A DNA stretch of 64,000 nt from Candidatus Desulfopertinax cowenii (GTDB taxonomy: Bacteria; Bacillota; Desulfotomaculia; Desulfotomaculales; Desulforudaceae). This document shows, piece by piece, positions 1 through 64,000 of the stretch. Location: positions 62,001 to 126,000 of the forward strand of contig MPOA01000006.1 of assembly GCA_001899445.1 (NCBI GenBank), given 5' to 3'. The first letter of the stretch is position 1, and each line of letters starts with the position of its first letter. The position numbers and the translations under genes were made by a program. Below the pieces are notes generated by a model. That model saw only the letters and a list, made by a program, of their open reading frames with translations, made no database searches and was not told where the DNA came from.

Positions 1-483
1 CATCGGTTTGCCGATCCTTACCCGGATCTTGCCGAACACCCCCCTGGTGCCAACAAGCGCAACCGGCAGTATGGGAACACCTCCCTTCAGCGCCATCAAC
101 GCCGCCCCGTACTGGGGCTTTAAGAGTTCACCGCTCTTGCTCCGGGTGCCCTCGGGGAAAATCCCCACCACCCGTCCCCGGGACAAAAGGTCCAGAGCGG
201 CGCGTATCGCCTCCCGGTCGATCGTTTCCCGACGCACCGGAAACGTGCCCAGAGCCACGATAATCCTTTTCAAAACGGGGATCCGGAACAGTTCGGCCTT
301 GGCCATAAAGTGAATCCTGCGGTGTATGGCGCAGCCGATAACCACCGGATCCCAGTAACTGGTGTGGTTGGCGGCAACCAAGATTCCCCCGGAGGTGGGC
401 AAGTTACCGGCGCCCTCGACTTCCCAGCGTCTGAGAATATACAATACTGCCCGGCACAGGTACCAGGCGAACCGGTAAAACAC
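1..483 (-). CDS. plsC: 1-acyl-glycerol-3-phosphate acyltransferase, partial
   Basis: Acyl-CoA/ACP-dependent acylation of lysophosphatidic acid to phosphatidic acid at the membrane. Only the first 161 codons are in the window; the C-terminus runs off the left edge. The PlsC signature is clear: NHTSYWD (HX4D, residues 40-45) and FPEGTRS (109-115). I read a GTG start at 481-483, directly against the cmk stop codon at 484, so the two genes are translationally coupled. It is the last visible gene of the trp-aro supraoperon. Family assignment is from motifs; the exact acyl donor is not inferable. Confidence 0.88.
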   Translation of the reverse strand, partial: MFYRFAWYLCRAVLYILRRWEVEGAGNLPTSGGILVAANHTSYWDPVVIGCAIHRRIHFMAKAELFRIPVLKRIIVALGTFPVRRETIDREAIRAALDLLSRGRVVGIFPEGTRSKSGELLKPQYGAALMALKGGVPILPVALVGTRGVFGKIRVRIGKPM

Positions 484-1152
484 CTAAATCTCGCCTACCT
501 CCGCGACAATCCTGGCTACAACCTCGTCCACGGTAAGGTCGGAGGTATCGATGACAATGGCGCCAGGCGCTATCCGTAGCGGCGCCACGCTGCGGCTGCT
601 GTCGAGGCGGTCCCGCTCTTCAATTTCCCGCACCAGGTCTTCCAGCTTCACCCGGTATCCCTGCTGGGCCAGTTCCCGCTGGCGCCGGCGCGCCCTCTCC
701 AGGGGCGAGGCCGTAACGAAAAACTTTTTGTCAGCGTCCGGCAAGACCACGGTGCCGATGTCCCGGCCCTCCATAACAACACCGCCTGCGGCGGCCAGCT
801 CGCGCTGCAAAAGGGCCAACAGCTGCCGTACAGACGGTACACGAGCGTAATAGGAAACCTGGCGCGAAACAGCGGGCTGTCTTATCGCCCGGGTCACGTC
901 CTCCCCGTTAAGGTAGACCCTGAACCTCTCCTGGCCCGGCTCGAACTTCAGCTCGGCGTTTCGGACCAGTTCAATTAACTTCTCTTCGTCATCCTCTGGG
1001 GAAATACCGCTTCGCATGCCCAGGAGGGTGATCCCCCGGTACATGGCTCCTGTATCGATGTAGGCCAATCCCAAACTATCTGCAACCCTTTTGGCAACCG
1101 TGCTCTTACCCGCCCCCGCAGGGCCGTCAATGGCAATGACGCCTCTCCCGAT
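484..1152 (-). CDS. cmk: cytidylate kinase, apparently with an ATC or ATT start
   Basis: Phosphorylates CMP/dCMP with ATP in the cytoplasm. The P-loop GPAGAGKST (residues 10-18), DTGAMYRG, GRDIGTVVLPDA and the DRLDSSR lid are all present. The frame carrying the P-loop has no ATG, GTG or TTG between the in-frame stop at 1225-1227 and the P-loop. The first standard start (TTG near 1074) would delete it. A perfect Shine-Dalgarno AAGGAGG (1161-1167) sits 8 nt before an ATC codon (1150-1152), giving 222 aa, the normal family length. An ATT at 1135-1137 is the alternative. Product identity is firm, the start is inferred. Confidence 0.9.
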   Translation of the reverse strand: MGRGVIAIDGPAGAGKSTVAKRVADSLGLAYIDTGAMYRGITLLGMRSGISPEDDEEKLIELVRNAELKFEPGQERFRVYLNGEDVTRAIRQPAVSRQVSYYARVPSVRQLLALLQRELAAAGGVVMEGRDIGTVVLPDADKKFFVTASPLERARRRQRELAQQGYRVKLEDLVREIEERDRLDSSRSVAPLRIAPGAIVIDTSDLTVDEVVARIVAEVGEI

Positions 1153-1263
1153 CGCTCCGGCCTCCTTCGCCGACCTCTGAATCCCGGGATTACTTCGACA
1201 AACAAACGATATTTCCTCTTTAAATTACTAAAATCGTAGAAAACTGTTTATGCCAAGTCTTTA

Positions 1264-2553
1264 TTATTCTAAACGCACCGAATTTAATGTATCCGTAAAC
1301 CCGGGGAACGAAACGTTAATACAGGCGGGATCGTCGATCACGGTTTTGCCGGACGCAGCCAAGCCGCCGACCGCAACCGCCATGGCGATCCGGTGGTCCC
1401 CATAACTCCGGCACCGTCCCCCCGTCAGGCGGCCCGTACCCCGGATCACCAGGCCGTCCGGCTGTTCGCGGATGTCCGCCCCCAACGCGGCCAATTCCTG
1501 CCGCACCGTCGCCAGGCGGTCGGACTCCTTCACCCGCAGTTCCGCAGCGTCCTGGATTACCGTCTCGCCGTCGGCGAACACCGCGGCCACGGCCAGGACA
1601 GGGATTTCGTCGATTAGCCGGGGGATCAGAGAACCGTCCACCACCGTACCGCGCAGGGTGCTGCTCCGGACCCGGATGTCGGCAACCGGTTCGCCGCCGG
1701 CGGTCCGGGTTTCGCGCACCGTGATTCTGGCCCCCATTCGCGCCAGGACATCAAGCAGGCCGGTACGCGTAGGGTTCACGCCCACACCCCTAAGCAACAG
1801 GTCGCTCTCGGGGGTGATCAGCGCGGCGACGATCAGGAAGGCGGCCGAAGAAAGGTCTCCGGGTACGGCGATTTCGCCTCCCCGTAACCGCGGTGCAGGA
1901 ACGATGGATACGGTGCCGTTTTTCCGTTCAAAAGCCGCCCCGAAGGCCGCCAGCATCCTTTCTGTATGGTCCCGGGTCGGCACGGGCTCGGTGATCCGGG
2001 TCGGACCGTCGGCGTAAAGTCCGGCCAGCAGCAATGCCGATTTTACTTGCGCCGAAGCCACCGGCAGCCGGTAGGATATGCCCCGCAATCGACCTCCCGA
2101 AACCGCCAGCGGGGCGTACTTGGCACCGTCCCGTCCCATAACCGTCGCGCCCATTTCCGCAAGCGGCGCAGTAACCCGTCCCATGGGGCGCCGCCGTAGG
2201 GAGCCATCGCCGGTGAGGACGCTGAAAAAGGGCTGCCCCGCCAGAATTCCGAGCAAAAGGCGCATGGTGGTACCAGAATTGCCGGCGTCCAACACGTCCT
2301 GCGGCTCGCTCAATCCGTACAGTCCGCGGCCCCGGATCCGGACCGTGCCCCGGTCGGGGCCGTCGATTTCCACCCCGAGCGCCCGGAAACAGCGCACGGT
2401 AGCGAGACAGTCCTCACTGGGCAGAAAATTGGTGGCCACGGTTTCTCCCTCGGCCAGGGAACCCAGCATCACTACCCGGTGCGAGATCGATTTGTCGCCG
2501 GGAACACTAACCTCACCACGCAGCCCCCGGGCCGGCGTAATCGTCAGAGACAA
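1264..2553 (-). CDS. aroA: 3-phosphoshikimate 1-carboxyvinyltransferase (EPSP synthase)
   Basis: Joins PEP and shikimate-3-phosphate in the sixth step of the shikimate pathway. Family motifs are PGDKSISHR near the N-terminus, [13 protein letters not shown], and a C-terminal RVKESDRLA and [10 protein letters not shown], so both EPSPS domains are complete. The reading frame stays open far upstream into tyrA, but the homologous part begins at [11 protein letters not shown] choose the TTG at 2551-2553, giving 429 aa, the usual length, and placing the gene 28 nt after the tyrA stop. The distal position in the trp-aro operon fits chorismate supply to trpE, tyrA and aroH. Confidence 0.93.
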
Positions 2554-2581
2554 GTTCTCACCGTCATTCCCTTTGAAGTGT

Positions 2582-3676
2582 TCAACGCTTGACCACCGGT
2601 ATGCCTTTCCAAGCCAGGAGGTCGGCGGCGCGGTCGCGTTCCTGTTCGCTGCTGAAGGCCAGCCGGACCGTACCCCCTTCGCCCTCCCGGACCCGGAGGA
2701 TCTCAATGTCGGCAATGTTTACTCCGGCTGCGGCCAGGGTGGTAGCCACCGCGGCGATGGTTCCCGGCCGATCCGAGATGGTGATCACAATTTCGTAGAG
2801 GTCGTTCAGGAAACCCTTCATTCGGACCGGCAGGCTTTCCCGCCGGCGTTGGGCCTCCCGGAGCCAGTCCTGGAGCCCTCCGGCGTCGCCTTCGTCCAGC
2901 ACCCGGGCGACAGCGTCCAGTTCCGACCGGAACAAGGTAAGCATCACGCGCAGCATTTCGCGGTTGGCCAAGAAGATGTCCCGCCACATCTCCGGGTTTC
3001 CGGCCGCCACCCGGGTGGTGTCCCGGTAGCCGCCGGCGGCTAGGGAAAGTGCCTGTTCCGAACCAGGCACCCGCCCCACCGTGTTCACCAACGTACACGC
3101 CAGCAAATGCGGCAGGTGGCTGACGGCGGCCACCGCGCGGTCGTGATCCCGCGGGTCCATCTCGACCACCCGGCAACCCAGTTTGCGGGCCAGGGTACGA
3201 AGTTGGTCAAGGGCGTGCGGAGCGGTGCGGGGAGTAGGGGTGAGTACGTAGTAGGCGCCCTCGAACAGGTACCGGTCGGCACCCTGAATGCCGGCTTGTT
3301 CCGAACCGGCCATAGGGTGACCGCCCACGAAGTGCACCCCCGGGGGCATAAGTGCTTCCGCGGCGGCGACAATTCCTGCTTTGCAGCTACCCACGTCGGT
3401 GACAATGCTCCCCGGCGCCAGGTGCGGCCGCAAGGAACGCAGCACGGCCACCACGCTGCCTACCGGCACGGCGATAATCACCAGGTCGGCCCCGGTTACG
3501 CCCCGGGCCGGATCAGTGGCAAAGCAATCTACGGCACCGTGGTTGACGGCTTGCCGAAGCCTGGCCTCGTCGCGCCCGACGCCGATCACCGTGCCGGCCA
3601 AGCCGCGCGCCCGCAACCCCATCCCGATGGAGCCTCCGATCAGACCGACGCCGATGATGGTTACCTGGTTAAACAC
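2582..3676 (-). CDS. tyrA: prephenate dehydrogenase with C-terminal ACT domain
   Basis: Oxidative decarboxylation of prephenate to 4-hydroxyphenylpyruvate for tyrosine. The N-terminal Rossmann nucleotide site is [15 protein letters not shown] (residues 8-22). The dehydrogenase core includes [14 protein letters not shown]. The last 75 or so residues form an ACT domain beginning around [16 protein letters not shown], the expected place for tyrosine feedback control. There is no chorismate mutase domain; that activity is supplied by the separate aroH gene near 14 kb. Lies between aroF and aroA in the operon. Confidence 0.92.
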
Positions 3677-3710
3677 GTTTGCTTCTTCCTTAAATAAGAT
3701 TTAATAAGGT

Positions 3711-4724
3711 TTAAAATTTCCGGCCTACCGCCTGGGCGACCGCCGCCATCTGTTTCATGGTCTTAGCGAACTTCTTCGGAGTCAGGGACTGCGCCCCGTC
3801 ACACAGGGCCTCCAGCGGGTTGGGGTGTACTTCCAGCATTACGCCGTCGGCCCCGGCGGCCACCGCCGCCACCGCCATGGGCGGTACGAACCGGAACTTG
3901 CCGATCCCGTGGCTGGGATCAACGATGACCGGTAGGTGCGAAAAGTGTTTAATGATCGGTACGGCCGACAAGTCCAGGGTGTTCCGGGTGTAGGTTTCAA
4001 AGGTACGAATTCCGCGTTCGCACAGGATTACGTTCGGGTTGCCCTCACTGAGAATGTACTCCGCGGCCATAAGCCACTCCTCCATCGTGGCCGCGAGACC
4101 CCGCTTCAGTAATACCGGCTTGTTGTACCGGCCCACCTCGCGCAACAGATAAAAGTTCTGCATGTTGCGCGTGCCGATCTGGATAATGTCGGCGTACTCG
4201 GCCACCAGGGGCAGGGTCCGTGGATCCATGACCTCGGTGACGATCAAGAGCCCGTACTTTTCCCTGGTTTCGGCCAGGAGTTGCAGGCCTTTCTCGGCCA
4301 AACCCTGGAAGGAATACGGGGAAGTCCGGGGTTTGTAGGCGCCCCCCCGCAGGATCCGGGCACCGTTTTCCTTGATCTTCTCGGCTACCTCGAACAGCTG
4401 TTCCTTGCTCTCCACGGCGCAGGGGCCAGCCATCACCTGAACGGTATCGCCCCCGATCTCAACGTCGCCGATGGTGATCACCGTACCCTCTTCCCGCATA
4501 ACCCGGCTGGCCAGCTTGTAGGGCTGCATAATGGGGATTACGTTCGCCACGCCCGGCAGCAACTCGATGCCGGCATCACCCAATTGCGTCTCGTCACCGA
4601 TCGCGCCGATAATGGTACGCTCCACCCCGCGCGAAAGATGAGCCCGGTAGCCCGCGTCTTCTAGTCTTTGCACTACTGTCTCAATCTGTTCTTCGGTCGC
4701 ATTGTGATCCATCACGATGACCAT
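3711..4724 (-). CDS. aroF: 3-deoxy-7-phosphoheptulonate synthase (DAHP synthase, beta type)
   Basis: First shikimate-pathway reaction: PEP plus erythrose-4-phosphate to DAHP. 337 aa. Residues 1-70 form a small ferredoxin-like regulatory domain (MVIVMDHNATEEQIE...), as in Thermotoga-type DAHP synthases, followed by the TIM barrel. Motifs include MAGPCAVES, RGGAYKPRTSPYSFQG, IGTRNMQNF, LLKRGLAATMEEW and VDPSHGIGK, which supply metal and phosphate ligands. Only 3 nt separate it from hisC upstream. The N-terminal domain suggests allosteric inhibition by an aromatic amino acid, which is inferred from family knowledge. Confidence 0.95.
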   Translation of the reverse strand: MVIVMDHNATEEQIETVVQRLEDAGYRAHLSRGVERTIIGAIGDETQLGDAGIELLPGVANVIPIMQPYKLASRVMREEGTVITIGDVEIGGDTVQVMAGPCAVESKEQLFEVAEKIKENGARILRGGAYKPRTSPYSFQGLAEKGLQLLAETREKYGLLIVTEVMDPRTLPLVAEYADIIQIGTRNMQNFYLLREVGRYNKPVLLKRGLAATMEEWLMAAEYILSEGNPNVILCERGIRTFETYTRNTLDLSAVPIIKHFSHLPVIVDPSHGIGKFRFVPPMAVAAVAAGADGVMLEVHPNPLEALCDGAQSLTPKKFAKTMKQMAAVAQAVGRKF

Positions 4725-4727
4725 CTA

Positions 4728-5819
4728 TCACTCATCCTCCTCCAGGACGCTTTCAAGGGCTTGAATAAAACGTTCGTTCTGGTACCGGGTGCCAATGGTC
4801 ATCCGCATGCGGGTCGGGTAGCCGAAACCACCCCGGACAATCACGCCCCGCCGCAGGAGGCTCTGGAACATTTGTTTTTCGTCCCGTCCAGCATCAAACA
4901 GGATGAAATTAGCCTCGGTCGGAACGTAATCGAGCCCCAGGCGGGAAAACTCCCGGTATAGGTACTGTTTCTCGACCCGGTTGAGGTTCCGCAGCTTCGC
5001 CACGTGTTCCTGGTCGCCCAAGGCGGCCACCGCCGCCTCTTGGGCCAGGCTGTTCACGTTAAAGGGTTCCCGCACCCGCTCCAGGCAATCCACGATTTCG
5101 GGCCGGGCAACGGCGTAGCCGACGCGTAGTCCGGCTAGGCCGTAAATCTTGGAAAACGTGCGCAGTACGACTACGTTGGGATAATCCCTAAGGTAATCCA
5201 ATCCGTCCGGATACGCCTCGTCTTCAACGTACTCGAAATAAGCCTCGTCCAGGATCACCAGGCAATGGTCGGGCACGAGGGCCAAAAACCGGTCCAGTTC
5301 GGGCTTGCGCACTATGGTCCCGGTCGGGTTGTTGGGGTTACAGATGTATATCAGCTTGGTCCGCCGGTTCAATTGAGCGGCCATCGCCTGGAGGTCCAGC
5401 GTGTAATCCGCAAGCGGCACCTCCCGCGGCACCGCGTTCATCATCCGGGCCAGCGGTTCGTAACGGGGGAAGCTGGGTACCGGCATAATCACCTCGTCGC
5501 CGGGCTCAAGGAAGGCCAGCGAAATCTGCTGCACGATTTCGTTGGAGCCGTTGCCAAGGTGAATCTGCCCGAAGTCGACCCCGTAAAACCCGGCCAGCAC
5601 CTGGCGCAGGCGGTAACTGCTCCCGTCGGGGTAATAGTGCACTCCGCAGAGCGCCCCCTGCAGCGCCTCGATTACAGTCCTTGAGGGACCAAGCGCGTTT
5701 TCATTGGAAGCCAGCTTGATAACCTCCGTAAGGCCGAGTTCCCGCTGCACCTCTTCAATGGGTTTGCCGGGCCGGTAGATGGCCAGATCCAGAATGTTCT
5801 TCCGCGCGAGATCAGACAA
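4728..5819 (-). CDS. hisC: histidinol-phosphate / aromatic aminotransferase
   Basis: PLP-dependent fold-I aminotransferase. Lysine-containing SKIYGLAGLRVGY gives the cofactor site; NPNNPTG and SNENALGPS are family hallmarks. In this operon, between trpA and aroF, it probably serves Phe/Tyr transamination as well as histidine, as hisC of the Bacillus trp-aro supraoperon does; that dual role is inferred. The frame is open to 5879, but I choose the TTG at 5817-5819 because GGGAGGG lies 6 nt before it and the protein (363 aa) then starts at SDLARKNI like typical HisC. Confidence 0.9.
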   Translation of the reverse strand: MSDLARKNILDLAIYRPGKPIEEVQRELGLTEVIKLASNENALGPSRTVIEALQGALCGVHYYPDGSSYRLRQVLAGFYGVDFGQIHLGNGSNEIVQQISLAFLEPGDEVIMPVPSFPRYEPLARMMNAVPREVPLADYTLDLQAMAAQLNRRTKLIYICNPNNPTGTIVRKPELDRFLALVPDHCLVILDEAYFEYVEDEAYPDGLDYLRDYPNVVVLRTFSKIYGLAGLRVGYAVARPEIVDCLERVREPFNVNSLAQEAAVAALGDQEHVAKLRNLNRVEKQYLYREFSRLGLDYVPTEANFILFDAGRDEKQMFQSLLRRGVIVRGGFGYPTRMRMTIGTRYQNERFIQALESVLEEDE

Positions 5820-5933
5820 TCGACTCCCTCCCGAGGAGCGGGTCGCCTGGTACCAGATATGACTTCCGGTCTTTGGCAAACCTTCCGCGCCGGGTTTTTA
5901 AAATGTTACCACGGCCCCAGAAGACGCGCAACA

Positions 5934-6737
5934 CTAGATTTTTACAAGCGCCCGTTTCAGCCCAAGGACTACCTCCTTTACCACTGATACGGCCTCGTTC
6001 TCCCCCGCCCGGCTGATCCGGTCGACGATGGCGCTGCCCACGATCAGGGCGTCGGCGTGCGGCGCCAGCTTCCGGACCTGTTCGGGTTCGGCGATCCCGA
6101 AGCCGACGGCCACCGGCAGGTCCGTATGCGCCCGCACCGTCCTGATCACCCCGGCCAGCTTTTCGGAGTAACCGCGCTGGGAGCCGGTTACTCCGGCCAA
6201 CGAGACACAGTACACAAAGCCCCTGGCCTGGCGCGCGATGGTTGCGATGCGCCGCGGGGTGGAGGTTGGCGCGACCAGGGGAATCAACGCCAAACCCCGG
6301 GCGTCGCCCAAATTTCGGAGGCCGCCGGCCTCTTCGACCGGCAGATCCGGGATGATCAACCCGTCGACCCCGGCCCGTACCGCCGCGGACACCAGGGCCT
6401 CCGGCCCGAAACTTAAGACCGGGTTGTAGTAACTCATCAGCACCAGGGGAATGTCCGTCTTCCCCCGCACCCCCGCTACCAGCTCCAGAATCCCGGCTAG
6501 GTTCACACCCCCTGCCAGAGCGGCCTGGGAAGCCCGCTGGATCACCGGACCGTCGGCCAGCGGGTCGGAGAACGGCACCCCAAGTTCAACCAGGTCGGCC
6601 CCGGCTTCCGCCATGCCCAGCACCAGGCGCTCCGTGGTTTCCAGATCGGGATAGCCCGCGGTCACAAAGGGGATCAGCCCCTTTTCACCCCGGTCCCGCA
6701 ACCGTCGGAAGGCGTGAAAGATCCGTTCGGCGCTCAT
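5934..6737 (-). CDS. trpA: tryptophan synthase alpha subunit
   Basis: Cleaves indole-3-glycerol phosphate to indole and glyceraldehyde-3-phosphate; indole is channelled to TrpB. 267 aa, full length. [22 protein letters not shown] carries the catalytic Glu and Asp region, and [11 protein letters not shown] and [11 protein letters not shown] are family motifs. Overlaps the trpB stop by 4 nt, implying translational coupling in the alpha-beta complex. The downstream gap to hisC is about 115 nt and shows no clear terminator. Confidence 0.95.
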
Positions 6738-7918
6738 TGCGGCCCCTCCCGGGCCACAGTTTCCACGTCCTTGTCCCCGCGGCCGGAGAGGTTGACCACA
6801 ACCGTCGCCGCCCGGGGAAGCGTTCCGGCGAGGCGCACGGCCTCAGCCACGGCATGGGCGCTCTCCAGCGCCGGCAGAATCCCTTCGGTGCGGCCCAACA
6901 GCCGAAACGCGTCCAGGGCGTCCTCGTCGCCGGCGGTGGTGAACGACACCCGGGCCACATCCTTGAGGTAGCTAAGTTCGGGCCCAACCCCCGGGTAATC
7001 CAGGCCCGCCGAAACCGAGTGTACCGGCGCCACCTGGCCGTGTTCGTCCTGAAGCAGGTAGCTCAGGGAGCCGTGTAGCACTCCGGGGCGGCCCCGGGAA
7101 AGGGTAGCGGCGTGCCTTCCGGTTTCCGGACCCAGGCCGCCCGCCTCCACGCCCACTAGCCGGACTTCGCGGTCGGCCAGAAACCCGGAGAAAATGCCCA
7201 TGGCGTTACTGCCCCCGCCAACACAGGCCACTACGTAGTCCGGCAGCCGGCCGGTGGCTTGAAGGATCTGCTGCCGGGTTTCCCGGCCAATGACCGCCTG
7301 GAACTCCCGCACCAGCATGGGGTAGGGATGCGGTCCGGCCACCGAACCGATCAGGTAATAAGTATCCTCAACATTAGTCACCCAGTCGCGGATGGCCTCG
7401 TTCATGGCGTCCTTCAAAGTCTTGCTTCCCGTGCTCACCTCCACCACTTCAGCGCCCAAAAGCCGCATCCTAAACACGTTGGGCGCCTGGCGCCGGATAT
7501 CTTCGGCCCCCATGAAGATGGTGCACGAAAATCCCAGCAGGGCGGCGGCTGTGGCCGTGGCCACGCCGTGCTGCCCGGCTCCCGTTTCGGCAATGAGCCG
7601 GCGCTTGCCCATTCTTTGCGCCAGGAGCGCCTGTCCCAAGGTGTTGTTGATCTTATGGGCCCCGGTGTGGTTCAAGTCTTCCCTTTTCAGGTAAATCCGC
7701 GCGCCTCCCGCGTAGCGGGTCAGGTTGGCCGCGAAATACAGGGGGCTCGGCCGGCCGACGTAATGCCGGAGATATTGGTTAAACTCCTCTTGAAAGCCAT
7801 GATCGGACCGGGCATCTAGGTAGGCGGCCAGCAGTTCCTCCAAGACCGACATCAGCACCTCCGGCACGTACCGGCCCCCATACGCCCCAAAATATCCACG
7901 TTCGTCTGGTAGCATCAC
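6734..7918 (-). CDS. trpB: tryptophan synthase beta subunit (TrpB1 type)
   Basis: PLP enzyme condensing indole with serine. 394 aa with HTGAHKINN containing the PLP lysine, [12 protein letters not shown] and [12 protein letters not shown] for phosphate binding. It is the canonical operon beta subunit (short N-terminus [12 protein letters not shown]) and pairs with trpA immediately downstream. A second, unlinked TrpB2-type paralogue lies at 24-25.4 kb. Overlaps trpF by 4 nt. Confidence 0.95.
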
Positions 7919-8535
7919 TTTGCCTCCTTGGCCTGGCGCACAAAATTCCTGATCTTATCCGGATCTTTACGTCCTCCGGTTTCCACGCCGCTGGATGCGT
8001 CCACCCCGAAGGGCCGGACGGTGGCGATCGCCCGCCGCACGTTGTCAACATCAAGACCGCCCGCCAGAATCAGCGGCCGGGGGAAAGTACGAAAAGCCAA
8101 CAAATTCCAGTTAAAGGTCTGGCCCGTTCCTCCAGCCCGCCCGGGAACCAGGGTGTCCGCCAACAGGGACCATACCTGGTAGGTGCCGGCCCGTGCCAGC
8201 TCATCTCCGCCCGGCGCTATGCTCCCCACCCGAAGGGCTTTGATTACCGGGAGTGCAAACCGGCGGCAGTATTCGGGCGACTCTTGGCCGTGAAACTGTA
8301 GGGCGGCCAGCCCGCAGTAACCCGCGATTTGCCGGACCTGCTCCGGATCCTCGTCGACGAATACCCCCACCGTTAGCACCTCCCGGGGCAGCCGGCGAAT
8401 GATGTGCCGGGCCGTCTCCGGCGCGATCCGCCGCCGGCCGGGCGCGAAAACGAAACCTAGCGCGTCCGCGCCGGCTTCCACCGCCACCAGGGCGGTTTCA
8501 AGGTCCAGGATCCCGCAGATTTTGACGAAAATCAC
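7915..8535 (-). CDS. trpF: phosphoribosylanthranilate isomerase
   Basis: Amadori rearrangement of PRA to CdRP. TIM barrel with FVKICGI at the N-terminus (catalytic Cys), [34 protein letters not shown] and VDASSGVE at the C-terminal phosphate site. The frame extends further upstream, but a GTG at 8533-8535, 7 nt after GGAGG and overlapping the trpC stop, gives 206 aa starting at IFVKICG, the normal family start. Confidence 0.93.
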
Positions 8536-9326
8536 CGCTCTCCCTCCTGCGGCGAGATCCCCAGCAGTTCGCGGACGCACGCACCAATGTCCGGCGCTCG
8601 CAGCAGCGTCTCCCCCACCAGGGCCGCGTCAATGCCGTGCGCCTCCAGCGTGAGGAGGTCCGCCCGGCTTTTGAGGCCGCTTTCGCTGACCTTCGTAACC
8701 TCCGGGGGCAGATAGCCCGCCAGTTTTTCCGTGGTGGCCAGGTCGGTCTCGAAAGTGTGCAGGTCCCGGTTGTTAATCCCGATCATCGCCGCCCCGGAGG
8801 TAACGGCGCGTTCCACTTCCCGGATATCGTGCACTTCCACCAGGCACTCCATCCCCAGTTCGGCCGCCAGTTCCCGAAAGTCCCGTAACTCATAGTCGTC
8901 CAGCACCGCGACGATCAGCAGCACGGCGTCCGCCCCCAGCACCCGCGCCGCGTAAATCTGGTACTCAGAAACGATAAAATCCTTGTACAACAGTGGTAGT
9001 TCTACCGTCTGGCGTACCCAGCGCAGATACTCGGGCCGCCCCCCGAAAAACCGCTGGTCGGTAAGCACCGAAATGGCTACCGCCCCCGCTGCCGCGTAAA
9101 TTCCAGCGATCCGGACCGGATCAAAGTCGGCGCGGATTAACCCGGCAGACGGGGAGCATCGTTTCAGTTCGGCGATCAGCGCTACCCCGGGCCGCTGGCG
9201 CAATGCCCGGCTGAGGCTCCGGGGCGCCGGTCCGACCTCCGCCGCCCGCCGCACGGCCGCCAACGGCACCGTCCGGCGGCAGGTCCGCACTTCCTCAAGT
9301 TTGCAGGCGATGATTCGGTTCAGCAT
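8532..9326 (-). CDS. trpC: indole-3-glycerol phosphate synthase
   Basis: Ring closure of CdRP to indole-3-glycerol phosphate. 264 aa TIM barrel. ELKRCSPSAG holds the conserved catalytic Lys, LYKDFIVSEYQIY the second Lys, and IGINNRDLHTFETDL and VSESGLKSRADL are diagnostic. The start overlaps the 3' end of trpD by 32 nt. Standard gene, nothing unusual beyond that overlap. Confidence 0.95.
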   Translation of the reverse strand: MLNRIIACKLEEVRTCRRTVPLAAVRRAAEVGPAPRSLSRALRQRPGVALIAELKRCSPSAGLIRADFDPVRIAGIYAAAGAVAISVLTDQRFFGGRPEYLRWVRQTVELPLLYKDFIVSEYQIYAARVLGADAVLLIVAVLDDYELRDFRELAAELGMECLVEVHDIREVERAVTSGAAMIGINNRDLHTFETDLATTEKLAGYLPPEVTKVSESGLKSRADLLTLEAHGIDAALVGETLLRAPDIGACVRELLGISPQEGER

Positions 9327-10341
9327 GTCCGCACCGCTGGGTAAAATCGATAAGTGCTTCTAACTTCTCCAGGGCCGCACCCGTAGCGAGGGTTTCCGCA
9401 GCCAAACCCACGGCTTCGCGCATCGTGCCGGCCCGCCCGGAGGCCAGGAGGGCCAGGGCGGCGTTCAGGACCACCGCGTCCTGGTGTGGGCCGTGTGCGC
9501 CCTGCAGAATGCTCAGGGCCAGGGCGGCGTTTTCCGCCGGAGAGCCTCCGGCCAGGGTTTCCACCCCCGCTCGCGCAAACCCCAGTTCGGCCGGATCCAG
9601 GATCCCGGGGCGGACCGTGCCGGCGCGGACCTCCCAAACCAGCGACGGCCCCGCCAGGGATACTTCGTCCAACCCACCGGCGCCGTGGACCACGAAGGCC
9701 CATTCTACTTCCAGCTCGGCCAGGGCATACGCCACCAGTTCGGCGGTGGTCCGGTCAAACACCCCGAGCACCTGGGCCCCCGGGTTCACGGGGTTAGTCA
9801 GCGGCCCCAGAACGTTGAACACGGTCCGGATCCCGATTTCCCGCCGGGGAACGGCCGCGTGGCGCATGGCCGGGTGCAGGCGGGGCGCGAACAAAAAGGC
9901 GATCCCAACGGCGTCCAGGCAGGCGCCCATCTCCTGGGGGGTCAGGTCCAGGTTTACCCCCAAATGCCGGAGAACATCGGCGCTCCCGCACCGGCTCGAC
10001 ACCGAGGTGTTACCGTGTTTGGCCACCGGTACACCGGCGCCCGCCACCACGAAAGCCGCCATGGTAGAAATATTGAAGGTCCGGGCACCGTCGCCGCCGG
10101 TACCACAGGTGTCGGCCACCAGCTGGTGCCGGGTCGGCACCTGTTCCGCCCGGCGGCGCATGGCCCGGGCGAAGCCGCTGATTTCGGCCGCTGTTTCCCG
10201 TTTGACCCGCAGGCCGACCAGCAGGGCACCGATCTGCGCCGCCGTGGCTTTCCCGGTCATGATTTCGGACATCACGGCTTCGGCTTCGTTTTGATCCAGA
10301 CTCTCCCCGTTAACAACCCGCTGGATTGCTTCCATGATCAT
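9295..10341 (-). CDS. trpD: anthranilate phosphoribosyltransferase
   Basis: Transfers phosphoribose from PRPP to anthranilate. 348 aa with an N-terminal helical domain and the PRPP loop DTCGTGGDGARTFNIST; KHGNTSVSSRCGSADVL and GVFNVLGPLTNP-type motifs (here VFNVLGPLTNPVNP) identify the family. Start MIMEAIQRV lies just after the trpG stop at 10348. Sits in the order trpE-G-D-C, without fusion to trpG. Confidence 0.95.
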   Translation of the reverse strand: MIMEAIQRVVNGESLDQNEAEAVMSEIMTGKATAAQIGALLVGLRVKRETAAEISGFARAMRRRAEQVPTRHQLVADTCGTGGDGARTFNISTMAAFVVAGAGVPVAKHGNTSVSSRCGSADVLRHLGVNLDLTPQEMGACLDAVGIAFLFAPRLHPAMRHAAVPRREIGIRTVFNVLGPLTNPVNPGAQVLGVFDRTTAELVAYALAELEVEWAFVVHGAGGLDEVSLAGPSLVWEVRAGTVRPGILDPAELGFARAGVETLAGGSPAENAALALSILQGAHGPHQDAVVLNAALALLASGRAGTMREAVGLAAETLATGAALEKLEALIDFTQRCGHAEPNHRLQT

Positions 10342-10347
10342 CGTGCT

Positions 10348-10932
10348 TTAATCCCCCCTCCGGCCCGCACCCAGGTCAAGGAAATTTCGCAGCAGCTCCC
10401 GTCCCCATTCGGTTAGAATGGACTCGGGGTGAAACTGTACTCCCTCCACCGGGTACCGGCGGTGGCGCAGACCCATGATTTCCCCGTCCGGAGACTGGGC
10501 GCTGACTTCCAGGCACGGCGGTAGGCTGGAACGGTCCACCACCAGGGAGTGGTAACGGGTAGCCCGAAACGGCGAAGGCAGGCCCCGAAAAATGGTTCGG
10601 CCATCGTGTTCGACGACACACGTCTTTCCGTGCATCAGGGCCCCAGCCCGAATCACCCGGCCGCCAAATGCCCGGCCGATGGCCTGGTGACCCAGGCACA
10701 CCCCCAGGATGGGAATCCGGCCGGCCAACTGGGTAACCAGCGCCAGTGATATGCCGGCGGTTTCGGGAGTTCCCGGCCCCGGAGAAATCACAACGGCTGC
10801 CGGCTGCAAAGCCTCCGCCTCCTGGATGTTGAGGCGGTCGTTGCGCACCACCCGCACCTCTTCACCTAGTTCCTCCAGGTAATGCACCAGGTTATAAGTG
10901 AAGGAATCGTAATTGTCGATCATCAGAATCAT
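10348..10932 (-). CDS. trpG: anthranilate synthase glutamine amidotransferase component
   Basis: Class I glutaminase delivering ammonia to TrpE; may double as PabA because no separate pabA is visible here. ATG at 10930-10932 overlaps the trpE stop (ATGA), giving 194 aa: [14 protein letters not shown] at the N-terminus, [11 protein letters not shown], the nucleophile elbow [10 protein letters not shown] and the C-terminal VQFHPESI histidine-glutamate pair. The long upstream extension of this frame is antisense noise within trpE and is excluded. Confidence 0.95.
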
Positions 10933-12398
10933 TCCTGATCCCCCTTTACCGCGCGCAGCAGGGCGGTCGCCTTTTGCAACACTTCCTGGTACTCGCGCTC
11001 TGGGTCGGAGTCCGCCACGATGCCGGCGCCCGCCTGCACGTACGCATAGTTGCCGGTGATCACCGCCGTCCGGATGGCGATGCAGGTGTCCAGGTTGCCG
11101 GTCAACCCAAGGTAACCCACGGCCCCGGCATAGAGACCGCGCCGGGTCGGTTCCAGTTCCTCGATAATCTCCATGGCCCGCACCTTGGGCGCCCCGCTCA
11201 CCGTGCCCGCGGGGAACACGGCGCCCAGCGCCTCGAGCGGTGTCCGGCCGCGGTCCAGGGTACCCTGCACTTCGGAGGTCAGGTGCATCACGTGGGAATA
11301 CCTTTCCACGGCCATGAACTGGCGCACCCGGACCGACCCGGGCCGGCACACCCGCGCGAGATCGTTACGCCCCAGGTCGACCAGCATCAGGTGCTCCGCC
11401 CGCTCCTTGGCGTCGGCTTTAAGCTCCTCTTCGTGGGCCAGCTCCGAGGCCGCGTCCCGGCCCCGGGGGCGCGTGCCAGCGATGGGCCGGGTCCGCACCG
11501 TGTCCCCCTCCACCCGCACCAACATCTCCGGTGAGGCTCCAACCGCCACTGTCCGGCCGATATCCAGATAGAACAGGTACGGCGAAGGATTGATGTTTCG
11601 TAGGCGCCGGTACACGTCAAAAGGCGCGGCCTGGAGTAGGACCCGGAACCGCAGGGACAGAACTACTTGCAGAATTTCTCCCGCGGCGATATATTCCTTC
11701 GCCCGGCGGACGGCGGCTTTGAATTCCTCCGGCGTGGTGTTAGCCTGCACCCGATTGCCCCCCGGGAGTTGTTCCGGCCTGGGCGGCGGGTCGTAGGCCG
11801 GGGGAACTCCAGCCAGCCGCGCGCGTATCCGGCGGATAAGCGCCACGGCGCGGTCGTATTCCTGCTCCCGACCGCGGTCCACCCTGGTGTTCACCACCAC
11901 CTTCAGGGTGTGCTGGACGTGGTCGAAGATCAGGACCGTTTCCGGAAACAACAAACTGCAGTCCGGAAGCTTGAGGTCGTCCGGGGCACGGGACGGCAGG
12001 TTTTCCAGGTAACGGGCCAGGTCGTAGGCAAAATAGCCCACGGCTCCGCCGAAAAACCGGGGCAAGCCGAGGTCCGGGCAGCGGTACTCCCGGAACCGGG
12101 CCGCGAGGATCTTCAATGGCTGCCCCCGCACCGTCTCCTCCACCCCGTCCCGGGTCCGGAAAACCCCCCGACCGTCCTTGAATTCAAAGGTCCACAGCGG
12201 GTCAAACCCCAGGAAAGAGTACCGACCTAGGCTTTCGCCGCCCTCCACACTTTCCAGCAGGAAGCAGGGACCGTTGGGCTTAAGCCTTTTGAATACGGAG
12301 ATGGGTGTTTCCGTATCCGCCACCCACTCGTCGAACACCGGGATCAGGTTGTGAGTGCCCGCCAGGTCGAGGTAGTGTTTGCGGGGCGGAAACGCCAA
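10929..12398 (-). CDS. trpE: anthranilate synthase component I
   Basis: Converts chorismate to anthranilate. 489 aa with N-terminal feedback domain ([18 protein letters not shown] carries the LLES tryptophan-binding motif) and the chorismate-binding C-terminal domain ([42 protein letters not shown]). The TTG start (12396-12398) is at the head of the operon, about 170 nt after a sigma-A-like promoter and just after a terminator hairpin. That arrangement suggests transcriptional attenuation; see the leader entry. Confidence 0.95.
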
Positions 12399-12413
12399 CT
12401 TGCCTCACCTCAC

Positions 12414-12530
12414 CCTGAAAAAGAATAACCAGCACTCAGCAGAGTGCCGGTCGTTTTCGTACCAGCCTCGACTCAGCTCGTCAAATCTCCCCTCCGGGTG
12501 CAGTCTAAACTTTGCTCAAGCTCTCCTCGT
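12414..12530 (-). promoter_or_regulatory. trp operon leader: (G/U)AG triplet array, antiterminator and terminator
   Basis: The leader RNA contains nine spaced (G/U)AG triplets on the minus strand between 12528 and 12467, mostly in a 5-6 nt register. They lead into a hairpin GCTGGT-A-CG / CG-ACCGGC (12446-12466) whose 3' arm overlaps the 5' arm of a second hairpin CCGGCACTC / GAGTGCTGG (12429-12450). The second is followed by TTATTCTTTTT. The two hairpins are mutually exclusive, the architecture of TRAP-controlled trp attenuation in Bacillus. No leader peptide with Trp codons and no T-box sequence were found. TRAP control is inference. Confidence 0.55.
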
Positions 12531-12562
12531 AACCCTATAAAACTATTTACCCTTATATCACA

Positions 12563-12592
12563 CCTATATCACCCCCGCCAAGCCGTTGTCAA
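12563..12592 (-). promoter_or_regulatory. sigma-A-like promoter of the trp operon
   Basis: On the minus strand TTGACA (12587-12592) is followed after 18 bp by TATAGG (12563-12568), or after 17 bp by ATATAG. It overlaps the 3' end of the upstream HD-GYP gene, so trp transcription can start independently of it. Confidence 0.65.
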
Positions 12593-13689
12593 CTACCGTG
12601 ATGGTCCAGCATTTTTCTTACCACCTCCGCCTCTTCCTCGCCCAGGACCCGGCTGACCCAGAGATTGTTTTCCACCGTGGATAAATGATAGGGGAGCACC
12701 TTTTCCCCGTTGGCATTGAGGAGTACGCGTACGTTGGGGAAAAAGGTGAAGGATTGCGGTGTATCGAGGACGATGCCGATCTCCCCCGAGCTGACTTCAA
12801 CCAGGGTCCCGGTGGGATAAGCGGCCACGCAGCGCAGGAAGTTGTGGACCAGTTTGACGTCGAACCACCAGTTCCCCGCACCCGCAATCATCTCCAGGGC
12901 CTCGTGCGGCAGCACGGCTTTCCGGTAGCACCGGTCAGAGGTCAGGGCGTCGTAGACGTCGGCGATCCCAACCAGTTGGGGCTGGAAACCGATTTCCCGT
13001 TCCTTGAGGCCCAGCGGATACCCCTCGCCATTGTACCGTTCGTGGTGGGCATAAGCGATCATGCTGGCCACGCGGTGTTCTTTCAAAATGTCCCGGCCGT
13101 ACGCGCAGTGCTGTTTGACGTGTTCAAACTCCTCCGCGGTAAGCGCGCCCGGCTTGTTGAGAATATCGGGGTTGACCTTGATCTTGCCCACGTCGTGCAG
13201 CAGCGCCCCCAAGGCGAGGTCAAGCAACTGTTCCTTGTGCAGTCCGAAATTGATTCCGGTCAAAACGGCGAGGATGCAGACGTTCACCGAGTGGTGGTAC
13301 AGGTAAGCCCCTTCGGCGCGAATGTCCACCAGGTTGACTACGGAAAGCGGGTTCTTCAGCAGTTCGGTGACTATACTTTCGGCCATGGTGGCCAGGGCCA
13401 GATCGGCGTTCAGTACCCTGGCCTTCGGGGACGAGGGTGCCGTCAGGATTCTGCGGACCTGGGTTATCGCGTCCCGCCGCGTCTTTTCGGAAATGACGTC
13501 CCGGATTTCCACGCCGTTTAACAGGTTGTCCTCCACGTAAACGGCGGGAAAACCGATTTCCCCTAGTCTTTCGATGTACCTCCGGGATAGCGTCACGCCA
13601 GCGTTTAGGTACACCTCACCTTTGGTACCCAGTACCGGTCTCGCCAGCCGCATTCCCGGCACCAGATAGCTCACCGGAACCTTACGCAT
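12589..13689 (-). CDS. HD-GYP domain phosphodiesterase
   Basis: Predicted cyclic-di-GMP phosphodiesterase. 366 aa: a 100-residue N-terminal region of the type common to YcgR-less HD-GYP proteins, then the HD-GYP domain with LGALLHDVGKIK, HHERYNGEGYPLGL and ADVYDALTSDR, i.e. HD, HHExxDGxGYP-like and DxxDA metal motifs. The GYP signature reads NGEGYP. No REC or membrane segment is visible, so the input signal is unknown. Start ATG has GGAGGT 7 nt upstream. Lies between aroH and trpE but is probably regulatory rather than metabolic. Confidence 0.88.
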   Translation of the reverse strand: MRKVPVSYLVPGMRLARPVLGTKGEVYLNAGVTLSRRYIERLGEIGFPAVYVEDNLLNGVEIRDVISEKTRRDAITQVRRILTAPSSPKARVLNADLALATMAESIVTELLKNPLSVVNLVDIRAEGAYLYHHSVNVCILAVLTGINFGLHKEQLLDLALGALLHDVGKIKVNPDILNKPGALTAEEFEHVKQHCAYGRDILKEHRVASMIAYAHHERYNGEGYPLGLKEREIGFQPQLVGIADVYDALTSDRCYRKAVLPHEALEMIAGAGNWWFDVKLVHNFLRCVAAYPTGTLVEVSSGEIGIVLDTPQSFTFFPNVRVLLNANGEKVLPYHLSTVENNLWVSRVLGEEEAEVVRKMLDHHGS

Positions 13690-13692
13690 TAA

Positions 13693-13860
13693 CTACCTCC
13701 ATTTTTTGCCAACTCGACCCGGGACACCGCACTCGGAGATGCTAGACTGACTAGGAAGCTTTGTCTTGATCATAAGGACCTCGTCCTCGTCCAGCACCTG
13801 GACCACGCGTAACGGCATTTTTCCCGGGTGGGCAGGTCGTGGATTCTGAACGCTGGTCAT
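13693..13860 (-). CDS. possible small protein between aroH and the HD-GYP gene
   Basis: A 55-codon frame whose ATG overlaps the aroH stop (ATGA) and whose stop overlaps the Shine-Dalgarno of the HD-GYP gene. The middle, MPLRVVQVLDEDEVLMIKTK, looks protein-like, but I recognise no family and the overlaps are the only other support. It could be chance. Confidence 0.3.
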   Translation of the reverse strand: MTSVQNPRPAHPGKMPLRVVQVLDEDEVLMIKTKLPSQSSISECGVPGRVGKKWR

Positions 13861-14222
13861 CCGAACAAATCGGGCCGCAGCGCGGCCGTTTCGCCCAGGT
13901 AAACGTGCCGGATCTCGGCCGCGGACCGGGAGGTGTGGACGTGCATCAGGAGGCGCAGGCATCTGGGCATGGCTCCCGGAACATCGATCTCGGTGGCGCA
14001 TAACAGGGGAATTCGCGTCCAGCCCATTTCCCTGGCCGCCAATGCCGGGAACTCGGCGTTGAGATCAGGGGTAAGGGTAAAAAAGATGCTTACGACATCC
14101 TCCACCCGGATATCGTTTTCGCGGACTAAAGCCTCCAGGAGTTCACGGGTGGCCTCCAGGATTGCAGACCGGGTATTTTCCCTGACGGTGTTTGCGCCGC
14201 GTATCCCCCGCACGGTAAGCAT
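13857..14222 (-). CDS. aroH: chorismate mutase, AroH type
   Basis: Rearranges chorismate to prephenate, feeding tyrA in the adjacent operon and the Phe branch. 121 aa trimeric AroH fold: LTVRGIRGANTVREN at the N-terminus carries the conserved Arg/Glu substrate residues, and VYLGETAALRPDL is the C-terminal motif. I choose the ATG at 14222 over one 9 nt upstream because GGAAGG is 9 nt before it. Its presence explains why tyrA lacks a mutase domain. Confidence 0.93.
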   Translation of the reverse strand: MLTVRGIRGANTVRENTRSAILEATRELLEALVRENDIRVEDVVSIFFTLTPDLNAEFPALAAREMGWTRIPLLCATEIDVPGAMPRCLRLLMHVHTSRSAAEIRHVYLGETAALRPDLFG

Positions 14223-14308
14223 AACAAACATCCTTCCCAGGAGAGACTACCCTGAAAATGACCCGATTTTTCAGCTCGCGGTGGTGCCACCCCTGGTGGC
14301 ATGGGCGT

Positions 14309-14770
14309 CTACCGGGAATACTTTCTTTCGAGCCAACGCTGCAAGGACTTGATCTCTTCGTTGATTCGAAAGAGGAGCCGTTCGACTTCCAGCCGGTTAA
14401 GGATCACATTGCCCGGTTCCAGGATTTCAATCCGGCGAAAGTCCTCCCGGGCCACGAACCGAACCAGATCTTCAATGCTGTCCGCCACCACGATAAACTC
14501 CGCGGGTGCGTAGGCCACTTCGGTGTTGGTCTGATCGTCGAAGACGGTGTAGGTTTCTCCGCCAAGACTGATATCCTCGATCCGTACTCCCTGAATAGGC
14601 ACATTTCGGAAAAGGGCGACCTGCTGTTCCCGGTTTTCCTCCGCCACCTTGTCGGTTGGCTTAGACCCGAAAAACAGGCGGCCCGGGCGGGAAACCCCCT
14701 TAAAGTCAAGACGTATCTTCACTCTTAGTTCCGCTTCAACCTGATCGTTACCCGTCTGGGTCCGTACCAA
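14309..14770 (-). CDS. conserved protein of unknown function
   Basis: 153 aa, no family recognised. Soluble and charged with no signal peptide or membrane segment; the N-terminal half reads as beta-strand rich (ELRVKIRLDFKGV, TYTVFDDQTNTEVAYAP) and the C-terminus as a helix (VERLLFRINEEIKSLQRWLE). TTG start with GGGGGG 8 nt upstream. Codon use matches the flanking genes, so I take it as a real gene, divergent in function from its neighbours aroH and the pseudouridine synthase. Confidence 0.7.
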   Translation of the reverse strand: MVRTQTGNDQVEAELRVKIRLDFKGVSRPGRLFFGSKPTDKVAEENREQQVALFRNVPIQGVRIEDISLGGETYTVFDDQTNTEVAYAPAEFIVVADSIEDLVRFVAREDFRRIEILEPGNVILNRLEVERLLFRINEEIKSLQRWLERKYSR

Positions 14771-14846
14771 CGGGGCGTCCCCCCTATACCGTGTTTTCTT
14801 AAGTTTTTAGCTATTCTAGTCGGTTAGATGGAAATCCTGCAAACTC

Positions 14847-15575
14847 CTACGACAGCTGCGCCAATTCACGCAGCCGGCGCACCTCTCCGGCTTGGAGTCG
14901 GCGGTACTGCCCGGGTCGGAGCCCGCCCAGCTCCAGGTTGGCCACCGCGGTGCGTTTCAACCGCTTCACCTCAAAGCCGAGCGCGGCCCACATCCGCCGC
15001 ACCTGCCGGTTGCGGCCTTCGTGCATAGTTATTTCCACCAGGGCGCTGTGTTTGCCGCTACGGAGCAGCCGCACCCGGCAGGGCGCGGTAGGTCCGTCCT
15101 CCAGGACAATTCCCGCGGCGATCCGCCGGAGAGTGTCTGGATCCGGCGTGCGGTCCAGGGTTACCAGGTAGGTCTTGGAGATTTTGAACCGGGGATGCGT
15201 TAGCCGGTAGGCCAACTCGCCATCATTGGTGAGCAGGAGCAGTCCTTCCGAATCGTAGTCCAGTCGGCCGACGGGGAAAAGCCGCTGCGGTACTTTACGA
15301 ACCAGGTCGGTGACTTTCCGCCGCCCCCGGGGATCGTGCACCGTGGTCACGTACCCGCGGGGCTTGTACACCATCACGTAGGTCTTGTCCTCCAGCCGTA
15401 CGGCCCGCCCGTCAACCTCCACCCGGTCCCGGGCCGGGTTCACCGTGGTGCCAAGTTCCCGCACCACGCAGCCGTTGACCTGCACCCGGCCCGCGCGAAT
15501 CAAATCCTCGCAGCGGCGACGCGAGGCGATGCCGGCCTCGGCCAGGTATTTTTGCAATCTCAGCAAGCGCGACAC
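14847..15575 (-). CDS. rluB: ribosomal large-subunit pseudouridine synthase (RsuA/RluB family)
   Basis: Isomerises a specific uridine in rRNA. 242 aa: S4 RNA-binding domain at residues 4-50 (LQKYLAEAGIASRRRCEDLI) followed by the catalytic domain with VGRLDYDSEGLLLLTNDG, in which the Asp of GRLD is the nucleophile, and EGRNRQVRRM. The domain order is that of RsuA/RluB/RluE/RluF; RluB is most likely for a Firmicute, next to spmAB as in many clostridia. Confidence 0.92.
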   Translation of the reverse strand: MSRLLRLQKYLAEAGIASRRRCEDLIRAGRVQVNGCVVRELGTTVNPARDRVEVDGRAVRLEDKTYVMVYKPRGYVTTVHDPRGRRKVTDLVRKVPQRLFPVGRLDYDSEGLLLLTNDGELAYRLTHPRFKISKTYLVTLDRTPDPDTLRRIAAGIVLEDGPTAPCRVRLLRSGKHSALVEITMHEGRNRQVRRMWAALGFEVKRLKRTAVANLELGGLRPGQYRRLQAGEVRRLRELAQLS

Positions 15576-15668
15576 CCCCGGCAGTTTTCTTTGCGTAGAA
15601 TTTTACCCGCCCGGGTGCCATCTTAGCTAGACTCTGCCGAAAAACGCCACTAGGTAAGCGCCGGGGCC

Positions 15669-16202
15669 TCATTTGAAAATGGCGGTTACGACCAGGATCG
15701 AGGCCAGCAGGGTGGTCAGGTCGGCGGTCAGCCCCGACGCGACCGCGTAGCGGTATTTCCTGATCCCCACGGCGCCGAAGTACAGGGTCAGGACGTAGAA
15801 GGTGGTGTCGCTGGACCCCTGCGCCGTTGAAACCAGCAGCCCGATGAAGCTGTCGGGGCCGTGTTCCTCGATGAGTTCGGTGGCGATCCCCAAAGCGGCG
15901 CCACCGGACAGGGGACGCATGAGGGCGTGCGGCAGAATCTCGGGCGGTGCGCCAAAACAGGTGAGCAGCGGCCCGATCGCCCCGACGAAGATGTCCATGG
16001 CGCCGGAAGCCCGGAAAATGTTGATCGCCACGATCATGGCCACCAGGTAGGGGATGATTTTCACCGCCATGCCGAAGCCCTGCTCAGCACCCTCGACGAA
16101 TGCTTCAAAAACGCGAACGCCGCGGATGGTACCCGCCAGCAGCACCACCACCAGGAAAACCGGGATCGCCCACTTGGAGAGCGCGCTGACCACTTCTAGC
16201 AT
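15669..16202 (-). CDS. spmB: spore maturation protein B
   Basis: 177 aa membrane protein with several hydrophobic segments (WAIPVFLVVVLLAGTI, IIPYLVAMIVAINIFRASG, a C-terminal LTTLLASILVVTAIF). It belongs to the nucleoside recognition/gate domain family, as does SpmA. SpmAB are needed for full spore-core dehydration in Bacillus. Follows spmA by 2 nt, so one transcript. Confidence 0.92.
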   Translation of the reverse strand: MLEVVSALSKWAIPVFLVVVLLAGTIRGVRVFEAFVEGAEQGFGMAVKIIPYLVAMIVAINIFRASGAMDIFVGAIGPLLTCFGAPPEILPHALMRPLSGGAALGIATELIEEHGPDSFIGLLVSTAQGSSDTTFYVLTLYFGAVGIRKYRYAVASGLTADLTTLLASILVVTAIFK

Positions 16203-16204
16203 AG

Positions 16205-16795
16205 CTACTTACCTCGCGCTCGATAAACACCGCGCAGAAAACGGTCCACCAGGACGGCCGCCGTCATGCCGCAGGCGGTGGCAAGAATGGTGGGGCCCAC
16301 CACGGCCGTGGGATCAGTCGAACCGTAAAACGCCCGGATACCAATGATGGTGGACGGGATCAGGGTCAGGCAGGCGGTGTTCAGGGCCAGGAAGGTGCAC
16401 ATGGCGTCCGAGGCACGGTCCGGGTAAGGGTTCAGTTTTTGTAGTTCGCGCATGGCGATCAAGCCCATTGGCGTCGCCGCGCTTCCCAACCCCAGCACGT
16501 TGGCGCTGAGATTCATCACGATCGCCCCCACCGCGGGGTGGTCCTTGGGTACGCTCGGAAACAGGACCCGAACCAGCGGGCGCACCAGAAAGGCTAACCC
16601 CCGGATCAGTCCGGCCTGCTCGGCGATTTTCACGATCCCCAGCCAGAAAGCCATGATCGCGATCAGTCCAAACGCCGTTTTTACCGCAGTCTGGGCGCCT
16701 TCCAGGGCGGCCCTGGTCACCACGTCGATCTGCCCGTTGACGGCGGCGGTGAAGATGCCCAAGAGTATCAGCGAGAGCCACACATGATTAACCAC
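16205..16795 (-). CDS. spmA: spore maturation protein A
   Basis: 196 aa polytopic membrane protein with Gate domain; motifs LGLGSAATPMGLIAMREL and LNTACLTLIPSTIIGIRAF are typical of SpmA. The frame is open to a TTG at 16819, but a GTG at 16793-16795 with AGAGGG 8 nt upstream gives the usual MVNHVWLSLILLG start. First gene of the spmAB pair; works with SpmB during late sporulation. Confidence 0.92.
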   Translation of the reverse strand: MVNHVWLSLILLGIFTAAVNGQIDVVTRAALEGAQTAVKTAFGLIAIMAFWLGIVKIAEQAGLIRGLAFLVRPLVRVLFPSVPKDHPAVGAIVMNLSANVLGLGSAATPMGLIAMRELQKLNPYPDRASDAMCTFLALNTACLTLIPSTIIGIRAFYGSTDPTAVVGPTILATACGMTAAVLVDRFLRGVYRARGK

Positions 16796-16854
16796 CTGTG
16801 ATCCCTCTTCCCTTGTCAATTAACGAATTACTATGAAAAGGGGAAAACAGGTAG

Positions 16855-16874
16855 AACCGGGGGCGTCCCCGGTG
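16855..16874 (-). terminator. possible terminator after ytfJ
   Basis: Hairpin ACCGGGG-acg-CCCCCGGT on the minus strand just downstream of the ytfJ stop, followed by a pyrimidine-rich stretch with only a weak T run. It also separates ytfJ from spmA. Confidence 0.4.
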
Positions 16875-16909
16875 GAAGCAACTGAAACCGATTCTCTTGA
16901 AGGCCGCAC

Positions 16910-17305
16910 CTAGTGCTTTTCCCGATCCGACCGCTGCAAATAGGCGTCAATCTTTTCCAGTACCTGCGGCGCCAAGTCGATCAACCGGTCGGCAATGACG
17001 TTGGCATCCACCGGAAGCAGCCGCACCTGTCCGGCACTGATCACCAGAAATCCCACGGGTTGCACTGAAACTCCGGCGCCGCTGCCGCCCCCAAACGGAT
17101 AGACGCTTTCATCGCTGCCCTTGTTGATTTCAAACTCGCCGCCCCCGGCGGCAAACCCCAGGGCAACCCGGGAAACCGGAATGACCACGGTACCGTCAGG
17201 TGTTTCCACTGGGTCTCCCACCACGGTATTAACGTCAACCATTTCCTTGATGCTTTCCATTGCCGTCTTCATAAGGCCTTCGATCGGATGCTGCTCCAAG
17301 CCCAA
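16910..17305 (-). CDS. ytfJ: GerW family sporulation protein (YtfJ)
   Basis: Spore protein family required for efficient L-alanine germination in Bacillus. 131 aa from the TTG at 17303-17305, chosen for a G-run 9 nt upstream and a family-like start (LEQHPIEGLMKTAMESIKEM). Conserved core: VGDPVETPDGTVVIPVSRV and the glycine-rich GFAAGGGEFE, PFGGGSGAGVSVQPVGFLV. The frame is open to 17383. It follows the DUF2953 gene, the same order as ytfI-ytfJ in Bacillus. Confidence 0.88.
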   Translation of the reverse strand: MGLEQHPIEGLMKTAMESIKEMVDVNTVVGDPVETPDGTVVIPVSRVALGFAAGGGEFEINKGSDESVYPFGGGSGAGVSVQPVGFLVISAGQVRLLPVDANVIADRLIDLAPQVLEKIDAYLQRSDREKH

Positions 17306-17406
17306 GGAATAACGCCCCCCATTTCGTGCAGCCTTTTCAGTGCTGCGGTCATAATATGGCCGATCTGGACGGCAAATATGCAAGGTCCAACTGCGGCCGT
17401 CATCTA

Positions 17407-18012
17407 TTATCTGGCCCAGATCGCTTTCAGAACCGCGACCATGAAATCACCGACCCGGATCTGAAAGATGCAGTCTAGGAAAGTGTTCAGCCGGTGCTCT
17501 TGGTAATTGGGCCGCACGGCCAGGTCGGGCTTGCTCAGCGGCACGGTGTGGGCAAATAATCCGGTGACCAGGCTGCTTTTCAAAGCCCAGGCGATTCCCG
17601 TGGCCAGGCCGGTACGGTGCGCTTCACCGAGCCCAATTTCACTGTACCAGCGAAATCGCCTGATCCGGGTACGGCCGGCCAGATACCACAGGGCAAAAGC
17701 GTACCGCCCGTATCTGCGGTAGAATTCCAACAGGAAGGACACGGAAGCACGAATTTCTTGCGGGATGTTGAAGGAAACCGTTTCCGGGCGGCCGAATGCG
17801 GTCTTCAGTCTGATTTCGGGACCGGTGGTACGGACCAGGAGATCGACCAGCGGCACGTCGACCGAGTAGCGCAGGTATTTAAGCCAGGCAACCGTGAAGG
17901 TGATCCGGTCGTCCTCGCCCCGGCGCAGCAACCGGAAATGCACCGTAACGGAAGAAAGGAACACCAATACCAGCGCTAGTACTGTTGCGGTGATAACCAG
18001 GGCTGCCGTCAT
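17407..18012 (-). CDS. DUF2953 family membrane protein (YtfI-like)
   Basis: 201 aa. One N-terminal membrane anchor (LVITATVLALVLVFLSSVTV) followed by a soluble beta-rich domain. Placement directly upstream of ytfJ matches the Bacillus ytfI-ytfJ pair, implying expression in sporulation. Biochemical function is not known. Start ATG with GGAGGAGA upstream. Confidence 0.8.
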   Translation of the reverse strand: MTAALVITATVLALVLVFLSSVTVHFRLLRRGEDDRITFTVAWLKYLRYSVDVPLVDLLVRTTGPEIRLKTAFGRPETVSFNIPQEIRASVSFLLEFYRRYGRYAFALWYLAGRTRIRRFRWYSEIGLGEAHRTGLATGIAWALKSSLVTGLFAHTVPLSKPDLAVRPNYQEHRLNTFLDCIFQIRVGDFMVAVLKAIWAR

Positions 18013-18094
18013 CCAAGGGTTCTCCTCCGGGCAGGTGCGTCCCGCATTCTACCATTTTCCCGCAGTTTTCCCGAAAATAAGAAAAAAAATTGAT

Positions 18095-19069
18095 TTAGAT
18101 TTGGACGGCCTGGCGGACCCGACGCATGGTCTCGCGGGCCGCGGCTGCCGCCTTTTCCTGCCCGTGCGCCATCACGTCGTCCAAGTAACCCGGCTCGGCC
18201 AGGATCTCCGCCCGGCGTTGCCGGATGGGCTCCAGGTAAGCATTCAGACTCTCAGCCAGCCGGGCCTTGCAGGCCACGCAGCCGATACGCCCCTCCCGGC
18301 AGGCTACGGTGATTTCGTCCACCAGGTCCCGGTTGTAAAGCGTCTGGTAAGTGTAAACGTTGCATATCTCGGGATTACCGGGATCGTTTTTCCGGATGCG
18401 CCCCGGATCGGTGATCATCATCCGTACTCGTTTTTCAACGGTTTCCCGCGCCGCGCCCAGGCTGATTTCGTTTCCGTAACTCTTGCTCATCTTTCGACCG
18501 TCCACCCCAGGAAGCAGCGCCGTGTCGGCCAACAGCGCCTGGGGCTCAGGGAACACGGGTTTGTACAGATGATTGAAGCGGCGGGCCACCTCCCGGCACA
18601 GTTCCAGGTGCGGCAGCTGGTCCTGCCCCACCGGCACGGCGTCGGCCCGGTAAATCAGGATATCCGCCGCCTGTAACAGGGGATACCCCAGAAAACCGTA
18701 GGTGGCGATATCCTTGCCCCGCGCCGCCAATTGCTGCACCTGGTCCTTGTAGGTGGGTACCCGTTCCAGCCAGGACAGCGGGGTGATCATCGAAAACAAA
18801 AGGAGTAGTTCGGCGTGCTCCAGCACCTGGGACTGGACGAACACCGTGCTCCGTTCCGGATCAATGCCGACGGCCAGCCAGTCGGCCAGCATTTCCCGCG
18901 TGTTCACCCGGATCGAGGCCGTTTCGTCGAAAGCGGTGGTCAGGGCGTGCCAGTCGGCGACGAAGAAAAAGCACTCGTTTTCCTCCTGCAGTTTCAGCCA
19001 GTTGGACAGAACGCTTAAGTGTCCGATGTGCAGTTTGCCGCTGGGCCGCATTCCGCTGAGGACGCGCAT
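18095..19069 (-). CDS. trpS: tryptophanyl-tRNA synthetase
   Basis: Charges tRNA-Trp. 324 aa class Ic synthetase: PSGKLHIGHL is the HIGH signature (residues 9-18), KMSKSYGN the KMSKS loop, and VGQDQLPHLELCR the tryptophan pocket region. Full length. Upstream region is short and contains no T-box. tRNA-Trp itself is encoded at 32.3 kb. Confidence 0.95.
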   Translation of the reverse strand: MRVLSGMRPSGKLHIGHLSVLSNWLKLQEENECFFFVADWHALTTAFDETASIRVNTREMLADWLAVGIDPERSTVFVQSQVLEHAELLLLFSMITPLSWLERVPTYKDQVQQLAARGKDIATYGFLGYPLLQAADILIYRADAVPVGQDQLPHLELCREVARRFNHLYKPVFPEPQALLADTALLPGVDGRKMSKSYGNEISLGAARETVEKRVRMMITDPGRIRKNDPGNPEICNVYTYQTLYNRDLVDEITVACREGRIGCVACKARLAESLNAYLEPIRQRRAEILAEPGYLDDVMAHGQEKAAAAARETMRRVRQAVQI

Positions 19070-19119
19070 TCTTTCATCCTTTCAGCAATGTAATGCTGGG
19101 CGTTAGGGAGTTCGCGCTG

Positions 19120-19770
19120 TCAGAACAACAAGAACCTGGCGATACCTACCGCCACCTTATCGAACAGGAAAGCATGCGCCGGCATGATCACCAATTGCCA
19201 GAGCTTCCCGATGGCCCCAGTGAACACCAGGACCAATAAAATAATGATACCATACTGTTCAAGGCTGTAAAGCCAGGTCTGCCGTCCCGGTAGAAGGCCG
19301 GCCAGAATTTTCGATCCGTCCAGCGGTGGAATCGGCAACAAGTTGAAAAACGCCAGGATCAGGTTTACCAGAACAACTGCCTGGAGCACGCTCCCCAGAG
19401 GTGACTCCAGACCCGCCATTCCGTGAATGCCCATCACCACGCCCAGGATAACGGCACCGGCGAACGCCAGCACCAGGTTAGCGCCCGGGCCGGCCAGGGA
19501 AACCACCATCATCCCCTGCTTCATGTCCCCCCGGAAGTTCAGCGGGTTGACCGGCACCGGCTTCGCCCAGCCGAAACCCACCACGAACAGGAGCAGGGTA
19601 CCGATCGGGTCGAGGTGCCGAATGGGGTTGAGTGTCAGGCGGCCCGCCAAGCGGGCGGTGTGGTCTCCCAGCCGCAGAGCCATCCAACCGTGCGCGTACT
19701 CGTGAAAGGTCAAGGCGATCAGAACAGCCGGTATCCAGCTCAGAATCCGGTCTGCCGATAATTCCAGCAC
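19120..19770 (-). CDS. site-2 protease family (M50) membrane metalloprotease
   Basis: 216 aa polytopic protein with zinc motif TFHEYAHGW (HExxH, residues 21-29 region) in the first membrane segment and NLLPIPPLDGSKIL carrying the third (Asp) ligand, typical of YwhC-like S2P homologues. No PDZ domain. Substrate unknown. It starts 2 nt after the stop of the nucleotidyltransferase fusion, so they are co-transcribed. Confidence 0.9.
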   Translation of the reverse strand: MLELSADRILSWIPAVLIALTFHEYAHGWMALRLGDHTARLAGRLTLNPIRHLDPIGTLLLFVVGFGWAKPVPVNPLNFRGDMKQGMMVVSLAGPGANLVLAFAGAVILGVVMGIHGMAGLESPLGSVLQAVVLVNLILAFFNLLPIPPLDGSKILAGLLPGRQTWLYSLEQYGIIILLVLVFTGAIGKLWQLVIMPAHAFLFDKVAVGIARFLLF

Positions 19771-19771
19771 G

Positions 19772-22423
19772 TCAGCATCCTCCCTCCCAGTCAGCTAGGA
19801 AGTCCCCGGCCACGGCCAACTCCTCTTCCCGAGTTCGCGCCTTGCCTTTCAGTTTCGCCAGCCAGACGACCTCCAACGCCTTGTTAAACTGCGGTCCGGC
19901 CTGGTAACCCCGACCTCTTATATCTTTGCCCGTTATTACCGGTTTATGTTTGTAGAGGGTGTACAGTGCCTCCCGGAACCGGTTCTGCCAGGCTTCCTTC
20001 TCCAGCATCACCAACACAATCGGGTAGGCTTCCCGTGGTAAAGGCACCAGGGTTTGGGCCAACTCCACCGCCGGAAGGGGATCGGGCGCGGACAGTCTGG
20101 CCACCGCCGCCCGCCACCGGACAATGGCGTTGAGGATTTTGTCGGTTTGCTTTTTTCCCAGATGGTAGGATTTGCAAAGCTCCTCCACCATCACCAGGTT
20201 CATCCAGTGCAGGATGGCCATAAAGTAGCAAAGCCACGGCTCGGCCGGCTGCGGTATCCTCCAAGACGCCAGTGTTTTCATTGCCCCGGGAATCCTAGCG
20301 ACCACCGGCTGGATTTCCCAGTACAGCACCTCGGGGAAAAGGAGCGGCCACAGGTTCAACTGGGCCAAACGCGCCAGCATCGCCGGCGCCCGCCGTTCAC
20401 TTAGCATCAGCCGGAACTCGCTCCAGATCCTTTCCCCGGACGCCCGGGCCAAAAGTTTGTCCCCTACCGCTTCCCGGATCAGCTTCAGTGTCTCCCGCTC
20501 GATACTGAACCCGTATTTCCGCTCCAGCCGCACCGCCCGCAGGAGCCGAACCGGGTCCTCCTCGAAACTCATACTGTGCAGCGCCCGTACCAGTCCGTGG
20601 TGCAGGTCGTCCCGACCCCCGAAGTAGTCCACCACTTCCCCGAACCGGTCGGGGTTTACGGCCACGGCCACGGCGTTGATGGTGAAGTCCCGGCGGTACA
20701 GCTCGTGCCGCAGAGGTGAATTCTGGGTGTCAGGCAGCACCGCGCCGTATTCCAGAAACCCGGTACGGGACGTAGCCACCCTCACCATCTGCCCGTCCGG
20801 AGTGGCGATGACGAAGGAATGCCGTCCACTGCTAGGCGGACGTAACCGCCCCCCGAGCCGCCGGGCCAGTTCCTCGGCGAACACCGGCCCGTTCCCCTCC
20901 ACCACTAGTTCCGGGTTGCCGGCGGGAAAACCGAGGAAAACATCGCACACCATTCCCCCCGCCAAGTATACCGCACAGCCCGTTTCTGAACCAATCTCCC
21001 CGGCGGCGGTGATTATAGCCAAGTCCCCCGGCTTCAGGTTCCGCCGCAACAGTTCGGCCGCGTCCCGGCAGGAGGCCGGTCTCCTGGTTCTTACGTACAG
21101 CGTGGAAAACCGCGGTTTGAACTGGGGATGAAGCGTCTTCAGCACATCGGTCCGGGAGACGATCCCGACCAGGTGCCCGTTCTGTACCACCGGCAGGCGA
21201 CCGACATTGTTCTCGATCAGCAGAGTTTGCACCTCGGTAACCGGCGTATCCTGGGACACGGTTAACACGTTCCGGCTCATGTAGGCCTTGACCGGAGCAT
21301 GCCCCAAGTTGTGGCGCAGCGCCTTTTCCACGTCCCGCCGGGAAATCACACCCACCAGATCGCCGCCTGCCACCACTGGCAGGCCCCGGTGGCCGTAACG
21401 CAACATAATCCGGTTAGCCTCGTCGATGGAAATTTCCGGGGTTACGGTCTTCACCGGCGAGGTCATAATGTCTCCGGCCAGCAGGGGCGGTCGCACCATT
21501 CCCTGCGCCACCCCGAGCAGTTCAGCAGCGATCCCCTCCACGTCGGCATTTTTAACGGTGGCGGAAGCAGCCGCATGGTGCCCGCCCCCGCCAAAACGGG
21601 TGAGGATATCCTTCACGTTCACTTCGGGGAGGGTGCTGCGGCCCACGATATGCGTCCGGTCGTCCATGACAACTACGCAAAACACGGCGTCGGAGCGTTC
21701 GATCTCGGCCAGGTGATGGGTCAGAAGTGCCAACCCGCTAACGAACTCCTCGGCTCGGGTTCGGGCAATTAGGATGCGGGCCCCATTGATGAAATGCCGC
21801 TCCGCAGAGATCAGCAAATCGCGCAACAGGTTCTTTTGTTCGTTAGTCAGGGGGCGGCTGAGAAAGTTGGAAACCACTCCCAGGTTCGCCCCCTGGGCCA
21901 AAAGATAGGCCACTGCCTCCGCATCCCGGTCAGTGGTGCTGCTGAACACCAGGCACCCGGTATCGGCGTAAATGCCCAGGGCCAGGATGGTGGACTCAAA
22001 CGGGGTAAGCAGGATATCGCGCCTCTTGATCTCCTCGACCAGCAGCGTGGTGGCGGCACCCAGCGGTTCCACCACTTCGAGGCTGCCCTTGAGGTCACCC
22101 TCTACCCGGGGGTGATGGTCGTAAATGTGCACCTGAAGCCGGGTGTTCTTCAGAACGTCGGCCAGGCGCCCAAGGCGGCGCGGCTGCATGGTGTCGACCA
22201 CGACCAGAAGGTCTACCTCGGAAAGATTCAGCTCGCTCGGTTTGCGGATCTCCAGTACATCCCGGTGCAGCGCCACGAACTCCTCAACGTTCCGCGCCAT
22301 CTTACCCGAAAGGACCAGCTCGGCTCCCGGATAAAGCTTCTGAGCGGCCACCATGGCGGCCAGGCCGTCAAAGTCGGTGTTCGTGTGGGTTGTGATTACT
22401 TTCACTTGAATCACTACTAGCAA
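19772..22423 (-). CDS. DHH phosphoesterase - CBS pair - tRNA nucleotidyltransferase fusion
   Basis: 883 aa. Residues 1-310 are a DHH/DHHA1 module (NTDFDGLA, DHHPR, GGGGHHAAAS); 315-435 are two CBS domains; the rest is a poly(A) polymerase/CCA nucleotidyltransferase class II module with YRRDFTINAVAV and DPVRLLRAVRLE. The nucleotidyltransferase motif A looks damaged: GGMVCDVFLG in place of GGxVRDxLLG, then NPELVVEG where DIDIVVEG is expected, so the metal-binding DxD is absent. It may be inactive for tRNA 3'-end addition or use the Glu. Weak start region: TTG 22423 or GTG near 22408. Confidence 0.88.
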   Translation of the reverse strand: MLVVIQVKVITTHTNTDFDGLAAMVAAQKLYPGAELVLSGKMARNVEEFVALHRDVLEIRKPSELNLSEVDLLVVVDTMQPRRLGRLADVLKNTRLQVHIYDHHPRVEGDLKGSLEVVEPLGAATTLLVEEIKRRDILLTPFESTILALGIYADTGCLVFSSTTDRDAEAVAYLLAQGANLGVVSNFLSRPLTNEQKNLLRDLLISAERHFINGARILIARTRAEEFVSGLALLTHHLAEIERSDAVFCVVVMDDRTHIVGRSTLPEVNVKDILTRFGGGGHHAAASATVKNADVEGIAAELLGVAQGMVRPPLLAGDIMTSPVKTVTPEISIDEANRIMLRYGHRGLPVVAGGDLVGVISRRDVEKALRHNLGHAPVKAYMSRNVLTVSQDTPVTEVQTLLIENNVGRLPVVQNGHLVGIVSRTDVLKTLHPQFKPRFSTLYVRTRRPASCRDAAELLRRNLKPGDLAIITAAGEIGSETGCAVYLAGGMVCDVFLGFPAGNPELVVEGNGPVFAEELARRLGGRLRPPSSGRHSFVIATPDGQMVRVATSRTGFLEYGAVLPDTQNSPLRHELYRRDFTINAVAVAVNPDRFGEVVDYFGGRDDLHHGLVRALHSMSFEEDPVRLLRAVRLERKYGFSIERETLKLIREAVGDKLLARASGERIWSEFRLMLSERRAPAMLARLAQLNLWPLLFPEVLYWEIQPVVARIPGAMKTLASWRIPQPAEPWLCYFMAILHWMNLVMVEELCKSYHLGKKQTDKILNAIVRWRAAVARLSAPDPLPAVELAQTLVPLPREAYPIVLVMLEKEAWQNRFREALYTLYKHKPVITGKDIRGRGYQAGPQFNKALEVVWLAKLKGKARTREEELAVAGDFLADWEGGC

Positions 22424-22426
22424 GTA

Positions 22427-23746
22427 TTAGGTCATTGTATCCCGCAACCGCGCGGGCACGAGGTCGTTACGGATCAGGTCGGCGTAGCTTTCCCGGCGCA
22501 CAATCAACTCTGCCTGGCCGTCCCGGACCAGGACCATGGCCGGGCGCGGAAAGCGGTTATAGTTGCCGGCCATGGAATAAGTGTACGCTCCGGTACAGGA
22601 AACGGCCACGATGTCCCCCGTCTTCAGGGCCGGAAGTTCGGCATCCCAGATCAGCATATCCCCGGATTCGCAGCAGCGGCCGGCCAGGGATACGGTGACG
22701 TCCGCTTCACGGCCGGCCTTGATAGCCACGCAGGCTTCGTACCGCGCCCCGTAAAGAGCCGGACGCGGGTTGTCGCCCATCCCGCCGTCCACCGCCACGT
22801 AGGTGCGCACCCCCGGGATCTCTTTAATGGTGCCCACCGTGTATAGCGTGGTGCCCGCGGGCCCCGCGATGGAACGTCCCGGTTCAACCGTCACTTCGGG
22901 AACGGGCAGATCCCGATCTCCCGCCGCTTCGGCGACCGCCCCGAAGATGGTTTCCGCCAGGCTCTCTACGGCGGGCGGATCATCCCCGGCGGTGTAGTAT
23001 ATCCCCAGGCCGCCACCCAGGTTAAGTTCCTCGATAGTCCATCCCGTTTCGTCCCGCGCTTCGCGGGCAAACCGCATCAGGATACGGGCGGCGTCGGCGT
23101 AAGGCTCCAATTCGAAGATCTGAGAGCCGATATGACAGTGCAGCCCACGTAAGCGCACACCCGGCAGTTCCACGCTGCGGCGCACACCTTCCAGGGCCTG
23201 GCCGTTGGGAATCACCAGCCCGAACTTGGAATCGATCTGGCCCGTCCGGATGTATTCGTGGGTGTGCGCTTCGATCCCGGGGGTCAACCGCAGCAGGATG
23301 TCGGCCTCCGTCCCGAGTTCGGCGACGATCCGGCCAAGTAGTTCCAGTTCGTCGAGATTGTCGACCACGATCCGGCGGACGCCGGCCTCCAGGGCCGTGC
23401 GGAGTTCCGCCGGGGATTTGTTATTGCCGTGCACGTAAATCCGCGAGGCCGGGAAACGGGCCTGAAGGGCCGTGTAAAGTTCCCCGCCGGACACGACGTC
23501 CAGCCCCAGCCCCTCCTCGTCCAGCAGCCGGCAAACGGCCAGGGTGAGGAGGGCCTTACCGGCATAAAGCACGCGGCCATTGCCCCTGGCGAACGCACGC
23601 CGATAGGCCCGGCAGTTTTCCCGAAACAGTTCCTCGTCCAACACGTACAGCGGAGTGCCGAAGACCCGGGCGAGCTCAACAGTGTCGCAACCCCCGATCT
23701 CCAGGTGTCCCTTGTCGTTGATTCGCATGGTTCCGTGAAATCTCAT
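22427..23746 (-). CDS. lysA: diaminopimelate decarboxylase
   Basis: Last step of lysine synthesis, meso-DAP to L-lysine, PLP dependent. 439 aa alanine-racemase-like barrel: LYAGKALLT contains the PLP lysine, HCHIGSQIFE, LNLGGGLGIYY and EPGRSIAGPAGT bind phosphate, and CCESGDMLIWD carries the catalytic Cys. Stop codon lies only 3 nt before the nucleotidyltransferase fusion start. Confidence 0.95.
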   Translation of the reverse strand: MRFHGTMRINDKGHLEIGGCDTVELARVFGTPLYVLDEELFRENCRAYRRAFARGNGRVLYAGKALLTLAVCRLLDEEGLGLDVVSGGELYTALQARFPASRIYVHGNNKSPAELRTALEAGVRRIVVDNLDELELLGRIVAELGTEADILLRLTPGIEAHTHEYIRTGQIDSKFGLVIPNGQALEGVRRSVELPGVRLRGLHCHIGSQIFELEPYADAARILMRFAREARDETGWTIEELNLGGGLGIYYTAGDDPPAVESLAETIFGAVAEAAGDRDLPVPEVTVEPGRSIAGPAGTTLYTVGTIKEIPGVRTYVAVDGGMGDNPRPALYGARYEACVAIKAGREADVTVSLAGRCCESGDMLIWDAELPALKTGDIVAVSCTGAYTYSMAGNYNRFPRPAMVLVRDGQAELIVRRESYADLIRNDLVPARLRDTMT

Positions 23747-23774
23747 TACAGCCTCCTAGGGCACAACCGGTAGT

Positions 23775-24023
23775 TAACTAGATTTTGCTGAAAAAGTCTA
23801 TTTCCACACCGTTTGCGGTGCTGAGGTATTATCTCCGGTCACTGTGTCCGCGCTAAGGAATGAACTCGCTCGCCTCGGGCGGCGCCTAAACTCGCCCGCT
23901 TCGCGGTCTCAAACAGTCGGCCGCCGCTTTTCCTCGGCTTCGCTCGTTCTTTGAATAAGCTCCCAATGTGACCTCCGATAATCCCCAGCACAACAGACTG
24001 ACTTTTTCAACGGAATCTAACTA
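23775..24023. mobile_element. MITE-like element with terminal inverted repeats and 6-bp target duplication
   Basis: The lysA-trpB2 gap holds no gene. Left end GATTTTGCTGAAAAAGTC (23781-23798) and right end GACTTTTTCAACGGAATC (24000-24017) are inverted repeats matching at 15 of 18 positions. The 6-bp sequence TAACTA flanks both sides exactly (23775-23780 and 24018-24023), as a target-site duplication would. The 237-bp interior is GC-rich, encodes nothing and has palindromic tracts. This fits a non-autonomous insertion. I found no second copy in the window. Confidence 0.7.
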
Positions 24024-24049
24024 TTGAATTTAAGGATGCTCCCGATAAA

Positions 24050-25405
24050 TCATACCTGCGGGAGCCCGGCCAGCGCTTTCTGCAGCTCATCCTCCGGGAG
24101 CGGGTAATCCTCCAGTTCACCGGCAAGGTAGTTGTCGTAGGCCGCCAGGTCAAAGTGACCGTGACCGCTGAAAGCGAACACAATGGTCTTTCGCTCGCCG
24201 GCCTCGCGGCAGGCGATGGCCTGTTCGACGGCGCAAGCGACCGCGTGGGCCGTTTCCGGGGCCGGAACGATGCCCTCATTACGGGCGAACAAGATGGCGC
24301 TCTCGAACACCTTTTTCTGCCCGTAGGCTACGGGTTCAATGAAGCCATCCTTGGTTGCCTGGCACAAAAGCGGCGCGTCGCCGTGGTAACGCAGGCCCCC
24401 GGCGTGGATTCCAGGCGGCATGAAGTCCTTGCCCAAAGTGTACATGTAAATCAACGGCGTCAGCCCGGCCACGTCGCCGAAGTCGTACGCCAGTTTGCCC
24501 CGGGTGAGGGTGGGGCAGGCGGTGGGTTCGACCGCGATCAGGCGGGTCTTGGTACCTTTGTTAATCATATCGTCGAGAAACGGAAAGGCAAAGCCCGAAA
24601 AGTTGCTTCCTCCGCCGCAGCACCCGATGGCGATGTCGGCTTGTTCGCCGGCCTTGGCCAGCTGCGCCTTGGTTTCCAGGCCGATAATCGTCTGGTGCAG
24701 CAGCACGTGGTTCAGCACGCTGCCCAGCGCGTAGTTGGTGTCGGGACGGTGGACGGCGTCTTCCACCGCTTCGCTGATCGCCAGGCCCAGGCTGCCTGGC
24801 GAATCGGGATTGGCAGCCAACGCCCGGCGGCCCGACTCCGTGCGGTCACTGGGGCTCGGGATCACCTCGCCGCCGAAAATCTGCATGAGCGAACGGCGGT
24901 AGGGCTTTTGCTGATAACTAACCTTGACCATGTACACGGTACACTCCAGCCCAAAAAACTGGCAGGCCATGGACAAGGCGCTACCCCACTGGCCGGCGCC
25001 AGTTTCGGTGGCCAGTCTCTTGATGCCCTCGACTTTGTTGTAGTAGGCCTGCGGCACGGCAGTATTCAGCTTGTGGCTGCCCGCCGGGCTGACCCCTTCA
25101 TACTTGAAATAAATACGTGCCGGCGTGTCAAGAGCCTTCTCCAGCCGCCGGGCGCGGATCAGGGGCGATGGTCTCCAAAGACGGTAGATCTCTCTGATCT
25201 CGTCGGGGATGGGGATCCATTTCTCGGTGGAAGCCTCTTGTTTGATCAGTTCCATGGGGAAAATCGAGGCCAGATCTTCCGGTCCGACCGGTTGCTTGGT
25301 GACCGGGTGCAGGGGTGGTTTCGGCAGATTGGGCAGGTCAGCCTGGACGTTATACCAGGCTTCAGGCATCTCGGCTTCCGACAGCAGGATTTTTGTTTCG
25401 TTCAC
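24050..25405 (-). CDS. trpB2: tryptophan synthase beta chain, TrpB2 type
   Basis: 451 aa PLP enzyme. [15 protein letters not shown] has the cofactor lysine, [12 protein letters not shown] the phosphate loop, and the long N-terminal segment ([18 protein letters not shown]) is specific to the TrpB2 group. TrpB2 enzymes can make tryptophan from indole and serine without TrpA; the physiological role is debated. Unlinked to the trp operon and isolated between the MITE-like element and spoVA genes. Confidence 0.9.
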
Positions 25406-25510
25406 TGATCTCCGCTCCTCTCGAAAAAACTCATAACCATTTTACTAAGTCTGACACGCTTCCGCAAGGGTGCCCCCCTGTCTCTTTTATTGCCGCAAAA
25501 GCCAGCGTGT

Positions 25511-27058
25511 TCAGTCCCGTTTCCACCGGCGCCGCCGGGAGCGTCCGCCATCTGGCACCCCCCGGGTCTTGCGGACCGGGGCGAGGCGCGGCCGCGGCTG
25601 GTGCACCCGCTCCCGTGGTTTCAGGATCTCCGGCCGCAGGTGATGCAGCGGGACCGGCGGGCGGATAAGCATGGATTTGAGTGCCGGCCAGTTGAAGGGC
25701 ACCAGCGGCCACAGGTAGGGCACGCCGAACGATCTGGTGCGGTACAGGTAGATGAACCAGATGAGCACCCCGGCCGCGAATCCGCCGGCCCCGAACAGGC
25801 CAACCATGAGCAGCAGGAAAAACCGGGACAGGCGGTTGGCTAGCGCCAATTCCTGGCTTGGGGTCAGGAACTGGCCGATGTACGCGATCACCGAGTAGAG
25901 GATCACCTCGGGAGCGAAAAGCCCAATCTGTACCGCGATATCCCCGACCAGCACCGCCGCGATGATTCCCAGGGCGGTGGCGATCGCCGAGGGCGTGTGA
26001 ATGGTGGAAAGCCTGATCATTTCAATTGCTATTTCCGCCAGGACAAACTGCAGAAACAGCGGCACCCGACCCACCTCTTCCGGGCCGATGAACCGCAGGG
26101 CGGGAGGCAAAAGTTCCGGTTGCAGGGAAACCATCAGCCAGGCGGGCAGGACGAACAGCGAGGTCGCCATGCCCAGGTAGCGCACCCAGCGCACGAACAC
26201 CCCCATCGCCGGATTCTGCCGGAACTCTTCGGCGTGCTGCAGGTGGTGGAAGATGGTGACGGGTAAGATCATCACGCTGGGCGAGGTATCCACCAGCACC
26301 ACCACGTTACCCTCCAGCAGATGGGCGGCGACCACATCCGGCCGCTCAGTGTAGCGCACCCTGGGGTACGGATTCCACGCGCTGCCCGGGGTGATCAGTT
26401 CTTCCAGGGATTTCTCGGCCATGGGGATGCCGTCGATGTTGATCTTCCGGATCTTCTCCTTGACGCTTTCCACCAGGTCCGGATTGGCGATATCCGCGAT
26501 GTACGCCACCACAATGTCGCTTTTGGACCGGGTTCCGGCCTGGAGAATCTCCATCCGGAGCTGGGGGTCGCGGAGCCGACGCCGGATCAGGGCAGTGTTG
26601 TATACCAGGGTCTCGGTGAACCCATCACGGGAACCGCGGACCACCTTCTCCAGGTCTGGCTCCTCAGGGTCGCGGGCCGGATAGGTACGCACGTCCAGCA
26701 TGATCGCCTGGTCGTGGCCGTCCATGAGAAAGGCCAGCTGCCCGGACAGTACCTGGTTAACGATTTCATCGTAGGTGTCGGCGGTTTCGACCTCGATGAA
26801 GCTCAGGTAGCGGTGCAACACCTTGGGAAAGGTGTCAAAATGCAGGTTTTCTTTTTCCGCCAAGCTCAGGCCCCGTAAGACGTCGGCCATCATTGCGTCG
26901 TCGACTAGTCCGTCCACAAAGAACAGGACCGCTCTTTCTTGGTCGAATTCGATCTTCCGCTTGAGCACGTCGAAGTTAGTTTCGACTCCGAGCTGCCGGT
27001 CCAATTCCCGAATGTTGTCGTTCAGCCGCTTGGCCAGCCTTTCGCCCATCCGCGGCAC
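25511..27058 (-). CDS. spoVAF: SpoVAF / GerA-family spore germination protein
   Basis: 515 aa GerA-type membrane protein: N-terminal soluble domain with nested DFDQERAVLFFVDGLVDD-like segment, then about five membrane helices (TSLFVLPAWLMVSLQPE, ALGIIAAVLVGDIAVQIGLF, FFLLLMVGLFGAGGFAAGVL). YTERPDVVAAHLLEGNVVVLVDTSPSVMILP is family typical when read in pieces. Position after spoVAE makes SpoVAF rather than a GerA receptor subunit. The extreme C-terminus is proline/arginine rich. Confidence 0.88.
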   Translation of the reverse strand: MPRMGERLAKRLNDNIRELDRQLGVETNFDVLKRKIEFDQERAVLFFVDGLVDDAMMADVLRGLSLAEKENLHFDTFPKVLHRYLSFIEVETADTYDEIVNQVLSGQLAFLMDGHDQAIMLDVRTYPARDPEEPDLEKVVRGSRDGFTETLVYNTALIRRRLRDPQLRMEILQAGTRSKSDIVVAYIADIANPDLVESVKEKIRKINIDGIPMAEKSLEELITPGSAWNPYPRVRYTERPDVVAAHLLEGNVVVLVDTSPSVMILPVTIFHHLQHAEEFRQNPAMGVFVRWVRYLGMATSLFVLPAWLMVSLQPELLPPALRFIGPEEVGRVPLFLQFVLAEIAIEMIRLSTIHTPSAIATALGIIAAVLVGDIAVQIGLFAPEVILYSVIAYIGQFLTPSQELALANRLSRFFLLLMVGLFGAGGFAAGVLIWFIYLYRTRSFGVPYLWPLVPFNWPALKSMLIRPPVPLHHLRPEILKPRERVHQPRPRLAPVRKTRGVPDGGRSRRRRWKRD

Positions 27059-27064
27059 AACTTT

Positions 27065-27421
27065 CTATCCTTTCGGCCGGAACAGAATCGCAAAAAAGTA
27101 GCCGAACACGACGGCGGCCGTGATGCCGGCGGCTGCAGCTTCCAGCGGGCCGGCGAACACCCCGAGCAGGCCGTCCCTTTCCACGCCCCGGATGGCACCC
27201 TGGGTCAGAGTGTGTCCGAACCCACTCAGGGGCACCAGGGCCCCCGCGCCAGCCAGTTCAACAAGTGGCTGGTACAGCCCGAACGCCGACAGAATCGCCC
27301 CCGCCGTGACAAAGCCCACCAGGATGTGGGCTGGCGTTACCTTGTAGCTGGTTAGATCCATGAGCAGTTGGCCGATTACGCAGATCAGGCCACCCACCAC
27401 GAATGACATTACAAAAATCAC
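27065..27421 (-). CDS. spoVAE: stage V sporulation protein AE
   Basis: 118 aa with three to four membrane helices; LICVIGQLLMD and GFGHTLTQGAIRGV are characteristic of SpoVAEB. Part of the SpoVA channel that moves dipicolinic acid into the forespore and releases it at germination. Lies between spoVAD and spoVAF with short gaps. Confidence 0.93.
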   Translation of the reverse strand: MIFVMSFVVGGLICVIGQLLMDLTSYKVTPAHILVGFVTAGAILSAFGLYQPLVELAGAGALVPLSGFGHTLTQGAIRGVERDGLLGVFAGPLEAAAAGITAAVVFGYFFAILFRPKG

Positions 27422-27439
27422 TTGCTCCGGTGCCTCCCG

Positions 27440-28456
27440 CTAGCGCCGTTCAATAACGGCAGCGTGCCCGATGCCCGGGATGGTTTCCCCTTGCTTGGGT
27501 GAATCGGCGTTCAACAGGGCGCCAGTGCCCACCCCGAGCACACGCTGCAGTTTTCCGGCCTGGATTTGTTGGAGTATATAACCGGCGGTAACCACGGCAG
27601 AGCACGCGCAGCCGCTGCCCCCGGCGTGGGTGTCTTGTTTCTGTGGATCGTAGATGAGGATCCCGCAGTCGGTGAACCGGTCCGCCAAGTCGAACCCGTG
27701 GTCCTTCAAGAGCTCCTCGGCCAGGTCTCGGCCAATGATACCCAGGTCGCCGGTAACTACCAGGTCGTATTCTTTGGGTCCGCGCCCCGTGTCCAGCAGG
27801 TGCCGGACGATGGTGTCCGTGGCAGCCGGGGCCATGGCCGCGCCGAAGTTGGACGGATCGCCTTGGCCCAAGTCGATTGCCTTGCCAATAGTAGCGTGAG
27901 TGACCACCGGGCCGCTTCCACCCGCCGCCAGCACCACCGCCCCGGCACCGGTCACAGTCCAGGACTGGGTCAGCGGGCGCTGCACCCCTTGCTCCGTGGG
28001 GAATCGGAACTGCTTTTCGGCCGTACAGCAGTGTGACGAAACCGCCACCACCACCCGTTCCGCGAAACCGCCGTCGATCAGTACCGCCCCCACGGTGATT
28101 CCCTCGTAGAAGGTGGAACAGGCGCCGTACAGGCCCAGGTAAGGCATCCCCAGGTCGCGGGCCGCCAGCGCCGAGGCTTCGGTCTGGTTTTCCAGGTCCC
28201 CGGCCAGAAAGAAGTCCACCTGTTGCGGACTCAGGTTCGCCTTCTGCAGCGCAATTTGCACTGCGTCCTCCAACAGGCGCCGCTCGGCGCGCTCCCAGGA
28301 CTTCTCCCCGTGGTAGGGGTCGTCGATGACGCGGTCAAAAGTTTTCCCCAGCGGCCCCTCCGCCTCCTTGGAGCCGACCACGGCCCCACTGGCGATAATG
28401 GCCGGTGGGTTTTGAAAGAACACCGTTTGCTGTCCCAGTTTCTTGGCGGCAGGCAT
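27440..28456 (-). CDS. spoVAD: stage V sporulation protein AD
   Basis: Thiolase-fold protein that binds dipicolinic acid. 338 aa from ATG 28456, which has GGAGGAAA upstream; longer readings upstream are not supported. Motifs: FDRVIDDPYHGEKSWERAE, GACSTFYEG, SSHCCTAEKQFRFP and GGSGCACSAV. Central soluble component of the SpoVA complex. Confidence 0.95.
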   Translation of the reverse strand: MPAAKKLGQQTVFFQNPPAIIASGAVVGSKEAEGPLGKTFDRVIDDPYHGEKSWERAERRLLEDAVQIALQKANLSPQQVDFFLAGDLENQTEASALAARDLGMPYLGLYGACSTFYEGITVGAVLIDGGFAERVVVAVSSHCCTAEKQFRFPTEQGVQRPLTQSWTVTGAGAVVLAAGGSGPVVTHATIGKAIDLGQGDPSNFGAAMAPAATDTIVRHLLDTGRGPKEYDLVVTGDLGIIGRDLAEELLKDHGFDLADRFTDCGILIYDPQKQDTHAGGSGCACSAVVTAGYILQQIQAGKLQRVLGVGTGALLNADSPKQGETIPGIGHAAVIERR

Positions 28457-28554
28457 TGCGTTTCCTCCGGCAGAACTTGTCGTGGAACGGTACGCGGTAT
28501 TCCGGCTGCTGATTTCATTATGTGTCGCCCGGGGCACAGAGTGCGCGGTTTCCA

Positions 28555-29016
28555 TTATCTGAACAGAAAGTAGAACAGCCCGGCAAGCCAGGCCACCACG
28601 AGCCCGAAAACCAGCACGGGGCCGGCGATGGTGAAAAGCCGCGCCCCCACTCCGAGAACCAAGCCTTCCGTCCGGGCCTCCATGGCCTGCGCCACCATGG
28701 CGTTGGCGAAACCGGTGATGGGTACGATCACTCCGGCACCGGCATATTTGGCGATATCGTCGAACACGCCCAATCCGGTCAGCAGAGCAGCGCTAAAAAT
28801 TAGCACCACAGCGGTCATGGCTCCAGCTTCCAGTACCGGGAGTCCTAAGGCCAGGAACAGGGTGAGCAATCCCTGGCCGATGGTGGCGATCAACCCGCCT
28901 ACTAGGAAAGCCCACACCACGTTCACCAATACGTTGGGCTTGGGACTGATCCCGTCAACGAAGTCCCGGTACTGTTTGCGCTGCATTCCCGCGGGCTTGG
29001 TAAAGTCTACCCGCAA
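28555..29016 (-). CDS. spoVAC: stage V sporulation protein AC
   Basis: 153 aa, four to five membrane segments; YRDFVDGISPKPNVLVNV and GFANAMVAQAMEARTEG are SpoVAC hallmarks. In Bacillus SpoVAC acts as a mechanosensitive channel for DPA release. I choose TTG 29014-29016 since GGGAGGT is 8 nt before it; the frame is open to 29052. Preceded by the dodecin gene. Confidence 0.93.
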   Translation of the reverse strand: MRVDFTKPAGMQRKQYRDFVDGISPKPNVLVNVVWAFLVGGLIATIGQGLLTLFLALGLPVLEAGAMTAVVLIFSAALLTGLGVFDDIAKYAGAGVIVPITGFANAMVAQAMEARTEGLVLGVGARLFTIAGPVLVFGLVVAWLAGLFYFLFR

Positions 29017-29060
29017 GATCCGGCACCTCCCTTCCGGAGGGTTCTTCCGCACGACAACGG

Positions 29061-29255
29061 CTACTCCACATACACAACCTTCACATTGGCCTTGTACTCG
29101 GTTAGCCGTCCGTTTTCCACTTTGCCCGTCATGTTGATCACTTCGACCCCGGTGATATTACCCAGCTTCTGGGCCGCTTCCCCAACGGCGGTGCTCACCG
29201 CGTCCTTCCAGCTGTCCTTGGATTCGCCAACCAGCTCGGCCACCTTTACATGCAT
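29061..29255 (-). CDS. dodecin family flavin-binding protein
   Basis: 64 aa. VAELVGESKDSWKDAV has the conserved Trp that stacks on flavin, followed by NITGVEVINMTGKVENG and the terminal strand. Dodecins form hollow dodecamers storing or buffering flavins. It is the first gene of the spoVA transcript, with a strong GGAGGGAG ribosome site and a sigma-G-like promoter upstream, so it is probably a forespore protein. That expression is inferred. Confidence 0.88.
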   Translation of the reverse strand: MHVKVAELVGESKDSWKDAVSTAVGEAAQKLGNITGVEVINMTGKVENGRLTEYKANVKVVYVE

Positions 29256-29306
29256 TCGGCTCCCTCCTTCCGCGAATTCTTGGGCTCAATAATCCAAAGC
29301 CAGCTA

Positions 29307-29336
29307 TATTATGCCGGCGGGCGCGCCGGTTTATAC
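29307..29336 (-). promoter_or_regulatory. sigma-G-like promoter for dodecin-spoVAC-AD-AE-AF
   Basis: Minus strand GTATA (29332-29336), 18 bp, CATAATA (29307-29313). This matches the Bacillus sigma-G consensus (GYATR, 17-18 bp, CATNNTA) and stands about 50 nt before the dodecin ATG. spoVA is a sigma-G regulon member in Bacillus. Confidence 0.6.
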
Positions 29337-29350
29337 CCGGCCGGCACTCT

Positions 29351-30124
29351 TCAGGAATCCTGCTGGGCTAGGATTTTCAGTTTCTTCAGCGCTTCTCTCT
29401 CCAACCGGGATACCTGCACCTGAGAAAGTCCCAGGTTTTTGGCCACCTCAGCCTGGGTTTTGTCTTCAAAAAAACGCCAGGTTAGGATCCGCCGGTCGCG
29501 TTCCGGCAGATTCTCCAGAAGCTCCAGAAGCGCGATCCGCTCCACCCAGGTGCTCTCACTCTCCTCCTTGTTCTGAACCTGGTCCAAGACCAGGATGGCG
29601 TCACCCTCGTCCTGGTGTACCACTTCGTAGAGCGAGGTGGGGGACTGAGCAGCTTCCAACGCGCTCACCAGTTCCTCCCGCGGGATGCCCAGTTCCTCGG
29701 ACAGTTCTCCAATCGTCGGTTCGCGGTCCAACCGGTCCTGGAGCTGCTCCCGGGCGTTCTGGGCCTTCCAGGCCAGTTCTTTCAGGGAACGGCTCACTCT
29801 GATGGGGGTGTCGTCCCTTAGATGCCGCCGTATTTCCCCGATGATCATGGGAACGGCGTAGGTGGAAAACTTGACCTTGAACCGAAGGTCGAACTTGTCT
29901 ATCGCCTTCATGAGCCCGATGCAGCCGATCTGAAACAGGTCTTCGGGATCGTAACCCCGCCCCTCGAACCTCCGGATGACGTTGCACACCAGCTTCAAAT
30001 TGGCGTTCACCAGCGTTTCCCGGGCCACCACGTCGCCCTGCTGAGCGAGGCGTAATAGGCGGCGCGTTTCCCGGGCCTTGAGCAGGGGTTGATTGGGAAT
30101 ATTGAGATCAATTCGCGTCCGCAT
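29351..30124 (-). CDS. sigF: RNA polymerase sigma-F (SpoIIAC)
   Basis: Forespore-specific sigma factor. About 257 aa: region 2 with YDPEDLFQIGCIGLMKAID and FKVKFSTYAVPMIIGEIRR, region 3, and region 4 helix-turn-helix KTQAEVAKNLGLSQVQVSRL. The start may be ATG 30124 or GTG 30133; both overlap the spoIIAB 3' end (stop at 30108). Held inactive by SpoIIAB until SpoIIAA releases it. Confidence 0.95.
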   Translation of the reverse strand: MRTRIDLNIPNQPLLKARETRRLLRLAQQGDVVARETLVNANLKLVCNVIRRFEGRGYDPEDLFQIGCIGLMKAIDKFDLRFKVKFSTYAVPMIIGEIRRHLRDDTPIRVSRSLKELAWKAQNAREQLQDRLDREPTIGELSEELGIPREELVSALEAAQSPTSLYEVVHQDEGDAILVLDQVQNKEESESTWVERIALLELLENLPERDRRILTWRFFEDKTQAEVAKNLGLSQVQVSRLEREALKKLKILAQQDS

Positions 30125-30554
30125 GTTCCTCACGGGGTCCGGCCCGCTTGGTCATAATCACCCGGGTACCGCGGCCCGGTGCGGACTGTACGTCAGTGGT
30201 ATCCATGAAGGACCGGATAAAGGAAAAACCGAGGCCGAGGCGCTCGCCGGCAGTCGTAAAACCGGGCTGCAAAACCTCTTCTACATTCTGGATGCCTTTA
30301 CCACTGTCCTCGACAATAATCTCCAGTTCGTCCACCCGGATCATCGCCACCACTTTGACCAGTCGGTCGGGGGCTCCCTCGTACCCGTGGATAATGGCGT
30401 TGGAAACCGCTTCGGAAACGGCGCCCTTGATATCGTCTAGTTCACTCACCGTATAGTTGAGCTGGGCGGCGAAGGCAGCCACGGCCACCCGGGCCAACCC
30501 GACATTGACCGGCAGGCTGTAAAACTCCAGGCGTAAAAAGTTATGATAATCCAT
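30108..30554 (-). CDS. spoIIAB: anti-sigma-F factor, serine kinase SpoIIAB
   Basis: 148 aa GHKL ATPase: SEAVSNAIIHGYEG (N box), EIIVEDSGKGI (G1) and GERLGLGFSFIRSFMD (G2). Binds sigma-F and phosphorylates SpoIIAA. ATG 30552-30554 begins one nucleotide after the spoIIAA stop, implying coupling. Confidence 0.95.
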   Translation of the reverse strand: MDYHNFLRLEFYSLPVNVGLARVAVAAFAAQLNYTVSELDDIKGAVSEAVSNAIIHGYEGAPDRLVKVVAMIRVDELEIIVEDSGKGIQNVEEVLQPGFTTAGERLGLGFSFIRSFMDTTDVQSAPGRGTRVIMTKRAGPREEHADAN

Positions 30555-30555
30555 A

Positions 30556-30903
30556 TCAACCGACCTCCTGCCCCAAGTTGGCGAGGGCCGCTTTTTCGTT
30601 GGGAAACTCCTTGCCGATCCGGAACAGTCCCGACAGCTCCAGCACCCGCCGGACCCTGGGCGGAGCCGCCACGAAGGCCATTTCCCCCTGGTTGCCGGCC
30701 ACCCGCTTGTAGCGGCCGAGGATGACACCCAGGCACGAACTATCCATAAATGAAACCTTTTCCAGGTTGAGCACCAGATTGGCAGCCCCGGTTTGGTCCA
30801 GGGCTTCGTCCAACCTAGCCCGGAGGTCGTCGGCCACCTGAAGATCCAATTCACCGGCCAGCCGGGCGATCAGGGTTTGGCCCTGGCACTCAAGATCAAG
30901 CAT
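30556..30903 (-). CDS. spoIIAA: anti-sigma-F factor antagonist SpoIIAA
   Basis: 115 aa STAS domain. VSFMDSSCLGVILGRYK contains the serine (second S of DSS) phosphorylated by SpoIIAB. I choose ATG 30903, with GGGAGG 7 nt upstream. First gene of the spoIIA operon, under a sigma-H-like promoter. Confidence 0.93.
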   Translation of the reverse strand: MLDLECQGQTLIARLAGELDLQVADDLRARLDEALDQTGAANLVLNLEKVSFMDSSCLGVILGRYKRVAGNQGEMAFVAAPPRVRRVLELSGLFRIGKEFPNEKAALANLGQEVG

Positions 30904-30940
30904 GCACACCCCTCCCAACCAGGCCTTCTCCTGAACATTG

Positions 30941-30966
30941 TTTCGTTAACCAACCACCGATTTCCT
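30941..30966 (-). promoter_or_regulatory. sigma-H-like promoter of spoIIA
   Basis: Minus strand AGGAAAT (30960-30966), exactly 14 bp, CGAAA (30941-30945). The sigma-H consensus is AGGANNT-N14-HGAAT, so one mismatch. spoIIA is a sigma-H/Spo0A target in Bacillus. Confidence 0.55.
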
Positions 30967-30990
30967 GCTAAATCCTTCCACCCAGCGGGA

Positions 30991-31012
30991 CAAAAAGCGG
31001 GGTCCCCCCGCT
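30991..31012 (-). terminator. rho-independent terminator after dacF
   Basis: GCGGGG-GGA-CCCCGC hairpin followed by TTTTTG on the minus strand, immediately after the dacF stop. It separates dacF from spoIIA, which are co-transcribed late in Bacillus. Confidence 0.75.
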
Positions 31013-31013
31013 C

Positions 31014-32183
31014 TTACCGGCACACCCTTTCAATCACCCGCAGCAGTTGGTCCAGGAACGAAGCCGCCGGGACGCTCTCTGCGGTGACGATGTCCACCCG
31101 AATCACTTCGTTCCCGTTATGCTTGACCACGTAACTCCCCACCGCCTCCCCTTTCTCCAGGGGAGCCAGCAGGCTCTCGGGCAACTCCACCGACGCCTCG
31201 ATTTCATCTTTTTCTCCCTTGGGGATTACTGCCGTCACTTCTTCCGCCGTGACTACCTTAACGTCGGTAGCCACACCTTTCTCCACCGGCAGCGTCTTGA
31301 TTGCTTCACCCTGCTCGGCCAGCTTTACCGCTTCGTACCGGGCAAAGCCCCAGTTGTACAGTTTCATGGATTCCCGGAAGTGGCCTTTCGGTTCCTCAAC
31401 CCCCAGCACCACGCCGATCAACCGGAGGTTCTCCCGGACTACACTGGACGCCAGGCAGTACTTGGCTTCATTGGTCCATCCGGTCTTCCCGGACTCGGTG
31501 CCGGCGTACCACCAGAGCAGCTTATTGGTGTTCCAGAGCTTGAACTCCCCGCCGCGGAGGTCGTACTCCTTGATCTTGGATACTTCCCTGAATACCGGGT
31601 ATCGTAGCGCCTCCCGCAGAATGACCGCTTGGTCGTAGGCGCAGGAGTAGTGGCCCTCGGCCGGCAGCCCGTTCGCGTTCACGTAGTGCGTGTGCTTCAG
31701 ACCCAACTCCTTCGCCCGCTCGTTCATCATATCCACAAACGCTTCCTCGGACCCGGCGATGTGTTCGGCAATCGCCACGCTGGCGTCGTTGGCCGAACCA
31801 GTGGCGACACTGATCAGTATCTCCCGGAAACTCATTTCTTCCTGGGGGGCGAGGTAAATTTGAGACCCGCCCATTCCCGCCGCATACTCGCTGGTCACCA
31901 CCATGTCTTCCAGTTTAACTCTGCCTTCCTCCAGGGCTTCGGCCGCCAAGAGCATGGTCATGATCTTGGTGATGCTGGCGATGGGCAGTTCTTTGTAGGG
32001 TTCCTTTTCATAGAGTACCTGCCCGGAGATTGGTTCCAAGAGCACCGCCGACTCGGCAGCGATATCCAGGCCGGTTTTGCCGGATTCGGCGGCCGACGCG
32101 GTGACGGGACTGGAAAAGGCCAGGCCCAGCACCAGCGCCGCAACCATCATTATGAAGACACCGTAACGTCCGTGCAACGACAT
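31014..32183 (-). CDS. dacF: D-alanyl-D-alanine carboxypeptidase DacF
   Basis: Serine DD-carboxypeptidase (PBP5 family) trimming peptidoglycan pentapeptides, likely in forespore cortex maturation. 389 aa: signal peptide (VFIMMVAALVLGLAFSSPV), SxxK as ASITKIM, SxN in GSANDASVAIAEH, KTG in ESGKTGWTNEAK, and a C-terminal PBP5 beta domain with amphipathic tail (LDQLLRVIERV). The location upstream of spoIIA and a sigma-G-like promoter support DacF over DacA. Confidence 0.92.
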   Translation of the reverse strand: MSLHGRYGVFIMMVAALVLGLAFSSPVTASAAESGKTGLDIAAESAVLLEPISGQVLYEKEPYKELPIASITKIMTMLLAAEALEEGRVKLEDMVVTSEYAAGMGGSQIYLAPQEEMSFREILISVATGSANDASVAIAEHIAGSEEAFVDMMNERAKELGLKHTHYVNANGLPAEGHYSCAYDQAVILREALRYPVFREVSKIKEYDLRGGEFKLWNTNKLLWWYAGTESGKTGWTNEAKYCLASSVVRENLRLIGVVLGVEEPKGHFRESMKLYNWGFARYEAVKLAEQGEAIKTLPVEKGVATDVKVVTAEEVTAVIPKGEKDEIEASVELPESLLAPLEKGEAVGSYVVKHNGNEVIRVDIVTAESVPAASFLDQLLRVIERVCR

Positions 32184-32223
32184 ATTACCCCCTCGTTTCC
32201 TACCCTAATCCCTGTTTGTCCTT

Positions 32224-32252
32224 TAGTATGTTAAGATTGAATCATCGTATTC
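32224..32252 (-). promoter_or_regulatory. sigma-G-like promoter of dacF
   Basis: Minus strand GAATA (32248-32252), 17 bp, CATACTA (32224-32230), about 40 nt before the dacF ATG. CATACTA is the exact forespore -10 sequence. Confidence 0.6.
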
Positions 32253-32306
32253 CAACACCGGAGCATTTATGGGTGACCGAAGCGCCGCGGCAAAGCGAGG
32301 CAGCCC

Positions 32307-32335
32307 TTGACTTTGTGTCCCTGCCGGGCTATAAT
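32307..32335 (+). promoter_or_regulatory. promoter of tRNA-Trp
   Basis: TTGACT (32307-32312), 17 bp, TATAAT (32330-32335), 12 bp before the mature tRNA 5' end. Confidence 0.8.
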
Positions 32336-32347
32336 CAAGGTGCGTAC

Positions 32348-32423
32348 GGGGGAGTAGTTCAATTGGCAGAACAGCGGTCTCCAAAACCGAAGGTTGTGGG
32401 TTCGATTCCTGCCTCCCCCGCCA
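32348..32423 (+). tRNA. tRNA-Trp (anticodon CCA)
   Basis: Cloverleaf with acceptor GGGGGAG / CTCCCCC, anticodon loop CTCCAAA with CCA, T arm GTGGGTTCGATTCCTGC and encoded 3' CCA; 76 nt. It lies just upstream of the T-box symporter unit but has its own promoter and terminator. Confidence 0.95.
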
Positions 32424-32446
32424 AGAGTAAGACCATAATTTGTTTG

Positions 32447-32475
32447 GCGCCAGGCTGTTCCTGGCGCTTGTTTCA
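32447..32475 (+). terminator. terminator after tRNA-Trp
   Basis: GCGCCAGG-ctgtt-CCTGGCGC hairpin followed by TTGTTTC. Confidence 0.65.
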
Positions 32476-32531
32476 TGTGACACCGTTTTGTTTACAGCGC
32501 AAATATCTTTTGGCTGGCTGGCAAAAACCTC

Positions 32532-32561
32532 TTGACGGCTGTCCAGGATTGATGGTAAATT
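32532..32561 (+). promoter_or_regulatory. promoter of the T-box leader
   Basis: TTGACG (32532-32537), 18 bp, TAAATT (32556-32561), about 20 bp before three tandem 9-bp repeats and the T-box stem I. Confidence 0.55.
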
Positions 32562-32579
32562 ATGAGGAACATATTTGCA

Positions 32580-32606
32580 AAAGACTGTAAAGACTGTAAA
32601 GACTGT
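32580..32606 (+). repeat. three tandem copies of AAAGACTGT
   Basis: Perfect 9-bp unit repeated three times (32580, 32589, 32598) near the presumed transcription start of the T-box leader. Confidence 0.8.
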
Positions 32607-32835
32607 GATGGAGGAAAGTAGGCTGGACCCATTCCTACAGGGAGGGAGCGTCATCGACTGCAAGCGCTTCCAGGAAATGACCCGCTGAAGTTCCCTCCGG
32701 AGTTGCCGGCTGAAAACGGGTCGGTGCGGCCCGGTCAAGTAGGTCGAGACGGAGACTTCCACCGTTAAAAGGAAGAAGGTATCGAACCGCTGCCCGGTCC
32801 GAGAGGGCCTTTAGGCCAAGGAGGGTGGTACCGCG

Positions 32836-32875
32836 AAAAACTTTTCGTCCGATGAGCGGGAAGTTTTTTGTTTTC
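32836..32875 (+). terminator. first T-box terminator
   Basis: AAAAACTTTTCG / CGGGAAGTTTTTT hairpin with G-U pairs, then TTTTTTGTTTT. Competes with the first T-box antiterminator. Confidence 0.7.
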
Positions 32876-32954
32876 TCGAACGGACAGGCGGTTTTCGTAC
32901 CTGGCGGAGTGGTGTCCGCGAGCGGCGCAAGTAGGGTGGTACCGCGGGAATCTG

Positions 32955-32989
32955 GCTTCTCGTCCCTTAAGGGGCGAGAAGCTTTTTTA
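32955..32989 (+). terminator. second T-box terminator
   Basis: GCTTCTCGTCCC-ttaa-GGGGCGAGAAGC, a 12-bp stem, followed by TTTTTT; overlaps the region that would pair in the second antiterminator. Confidence 0.85.
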
Positions 32990-33013
32990 TTACGGCCACG
33001 GGAGGTGAAGGAG

Positions 33014-33121
33014 GTGCTGGGAATACCCGATCCACAGGTCTGGCTGGCCTACCTGCTCTGCATTCTTTCCGGACTGCTCTGCGTTGTTTACGGCGTTTTG
33101 AACTGGAACCGGGACTCGTAA
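33014..33121 (+). CDS. small membrane protein partnered with symporter
   Basis: 35 aa, GTG start with GGAGGT 7 nt upstream. One membrane helix (WLAYLLCILSGLLCVVYGVL) with DPQVW before it and a WNRDS tail. Tiny single-helix genes of this type regularly precede SSS-family symporters and are thought to be accessory subunits; the role is inferred from context. It is the first gene after the T-box leader. Confidence 0.75.
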   Translation: MLGIPDPQVWLAYLLCILSGLLCVVYGVLNWNRDS

Positions 33122-33164
33122 GCCCGGCGATATCTCTTTACCATATAATATAGGGAGGAGTAAT

Positions 33165-34757
33165 ATGGATCTCTTAACCTTCGCCATTGTTGTGGGCCTA
33201 TACTTCCTGGTCACTGCCGGCCTGGGTTACCTGGGCTACCTGCGCACCCAGTCCAACCGCGACTACCTGATCGCCGGCGGCCGGGCCCACCCGTACCTGA
33301 TGGCCATGGCTTACGGGTCGGCCTTCATCAGTACCGCGGCCATCGTTGGCTTCGGCGGTGTAGCGGGACTGTTTGGAATGGGAATCCTCTGGTTGACCTT
33401 CTGCAACATTTTTATCGGTATTTTTATCGCTTTTGTGGTTTACGGCAAGCGGACCACCATGCTGGGTAAGCAACTTGACGCGCAGACCTTTCCGGAGTTG
33501 CTGGGGAAACGCTTTGACTCCGATTTCGTCCGGCGGCTGGCCGGAACGGTGATTATACTCGGGATGCCGCTCTACGCGGCCGCGGTGATGATCGGTGGGG
33601 CACGGTTCCTCGAAACCACGCTGAACATCAACTACACCCTGGCGGTGGCCGTTTTCGCGGTGTTCGTGGGCGGCTACGTGATCACCGGTGGCCTGAAGGG
33701 TGTGTTTTACACGGACGCCCTGCAGGGTTCAATTATGTTCGCGGGGATGCTCACCCTGCTCATCTTCACCTACGCTATCCTGGGCGGCGTCACCCCGGCG
33801 CACCAGGCGCTGACCGCCCTGTCCGCCCATGTGCCGGAGAGCTTGGCGGCCAGTGGTCACCAAGGCTGGACCGCTATGCCGGTGTTCGGTTCAGAGTTCT
33901 GGTGGGTGCTGGTCAGCACCATTATCCTGGGCGTAGGCATCGGCGTGCTAGCCCAGCCCCAACTGGTGGTGCGGTTCCTGAGCGTACGGGGGCCACGCGA
34001 ACTGAACCGGGCCGTGGTGATCGGCGGCGTGTTTATCCTCGCCATGACCGGGATCGCCTTCGTGGTGGGCGCGCTCACCAACGCGTACTTTTACCAGACC
34101 ATGGGCCAGATCTCCCTGCTGGCCAGCATCAATCCGGCCACCGGCAAGCCCAACATCGACACCATCATCCCCATGTACGTCAAAGCCGCCATGCCGCCCT
34201 GGTTCACGTACGTTTTTATGCTCACTCTCCTGGCCGCGGCCATGTCCACGCTCAGCGGACAGTTTCACACCATCGGGACCGCCCTGAGTCATGATCTGTA
34301 CCAGCGGACCGGGGTGTTAATCAGCCGGCTGGGAATCATGGTCGCCTTACTGGCCACCGTGTTCCTGGCTTACAAGCTCCCGACCGGGATCATCGCCGTG
34401 GCCACCGCCCTGTTTTTCGGCACCTGCGCAGCCACCTTTCTGCCGGCTTACACAGCGGCGCTTTTCTGGAAAAAGGCAACCAAGCCAGGGGTAATCGCCA
34501 GCATGCTGGTCGGGCTGCTGTCCAGCCTGATCCTGATGACCTTCTTCCACGCGAAGGAGGCCACCGCCCTGGGGATCAGTCAGGCGCTGTTTGGCAAGCC
34601 TACTCTGGCTGGTTTTCCGTGGGTCGTGGTCGATCCAATCGTGATCAGCCTGCCGCTTTCGGCGTTTACCCTGGTGATGGTAAGCTACCTCACCCAGGGC
34701 CAGGAGCAGGAACTCCCGTACTACGACCGGCAAAAGGCCTTCGCCGCCGCCGAATAG
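33165..34757 (+). CDS. sodium:solute symporter (SSS family)
   Basis: 530 aa integral membrane transporter with roughly 13 helices, first at FAIVVGLYFLVTAGLGYLGY. SSS features include the sodium-site segment AYGSAFISTAAIVGFGG, GGYVITGGLKGVFYTDALQG and MSTLSGQFHTIGTALSHDLYQ. GGAGGAG precedes the ATG. T-box control implies the solute is an amino acid or precursor linked to the sensed tRNA, but the substrate cannot be read from sequence. Confidence 0.9.
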   Translation: MDLLTFAIVVGLYFLVTAGLGYLGYLRTQSNRDYLIAGGRAHPYLMAMAYGSAFISTAAIVGFGGVAGLFGMGILWLTFCNIFIGIFIAFVVYGKRTTMLGKQLDAQTFPELLGKRFDSDFVRRLAGTVIILGMPLYAAAVMIGGARFLETTLNINYTLAVAVFAVFVGGYVITGGLKGVFYTDALQGSIMFAGMLTLLIFTYAILGGVTPAHQALTALSAHVPESLAASGHQGWTAMPVFGSEFWWVLVSTIILGVGIGVLAQPQLVVRFLSVRGPRELNRAVVIGGVFILAMTGIAFVVGALTNAYFYQTMGQISLLASINPATGKPNIDTIIPMYVKAAMPPWFTYVFMLTLLAAAMSTLSGQFHTIGTALSHDLYQRTGVLISRLGIMVALLATVFLAYKLPTGIIAVATALFFGTCAATFLPAYTAALFWKKATKPGVIASMLVGLLSSLILMTFFHAKEATALGISQALFGKPTLAGFPWVVVDPIVISLPLSAFTLVMVSYLTQGQEQELPYYDRQKAFAAAE

Positions 34758-34777
34758 CCTTATCACCCCCAGCGTCA

Positions 34778-34810
34778 AGCAGGAGGGCGCATCCGCCCTC
34801 CTGCTTTTTT
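34778..34810 (+). terminator. terminator after the symporter
   Basis: AGCAGGAGGGCG-catc-CGCCCTCCTGCT, then TTTTTT. It lies between convergent symporter and EF-G-like genes. Confidence 0.92.
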
Positions 34811-34846
34811 CCGGTGTAGCAGCTTTGAGTTTCCAAAGCCCCCGCC

Positions 34847-36865
34847 CTACTTCTCCGCCGCCCCCTGGGCCTGCTTGATCACTTTCTCGGCCAGGTGCGC
34901 AGGCATCTCTTCGTAGGAGGCAAACCGCATACTGAAGAACGCCCGGCCCTGGGTCATCGCCTTCAGGTCGATGGCGTAGCGCGCCAGCTCGGCCAACGGC
35001 ACGTGCGCCCGGATGCGGGTGCGCTTCCCTTCCGGGTCCATGCCCAGGATCCGCCCGCGCTTACCGTTCAGGTCGCTGATGATATCGCCCATGAACGCCT
35101 CCGGCGCAACCACCTCCACCTCCATGATGGGCTCCAGGAGCACCGGGTTGGCCTGTTGCATGCCCTTTTTGAAGGCCATGGACGCGGCGATCTTGAAAGC
35201 CATTTCCGAGGAGTCCACCGGGTGATAGGAACCGTCATAAAGCACGGCCTTCACGCCGGTTACCGGGTAGCCGGCCAGCACTCCTTCCTGCATGGCTTCC
35301 CGCAAACCCTTTTCCACCGCCGGGAAGAAACTGCTGGGAACCGAACCACCGAACACTTCCTCGTCAAAAACAAAGTCCGTGCCGTCGTGCAGCGGTTCAA
35401 ACCGGATCCAGACGTGGCCGTACTGTCCGCGACCGCCGGTCTGCTTCTTGTACTTGCCCTCGACCTTCGTTTCCGAACGGATGGTCTCCCGGTACGGGAT
35501 TCTCAGCGGCTCCAGGACGACATCCAGCCCATACTTGCGCTTGAACCGGTCTACGATGATTTCCAGCTGCGTCTCGCCCATCCCGGTGATCACGGTCTGC
35601 CGGGTCTCGGTATTCTTGGTCACCCGGATGGTGGGTTCCTCCTCCACCGTCCGGGCTAGGGCAGTGGACAGCTTATCTTCGTCGCCTTTGCTCTTCGGGG
35701 CGATGGCTAGGGATAGGGTGGGTTCGGGGAAGTCAATCCCCTCCAGGACCACCGGGTTCTCCTTGGTGGAGAGGGTGTCTCCGGTAGTGGTTTCCTGGAG
35801 TTTCACCAGCACGCAGATGTCGCCGGCTGGAACGGACTCGGCGGCCTGCTGGTTCTTACCACGGACGTAGAACACCTGACCGATCTTCTCGACCTTTTCT
35901 TTGTTAGCGTTGAAAACCTGGCTGTCGCTCCGCAGGGTGCCGGCATAAACCCGCACGTAATTCATCCGCCCCACGTAAGGGTCGGCCAGGGTCTTGAAAA
36001 CCAACGCCGCCAGGGGTTTCCCCGGTTCCACTTCTGGCGCCGGGAAGTACCGAACCGCCGCGCCCGCCACCAGGTCCACCCCGATGTTTTTCACCGCCGA
36101 CCCGGCCAACACCGGAACAAACTTACCGGCCTTGAAGGATTCGGCCAGTCCAACGTTTACCTCGTCGGGGGTAAGCCCCTCGCCCTCCAGGTACTTGGTG
36201 AGGTAGTCGTCGTTCGCCTCGGCGGCCGCCTCCACCAGTTGCTCCCGGTACTTCTCCACCGCGTCCTGCAGATCGGCCGGAATGGGGATTTCTTCGGGTT
36301 TGCCGTTGGCGTACTTAAAGGCCTTGCCCTGAACCAGATCGACCACGCCCTCGAAGGCCTCGGCACTGCCGATCGGCAGTTGAAAGGGTACAAAGTTGAC
36401 CTCGAACCTGGCTTTCAGATCGTCCAACACCTTGAAGAAGTTGGAGTTTTCCCGGTCCAGCTTGTTGATGAAGATCATTCGAGGCAGGTTGCGCTCGTCG
36501 GCCAAGTCCCAGGTCACCTCAGTCATTACCTCGACCCCGTCCACACCCGAGACGACCACCAGTACCGCGTCGACCACGCGCAGCGCGCTCTTGACCTCCC
36601 CCACGAAATCTAAAAACCCGGGGGTATCCAGGAAGTTCAGCTTGACGCCGTCCAGCTCCACGGGTACCAGGCTGCTATGAACGGTCATCCCGCGCTTGAT
36701 TTCCTCCGGGTGGTAATCGGCTACCGTGGTCCCGTCCTCAACGCGCCCGATGCGGGTGGTGACGCCCGTATTGAAAAGCATCGCTTCCACCAGGGACGTT
36801 TTTCCCGCTCCGCCGTGGGCGACGATGCCCACGTTCCGAATCCGGCTTGCCTCGTAATTTTTCAC
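34847..36865 (-). CDS. elongation factor G-like protein (EF-G paralogue)
   Basis: 672 aa translational GTPase with all five EF-G domains. G1 reads AHGGAGKTS rather than AHVDAGKTT, and G3 reads DTPGFLDF where translocating EF-G has DTPGHVDF, so the catalytic His is Phe. G4 is NKLDREN. Those changes mark the EF-G-like (FusA2) group, whose role is not well established, rather than the main translocase. It stands alone, convergent with the symporter. ATG start. Confidence 0.9.
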   Translation of the reverse strand: MKNYEASRIRNVGIVAHGGAGKTSLVEAMLFNTGVTTRIGRVEDGTTVADYHPEEIKRGMTVHSSLVPVELDGVKLNFLDTPGFLDFVGEVKSALRVVDAVLVVVSGVDGVEVMTEVTWDLADERNLPRMIFINKLDRENSNFFKVLDDLKARFEVNFVPFQLPIGSAEAFEGVVDLVQGKAFKYANGKPEEIPIPADLQDAVEKYREQLVEAAAEANDDYLTKYLEGEGLTPDEVNVGLAESFKAGKFVPVLAGSAVKNIGVDLVAGAAVRYFPAPEVEPGKPLAALVFKTLADPYVGRMNYVRVYAGTLRSDSQVFNANKEKVEKIGQVFYVRGKNQQAAESVPAGDICVLVKLQETTTGDTLSTKENPVVLEGIDFPEPTLSLAIAPKSKGDEDKLSTALARTVEEEPTIRVTKNTETRQTVITGMGETQLEIIVDRFKRKYGLDVVLEPLRIPYRETIRSETKVEGKYKKQTGGRGQYGHVWIRFEPLHDGTDFVFDEEVFGGSVPSSFFPAVEKGLREAMQEGVLAGYPVTGVKAVLYDGSYHPVDSSEMAFKIAASMAFKKGMQQANPVLLEPIMEVEVVAPEAFMGDIISDLNGKRGRILGMDPEGKRTRIRAHVPLAELARYAIDLKAMTQGRAFFSMRFASYEEMPAHLAEKVIKQAQGAAEK

Positions 36866-37095
36866 CTAAGAGCCCCCTCTTTGTCAATATTATGATTTCC
36901 TGGAAGAATTACTTCTATTCTTCGCGGCTTTAAAAATAAGGCCCTCTCTCACAAGGCCTGCAGGACAACATGTACTTCTACAGTTCCCGGCGAATTCCTT
37001 GTAACGAACCCAATATTTTCGGCATCCGCGGTAACATAGGCCCGGCTAACCGTACATAAGCATTAACTGCCCAGAACGAGAATTTGGAGTAGGAT

Positions 37096-38655
37096 ATGGC
37101 CGGGAAACAGTCGGTTGCCTATGGCACCCTGGTGCTTACCATTTCCAGCCTCTTTAACCGGGTACTCGGTTTCGTCTACCAGATCCTAATGGTCCGCCTG
37201 CTGAAAGCCGAAGGCATCGGGCTTTTCAGCATGATCTATCCGGTTTACGTGCTCTTCCTGGTGGTGGCCAGCGCCGGGATCCCGGTAGCGGTTGCCAAGC
37301 TCGTGGCCGAGGAAAACGCCCGCAACAACCTGGCGGGCGCCTACCACGTCTTCCGGATCTCCATGGGCTTTATCCTGGTTTTCGCCCTGGTGTTGACGCT
37401 GGCCATCCTGCTTTATGGGTCCCGGTTGTTGGAAGCGATGTTTGACAATCCCGACGTGTACCCCGCCTTTATGGTGCTCACGCCCGGGATTTTGATTGTG
37501 GCGGTCTGTTCCGGCTTTCGCGGCTTTTTTCAGGGGCTGCAGCAGATGATCCCGACCGCGGTTACCCAGGCCGTGGAGCAAGCGGTGCGGGTGGCCTTCG
37601 GGCTCACCCTGGCCTATCTGTTAATGCCGCGGGGCATTGCCTGGGCAACGGCGGGAGCCTCTGCCGGCGTGGTGCTCGGGGAAATGGCCGGATTGTTGCT
37701 GATGCTGGCCATTTACTTCGCCTACCGGCCTGCCGGCACCCCTAAGCCGTATTTCCGGGAACCTTTCGGAATTACCTGCCGGCGGATATTCAGCCTCGCC
37801 GCCCCGGTGACCGTTTCCCGGATTGTATCCACCGCCCTGCTGTCAATCGACGCCGTAATCATTCCGAAGCGCCTCGCGGCGGCCGGCTTACCGACCGCCG
37901 AGGCCACCGCCGCCTACGGCAAGCTGGTGGGAATGGCCCAGACCATGCTCTTCACGCCCGGGATTTTGACCATTTCCCTGGCCACGGCCCTGTTACCGGC
38001 CATTTCCAGCGCCCACGCGCGTGGGGACACGCACCTTTTGCTCGGCCGCATAGGGTCAGCCCTCCGCCTGACCCTATTAATCGGAATGCCCAGCGCCGTG
38101 TTATTTCTCTTACTGCCCCAACACATCTGCGGACTGCTCTTCGGTTACCCCGACGCAGGCGTGATCCTGGCCTTCCTGGCCCTGGGGGGGCCGTTTCTGT
38201 ACATCAGTCAGACAACCACCGGAATCCTCCAGGGAATGGGCAAGGCGATGCAACCCCTAATCAACCTGCTGATCGCCTCCGTGGTGAAGATCGCCGGGAT
38301 CTATTACCTGACGGCAATCCCGGGCCTGCAGGCAAACGGGGCCGCGTTCGCCCTTTCGGTTCATTTCGCCATCATGGCGATGCTGAACCTGAGAAACGTC
38401 CAAAAGCTGACCGGCTTCCGGCTGGATTATGTGAATTCGGTGGGTAAAGCCGTGCTGGGCGCGGTGGCGATGGGAGTGGTTATCCACTGGTTGAACCCGC
38501 CACCCGATAGCGTCCTGGCCACCGGGTTTGCCGTGGTTGCCGGTTTAGCGGTTTACGCGGCCGTAACGGTTTTTTCTGGTGCGCTGGCCCCCGAAGAAAC
38601 GACGCGGTTGCGCAACCTGATCCATTATGTTCTGGGGAAAAACCGCAAAAGCTAG
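37096..38655 (+). CDS. spoVB: stage V sporulation protein B / lipid-linked saccharide flippase family
   Basis: 519 aa, about 14 membrane helices, MOP/MATE superfamily. N-terminal GTLVLTISSLFNRVLGFVYQ and GLFSMIYPVYVLFLVVASAG are typical of SpoVB. Probably translocates peptidoglycan precursors during spore cortex formation. GGAGT sits 6 nt before the ATG. The 230-bp upstream gap contains a CATAAGCAT sequence resembling a sigma-E -10 but I could not assign the promoter. Confidence 0.88.
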   Translation: MAGKQSVAYGTLVLTISSLFNRVLGFVYQILMVRLLKAEGIGLFSMIYPVYVLFLVVASAGIPVAVAKLVAEENARNNLAGAYHVFRISMGFILVFALVLTLAILLYGSRLLEAMFDNPDVYPAFMVLTPGILIVAVCSGFRGFFQGLQQMIPTAVTQAVEQAVRVAFGLTLAYLLMPRGIAWATAGASAGVVLGEMAGLLLMLAIYFAYRPAGTPKPYFREPFGITCRRIFSLAAPVTVSRIVSTALLSIDAVIIPKRLAAAGLPTAEATAAYGKLVGMAQTMLFTPGILTISLATALLPAISSAHARGDTHLLLGRIGSALRLTLLIGMPSAVLFLLLPQHICGLLFGYPDAGVILAFLALGGPFLYISQTTTGILQGMGKAMQPLINLLIASVVKIAGIYYLTAIPGLQANGAAFALSVHFAIMAMLNLRNVQKLTGFRLDYVNSVGKAVLGAVAMGVVIHWLNPPPDSVLATGFAVVAGLAVYAAVTVFSGALAPEETTRLRNLIHYVLGKNRKS

Positions 38656-39425
38656 CATTTCTCCCAGTCAATCGGCCAGTCCTTCAACACTTCCATCGCC
38701 CGGTAATCAGTTAGATCAAACTGTACCGGGCTGATGGAGATGAAGCCGCCCCGGATCGCCCCGATATCGGTATTGGGGTCGTCGCCGTCCAGACTGAAGG
38801 GTTTGCCGGCCATCCAGTAGTAATCCCGGCCGCGGGGATCGGTGCGTTGGGTAACCGCATCGGCGTAGCGGAGGTTGCCGAGTCGGGTGATTTTGCATCC
38901 CGCCGGCTTGCCGGGAGGTACGTTTATGTTCAGCAGAGTACCCGCGACGAGTGTGTCGCGGTACCGCACCAGGAGCGGCACCAGTCGGCGCACGAATTTC
39001 GCCGCGTACTCAAACGACGGTTCACAATGGCTGGCCAGGGAAACGGCCAGGGCCGGCACACCATTGATCAGCCCTTCCATGGCCGCCGAAACGGTGCCGG
39101 AGTAAAGCACGTCGGTACCCAGATTAGGACCAAAGTTGATCCCGGAGATAACCATGTCGGGCGTCTCGGGCAATAGCGACTCCAGACCCAGTTTGACGCA
39201 GTCCACCGGGGTGCCGTCCACGATCCAGCCCCGGCAGTTGCCGGGATTGTAGCACGCCTCCCGGACCCGGATGGGGCGGTGCACAGTAATAGAATGACCA
39301 GTAGCGCTTCGCTCCCGGTCCGGCGCAATGATGTAAATGGTTTCGGCTAGATCGGCCAGTGTGTTGCGCAGGGTCTCTAAACCGGCCGCAAAGATGCCGT
39401 CGTCGTTCGTCAGCAGCAAACGCAT
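38652..39425 (-). CDS. surE: 5'/3'-nucleotidase SurE
   Basis: Metal-dependent nucleoside monophosphate phosphatase. 257 aa: LLLTNDDGI (metal Asp pair), ISGINFGPNLGTDVLYSGTV, NINVPPG. I choose the ATG at 39425; the frame is open 18 nt further. Convergent with spoVB with 4 nt overlap. Follows the ypmA-like gene, so probably the end of the queD-folE operon. Confidence 0.92.
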   Translation of the reverse strand: MRLLLTNDDGIFAAGLETLRNTLADLAETIYIIAPDRERSATGHSITVHRPIRVREACYNPGNCRGWIVDGTPVDCVKLGLESLLPETPDMVISGINFGPNLGTDVLYSGTVSAAMEGLINGVPALAVSLASHCEPSFEYAAKFVRRLVPLLVRYRDTLVAGTLLNINVPPGKPAGCKITRLGNLRYADAVTQRTDPRGRDYYWMAGKPFSLDGDDPNTDIGAIRGGFISISPVQFDLTDYRAMEVLKDWPIDWEKC

Positions 39426-39439
39426 ATGCCTAACCCCGC

Positions 39440-39619
39440 TCAAGTCTTATATATGGCAACCACCATGTTCCCGTGCTCATCTTTCGACAGGCCGAAGATG
39501 ATCTCCCGGTCCTTCAACGTCTTGTTCAAGAAATCTATGACTTTGTACATCTCATCGTAAGGCTTGAAAACCCGGGAGGCCAGCAACTCCAGCCTCCCCC
39601 CGGCTCCGGCTTCCGCCAC
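39440..39619 (-). CDS. YpmA-like small protein (DUF4264)
   Basis: 59 aa, GTG start with GGGGG 8 nt upstream. The core YDEMYKVIDFLNKTLKDRE and IIFGLSKDEHGNMVVAIYKT closely resembles Bacillus YpmA (vDFLNrTLKDk, lMFGL). Function is unknown. It sits between folE and surE in one direction. Confidence 0.78.
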   Translation of the reverse strand: MAEAGAGGRLELLASRVFKPYDEMYKVIDFLNKTLKDREIIFGLSKDEHGNMVVAIYKT

Positions 39620-39638
39620 GATGTACGCCCCCTTTCGG

Positions 39639-40199
39639 TCACTGGTCCTTGATCAGCGCCAGCGCTTCGGTCCGGGTCTTGGCGTTGCGTTCGAAAATGC
39701 CCCGGACCGCAGACGTTACGGTTTTGGCCCCGGGTTTGTTCACGCCGCGCATGGTCATACACATGTGCTCGGCCTCGACCACCACCAGGACCCCGTGCGG
39801 CTCAAGCCTCCCCATTATAGCATCGGCGATTTGGGCGGTCAATCGCTCCTGGAGTTGGGGGCGGCGGGCAAAGCCATCCACCACGCGGGCCAGCTTCGAC
39901 AATCCGGTGATTACGCCGCGGCGCGGGATGTAAGCCACGTGCGCCTTTCCCACCACGGGCAACAGGTGGTGCTCGCAGACCGAGAACATCGGGATGTCCT
40001 TGACCAGTACCAGTTCCTCGTATTTTTCAGTGTAGTATTTTTCCAGTACGGCTTCCGGATCAGTACTGAGTCCGGCAAATATCTCCGCGTACATCCGCGC
40101 CACCCGCTGAGGAGTGCCCCGGAGTCCCTCCCGGTGCGGATCTTCGCCGATGGCCTCGATGATCATCGTAACGGCCTGTTCGATCTTACGCGCGTCCAC
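39639..40199 (-). CDS. folE: GTP cyclohydrolase I
   Basis: Converts GTP to dihydroneopterin triphosphate, the first step for both folate and queuosine. 186 aa: [21 protein letters not shown] (zinc Cys and His), [22 protein letters not shown] and [12 protein letters not shown]. Clustering with queD, queC and queE points to a preQ0 role besides folate. Confidence 0.95.
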
Positions 40200-40222
40200 T
40201 GGTTCGCCTCCTTAAGATAATT

Positions 40223-40960
40223 TTACGGAACCCCCAGGGCGGCCCGGTGGGTCTGCGGAATCACCCGTACGTCCCGGAGGCGGCGCAGGCAGTGTTCCTG
40301 CATCGCCAGCAGACGTTCCGGCGGCACGGAACGGGATCCGGGGTCTGCCGTGACCGGCTGCAGCACCAGCAGAATACCGTTCGAAACGCTGGCGATCAGG
40401 GAACAGACCCGATCCAGTTCGGCGTCCGGGGTTTCCGGTCCCACCACCGCTTTCACGAACACCGCGGCGGGCAGAGCGGCCTGTAGGAATCGGTAGTGTT
40501 CGGCCTCCATGAAGGGGAAACCGCAAACGCTGGGCAGCTTCACGTCCATGGCCACGATGTCCACCAGGCCGGACAGCCTGGCCATGGCCTGCGGGAGTGA
40601 ACCGTTGGTTTCCAGGTAGCACCGGGTTCCAAATTCACGGAACCGCGCCAGGAAGGATTCCAGAAACTCGGGGTAAAGCAACGGCTCCCCGCCGGTGAGC
40701 GCCAGCGCGTGGTAGCGGGGAGCAACCACCCCCGCGGTCCAATCCAGCAGCGTATCCACCGTCACTGGATTGGGCGCCAGAATATAGTCCCGCTTTCCGG
40801 GAGTCTTTTCAAGCCAGCACCAGGGATCGACCTGGGACGGTGTGTCGCAATAGGCGCACGACAGGTTACAGCCCGCAAAGCGCACGAACAGGTGGCGGCA
40901 GCCGACGTAAGGGCCTTCGCCCTGGACCGAGGTGAACACTTCGATCAGCGACGCCTGCAT
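40223..40960 (-). CDS. queE: 7-carboxy-7-deazaguanine synthase, radical SAM
   Basis: Radical SAM ring contraction of 6-carboxytetrahydropterin. 245 aa from ATG 40960; longer readings are not homologous. The cluster motif AGCNLSCAYCDT is CX3CX2C. VQGEGPYVG at the N-terminus and LTGGEPLLYP are QueE features. Lies between the DUF366 gene and folE. Confidence 0.93.
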   Translation of the reverse strand: MQASLIEVFTSVQGEGPYVGCRHLFVRFAGCNLSCAYCDTPSQVDPWCWLEKTPGKRDYILAPNPVTVDTLLDWTAGVVAPRYHALALTGGEPLLYPEFLESFLARFREFGTRCYLETNGSLPQAMARLSGLVDIVAMDVKLPSVCGFPFMEAEHYRFLQAALPAAVFVKAVVGPETPDAELDRVCSLIASVSNGILLVLQPVTADPGSRSVPPERLLAMQEHCLRRLRDVRVIPQTHRAALGVP

Positions 40961-40964
40961 CGCC

Positions 40965-41528
40965 CTAACGCACTCCACGCACTTTGCAGCGCGCCAGGGC
41001 AACGCTTCGAACCTCCCCGGCGTAACCCCGGCAGATGCTCTGCGCCAGCTCCCACACCCGGGCGTCATCCAGACCCAATTCCCCCAAGCCGATCGCCGGC
41101 ACCGATACCCCTTTGGTAGTGATGTTCAGGCCGGCGTGGATCAGGGTGCTCACTGGGGACACGGTAGCAATGGACACCGACAGCTTACGGTCACCGCAAT
41201 ACAAATCATCACCATCCCGACGCACATCCAACGGAATCATCCCGGCCAAAAGATCCCTGGTGATCGCCATCAACAGGCGTTGACGATACACCGCCTTTTC
41301 CAGGTCCGGATCAAAGTGCTCGACAATAAAGTGCTGCATATCCGGGCTGAAAATCGACGCGCCGCCGAGCTGGTCTTTGACGTCGACCAGGTCGTTCAGC
41401 GCCACCCGGCAGGGACCGCGGAAAGTGACGATACTGTCCCCCTGCAGATTAAAGGTGCGAAATGCCCAGAGGGAGGACAGTTGGCTGCCGTCGTATTCCC
41501 TGACTCTTTTGTCCACGAGAATATGCAC
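40965..41528 (-). CDS. DUF366 family protein in the queuosine-precursor operon
   Basis: 187 aa. GTG start overlaps the queC stop (TAGTG). HILVDKRVREYDGSQLSS, FRGPCRVALNDLVD and MQHFIVEHFD are the conserved DUF366 stretches. No activity is known to me. Tight coupling to queC and a 4-nt gap to queE suggest a role in 7-deazaguanine synthesis or its regulation; this is inference. Confidence 0.82.
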   Translation of the reverse strand: MHILVDKRVREYDGSQLSSLWAFRTFNLQGDSIVTFRGPCRVALNDLVDVKDQLGGASIFSPDMQHFIVEHFDPDLEKAVYRQRLLMAITRDLLAGMIPLDVRRDGDDLYCGDRKLSVSIATVSPVSTLIHAGLNITTKGVSVPAIGLGELGLDDARVWELAQSICRGYAGEVRSVALARCKVRGVR

Positions 41529-42190
41529 TAACCGTTCACCTCGCCGGCGTTTTCCCGGGCCCGCTCCAAGCGAACGCAACTCTCGCAAGCGCCGCAGGCG
41601 AGAGATTCGCCCCGGTAGCAACTCCAGACCAGCGACCAGGGCACCCGCAACCGTTGGCCGAGCGTCACGATCTCCGCTTTGTCCAGCAACTGGGTGTAGC
41701 TTACCACCCGAACGTCCGCCAGGGTGGAATAGGCAAGCGCGTAATTGGCCGCCTCCAGGAACTGCGGCGAGTTGTCCGGAAAAGTGCGGGCCTCCTCCCG
41801 GTTGAAACCGGTGATTATCCGGTTGCAGCCTAGGACTTCCGCAAAACACGCCGCAACGTTCACCAGCAGGCCGTTGCGGTTGGGCACCCAGACCCGGCGG
41901 GCCGAATCTGCCGCCCGGGCCGGATCGTCTAAGTCCGCCGCCGCCGGTTCCGGTAGTTTCACGTCATCAGTAAGCGCGGACCCGCCCAGGTCGCGGAGGA
42001 AAGGCAGTTCCACCACGCGGTGCGCAACCCCGTAATACTCGGACAAAGCGCGGGCCGCCGCGATCTCCCGGCGCGCCGCTAACTGGCCGTAGTCGGCGGT
42101 CAGGCAGAGGACCACCTCCAGGTTGCGCAGCGCGAAGGCGAGGTTTACCGCGGAATCCAAGCCGCCGGAGAGCAGCACGATTCCCCGCAC
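41528..42190 (-). CDS. queC: 7-cyano-7-deazaguanine (preQ0) synthase
   Basis: ATP-dependent conversion of CDG to preQ0. 220 aa PP-loop enzyme: LLSGGLDSAVNLAFA (SGGxDS), VWVPNRNGLLVNVAACFAE, and a C-terminal zinc site CYRGESLACGACESCVRLE. GTG start 3 nt after queD. Confidence 0.95.
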   Translation of the reverse strand: MRGIVLLSGGLDSAVNLAFALRNLEVVLCLTADYGQLAARREIAAARALSEYYGVAHRVVELPFLRDLGGSALTDDVKLPEPAAADLDDPARAADSARRVWVPNRNGLLVNVAACFAEVLGCNRIITGFNREEARTFPDNSPQFLEAANYALAYSTLADVRVVSYTQLLDKAEIVTLGQRLRVPWSLVWSCYRGESLACGACESCVRLERARENAGEVNG

Positions 42191-42192
42191 GT

Positions 42193-42588
42193 CTATTCCT
42201 CCCGGTAAGTGACGGCCGCCCCGGGTGACTCCCAGACAGTGACGCTGACCAGTGTGGCCGGGGGACGGTACTCCGACAACCGTGCCTTTAACTCGGAAAA
42301 GATGTGCCGGGCAAGATTCTCGGCGGTGGGGTTGTTTCCAGGGTGACCGCCGCTAAACGGCGCCAGCTCATTGAGAAAACTGTGATCGAAAACTCCGACC
42401 ACCTCCCGGAGTTCGTGCTTCAGCACGGAAAAATCGATCAGCATCCCGGTGTCGTTCAGTTCCCGCCCCGCGACCACAGCCTCCACTTCCCACGTATGGC
42501 CGTGTAAACGGCAGCACTTGTCGCGGTGGTTGTTTAGGCGGTGCGCCGCGGCAAAGGAAGACCGCACCCGGATTTCAAACATCCTCAT
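42193..42588 (-). CDS. queD: 6-carboxy-5,6,7,8-tetrahydropterin synthase
   Basis: 131 aa. SSFAAAHRL and KCCRLHGHTWEVE give the zinc histidines and catalytic Cys of the QueD/PTPS family; C-terminal VTVWESPGA holds the pterin Glu. The second ATG at 42582 has AGGAGG 7 nt upstream and may be the true start. First gene of the operon. I looked for a preQ1 riboswitch in the 160-nt leader and could not recognise one. Confidence 0.94.
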   Translation of the reverse strand: MRMFEIRVRSSFAAAHRLNNHRDKCCRLHGHTWEVEAVVAGRELNDTGMLIDFSVLKHELREVVGVFDHSFLNELAPFSGGHPGNNPTAENLARHIFSELKARLSEYRPPATLVSVTVWESPGAAVTYREE

Positions 42589-42672
42589 TCCTCCTGGAAC
42601 TATTATTGCAATCGGTCCGGGCCTTTATTTCTGTAGGTTCGCCCCCGTTCAGAGGAACTCCTTCCGGGACTT

Positions 42673-42701
42673 GAGCAACAAGAAGCGCCCCGGGGGGCGC
42701 C
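42673..42701 (-). terminator. probable terminator of the TPR gene
   Basis: GCGCCCC-cc-GGGGCGC hairpin on the minus strand followed by TTCTTGTTG, between the TPR gene stop and queD. Confidence 0.5.
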
Positions 42702-42749
42702 AAGAACGGGAACCAAGGAAGGGGGATTGGCACTTGCACCGCCGGGAAG

Positions 42750-43886
42750 TCAGCCGGTCAGTCCAAGCGAGCGGTTGTAGTATTCGACTGCCTCTTCGCC
42801 GGCTCCCGAGGCGGTGAGGATATCGGCTTTCAGGCCCCAGTAAAAGCTGTTTTGGGGCGACTTCCAGAGCAGGTGGTCGCAGATGGCCAGCGCCTCCTCG
42901 TGGCGGTTGAGATAGGACAAACACTGGGCCTTATTGGCCAGGAAGGTCTCGTTGCCCGCCTCCAGCTCCAGCGCCCGGTCATAGTGGGTGAGGGCTTCCT
43001 GGTAACGCCGCTGGCGCATCAGGCAAAGGGCATAGTTGTTATGCAGGGCAGCTTCGTGGGAAAAGTAACGCAACGCGGTGGTATAACACTCGGCGGCCGA
43101 TTCGAACTGACCCAGCTTTTGGTAGCACGCCGCCAGGTTATTGAGGATGGCGATGTCCATCGGCGCCAGCGCTTTGGCCATTTCGAAGCAGAGCACAGCC
43201 TCATCGTAGCGCTCGAGGTGAAACAGGGCGTAGCCCTTGTTGACCAACAGCTCCTGGCTGGCGTAACCCTTGCGCTGCGCCCGCTCGTAGCAATCAAGCG
43301 CCTCCTGGTAACGTCCCAGGCGGTTCAGAGCCAAGCCCATGTTGACCAGGATTTCCGGAATGCCTTTCAGGGCCGCCGCCTGCTGAAACTGGGACAGCGC
43401 CTCTTCATCCCTTCCGAGACGCAACAGGCACAGACCCTTGTTGTTAAGGATGATTGGGTCCAGGCGTCCGCCGGCCGCCACCTGGCCAAAACAGTCAAGC
43501 GCCTTGTGGTAGTCGCCGATCTGAAAATGCCAGTTTCCCAGGACGGACAGGATATCAAAACGGTTTCCGAGGAGCGTCCCGTTCGGCTCCCGGCAGGTGC
43601 TTTCCAGCCAGTGCACAAAGTTTTTACCGTCCACGGCGGGATTGAACTGCCGGCAATGCCAGGCCGCCTTCTCCAGTTGGCCAAGCTTCAGATAGAATCT
43701 CCCGGCCTCCAGATGCAGGTCTTTGCGTTGCGGCTGCGCCCGAAGCCCGCGCTCCAACAGGCGCGTCGCCAACTGCCCAGCGCCCAAGCGCCTGGCCCCC
43801 CTGGCTCCCACGTACCACAGGTTCAGCCCCCGGGCCCACTGTTTGACTCTTGACCACGGATTTTTGACGACCAGCAGCCGATGCAT
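42750..43886 (-). CDS. tetratricopeptide repeat protein
   Basis: 378 aa from ATG 43886, which follows GGAGGGG by 9 nt. After a basic N-terminus (HRLLVVKNPWSRVKQWARG) come about nine tandem TPR units, recognisable by repeats such as YQEALDCYERAQRKGY, ESAAECYTTALRYF and YQEALTHYDRALELEAGN. No signal peptide or enzymatic domain. TPRs mediate protein-protein contacts; the partner is unknown. Confidence 0.85.
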   Translation of the reverse strand: MHRLLVVKNPWSRVKQWARGLNLWYVGARGARRLGAGQLATRLLERGLRAQPQRKDLHLEAGRFYLKLGQLEKAAWHCRQFNPAVDGKNFVHWLESTCREPNGTLLGNRFDILSVLGNWHFQIGDYHKALDCFGQVAAGGRLDPIILNNKGLCLLRLGRDEEALSQFQQAAALKGIPEILVNMGLALNRLGRYQEALDCYERAQRKGYASQELLVNKGYALFHLERYDEAVLCFEMAKALAPMDIAILNNLAACYQKLGQFESAAECYTTALRYFSHEAALHNNYALCLMRQRRYQEALTHYDRALELEAGNETFLANKAQCLSYLNRHEEALAICDHLLWKSPQNSFYWGLKADILTASGAGEEAVEYYNRSLGLTG

Positions 43887-44008
43887 GACTTCGCTCCCCT
43901 CCCCGGTGTTTAAGGTTAAGTTCGGCAAGTGCTATTCCGTTTCCTGCCAATGTTGGCATTTTTCGTATTACAAACACCGGGAAGAAGTGCCTGTTTTCGA
44001 CAGCGTGC

Positions 44009-44683
44009 TTACTGATCTTCCCACTCCCGCATGATCGCAGCGCCCGTGCTTGTCCCCAGGCGATCCGCACCGGCCTCCAGCAGGGCCAGCGCCGTTTCCA
44101 GGTCCCGGATCCCGCCCGCGGCCTTAACCCCGAAATGGGGCCCCACAGCCTGCCGCAGCAAGCGGACATCCTCCACGATCGCACCCGCCGGACCGTAACC
44201 GGTGGCGTTCTTGATGTAGTCGGCGCCCGCGCCCGTGGCTACCCAGCAGGCCAGTAGTTTTTCGTTCTCGGTCAGAAAACCAGTTTCGGCAATCAGCTTA
44301 ACCAGGATGTCCCGGCGAATATCCCGCGCCCCCTCAATCACTTTATCGGTTTCTGACATCAGGTATTTCGTATCACCCTCTTTCAGGGCGCCAATGTTCA
44401 ACACCATATCAATCTCGTCGGTGCCATCCAATGCCGCTTGTCGGGCTTCAACCACCTTAGCCTCAATGGTGTTGGCGCCCAGGGGGAACCCAACCACGGT
44501 ACAGACCTTTACCGGGCTGTCCTCCAGTTCCCGGACGGCCAGGGACACAAAACAAGGGTTCACGCAAACCGCGGCGAACCCAAACTCCCGGGCCTCCCGG
44601 CACAGCCGGCGGATCTCGTCCCGGGTGGCGTCAGCCCTGAGCAGGGTATAGTCGATGGATCGAGCAAAATCACGCTTGTTAAT
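44009..44683 (-). CDS. deoC: deoxyribose-phosphate aldolase with an ATT start
   Basis: Cleaves 2-deoxyribose-5-phosphate to acetaldehyde and glyceraldehyde-3-phosphate. KNATGYGPAGA holds the Schiff-base Lys and GVKAAGGIRD the second Lys; CTVVGFPLGA is family typical. Homology extends upstream of the first GTG (44563) through RDFARSIDYTLLRADAT to an ATT at 44681-44683. Between that ATT and the in-frame stop that ends ddl (44705-44707) no standard start exists, while GGAGGAG lies 7 nt before the ATT. This gives 224 aa, the family norm. Co-transcribed with ddl. Confidence 0.92.
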   Translation of the reverse strand: MNKRDFARSIDYTLLRADATRDEIRRLCREAREFGFAAVCVNPCFVSLAVRELEDSPVKVCTVVGFPLGANTIEAKVVEARQAALDGTDEIDMVLNIGALKEGDTKYLMSETDKVIEGARDIRRDILVKLIAETGFLTENEKLLACWVATGAGADYIKNATGYGPAGAIVEDVRLLRQAVGPHFGVKAAGGIRDLETALALLEAGADRLGTSTGAAIMREWEDQ

Positions 44684-44704
44684 GCTTAATCTCCTCCCGT
44701 TGCT

Positions 44705-45622
44705 TTATTCTTCCTCGGCCAGTTGCACCAGTTTCTCGATAAGGTCCGGGAACTCCAAACCGGCGGCGCGGGCGGCGTCCGGAAACAGGCTGACGTCGGT
44801 CAGGCCGGGAATGGTGTTGACCTCCAGGATAAACGGTCGGCCGTCCGAAACGATGAAGTCTATCCGGGCGAACCCCCGGCAGCCCAACGTTCGGTACGCC
44901 CGCAGGGCCAGACTCTTCACCGTCTCCTGGACATCAGGGGACAGTCGCGGCGGAATGATATGGTCGCTGAGTCCCGGAGTGTACTTCGATTCGTAGTCGT
45001 ACCTTCCGGTGGCCGATACGATTTCAATCAAGGGCAACACCACGGGATCGCGATTGCCGAGCACGGCCGCCGTGAGTTCCGGGCCTGCAAGGAAGCGTTC
45101 GACCAGGACGCGCGGCCCGAAGGCGGCAGCCTCCGCCACGCGGGCCCGGAAATCGTCATCCCGGTCCACGATATACACCCCGATCGAAGAGCCCTGGGTG
45201 GGCGCTTTCACCACCAAGGGCAACCCCAACTCCGCCAGCGCGCCCGCCGCCTCCTCCGGGTTGTGCGCGTCGATCTCCCGAAAGGCGGGAGTTGGTAAAC
45301 CGTCAAAAGCAAAGAGCTTCTTGGTGGCAATTTTGTCCATGGCCAGGGCGCTGGGCAAAACGCCCGAACCGGTATAGGGAATTCCGAGAATCTCCAGTAA
45401 ACCCTGGACCGTCCCGTCCTCCCCGAAGGGGCCGTGCAGGGCGATGAAGGCTAGGTCAATCCCGGACGCGCGCATCTGGTGCGCCACATTGCGGTCCACG
45501 TCTATGGGCACCACGCCGTAACCCTTGGATTTCAGGGCCTCGCAAACGGCCCGGCCGCTGCGCAGCGAAACCTCCCGTTCGGCGGAGAATCCCCCCATCA
45601 ACACGCCAATCCTGCGACTCAA
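44705..45622 (-). CDS. ddl: D-alanine--D-alanine ligase
   Basis: ATP-grasp enzyme for the peptidoglycan dipeptide. 305 aa: GGFSAEREVSLRSG at the N-terminus, HGPFGEDGTVQGLLE, VKAPTQGSSIGVY, and CRGFARIDFIV with EVNTIPGLTDVSLFP for metal binding. Complete; immediately upstream of deoC. Confidence 0.95.
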   Translation of the reverse strand: MSRRIGVLMGGFSAEREVSLRSGRAVCEALKSKGYGVVPIDVDRNVAHQMRASGIDLAFIALHGPFGEDGTVQGLLEILGIPYTGSGVLPSALAMDKIATKKLFAFDGLPTPAFREIDAHNPEEAAGALAELGLPLVVKAPTQGSSIGVYIVDRDDDFRARVAEAAAFGPRVLVERFLAGPELTAAVLGNRDPVVLPLIEIVSATGRYDYESKYTPGLSDHIIPPRLSPDVQETVKSLALRAYRTLGCRGFARIDFIVSDGRPFILEVNTIPGLTDVSLFPDAARAAGLEFPDLIEKLVQLAEEE

Positions 45623-45688
45623 ACAGACGCCTCCTCGTATGGGCTTCTTTGTCTACCATTGTATTCTGGTTCCATCGGGAAAATCCTT

Positions 45689-47416
45689 TCATTCCGACAG
45701 CGGGTCGCCGGGCGTTAGACCTTCGCCGGCGGAGTGCTGCAGTTGCGCAAAGTGGATTTCCCGTTCCAGGGCCCGCGCTTCCGTGCCCCCCTTATCCGCG
45801 GCCCCGACGTGCAGCAGGTGGTGGCCCGGACACAGGTTCCCCTTGATTTCGCACTTTAGCACCAGTTTGTACCCTTCCCACTCGGCACGCAGCCGGTAAA
45901 AGGCGGGGAGTTGCTCCACCGGGTAGTTGTTGATCCAAAACCGTACACTTTCCGGGGCAAGTTTCTTCTCCGGGGCCGGGCGGTCCAGGGCGAGGGCGGG
46001 CACCACTTTCACCCGCAATTCGCCCCTGCCCACCATCCAGCGCAACAGTTCCGGCTCGCCCAGCCCGGGCGGACCGTCAAAACCTACGGCCGGCTGCAAC
46101 TGTCGGCGGAACACTGCCCGTGGTCCTTCCAGGTCGCGGTGTTTTTGTTCAAAAAGTTCGGAAAGGAACCCCCAGAGCGCCGGGTTGGGATACACCCGCG
46201 CCCCCAATTCCCAAATCCTGTTCGCGCCCCAGTGATGCGCCAAGTACTTGAGAAACAGGAACTTTAAATCGATCAGCCCACGCAGGCAGCGGCAGTCCTC
46301 AGAGTCTCCCAACAGCTCGCCAAGCCGGCGGAGAAAGCCGAAAAAAACCGTTCCCGCCCGGCCCGCTTCCCGGACGGTGATCCCCGGCGCTCCGGGACCC
46401 GGATGACACAATGATTGTTTTGACAGCGCCGCAATCTCTTCGAAGCTTTTGCAGAACAATTCGTCGACGATCTTTTCCACCGCCAGGGAGAGGTAGTCCG
46501 GCTTTCCGGTTACCGCCGGGTCGATACTGTTACGTAGCGCTTCCAAAAGACCGGGGTTCAGATGGCAGAGTTGCTCCGCGAACACCTTGAGACCCCGGAT
46601 TACCAGGTTGAATTCATGGCGCAGCCGCGCAACGTGTTCCGGGGGAATCCGGGCGGTCACGCCCCGGTACCGTTCCGAGGCGGCGGTGAGCAGATTATAG
46701 ATCCGGCCGTTCTCGTGGTAGTTGTCGAACAGCTCCATCCGGTTTTGCTGGCGCAACTCGGCCTTATTGTCAAGAATGAGCATGTCGTGGGCCAGCTCCA
46801 CCAGAGCGTGATCCACCTTGCTGTAAAGAGCAAGAATCTCCGGGAAAAAGTAGGCGCCGAACACCCGGTGGGAGTTCGCGTAACCGGGAAAAACCTCTTC
46901 CCCATCAGGAGTGCTCAACGGGTCGGGCAGCAAGTTTCCATCCCGGTCTACGGCCGCGTAGTGGGCGTACCAGTCGGCAAGTTGGTGAGACAGCCAGCCG
47001 CAGGCGATGGCGAAATCCTTCTCCGGCCAGACAAAGCCGTTTGGAACGGTATGCGCCCGTCGCCACTCGTCAATCAGACTGTAGCCGAAAACCGGCGCGC
47101 CACCGGCGCGATCGGGGTAGTAGTTGTGCGCGTAGTCGTAGATGGAACTGCCCCCGGAACCGAAGTGATACACCGAAATCACGTCGGTACTGTTACCGCC
47201 GTAAATGTACGCCTCCCGCTGGCGGGACAAGCGGGCAACAATCTCCGGGTTGATCCGGGAGTTCCCTTTGGCCAGTTCGGCCCGCGCCCGCTCCAACGCG
47301 CGCTGGTTAATCAGTGGGTGGGTTGCCGGCCCCCAGTTCAACACCGGCAGCAGGGGCAAAAGCAGAATCCTGGTCAGCACTGCTTTCAGGCGCTGCCATC
47401 CAATCTTTAACCGCAA
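45689..47416 (-). CDS. zinc-dependent phospholipase C family protein
   Basis: 575 aa. A hydrophobic N-terminal signal (VLTRILLLPLLPVLNWGPAT) ends at a Trp followed by THPLINQRAL, recalling the mature Trp1 and first His ligands of alpha-toxin-type PLCs. GWLSHQLADWYAHYAAVD gives the His-Asp-His zinc cluster. The last 350 residues are a long extension without recognised domain. Probably exported; lipid hydrolysis is predicted from family only. Its start is the ATG-like codon near 47416 without a striking ribosome site. Confidence 0.78.
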   Translation of the reverse strand: MRLKIGWQRLKAVLTRILLLPLLPVLNWGPATHPLINQRALERARAELAKGNSRINPEIVARLSRQREAYIYGGNSTDVISVYHFGSGGSSIYDYAHNYYPDRAGGAPVFGYSLIDEWRRAHTVPNGFVWPEKDFAIACGWLSHQLADWYAHYAAVDRDGNLLPDPLSTPDGEEVFPGYANSHRVFGAYFFPEILALYSKVDHALVELAHDMLILDNKAELRQQNRMELFDNYHENGRIYNLLTAASERYRGVTARIPPEHVARLRHEFNLVIRGLKVFAEQLCHLNPGLLEALRNSIDPAVTGKPDYLSLAVEKIVDELFCKSFEEIAALSKQSLCHPGPGAPGITVREAGRAGTVFFGFLRRLGELLGDSEDCRCLRGLIDLKFLFLKYLAHHWGANRIWELGARVYPNPALWGFLSELFEQKHRDLEGPRAVFRRQLQPAVGFDGPPGLGEPELLRWMVGRGELRVKVVPALALDRPAPEKKLAPESVRFWINNYPVEQLPAFYRLRAEWEGYKLVLKCEIKGNLCPGHHLLHVGAADKGGTEARALEREIHFAQLQHSAGEGLTPGDPLSE

Positions 47417-47583
47417 ACAATCACCCCCGGCGGCACCGAATTCACGCCCCGGCCCATGTTATTCACCCATCCCGAGCCCAAGCGCTTGTCCGCCCCCTGG
47501 CACAAAATAGCATTTGTCCGAATCAAAACGGTGTGGTATTTTAAGCGGTGTAGAAACAGTAGGTATCGAAAGGAGTAGCTGTT

Positions 47584-49083
47584 GTGCTGCGTGGGCAGGC
47601 CGGCCGGAGACTGGTCAACTTTATCCGCACTAAGTGGCGCCTTTTCCTCATTGAAACCCTGATGGTGGTCGCCGGGGCCGTGCTGTTTGTCGTGGCGTTC
47701 GGCCCCGACGTCTATGAGGTCCAGGGCGCGTATTTCAAGGGCGAACTGCGTCCCGCACTCGGCGGCCGTACGGTCCTGGAGATTCCGCCCCTGGGCAGCC
47801 TAATCGCCGACACACACCTGGGCCCGGTGGAATTACACATCACCCTGCAGAACATCCGGCCAGATGCTTTGGGCGAGAATCTTTACCCCAAGGTCGATCC
47901 CAACCTGTTCCGCGACTTGGAGGCGAAATCCCGTTGGGCCGTGGCTGCCTTCATCGCCAAGCAAATTGCCCTGGGCGGCCTGGGCGCCGCCGTCCTCTTC
48001 TGGGTGCTGGTGCGTCCTTCCTGGAAACGTCTCTGCCGGGCCGGAATTTTCGGCATGCTGCTGGTCGGGCTGGTCCTGGGCGTCGTGCTTTACACCTACG
48101 ACCGGAGCGCCTTTCGGGAACCCGAGTACCATGGTATAATCGCCGCCACCCCCCGGGTTATGCACACGGCCGACGAACTGATGAGCAAGCTCCAGGATTT
48201 TCAGGAAAAGAGTGATTTACTCGTGCGCAACATTCAGGCCTTGTTCGAGCAGGCCCAGCGGCTGCCCCTGCTCGGGGCCACCGCAGAAGAAAGTACCCGG
48301 CGGGTGCTGATCGTTTCCGACATCCATAACAATCCTTTCGGCCTGGATTTCGTTGAGTCCCTGGTGCGTCACTTCCGGGTGGACATGGTTCTGGACGCCG
48401 GGGATCTGACCGACTTCGGATCGCCGGTCGAAGCCCAGGCTGCAGCCAAGATTTCCGGGTTCGGAGCACCCTACATCTTCACCCCGGGCAATCATGATTC
48501 GCCCGAGGTGATGAGCTTTATGCGGAAACTGTCCAACGTCCACGTCCTGGGCGGTCAGGTCATCAACGTGCGGGGAATATCCATTCTGGGTTCACCCGAT
48601 CCGTGGGCCTGGGAAAAGAAACTTGCGGCGGCCGACACCCCGGAGCAGGAAGAGCTGATGCTGCAGCAGCAAACCGACGGGTTGCGTGCCGCCCTGCAGG
48701 CGGCGGAAGCCGCCCCCGACATCCTGATGGTTCACCACCCGGCGGTGGCCCGGGAGTTCGCGGGTGAGGTACCCATCCTGATCAGCGGGCACACGCACCG
48801 GGTACTGGTGGAGCAACTGGATGACTCCTGGCACTTGAACCCGGGCAGCACCGGCGCGGCTGGTTTGCGGGGCCTGCAGACCACTTCCGAAATTCCCTAC
48901 TCGGCCATCATCTTGCACCTCAACGGTACCGACCAGGCTGTGGTAGCCGCCGACGTAATCAAGTACAACGCTTTATCCGGCAGTTTCACCGTGGAACGCC
49001 GCCTGTTGGGACACCCGGAACCGGAGGCCACACCGGTAATGGAAACTGAACCGCCGGCCCCGCGGCCGGCTCTTTCCCCTTGA
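47584..49083 (+). CDS. membrane-anchored metallophosphoesterase
   Basis: 499 aa. Two membrane helices (LIETLMVVAGAVLFVVAFG and FGMLLVGLVLGVVLYTY) flank an external domain of about 100 aa, then a calcineurin-like phosphoesterase: LIVSDIHNN, DAGDLTD, TPGNHDS, MVHHPAV and SGHTHRV supply the dimetal ligands. The substrate is unknown. GGAG lies upstream of the GTG start. Divergent from the PLC-like gene. Confidence 0.88.
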   Translation: MLRGQAGRRLVNFIRTKWRLFLIETLMVVAGAVLFVVAFGPDVYEVQGAYFKGELRPALGGRTVLEIPPLGSLIADTHLGPVELHITLQNIRPDALGENLYPKVDPNLFRDLEAKSRWAVAAFIAKQIALGGLGAAVLFWVLVRPSWKRLCRAGIFGMLLVGLVLGVVLYTYDRSAFREPEYHGIIAATPRVMHTADELMSKLQDFQEKSDLLVRNIQALFEQAQRLPLLGATAEESTRRVLIVSDIHNNPFGLDFVESLVRHFRVDMVLDAGDLTDFGSPVEAQAAAKISGFGAPYIFTPGNHDSPEVMSFMRKLSNVHVLGGQVINVRGISILGSPDPWAWEKKLAAADTPEQEELMLQQQTDGLRAALQAAEAAPDILMVHHPAVAREFAGEVPILISGHTHRVLVEQLDDSWHLNPGSTGAAGLRGLQTTSEIPYSAIILHLNGTDQAVVAADVIKYNALSGSFTVERRLLGHPEPEATPVMETEPPAPRPALSP

Positions 49084-49172
49084 GCGCCGGGAACCGTGTC
49101 CGCGCTTCGGAGTGGTATACCGGGCATTCCTTCCCGGGTACAATAAGAAAAACTCTCCCGGGAGGGCTGATA

Positions 49173-49436
49173 ATGATCGACATTACGGTTTATACCAACC
49201 GCGTGGAAGGCGCCAGCTGAAGGAGTCTGCAAGCTTTGGCCGGGAAAGTCAAAGACAAGTATGGTGACAGCGTAAACGTGAACGTAGTCCGACCGCAGGA
49301 CCGGGAGCGGAACGGTGACCCGCACACCCCCGCCGCCCCGAACATTGCGGTGGACGGAATGATCCTAAACAAACGGATCACCCTGTCGGAACTCGACCGG
49401 ATCGTCGCCCAGCAATTGCGCCGGGAACGTCATTAG
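49173..49436 (+). CDS. candidate thioredoxin-like selenoprotein with in-frame UGA
   Basis: An 88-codon frame with a single internal TGA at 49218-49220 (codon 16). ATG 49173 follows GGGAGGG by 8 nt. Reading TGA as Sec gives a small thioredoxin-fold protein: beta strand IDITVYTN, active-site region EGASU-RSLQALAGKVK, helix, second strand VNVNVV, the cis-Pro segment AAPNIAVDGMILNK, and a final helix. The UGA sits where related proteins have a redox Cys. CTTTGG / TCAAAG forms a hairpin starting 15 nt after UGA with a 9-nt loop, as expected of a bacterial SECIS. The alternative is a nonsense mutation. Confidence 0.6.
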
Positions 49437-50121
49437 ATGCCTCCGCCCGCGTCGCGCCGGCCGCCAGCCGCGCCTGGTAGACACACACACCGGCCAACGG
49501 GCACCCGGAACACTGCGGCCGGGATTTCAGGCAGGTGTGGTGGCCCAGCGCAACTAGTAGGGCGTGGTACTCACTAAAAAGCGTCACGTCGCGGGGCAGG
49601 TGGGACTCAAACAGGCACTGGAGCTCGTCGTATGTCTCGCGGCCGTGCGCCCGGCCCAGGCGCTGCAAGATCCGGTGCGTGTAACTATCGATCACGAACA
49701 CCGGCCGGCCGGCGGCGTATAGGAGAATCGAATCGGCGGTTTCCTTTCCGACGCCCCGGACCTTCAGGAGCCGGTTTCGTAACGCCCCCGTTTCCTCTTT
49801 TAAGAAGGCGTCCACGTCATCGCCGAACTCCTCGCGGATCACGCGACATACATCCTTTAGCCGCTGGGCCTTCTGGTTAAAGTACCTGGTGGGCCTGATC
49901 AGCAGACCCAACTCCTCGTGCGAAAGCGCCAGTATGCCCGCTACCGACAGGTACTGCCGTTCCTTAAGATTGTTGATGGCCTTCTCCACGTTGCCCCACG
50001 ACACCTGCTGGGTGAGAATTGCCCCCACGATTACCTCGAAAGGCGTATCGGCCGGCCACCAGTGGCGCGGTCCAAAATGGCGGTACAACCGCCCATAGAC
50101 GTCCAACAGGAATTCCCGCAA
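49378..50121 (-). CDS. endonuclease III-like DNA glycosylase
   Basis: HhH-GPD base-excision repair enzyme, about 247 aa. ILTQQVSWGNVEKAI, the hairpin LLKVRGVGKETADSILLYA, catalytic Asp in VIDSYTHRIL, and a 4Fe-4S loop C-X6-C-X2-C-X5-C (CLKSRPQCSGCPLAGVC). The Nth catalytic Lys position in the hairpin reads KETAD, closer to the MjEndoIII/Ogg-like group. TTG 50121 (GGGGAG 8 nt upstream) or GTG 50127. Its 3' end overlaps the convergent selenoprotein candidate by 59 bp. Confidence 0.88.
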   Translation of the reverse strand: MREFLLDVYGRLYRHFGPRHWWPADTPFEVIVGAILTQQVSWGNVEKAINNLKERQYLSVAGILALSHEELGLLIRPTRYFNQKAQRLKDVCRVIREEFGDDVDAFLKEETGALRNRLLKVRGVGKETADSILLYAAGRPVFVIDSYTHRILQRLGRAHGRETYDELQCLFESHLPRDVTLFSEYHALLVALGHHTCLKSRPQCSGCPLAGVCVYQARLAAGATRAEASNDVPGAIAGRRSGRVPTG

Positions 50122-50137
50122 ACCCACCTGCTCCCCG

Positions 50138-50761
50138 TTACTCGGAAGTAACCGCCGCTTCCTTTTCCGGAAGAACACAGACCGGTCTCCTGTAATGCGG
50201 GTCAAAACCGATTTTGTCCTTGACTGCCTGGGCCCTGGCTTCCAGATCACCAGAAATCATTGTGTACGGCACGTTCATTATGTCCAGCATCGCCTTGATT
50301 TTCTGGTCAAGTACCATGGCGGCAGCGTCGTCCTGGTACCTGACCCCGTCGTCGAGAACTCCAAACTCCCGGGGGATGTAAAAAATCTCGTAACCGGACA
50401 GGTCTTTCATGGCCCAGTTGAACAGCAGAGTCAACGCGTGGTTCTCCTTCGGGTTTTGGAGATCGCAGCTAAGCAACCCGTACACGTAGTTCAAGATGGT
50501 GGCGTTGTCACAGAAGATAATGTCGCAGTAAGCCAAAGCTTCCTCCCGACGCTTCTGCCCCTCGTACAGCAAGAACTGTTCGAAGATGTTGGTGGGTACA
50601 CCGTACCGGACGATGTAATCCCGGACGTACTCCAGGCAGACGTTGGACTTATAGCCCGCCATGGAGTAGTCAACGTCTAGCTTCTTGCACAGCGTGGTCT
50701 TCCCGGTGCAAGGGCCTCCGAGGATAGCGACCTTGAGTGGCTTCGGTCCCTTCCATTTCAC
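50138..50761 (-). CDS. NadR-like P-loop ATPase / kinase
   Basis: 207 aa. AILGGPCTGKTTLCKKL is a Walker A (residues 12-28); YCDIIFCDNATILNYVYG resembles the Walker B and core of AAA_28 (NadR kinase-like) proteins. It may phosphorylate a small molecule, but I recognise no substrate. Ends 10-20 nt before the endonuclease gene and is transcribed with it. Confidence 0.72.
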   Translation of the reverse strand: MKWKGPKPLKVAILGGPCTGKTTLCKKLDVDYSMAGYKSNVCLEYVRDYIVRYGVPTNIFEQFLLYEGQKRREEALAYCDIIFCDNATILNYVYGLLSCDLQNPKENHALTLLFNWAMKDLSGYEIFYIPREFGVLDDGVRYQDDAAAMVLDQKIKAMLDIMNVPYTMISGDLEARAQAVKDKIGFDPHYRRPVCVLPEKEAAVTSE

Positions 50762-50886
50762 AGTTCTCCAATCCTCCCCACAAATTTCTGGTTGTGAACA
50801 CTATAACATATCCTGTGGGGAGGTGTAGACACCAAAACTGCGATTTTTTCGGCTTTGAGTGGAATTTTGAGTGAAATATTAATGAA

Positions 50887-50941
50887 GGGCGCGATTAACC
50901 TTTGGGCTTTGGAGAACTATATTCACAGCCCTTAATCGCCC
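50887..50941. repeat. nested inverted repeat near the recombinase remnant
   Basis: GGGCGCGATTAA plus GGGCT pair with AGCCC plus TTAATCGCCC, giving a long interrupted stem across 55 bp. No T run follows. Could be an attachment-like or regulatory structure; function unknown. Confidence 0.5.
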
Positions 50942-51002
50942 TCGGGTTATCGCACCCTCAACTGGAGTATTTCCAAAACGGTCAACCGCTATACGTAAAA
51001 AA

Positions 51003-51386
51003 TCAGTTGATCTTATAGCTGCTCTGGTATCCCTGCGGCAGGCAGATGAGCGAAACCGGGTGCGGAATCGGCGTGCGCACCGCGGCTACCCGGACACCCA
51101 GGTCCTCGATGGTTTTAATCAGTAACATCTGGTCACGCACTCGTTTGGCCAAACACTCCAGATGCGAAAAAATGAAGTAATCCACGTCTCCTTCCTGGAA
51201 GCGTGCCAAGGCCGCCTGAAGACCGGGGCGGTCCAGAGTCCAGCCGGTGACGCCCTCGTCCATATAAACCTCTACCTCTCTGCAGCCGATCTGCAGGGCG
51301 TAATCCTTACACTGCGCGACTTGGGATTCGATAGAAAAAGCGTCGCCCGATGGCTTCAACTGCCGGGCGTACACGACGGCAGTCAT
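51003..51386 (-). CDS. serine-recombinase N-terminal domain, catalytic residues lost
   Basis: 127 aa, resolvase/invertase fold without the DNA-binding half. VVYARQLKPSGDAFSIESQ aligns with the family's YxRVSxxxQ...SIExQ, but the nucleophilic Ser position is Leu; further on the DRLxR arginine pair reads ECLAK. YMDEGVTGWTLDRPGLQAAL is intact. The frame itself has no stop or frameshift, and AAAGGAG precedes the ATG by 11 nt. Either a decaying fragment of a large serine recombinase or a domesticated inactive domain. Confidence 0.75.
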   Translation of the reverse strand: MTAVVYARQLKPSGDAFSIESQVAQCKDYALQIGCREVEVYMDEGVTGWTLDRPGLQAALARFQEGDVDYFIFSHLECLAKRVRDQMLLIKTIEDLGVRVAAVRTPIPHPVSLICLPQGYQSSYKIN

Positions 51387-51688
51387 TTGTTTTTGCACTC
51401 CTTTCGACTGTCTCTGTTTGTGTTCTACGTTATAAGCCTTTTGAAGCCAAATCAATGCTCAATCTCTGGTTATTCCTGAAACTTCTAGCAACGCACACGT
51501 TAACATGCGCAACAGATTACTTTTTACGATAAGTATACGGAAAAGGCTAGGCCACCGGACCGGCCGAATCAACACCTTAGCGCAGTAAACTTTTGTTATT
51601 TCCTCAAGAGCTACCTCCACCCCGGACTTGACCCGGTTTGGTGGACACCCTGATACTTGGGGTAAGTCCCTGGAAGGAGAGAACCACC

Positions 51689-51988
51689 ATGCCGAGGACA
51701 AGACCACCGTACCCACCGGAGTTTCGGGCGGAAGCCGTGCGCACGGGTAGCGCGAGAGCGGCAAGAACTTGAGCGGAAGTGGCCCGGGATCTGGGGGTAT
51801 CCACAGAGTCATTACGTCATTGGATCCGGCAGCACGAGATCGACAGTGGTCAGCTCAAGGGCCTGACGACGGCCGAGCGTGAGGAATTGCGGCGGCTGCG
51901 CCGCGAGAACCGGATTTTACGCGAAGAGCGTGAAATCCTAAAAAAAGCCGCCGCCCTCAATGCCCAGGAGACCAACGGGAAACGGTAG
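51689..51988 (+). pseudogene. IS3-family transposase OrfA, frameshifted
   Basis: Begins MPRTRPPYPPEFRAEAVR, then the frame is scrambled over about 35 bp and meets TGA before resuming as EVARDLGVSTESLRHWI, the helix-turn-helix, and a leucine-zipper tail (LRRLRRENRILREEREILKK). The loss removes the segment normally reading LVRESGKS. Confidence 0.85.
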
Positions 51989-51990
51989 CC

Positions 51991-52866
51991 GTGTCCCTTT
52001 TCGTGGAGCGGGAGAGGGCCAACCACTCCGTCGTCACGATGTGTCGCGTACTGGGTGTCTCCACCAGCGGATACTACAAGTGGCGGGCTCAAGAGCCCGG
52101 GAAGATGCCAGACTAACCGAGTTGATCGTGCAAATCTACCAGGACAGCCGCGGGACCTACGGGGCGCCCCGTATCCACGCGGTGCTGGCCCTGAAGTGCG
52201 GCATCCGTTGCAGCCAAAAGCGTGTGGCGCGGTTGATGCGTCAATCCGGCCTGACCGGGGTGCACCGCCGCCGGCTTCGGGGCTGCACCCGGCGTGATCC
52301 GGCGCGCCCGTCCTATCCAGACGCAGGGGCAGCGGGATTTCACAGCGCAAGCGCCCCCAATCAACTGTGGGTTGCCGACATCACCCAGCACGCCACCGGT
52401 GAAGGCTGGCTCTACTTTGCCCCGGTCATCGATGTCTTTTCCCGAAGGGTTGTGGGCTGGAGCATGGGGGATGTGTCCGACAGCGGACGCAGGTCCAGCG
52501 CCGCCGTGAACATGGCCGTCTCGAACCGCCGGCCGGCACCCGGGTTAATCCACCACTCCGGTCACGGTAGCCAGTACACCTCGCTGGCGTTTAGCCAGCG
52601 GCTCCAAGAGGCCGGGATCCTGGGATCAATGGGTTCGGTCGGCGACGCACTGGACAACGCCATTGCCGAAAGCTTTTTCGCCACACTGCAGACCGAGTTG
52701 CTGAACCAAAGATACTGGCCGACCCGTTAAATGCTGCGATCGGCGATTTTTGAATTCGTCGAGGTCTTTTACAACCGCTCAAAGCCTCCATTCGGCACTC
52801 GGGTATCTGAGCCCGGCCGAGTTCGAAAGGAGGTGGCATTTGCAGAAACAGGGAGCGGTAGCTTGA
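51991..52866 (+). pseudogene. IS3-family transposase OrfB (DDE), multiply disrupted
   Basis: rve-domain integrase: NQLWVADITQHATGEGW (first Asp), LIHHSGHGSQYTS where the second acidic D of HSDxGxQY is G, and DNAIAESFFATLQTELL (Glu). A frameshift lies near 52095, a CAA-to-TAA nonsense codon at about 52728, and another frameshift near 52776 before HSALGYLSPAEFERRWHL. Inactive. Confidence 0.87.
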
Positions 52867-53046
52867 AACCAAGCTGTAAGCCTGTCCACAAAACCGGGGC
52901 AACTCCAGGGCCACAAGCCGGAAAACATTGGGTGAAACACATTCTAAGGGAGATCGGTATGCCGAGGTGGTCCACGGTTTAATACAAATTAAATTCGGCT
53001 GGGGGTCGCCTACTAAGTCTTGACACGGACGGGTTGGTGGCATGCC

Positions 53047-53075
53047 TTGACAAAGCCCTAACCGGAAGCTAAACT
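53047..53075 (+). promoter_or_regulatory. promoter of tRNA-Leu
   Basis: TTGACA (53047-53052), 17 bp, TAAACT (53070-53075), 23 bp before the tRNA. Confidence 0.7.
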
Positions 53076-53098
53076 GGTACTAGTGCAAAACAATAAAC

Positions 53099-53182
53099 GT
53101 CGGAGTGGCGGAATGGCAGACGCGCACGTTTGAGGGGCGTGTGGGGTAACCCGTGGGGGTTCAAGTCCCCCCTCCGACACCA
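53099..53182 (+). tRNA. tRNA-Leu (anticodon GAG)
   Basis: 84 nt with acceptor GTCGGAG / CTCCGAC, a class II variable arm GTGGGGTAACCCGT, anticodon loop TTGAGGG with GAG, T arm GGGGGTTCAAGTCCCCC and encoded CCA. A recombinase fragment lies just downstream, so this tRNA may have served as an integration site. Confidence 0.93.
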
Positions 53183-53196
53183 AGGCCGTAACCACA

Positions 53197-53229
53197 GGCT
53201 GTGGGAATCATCCCACGGCCTTTCTATTT
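53197..53229 (+). terminator. terminator after tRNA-Leu
   Basis: GGCTGTGGGA-atca-TCCCACGGCC followed by TTTCTATTT. Confidence 0.85.
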
Positions 53230-53323
53230 GGGGAGACGTGCGGGATTGACACGGCAACTTTTCGACGTTGGAAAAGCGAAAAGCGCGGCGCACACGCATG
53301 GTAGAGTGCACACGCATGGGGGG

Positions 53324-53490
53324 GTGGCGGCGATTGGTAAACGGCGGACCACCGTGGAAGAGGCGCTTTGGGTGCAGAGCCGGGATCTTGGTTGGGAACA
53401 GGCTGTGGGGCAGTTTCTGGACGGCTTAAAGCTTAGAGGGTTGTCCTACCACACCCGGCGCTGGCACCGGGAGAACCTGCAAAGAGATCA
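53324..53490 (+). pseudogene. tyrosine-recombinase N-terminal fragment
   Basis: About 55 codons resembling the SAM-like core-binding domain of XerC/XerD-type phage integrases: WEQAVGQFLDGLKLRGLSYHT then RRWHRENLQ. Homology stops where the convergent DUF1284 gene begins, so the catalytic domain is missing. A 12-bp direct repeat GCACACGCATGG lies just upstream (53290 and 53308). Placement beside tRNA-Leu suggests a lost integrative element. Confidence 0.55.
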
Positions 53491-53505
53491 CCCCCGCCAA
53501 GCGAC

Positions 53506-53901
53506 TCAACCCAACCCGAGCGTTGCCTTGACTTCGGCGCAAGTTCCTTTCCAGTCGCATCCTGCGCAGAATGCCGCCAGCCATTCCTTAGGTGCAGCCA
53601 TCACCTCAGCCTTAACGTCAGGCCAGCGTACCTTTGACCTGAACGCGACGCCGAGATATGCGGCCGCCTCCGCATCCATTTTCCGGATTTTTTCGTCTGC
53701 CCCCGGCACCGCCATGCACTTTCCGTCCTGGACCGTTGGGCAGGCACGGCAGATGTCGTCTGCGCCTTCGACTACCTCTATTTCCTCCCCATCCGAGGCT
53801 CGGCGCACCACATTTTCCAGATTTTCGACAAATTCCCGACTGTAGCCCTCGCCCCGGTAGAAGTGTAGGCAAATCAAATGGTGGCCCCTCAACCTGATCA
53901 T
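53506..53901 (-). CDS. DUF1284 family protein, cysteine-rich
   Basis: 131 aa. IRLRGHHLICLHFYRGEGYS at the start and ADDICRACPTVQDGKCM plus FCAGCDWKGTC form the DUF1284 signature with metal-binding type cysteines. The function is unknown; an iron-sulfur or zinc site is likely. I choose ATG 53901. It covers the region after the integrase fragment. Confidence 0.82.
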   Translation of the reverse strand: MIRLRGHHLICLHFYRGEGYSREFVENLENVVRRASDGEEIEVVEGADDICRACPTVQDGKCMAVPGADEKIRKMDAEAAAYLGVAFRSKVRWPDVKAEVMAAPKEWLAAFCAGCDWKGTCAEVKATLGLG

Positions 53902-54122
53902 GCAAGACACCCCGCTCCCTCAGCTGGCTATTTTGTTTTCGGAAACCATATATCTACGGCCCAAACACCCCGCCGGGTACCCACCCTGACGACACTTCAA
54001 GTAGCACATTCGGCCACGGTCATCGGCAAACTATGCTCTACCTGCACTCCGTTTATGGTCGCGCCACGACAATCTCCATCCCCTACCGCTTCTTGGCGCC
54101 CAAGACCTGCTCCAGTTATTTC

Positions 54123-54341
54123 CTACTCGATCTCAATTTTCCGGCGTGTTTTGGCTTCAGCCTCCTGTTCGCCCACCAGCATTTGGTCCAGCAGGCAGCG
54201 TGCAGCCAGCAACATTTCCCGCCGGGCATTGCGCAGATGGCGCGCTACCGGCACCGGTAGCATGGCCAAAAAGGCTGCCTCCATCATCCGCGGCGGCAAT
54301 TGCTTCATGAAAGCGGGGGCCAGCCGGAGAAGGCGGACCAC
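54123..54341 (-). CDS. small protein at the end of the fumarate reductase operon
   Basis: 72 aa, GTG start 18 nt after the flavoprotein stop. Basic and helix-rich: LLRLAPAFMKQLPPRMMEAA, ARHLRNARREMLLAARCLLD, ending in KTRRKIEIE. It resembles short uncharacterised Peptococcaceae proteins I cannot name. The base composition returns to GC-rich here. Confidence 0.5.
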   Translation of the reverse strand: MVRLLRLAPAFMKQLPPRMMEAAFLAMLPVPVARHLRNARREMLLAARCLLDQMLVGEQEAEAKTRRKIEIE

Positions 54342-54359
54342 CGGAGGTGCCGGGGCCTT

Positions 54360-55958
54360 TTACTTGCTGATTTTACCGCGATAATCGGGGAGCAGTATCG
54401 GCGCAACCCGCTGACCCAGCCCCTGTTGTTCCAATTCTTTATTGAAACTTTTGGTATGTTCTAAGGTTAATTTGCCCAGTTTAACGGTCTTTGCTTTTTC
54501 TGCGGCATTTTTACCAGCCCGGCGCCCAAAAACAATAATGTCCAGCAGAGAATTACCCATTAAACGGTTACGACCATGTACTCCACCAGACGCTTCCCCG
54601 GCAACATACAGATTCGGAATTTCGGATTCCGCATCTTCATTGATTAGTATTCCGCCGTTTTGATAATGCAGAGTCGGGTAAACGAGAATTGGCTTTTCGG
54701 CCATATTTATGCCAAAGCGCATAAACTGCCGGAACATAGCCGGCAACTCTTTTTCGATGGTTCCTTTACCATGAAGCATTTCAATCATGGGAGAATCCAA
54801 CCATACTCCGTAACCACTGGGAACAGGAATGCCCTTTTGACGTTCCCGGCATTCCCTGAAAATAGCCGAAGAAACCACATCTCTGGTTTCCAGGGGATAA
54901 ATAAACTGTTCTCCGTCAATATTTACCAGTTGAGCGCCGAGTCCCCGCACCTTTTCAGTTACTAACTGGCCCACTATTTGTTCCGGGAATGCTACGCCGG
55001 TAGGATGGAACTGCGTGGCATCCAGGTAGATCAATTTGGCGCCGGCACGATAAGCCATGACCAGCCCGTCCGCTGTAGCTCCATAGTGGTTGGTAGTGGG
55101 AGAATCATTTATATGCAGGCGTCCCGAACCGCCGGTGGCAATAATAACTGTTTTAGCCCTGACAATCAGGTATTGCTCGGTTTCCAGATTATAAAGCACG
55201 GCTCCGGCGCATTGCCCTTGGTCGTCCTTTATCAATTCTACGGCCGGGGAAAACTCCACCACCTTGATGCCCCGGTTACGAGCTTCATCTCTTAGAGTAC
55301 GCATTATTTCAGCGCCGGTGTAGTCGTGTGCAAAATGCATACGTTTGCGGGAGGTGCCTCCACCGTGGATGGTATTCAGGGTACCATCGGGATCTTTACT
55401 GAACATACACCCGAGTCTTTCTAACCATTGAATGCATATTGGGGCATCTTGAACCAAGGCGTTGACTAGTTGGGGGATATTCTGAAAACCACCGCCTCCC
55501 ATCGTATCCAGGTAGTGAATAGCGGGCGAGTCGTTTTCTTTTGTGGCCGCCTGAATACCCCCTTCTGCCATCATGGTATTGGCGTCGCCGTGACGCAGCT
55601 TCGTGGCCAACAAAACCGTGGCCCCCCTTTCCGCGGCCAGCAACGCCGCAGCAGTACCAGCCCCGCCGCCGCCGATAACCAGGACATCGACATCATAATC
55701 GATATTTTCCAGCGCTAAGCCGTCAACGTCGATCATGGAGCGGCTTTCCAGAACATCAACGAGCTCGTGCGGCATTTTTTCCCCTGCATTAGGTCCGACT
55801 TTAACCGGCCTCATCGAATCTTTCATATGGTCAGGGTGGTAGGACTGCAAGATATTTGTTTTTTCTGCTGCCGATAACCGTGGAAAGGCTTCCTTCAGGC
55901 GTTTTTCCCTGGTTCGCTCCACAGTCTCAATTAAACTCAACATTTCCGCTGTATACAT
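54360..55958 (-). CDS. fumarate reductase / succinate dehydrogenase flavoprotein subunit
   Basis: 532 aa FAD protein. VDVLVIGGGGAGTAAALLAA (residues 90-110) is the dinucleotide site; AEGGIQAA, HYGATADGLVMAYRAGAKL, FHPTGVAFPE and GGVHGRNRLMGNSLLDIIVFG are the FrdA/SdhA motifs, with catalytic Arg and His positions kept. An 85-residue N-terminal extension is unusual for SdhA. Clustered with an iron-sulfur subunit and HdrBC-like genes but no cytochrome b anchor, resembling thiol:fumarate reductase (Tfr) or MfrABE systems. Noticeably AT-richer than its surroundings. Confidence 0.9.
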   Translation of the reverse strand: MYTAEMLSLIETVERTREKRLKEAFPRLSAAEKTNILQSYHPDHMKDSMRPVKVGPNAGEKMPHELVDVLESRSMIDVDGLALENIDYDVDVLVIGGGGAGTAAALLAAERGATVLLATKLRHGDANTMMAEGGIQAATKENDSPAIHYLDTMGGGGFQNIPQLVNALVQDAPICIQWLERLGCMFSKDPDGTLNTIHGGGTSRKRMHFAHDYTGAEIMRTLRDEARNRGIKVVEFSPAVELIKDDQGQCAGAVLYNLETEQYLIVRAKTVIIATGGSGRLHINDSPTTNHYGATADGLVMAYRAGAKLIYLDATQFHPTGVAFPEQIVGQLVTEKVRGLGAQLVNIDGEQFIYPLETRDVVSSAIFRECRERQKGIPVPSGYGVWLDSPMIEMLHGKGTIEKELPAMFRQFMRFGINMAEKPILVYPTLHYQNGGILINEDAESEIPNLYVAGEASGGVHGRNRLMGNSLLDIIVFGRRAGKNAAEKAKTVKLGKLTLEHTKSFNKELEQQGLGQRVAPILLPDYRGKISK

Positions 55959-56006
55959 TTTGATCCCTTCCCTTTATTATTCGTTCGGTGCAACTTCAAA
56001 AGAGAT

Positions 56007-56690
56007 TTATTGCTCGATATCTCGGGCCTCATACCGTCTTTGCAGTTCTTCTTTACTCATCTGCATCAAGCGGCTAAGCTCATCATTGAATTTACCTGCT
56101 TTAATCTCTCCTACCCGCTCGGCCAAATGCGCAGCCCTGGGAGCAATGTGCCGTCCGTAAAGTCTTCGGGCCAGAATACCAACATTATACTGCACGATTT
56201 CAGCCGGGCACCGGGAAGCACACAGGCCGCACATAATGCAATCGAAAGACTGGTGAGCCGTTTTCTCGATATCACCGCGCTGGGCTGCTGCTATATAATC
56301 CATAACCGACAGTTCCTGCGGGCAAATCCTCGTGCACTGATTGCAACCAAGACAGCGGGTGACCTCCGGGTAATGCTGAAGTAAAGTGCCCAAGCTGGGA
56401 CTGAGCTCTTCTAATTTATACGAAGCTCTGTTAGCGGGATAAAACGGTATTTGCGTAAGGTGCATCCCGTCTTCCACCATAGTGGCACAAGCCAGTCCTA
56501 CTTTTAAACGGAAACTATCGGGTTTCCTATAAACAGTACCACAAGCCCCGCAAAAACCCCCTCGGCAACCACAACCCCGAATAAACCGGTAACCGGCATA
56601 TTCCATAGCTTTCATAATCGTTACCCCGTAGGGAACCTCATATTGTTTGCCCATAATATAGATGCTTACCATTTTGTTTTCCGCAGCCAT
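56007..56690 (-). CDS. fumarate reductase iron-sulfur subunit
   Basis: 227 aa. Residues 1-100 are a 2Fe-2S domain with CGCRGGFCGACGTVYR; the second half has two cysteine clusters CLGCNQCTRICP and CIMCGLCASRCP for 4Fe-4S and 3Fe-4S/4Fe-4S centres. Passes electrons between the HdrBC-like proteins and the flavoprotein. The N-terminal motif is more ferredoxin-like than usual SdhB. AT-rich module. Confidence 0.87.
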   Translation of the reverse strand: MAAENKMVSIYIMGKQYEVPYGVTIMKAMEYAGYRFIRGCGCRGGFCGACGTVYRKPDSFRLKVGLACATMVEDGMHLTQIPFYPANRASYKLEELSPSLGTLLQHYPEVTRCLGCNQCTRICPQELSVMDYIAAAQRGDIEKTAHQSFDCIMCGLCASRCPAEIVQYNVGILARRLYGRHIAPRAAHLAERVGEIKAGKFNDELSRLMQMSKEELQRRYEARDIEQ

Positions 56691-56712
56691 GCTCTTGCCT
56701 CCTCAGGGTGCG

Positions 56713-57576
56713 TTATCCAGCCTGTAATAGCGGTTTAGGATCAACATAATGATTATCTAATCCCAGTTTAGCTACGGATATCTCCAGGGCTATCCCTAAA
56801 AGCTGAGTGAAATACAGGACCGGAATTTTGGAAAAGCTTTTATCTTCATCAGCAAATCTATCCTGCAGCCAATCGAGATTGAATTGACACAGGGGGCAAC
56901 TGGTGATTATCACTTCGGAATCTCGAACCCTAGCAGCCTTTAAAATATCTTTTACTCTACCCGCCACTAAATCATAATTGTTTAACACCTGGTATGAACC
57001 GCAGCATTTTGTTTTGTAAGGAAAATCAACGGGTTCAGCACCCACGGCTTTTACAAACTCTTCCATGAGGGCGGGATTTTCAGGCTCGCCAAATTCCATT
57101 TCTTTGGCCGGCCGGGAGAGCATACAACCGTAATAGCAAGCCACTTTCATACCTTTCAGTTTCCGATCAACCCGGGTCTTTAAAGAATCAAAACCAAGAT
57201 CATCACGTAAAAGCTCAAGGGGGTGCAACACCCTGAGTTCACCATTATAATTTTCTTCAAGATACGCATTAAGCTTGGTTCTGGCTTCATCATTGTTCTT
57301 CAGCGCAAAGTTGACCCGCTTCAGAACGTTATAACAAAAGGAGCACACGGTAACAAGTCGTCCGTCTCCTTCTTTTGCCGCCTTGGCCAAAATACGGGCA
57401 GACGCCACCATGCCCATATAATTGTCTTGGGCCAGCGGGAATGCCGTACCGCAGCATGTCCATTCAGGAAGCTCGGTCAATTCTAAACCCAGAGCAGCCA
57501 GGGTAGCCCGCGTGGAATCATCTAATCCCTTGGCCTTCACATGTAGAGTACATCCTGGAAAATATGGAATACCCAT
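56713..57576 (-). CDS. heterodisulfide reductase subunit B-like (CCG domain) protein
   Basis: 287 aa with two CCG domains: FPGCTLH ... TCCGTAFP and YYGCMLSRP ... KCCGSYQVLNN, the cysteine sets that bind the unusual noncubane 4Fe-4S clusters in HdrB and SdhE/MfrE. Likely reduces or oxidises a thiol/disulfide or quinone carrier and connects to the fumarate reductase. The physiological partner is not readable from sequence. AT-rich module. Confidence 0.87.
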   Translation of the reverse strand: MGIPYFPGCTLHVKAKGLDDSTRATLAALGLELTELPEWTCCGTAFPLAQDNYMGMVASARILAKAAKEGDGRLVTVCSFCYNVLKRVNFALKNNDEARTKLNAYLEENYNGELRVLHPLELLRDDLGFDSLKTRVDRKLKGMKVACYYGCMLSRPAKEMEFGEPENPALMEEFVKAVGAEPVDFPYKTKCCGSYQVLNNYDLVAGRVKDILKAARVRDSEVIITSCPLCQFNLDWLQDRFADEDKSFSKIPVLYFTQLLGIALEISVAKLGLDNHYVDPKPLLQAG

Positions 57577-57587
57577 TACAACTCTCC

Positions 57588-57968
57588 TTAGGCACTGAGT
57601 TTACGAAATCCGCTGGTCAAGGCCATCTGGGGAATCTCTGCCAGGAGTTCCGCCGGAACATCTTCCGGCGCCAAAATATCATTGCCTTTGCGCAAATTAA
57701 TCGTTCTCAAAGCCTCCATAACCCGGGCAATATCAATACCTCGGGGACACCGGGCCGTACAAATCAAGCAAGTGGTACACATCCAGATCGAACGGTTTTT
57801 CAAGATCTCTTCTTTGCCCAGTTGAAGGAAACGCATAACCTGCCTAGGCAGTAAATCCATAACCCCTATTCCGGTACAGCTCGCACTACAGAGCCCACAC
57901 TGCATACACAGGTATGGATTCTGCCCGCTTAGCTCTTTGACTTTCCTGGTCATTTCCTCGCTGGTCAT
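57588..57968 (-). CDS. heterodisulfide reductase subunit C-like ferredoxin protein
   Basis: 126 aa with two 4Fe-4S motifs, CMQCGLCSASC and CTTCLICTARCP. The HdrC fold delivers electrons to HdrB; adjacent and same-strand with hdrB (12 nt). No membrane segment, so the whole Hdr-Frd complex appears soluble. First gene of the AT-rich module inside the dicarboxylate operon. Confidence 0.86.
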   Translation of the reverse strand: MTSEEMTRKVKELSGQNPYLCMQCGLCSASCTGIGVMDLLPRQVMRFLQLGKEEILKNRSIWMCTTCLICTARCPRGIDIARVMEALRTINLRKGNDILAPEDVPAELLAEIPQMALTSGFRKLSA

Positions 57969-58062
57969 ATGACATCTACCCCTATCTCAATGTTTTACGG
58001 TTAGACCTCTAACTTTTTTGTTCTAAAGCACTGGTAAACAAAAACGCTCGTTCTCTCCGGCA

Positions 58063-58623
58063 TTATTTATGAACAGCGTATTGCCGGCGACCATCCCGGT
58101 ACAGGTCGCCTCCATAGATATCATTTATAACAACTGCCGGGAAGTCACTAACGGTCAGCTCGTAAACCGCCTCTGGACCCAACTCCGGGTAGGCGACCAC
58201 TCTGGCCGACTGGACGCACTTGGAAAGCAGGGCACCTGCGCCCCCAACGGCACCGAAATAGACGGCGTGGTGTGCCTGCAGCGCTTGAAGCACTTCCGGG
58301 GAACGAAATCCCTTGCCGATCATGCCCCGGAGCCCCTGGGCAAGCAAAGCGGGAGTGTAGACGTCCATCCGCCCGGAGGTGGTGGGTCCGCAGGCGCCGA
58401 TAACCCGGCCGGGCGGAGCCGGCGAAGGTCCGACGTAATAGATAATCTGGTCGGTCAGGCTCACCGGCAACTCCTCACCTTTTTCCAGGAGGGCCACCAT
58501 CTTTTTGTGGGCCGCGTCCCGGGCGGTAAGCAGCTTGCCGCTGATCAGCACCCGCATTCCCGCCCGCAAGCCGGAAACTGCCTCCCCGGTTAACGGGGGA
58601 GTGATGCGTACTGGTTCCAGCAA
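58063..58623 (-). CDS. fumarate hydratase, beta subunit (class I, two-subunit)
   Basis: 186 aa C-terminal swivel-like domain of class I fumarase. AGMRVLISGKLLTARDAAHKK, GACGPTTSGRMDVYTPAL and KAFFGAVGGAGAL-like (here YFGAVGGAGALLSKC) are the family motifs. Converts fumarate and malate with the alpha subunit. GC-rich like the TRAP genes and unlike the Hdr/Frd genes downstream. Confidence 0.92.
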   Translation of the reverse strand: MLEPVRITPPLTGEAVSGLRAGMRVLISGKLLTARDAAHKKMVALLEKGEELPVSLTDQIIYYVGPSPAPPGRVIGACGPTTSGRMDVYTPALLAQGLRGMIGKGFRSPEVLQALQAHHAVYFGAVGGAGALLSKCVQSARVVAYPELGPEAVYELTVSDFPAVVINDIYGGDLYRDGRRQYAVHK

Positions 58624-58659
58624 TTAAAATCCTCCTTGGACCAAAATGCGGACTCAACT

Positions 58660-59502
58660 CTACAACACGGCGGTTTTGTGCCGCACCGCGTGGCAGTTCA
58701 GGTTGACCGCCACGGGAAGCGAGGCAATGTGTGTGGGGAACACCAGCACGTGTACGGCCAGAGCCGTCACCCGTCCCCCGAGCCCCATGGGGCCGATGCC
58801 GAGCTGGTTGATGGACGCCACCAGGGCGTCTTCCAGGGCGGCCAGCTCCGGATCGGGATTCTTGGCGCCAACGGGCCGCAGCAAAGCCTCCTTGGCCAGC
58901 AGGGCCGCCTTTTCCATGGTGCCACCGATGCCCACCCCCACAACCAGTGGCGGGCAGGGATTGGGGCCGGCGGCCGACACGGTGTCCAGAATGAACTGTT
59001 TGGCGCCCTCCAGACCCTCGGCCGGCTTCAACATCTTCAGGGCGCTCATGTTCTCGCTGCCCGCGCCCTTGGGCAGCACCGAGATCTTCAGGCGGTCTCC
59101 GGGCACCAGCCGCCAGTGGATCACCGGCGGGGTATTGTCTCCGGTGTTTTTCCGAACCAGCGGGTCTCCCACCACCGATTTGCGCAAGAAACCCCGCGCA
59201 TAACCGTCCCTGACTCCGGCAGTGATCGCTTCCTCCAGGCTGCCGCCCGTAAGCCGTAGCTCCTGGCCCACCTCTACAAAGACCACCGCAATGCCGGTGT
59301 CCTGGCAAATAGGGATGCGGTCCCGGGCCGCGATCGCGGCGTTTTCGTGCAATTTTTCCAGGATGTCTTTCCCGGTAGTCGAGATTTCGTCGTCCCGGGC
59401 CTTCCCGAGCGCTGAAATCACGTCCGGTTCCAGCACAAAATTGGCCTCCCGACATAATCGGGAGGTGACTTCGGTCACTATCTGGCAATCCAGGGTACGC
59501 AA
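58660..59502 (-). CDS. fumarate hydratase, alpha subunit (class I)
   Basis: 280 aa. PICQDTGIAVVFVEVGQ contains the first cluster Cys, and PCPPLVVGVGIGGTMEKAA and LNCHAVRHKTAVL carry the others for the oxygen-sensitive 4Fe-4S. Acts with the beta subunit 36 nt downstream. Positioned between TRAP permease and the fumarate reductase genes, it would hydrate or dehydrate the imported dicarboxylate. Confidence 0.93.
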   Translation of the reverse strand: MRTLDCQIVTEVTSRLCREANFVLEPDVISALGKARDDEISTTGKDILEKLHENAAIAARDRIPICQDTGIAVVFVEVGQELRLTGGSLEEAITAGVRDGYARGFLRKSVVGDPLVRKNTGDNTPPVIHWRLVPGDRLKISVLPKGAGSENMSALKMLKPAEGLEGAKQFILDTVSAAGPNPCPPLVVGVGIGGTMEKAALLAKEALLRPVGAKNPDPELAALEDALVASINQLGIGPMGLGGRVTALAVHVLVFPTHIASLPVAVNLNCHAVRHKTAVL

Positions 59503-59608
59503 GAGTCCTTCATCCTTCCCTAACCCACACCATTATAGCAGTTGAAACGACAGTTGGGGAAGCCTTTCGTCCCGGGCGGCACCCCGGAACAAACAAGCCG
59601 TTTCTTCT

Positions 59609-61597
59609 TCAGGAAGCGCCGGCCGGAGCACCGGAGGCCCGGTCCCGACGCCCGCGATATAACTTCTGATACAGCAGGAGCAGCACCATTACGCCCAACC
59701 CGGCGGCACTCAGATACAGGTCCGGCAAAATCAAACTGATCGCGGCAACAAAAAGAAGCACCGTCAGTGGAGCACTCAGGCTACCGAAGTAGAATCGCTG
59801 TACCGCACAGGCCAGGCCGATAACGCCGATCACCGCCGTAACAAACGGCAGGATGGCATCCACAGCTTCACCCTGAAGCAGCATCTCCGGAGCGTAGAAG
59901 AACATGAAGGGCACAATGTAGGCCGCGATGCCCAAGCGGAAGGAGGTCACCGCGGTCTTCATGGGGTCGGAGCCGCTGATGCCGGACGCGGCGTAGGACG
60001 CCAAGGCAACCGGCGGCGTGATTGCCGAGACACAGGCGAAATAGAACACGAAGAAATGGGCGACTAAGGGCTGAATACCCATCTGGATCAGGCCCGGCGC
60101 CACCACCGAGGCGGCCACCGCGTACGCAGCCGTGGTCGGCAACCCCATGCCCAGGATGATGGCGATACCCATGGCGAACACCAGCGCCAGTAACTCACTC
60201 CCTCCGGCGATGCTGAGGATCACCGCGGAAAATTTCATTCCGACCCCGGTCAGGGCGATTACGCCCATGATAATCCCGGCACCGGCACACACGGCCATCA
60301 GTTGGATCGCGTTCTTAGCGCCGGTTTCCAGCGCTAGCAAGACCTTGCTGGGCCCCATGGCCGTTGAACACTTAAACCAGCTCACCACCAAGCTACTCAC
60401 GATCGCAACGAACCCAGCCATGACCACCGAGAAACCCAGCAGGAGCATCATAAAGAGGACCAGGACTGGGAGAAACAGATAGCCCTGCTTCATCACCGCC
60501 CAAAACCCAGGTAGCATCTCTCTGGGAAAACCCACCAGTCTTAGCTTAACGGCCTCCAGGTCAACCATGTAATAAACGGAAATGAAGTAGAGCAGCGCCG
60601 GGATGATTCCGGCCAGAATCAGGTGCTGGAACGGAATCCCGGTCAACTCGGCCATGATGAAGATGCCGGCACCCATCACCGGCGGCATAATCTGCCCGCC
60701 GGTCGAAGCCACGGCCTCGGTGGCCGCCGCGAACCGGGGCGTGTACCCGACTTTGCGCATCAGCGGGATGGTAAAGCTACCGGTGGCCACGGCGTTCCCC
60801 GCCGAGGTCCCGTTCATGGTGCCCATCAGGGCGCTGGCGATCACCGCGACCTTGGCCGGGCCGCCCCGGGCGTGCCCGCTAACCGCGAACGCCCACTTTA
60901 CGAAATACCGGCCAACCCCCGATACCTGGAGGAAGGCACCGAAAATAATGAATAGGATGATGTACTTGGAGGAGATGGCCAACGGGACGCTGAACACCCC
61001 GTCCAGGCCATAGATGTAAGTGAAAAACCGTTCCAGGCTATACCCCCGGTGGTGGAGGATACCGGGAAGGTACGGGCCCAGAAACGCGTACGCGATAAAT
61101 ACCAGGCACAGGCTGGGCAACGCGTACCCGCTGGCGCGCCGCACCAGTTCGAGGACCAGAATGATCCCGATCAGGGCGATGTAGAAGTCCATGGTGGTAG
61201 GCACCACCCCGGCCCGCCAGATGAGCGCCTCAAAATGGTAGTAGATGTATCCCCCGACAATCAACAGTAGGACCACAAAAACCCAGTCCAGCCAATGAAC
61301 CCGGTCCCGGCCCTTGTCCTTACCAGGGATCAAGATAAAACCTAGTACTCCGAGCAAAACCAGGTGATAGTTACGGAACAGCCATGGATCAACGGGATGA
61401 AACACCAAAACCCCAATGTGGAAAACGGCGGTGAAAATCGCCCAGACCGCAACAAACCTAGCCAACCATCCGCTCAACTGGCGATGCCCCGAGGCCTCAA
61501 CAGATTCAACCTGGTCAAAATCTATTTTGTCCGTGATCTTTGTCGGCTTGGACTGTTCCTGGGGTTCAACCTGCCCGTTCTTCTTGTCTTGGGACAT
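59609..61597 (-). CDS. TRAP transporter fused permease (4TM/12TM, DctQM fusion)
   Basis: 662 aa polytopic protein. After a 30-aa polar N-terminus (KKNGQVEPQEQSKPTK) come about 16 membrane helices: a small DctQ-like part, then the DctM part with VIASALMGTMNGTSAGNAVATG and GMGLPTTAAYAVAAS. The fused type is paired with TAXI binding proteins. Sodium-coupled uptake; the dicarboxylate substrate is inferred from the neighbouring fumarase and fumarate reductase. Confidence 0.92.
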   Translation of the reverse strand: MSQDKKNGQVEPQEQSKPTKITDKIDFDQVESVEASGHRQLSGWLARFVAVWAIFTAVFHIGVLVFHPVDPWLFRNYHLVLLGVLGFILIPGKDKGRDRVHWLDWVFVVLLLIVGGYIYYHFEALIWRAGVVPTTMDFYIALIGIILVLELVRRASGYALPSLCLVFIAYAFLGPYLPGILHHRGYSLERFFTYIYGLDGVFSVPLAISSKYIILFIIFGAFLQVSGVGRYFVKWAFAVSGHARGGPAKVAVIASALMGTMNGTSAGNAVATGSFTIPLMRKVGYTPRFAAATEAVASTGGQIMPPVMGAGIFIMAELTGIPFQHLILAGIIPALLYFISVYYMVDLEAVKLRLVGFPREMLPGFWAVMKQGYLFLPVLVLFMMLLLGFSVVMAGFVAIVSSLVVSWFKCSTAMGPSKVLLALETGAKNAIQLMAVCAGAGIIMGVIALTGVGMKFSAVILSIAGGSELLALVFAMGIAIILGMGLPTTAAYAVAASVVAPGLIQMGIQPLVAHFFVFYFACVSAITPPVALASYAASGISGSDPMKTAVTSFRLGIAAYIVPFMFFYAPEMLLQGEAVDAILPFVTAVIGVIGLACAVQRFYFGSLSAPLTVLLFVAAISLILPDLYLSAAGLGVMVLLLLYQKLYRGRRDRASGAPAGAS

Positions 61598-61632
61598 AAC
61601 TAACTCCTTTCCCGAGTTCAGATGCTTCAGTT

Positions 61633-61676
61633 TAAGGGGCCCTCACCCACCCCCGGGGTAGGATGAGAGCCCCTTA
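61633..61676 (-). other. intercistronic hairpin between receptor and permease
   Basis: TAAGGGGC/GCCCCTTA with a second arm CTCA/TGAG inside and an inner CCCCGGGG palindrome, no T run. May stabilise the upstream receptor message so that receptor exceeds permease. Confidence 0.45.
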
Positions 61677-61748
61677 CCCTGCTTCGTATCTTCACAAGAG
61701 AACATCCTATCCGCCGGCAGGCGGGAGAAGGCTACAGTTCCGCCCTTT

Positions 61749-62786
61749 CTACCCCTGGTATTCCGGCGGATAAACCTCCGCAGGCAGTTCAATGCCAATT
61801 TCCTCGTAGTACTTGATGGCACCCGGGTGCATTGGCATCCAGGTATTCTTGACCACGTTCTCCGCCAGGGTTTCTTTGGCCGCCTTGTGGGCGGTAACCA
61901 TCATGTCGTGGTTTTCGAAGACCCCCTTGACGATTTCATAGACCAGATCGTCCGGCAGATCTTTAGAGGCAATGGCCATGTTCCACATGGCGATGGTCTC
62001 GACATCCTGGTCAAGGAAATCGTAAACGTCCGCCGGAATCACCGCCGGCGACCAGAACGGCCAAGCCTCGCAGACCTTGTCCCGCGCCTCACCGTCGATG
62101 CCAAAGAATACTATGTCTCGCTGCGCCGCGGTCTCCAGTATACCGGCAACCGGGACCCCCGCCGCAAAGCTGTTCGCGTCCAGCTGCCTATCCAGGTGCT
62201 GGGAAACCAGGTCGCTTAGGCCGGCGTGCCGTACGGTCGCCTCAATGCCCAGCAGTTCGAGGATCCGCGGATGGTAAGTACCGGCAGTGCCGCCGGCCGG
62301 ACCCGAGCCCACTGTCTTGCCTTCCAGGTCTTCGATGCTGTTGATACCGGAATTCTTGAAAGCCCACCACTGGGAGTAGGTGGTATACATCGGGAAAATT
62401 GCCCGCACGTTGGTCATCTGGACCCCGCCGGTCCAGTCGCCTTCACCGTGCCAGCCCTCCCAGGCCGGCCCCATAGTGACCAAGCCGAGTTCCAGGTTAC
62501 CGTTGTGAACCAACTGCATGTTGTGGTTCGGACCGCCGGTCACTTCCACCGCGACCGGAATGCCGGTGACTTTTTCAATCACCTGGCTTAAACCCCCGGC
62601 GTACACGTAATAAGTGCCGCCGATAGAAGCTGAGCCGATGGTCAACGAACTCGGCCATGCCGCCTTGCCATCATCCTTATTAGGATCAGGCGGAGCCTGA
62701 GTTTCCCCGCACCCCACCACAACGAGGGCCAGAGCCGTAATCAACGACAGCAATACAATAAGCATGCCCTTGCGCTTTATTAACAC
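61749..62786 (-). CDS. TAXI family TRAP transporter solute receptor, lipoprotein
   Basis: 345 aa. Lipoprotein signal: basic KRKG, hydrophobic core and lipobox LVVVGCGE, then PPDPNKDDGK linker. Mature TAXI domain begins TIGSASIGGTYYVYAGGLSQ; GSGPAGGTAG is a ligand-contact segment. Binds the solute outside and hands it to the fused permease. First gene of the operon and likely most abundant. Confidence 0.93.
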   Translation of the reverse strand: MLIKRKGMLIVLLSLITALALVVVGCGETQAPPDPNKDDGKAAWPSSLTIGSASIGGTYYVYAGGLSQVIEKVTGIPVAVEVTGGPNHNMQLVHNGNLELGLVTMGPAWEGWHGEGDWTGGVQMTNVRAIFPMYTTYSQWWAFKNSGINSIEDLEGKTVGSGPAGGTAGTYHPRILELLGIEATVRHAGLSDLVSQHLDRQLDANSFAAGVPVAGILETAAQRDIVFFGIDGEARDKVCEAWPFWSPAVIPADVYDFLDQDVETIAMWNMAIASKDLPDDLVYEIVKGVFENHDMMVTAHKAAKETLAENVVKNTWMPMHPGAIKYYEEIGIELPAEVYPPEYQG

Positions 62787-63115
62787 CGAGCACCATCTCC
62801 TCTTTCTCTCTAAATAGTCATAAACCTTTCCAAAAGACCCTCCAACATCTTCCTCACACGATGGCTAAACCCCAGTTGCAGTTGCTTATTCACTCACCCC
62901 CAATCCTGTTTAGGATCATCTTCAAGTTAAACAACCCGGTTTTTAAATAACTGCTTAGTACAATATTGAAGCTATATTTTAATAATGTTAATAATGCCTT
63001 ATCTTATTTATGATACATCTTTTTTGATGTGAAACTTAGGAAACAGATAAGCACTTTTAGAAAATTCTAAATTACCACGGCCATAGGTAACAATATTTTG
63101 ATCATTAACATAATT
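62787..63115. promoter_or_regulatory. AT-rich intergenic region before the TRAP operon
   Basis: No gene. The region is much more AT-rich than coding DNA. It contains a perfect 9-bp tandem repeat TTAATAATG (62979-62996) and an inverted repeat ACATC-N6-GATGT (63015-63030). These may be binding sites of the adjacent response regulator. I could not fix a promoter. Confidence 0.4.
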
Positions 63116-63820
63116 TTATTCTTTGTGATAAGTAAGCCGGTATCGCGTCGTTGGCCGGCCAACCGAACCGTACTGCAACTCCGAAGCGACCACTCCAGCC
63201 CGAACCAGGTATTCAAGGTACCTCCGCGCGGTAGCCCTGGAAAACCCGATCCCCCGTGCAACCTCTTCGGCGGACACGCTTCCTGGTTTCTCGGCAAGAA
63301 ATGAAATAACCTGGGTCATGGTGAGCCGGTGGAAACCTTTGGGAAGCCTTTCCGCGGAAATGATTGACGGTCTCCGGACCGTATAAAAACCGTCGATCCA
63401 TGCTTGGTCAACCTCGGTTCTTCGGACAAGGGTTTGCCGCCTAGCGAAGTAGGCTTCCACAGCAAATTTCAGTCTCGGCACCTGGTAAGGTTTGATGATG
63501 TAATCGAATACCCCCAACCGAAATGCTTTTTCTACAACGGAGGTGGCCTTCAGACTGGTAATGGCAACGATGTCAACCGGCAACTCCCGGCGCCGTATTT
63601 CGATAATAAAACTGATGCCATCCGTGTCCGGTAGTATTAAATCGAGCAGGAGTAGATTTCTTCCTTCAACGCTAAGTGTTTCGAGCACCGAAGCGGCAGA
63701 AACGGCACAGAGCGTCACCGCATAACCGGAGATTTCTTCCACAATCTCCCGGTGCAACTGCAGCATCGCGGGATCACTGTCCAAGATAACAGTGGTGATG
63801 TTCTTGTTATTTTTTTTCAT
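63116..63820 (-). CDS. CitB/DcuR-type response regulator
   Basis: 234 aa. REC domain with acidic DSD near the N-terminus, phosphoacceptor Asp in LLLLDLILPDTDG (around residue 59), Thr in AITSLK and Lys in IIKPYQ. The C-terminal half has helix-turn-helix VSAEEVARGIGFSRATARRYLEYL of the CitT/DcuR family, which answers external di- and tricarboxylates. Upstream of the TRAP operon, which it probably activates. The 180 bp to the window edge show no recognisable sensor-kinase end. Confidence 0.9.
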   Translation of the reverse strand: MKKNNKNITTVILDSDPAMLQLHREIVEEISGYAVTLCAVSAASVLETLSVEGRNLLLLDLILPDTDGISFIIEIRRRELPVDIVAITSLKATSVVEKAFRLGVFDYIIKPYQVPRLKFAVEAYFARRQTLVRRTEVDQAWIDGFYTVRRPSIISAERLPKGFHRLTMTQVISFLAEKPGSVSAEEVARGIGFSRATARRYLEYLVRAGVVASELQYGSVGRPTTRYRLTYHKE

Positions 63821-64000
63821 CCCCGTTCACCACCCTGTTGTGCCGCCGGGTGTCTGCAAAGATACCCCGGCATCGCCCGCGCCCGGTTTTTGTAATAATT
63901 AGACGTGGTGCCTTCTTCATCCTCCCGGTTGCTTCTGGAACATGTAACCACGTTCAGTACCGCTGGAGGGGCTAAAACACTTGCAGGCTTGTATTTGGAG

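Follow-up and report, generated by a model that had tools for sequence, protein, structure and literature searches.

A probable selenocysteine-decoded gene for a small thioredoxin-fold protein related to TsoC in Candidatus Desulfopertinax cowenii

Positions 49173-49436 on the forward strand of the window, by which we mean the whole 64,000-nucleotide stretch of Candidatus Desulfopertinax cowenii DNA analysed here (GenBank contig MPOA01000006.1, positions 62,001 to 126,000), almost certainly hold a selenoprotein gene of the thioredoxin fold whose in-frame TGA is decoded as selenocysteine (Sec), a reading built on sequence analysis. Comparison with relatives establishes the gene, its Sec codon, a SECIS-like hairpin, the fold and the single redox residue. 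On the best reading it belongs to a new subfamily, probably unannotated so far, of one-selenol redox proteins with the thioredoxin fold that resemble TsoC.

The frame opens with ATG at 49173 and runs through 87 codons, counting TGA as Sec, to the stop TAG at 49434-49436. A ribosome-binding site, GGGAGGG, lies on the same strand at 49160-49166, 6 nt ahead of the ATG, and a G-rich site also precedes the start codon in homologues; a scan for sigma-70 promoters upstream of the gene found nothing. As the initial annotation had described, the frame is interrupted by TGA alone, at codon 16 (49218-49220, +), where Sec is predicted within the motif GASU. With TGA read as U, translation gives the 87 residues MIDITVYTNRVEGASURSLQALAGKVK...QQLRRERH. 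Conventional gene calling had been expected to return a truncated ORF, and under the ordinary code there are indeed only a stub of 15 codons and an ORF at 49236-49436 that starts with TTG. Upstream, at a distance of 89 nt and in the same direction, lies a metallophosphoesterase gene (PF00149; 47584..49083, +). Downstream, an endonuclease III-like gene (PF00730; 49378-50250, -) converges on the selenoprotein gene, the two 3' ends overlapping by the 59 bp reported earlier. Two adjoining ORFs at 51779-52730 (+) resemble, by eye, an IS3-type transposase pair.

If the TGA were a real stop, the locus would be a pseudogene, or only the short ORF from TTG 49236 would be made. That ORF exists and has AAGGAG 10 nt upstream of its TTG; evidence from related genes nevertheless makes this explanation very improbable. 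In the 60 nearest relatives, 18 related places were found in 13 genomes, and every one carries the in-frame TGA, which is the sole stop in 17, the extra TAA of the 18th match being its natural end. A profile (A1) built from 16 sequences and run over 113 genomes of the order gave 28 matches in 20 genomes, 24 of them with exactly one TGA and four free of stops, and the TGA column is identical in all homologous frames read. Such retention of one TGA at the same column in 24 related frames speaks against a real stop and is more than chance would be expected to produce. In the four stop-free homologues (G032, G041, G070 and G016) the Sec column is occupied by Cys, and the next residue is Arg, which the window protein also has there; the motifs are TEPLGTSCRKL (once), TEPLGTNCRKL (twice) and KPAGASCRHM. 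Sec-type and Cys-type profiles align with an hhalign probability of 97.5 (E 5.9e-12, 81 columns). At the position of the TGA, homologues thus show a Sec codon or Cys and not the decay that the initial annotation had named as the alternative outcome, and Cys in place of TGA is itself an argument against a stop.

Phylogenetically, the window gene falls within a monophyletic clade of seven genes from seven genomes (support 100/98), here called subfamily A. Upstream and downstream of the TGA alike, dN is lower than dS among six intact genes of this subfamily (for the window gene against that of G002, dN is 0.19 and dS 0.54 after the TGA), and purifying selection on both sides again counts against a real stop. 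TTG 49236 is not a conserved start, since CTG takes its place in G015B, G019C and G071a, and a protein started there would be missing both strand 1 and the active site. Decay does occur in two related copies elsewhere, which lends the pseudogene reading some ground. The subfamily-A copy in G004 is frameshifted close to the 3' end, the lost tail being still readable in another frame; the cause is recent decay or else an error in the sequence. A sister-subfamily copy in G001 has a broken start and end and lies directly 3' of a selD remnant, which suggests a selD-linked operon in decay. Beyond the order the family is seldom met, with one more genome (G115) carrying it among 398 sampled in the phylum, and a scan of viral contigs found no relative.

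Sec decoding is further supported by a bacterial SECIS-like hairpin shortly after the TGA, with a stem at 49234-49240 / 49248-49254 (+) and a 7-nt apical loop, CGGGAAA, that contains G. The initial annotation had recognised the stem CTTTGG...TCAAAG, which one further C-G pair lengthens to 7 bp; the hairpin stands, whereas its start, given as 15 nt after the UGA, was measured at 49234, 13 nt past the TGA. Its role as a SECIS element gains support from covariation and silent-site conservation among relatives. In the 21 sequences compared, 89.8% of the alignment cells of the 7-pair stem are paired, against 10-53% for slid versions; in 10 cells both sides of the stem have changed, with U-A replaced by C-G or by A-U among the examples. 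Covariation amounts to 0.241 compared with 0.149+-0.020 in shuffled alignments, and none of 500 shuffles reaches this value, the pairing percentage or the number of doubly changed cells; the control slid by +1 has a similar covariation (0.264), yet only 53% of its cells are paired. In six orthologues, codons 22, 23, 24, 26 and 27, five of the seven hairpin codons, are each written with a single codon, while none of the 24 other codons for invariant residues is frozen in this way (hypergeometric P 1.2e-4). The folding energy of the window hairpin taken singly is not better than that of shuffles (z 0.2 to 0.8), and RNAalifold retains only 4 pairs on the alignment, so that the support for the hairpin is comparative.

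The machinery needed to read such a codon is complete in the host assembly (1.78 Mb, 99.96% complete). There selB (C5:27773-29656, E 4e-113) adjoins selA (C5:29689-31062, E=1.9e-186), selD lies at C1:148504-149424 (E 4.9e-114), and a tRNA-Sec with TCA anticodon (UCA) lies at C6:180706-180795. The absence of these genes had been proposed as grounds for dismissing the selenoprotein, and all four are present. Because selD carries one in-frame TGA, it is probably a selenoprotein gene itself. Within the order the machinery does not discriminate, since a SelB match was found in all 60 nearest genomes, above its cut-off in 58. From these observations we infer that Sec is inserted in the cell at codon 16, where SelB, bound to the hairpin just past the UGA, would bring Sec-tRNA(UCA). 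Which residue is inserted goes beyond what comparison by itself can tell, and the UGA might be read as another amino acid through near-cognate suppression or a change of code. We judge this extremely improbable in view of the complete machinery with tRNA-Sec(UCA), the conserved hairpin at the right place, the exchange with Cys and the kinship to a named selenoprotein family.

Read with Sec at codon 16, the gene would yield a protein of 87 residues that adopts the thioredoxin fold and carries its selenocysteine where helix 1 begins. The thioredoxin fold that had been proposed for the sequence on both sides of the TGA is borne out by an AlphaFold2 model, by Foldseek and by the invariant Pro56. 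The model (pLDDT 84.1, pTM 0.74) has a strand at 2-7, helix 14-33, strand 34-39, helix 41-47, strands 57-60 and 63-65, and helix 71-86. It displays the β-α-β and β-β-α arrangement, with the active site at the start of helix 1 and a predicted cis-Pro. In the thioredoxin fold a cis-proline stands just before the strand matching 57-60, the place of Pro56 here (codon 49338-49340, +; alignment, AlphaFold2 and Foldseek), whose role would follow from the fold. Almost all Foldseek matches in the PDB are thioredoxins (best E 4.5e-4), the best of them with a TM score of 0.70-0.75 on the query, and Pfam has no match to the window protein. Invariant in the family alignment are M1, G13, Sec16, L19, G24, P56 and V60. 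The CxxC dithiol site of thioredoxin proper is absent; GASU is found instead, with Sec at the place of the second Cys, and this agrees with the earlier description of a GxxU single-selenol site. The window protein contains no Cys at all, and Sec16 is therefore its sole redox residue, with no selenol partner inside the protein.

Since the protein is without cysteine, it would work through its one selenol, either as an enzyme or as a carrier. The selenolate, its pKa kept low by the helix end and the neighbouring Arg17, would attack an oxidised or electrophilic substrate such as a disulfide, peroxide, persulfide or selenide-level compound. The selenium-bound intermediate would then be freed by an outside thiol or a partner protein, a release from outside that is proposed by analogy with monothiol glutaredoxins. 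We give this one-selenol reductase chemistry, as described, about an even chance.

The genomic neighbourhood offers two different contexts for the family. In subfamily A the gene order is ddl-like, PLPC-like, metallophosphoesterase and selenoprotein, then mostly a convergent endonuclease III-like gene, and the metallophosphoesterase gene stands directly 5' of the selenoprotein gene in all seven genomes. The pairing is not obligate, as the metallophosphoesterase gene occurs in 22 of the 60 genomes with the selenoprotein gene behind it in 7 only; within 1.5 kb, the other 15 showed neither a remnant of the selenoprotein nor a Cys version. The sister subfamily belongs to operons, found whole in some genomes and in part in others, with genes for LysR, selD, a TrsS-like radical SAM protein (under the TrsS cut-off), a DVU_1556-like methyltransferase and a NapH-like ferredoxin. 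The best model for the LysR is the selenium-metabolism LysR (NF040786; 206.5 bits, cut-off 250), and selD adjoins the sister-subfamily gene in eight genomes (G006, G012, G019, G034, G038, G071, G082 and G115). Two further clusters were seen in passing. One (G115:C7:186000-200000) comprises LysR, selD, two tandem TsoC-like genes, a membrane protein of 318 aa that is TauE/SafE-like by eye, and a third TsoC-like gene. In the other (G071:C1:4290000-4316000), a stretch of about 16 kb contains TGA genes of the TsoC-like and TsoX-like (HSGNPNU) kinds together with selD and two LysR genes.

These contexts bear on what the selenoprotein does. The same protein might serve another function if the family carried or channelled reduced selenium in selenium metabolism and were no general reductase. 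Sister-subfamily copies adjoin selD, a LysR of the selenium-metabolism type, or both, and the broken G001 copy has its selD remnant; the window subfamily, by contrast, lies away from any sel gene, behind the metallophosphoesterase, and gene proximity is not function. We regard such a role as unlikely. The sister operons make selenium handling by the TsoC-like family possible, and a more specific version, to which we give slightly less credence still, would make the family a carrier or reductant of selenium on behalf of SelD, a selenoprotein then feeding selenoprotein synthesis, with the window branch recruited beside the metallophosphoesterase. For the window protein itself we keep to the Sec-decoded thioredoxin-fold selenoprotein as the preferred reading. 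On this reading, relatives of Desulforudis have a further subfamily of very small selenoproteins, one that standard annotation has probably missed, since the gene has the look of a broken one and scores under the cut-off that the nearest curated model sets. The association of the sister subfamily with selD and with a regulator linked to selenium provides a testable lead on the role of orphan one-selenol proteins.

That nearest model is TsoC (NCBIfam NF045708), which matches the window protein over its full length (3-82 on 2-85 of 87, E 3.8e-5) and matches 15 of the 16 aligned family members. With an HMMER score of 23.6 bits under the curated cut-off of 45, membership was rejected, and the window gene is thus a relative of TsoC and not TsoC by curated definition; no genome of the 60 exceeds the cut-off. 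The company of TsoA and TsoB, taken as a criterion for TsoC from the shared naming, was not found in 16 genomes: there was no TsoA, in a search that matched no control genome either, and no TsoB over its cut-off. A review (PMC13188914) lists TsoC, the NEPxGxxU motif selenoprotein, for which it credits Haft and Tolstoy 2025, and TsoX as recently described families. The window protein is like TsoC in length, in its full-length profile match and in a GxxU whose one Sec is identically placed; it differs in motif, NRVEGASU against NEPxGxxU, the sister subfamily having mostly SNRPAGxxU. TsoX (NF045809, HSGNPxU motif (seleno)protein) is similar in size and Sec place and differs in motif; the window protein scores 14.8 bits against its cut-off of 52, and the family profile also picks up TsoX-like genes in G041, G068 and G071. 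The Cys homologues (TEPLGTxCRKL or KPAGASCRHM) share the profile, with Cys for Sec, a clade of their own and other neighbours. The best sequence-profile match in the PDB, weak though full-length, is 1nho, 'Probable Thioredoxin' (E 0.037), one of the small archaeal thioredoxin-like proteins; these are alike in size and fold and have a CxxC site, whereas the window protein has GxxU and no Cys.
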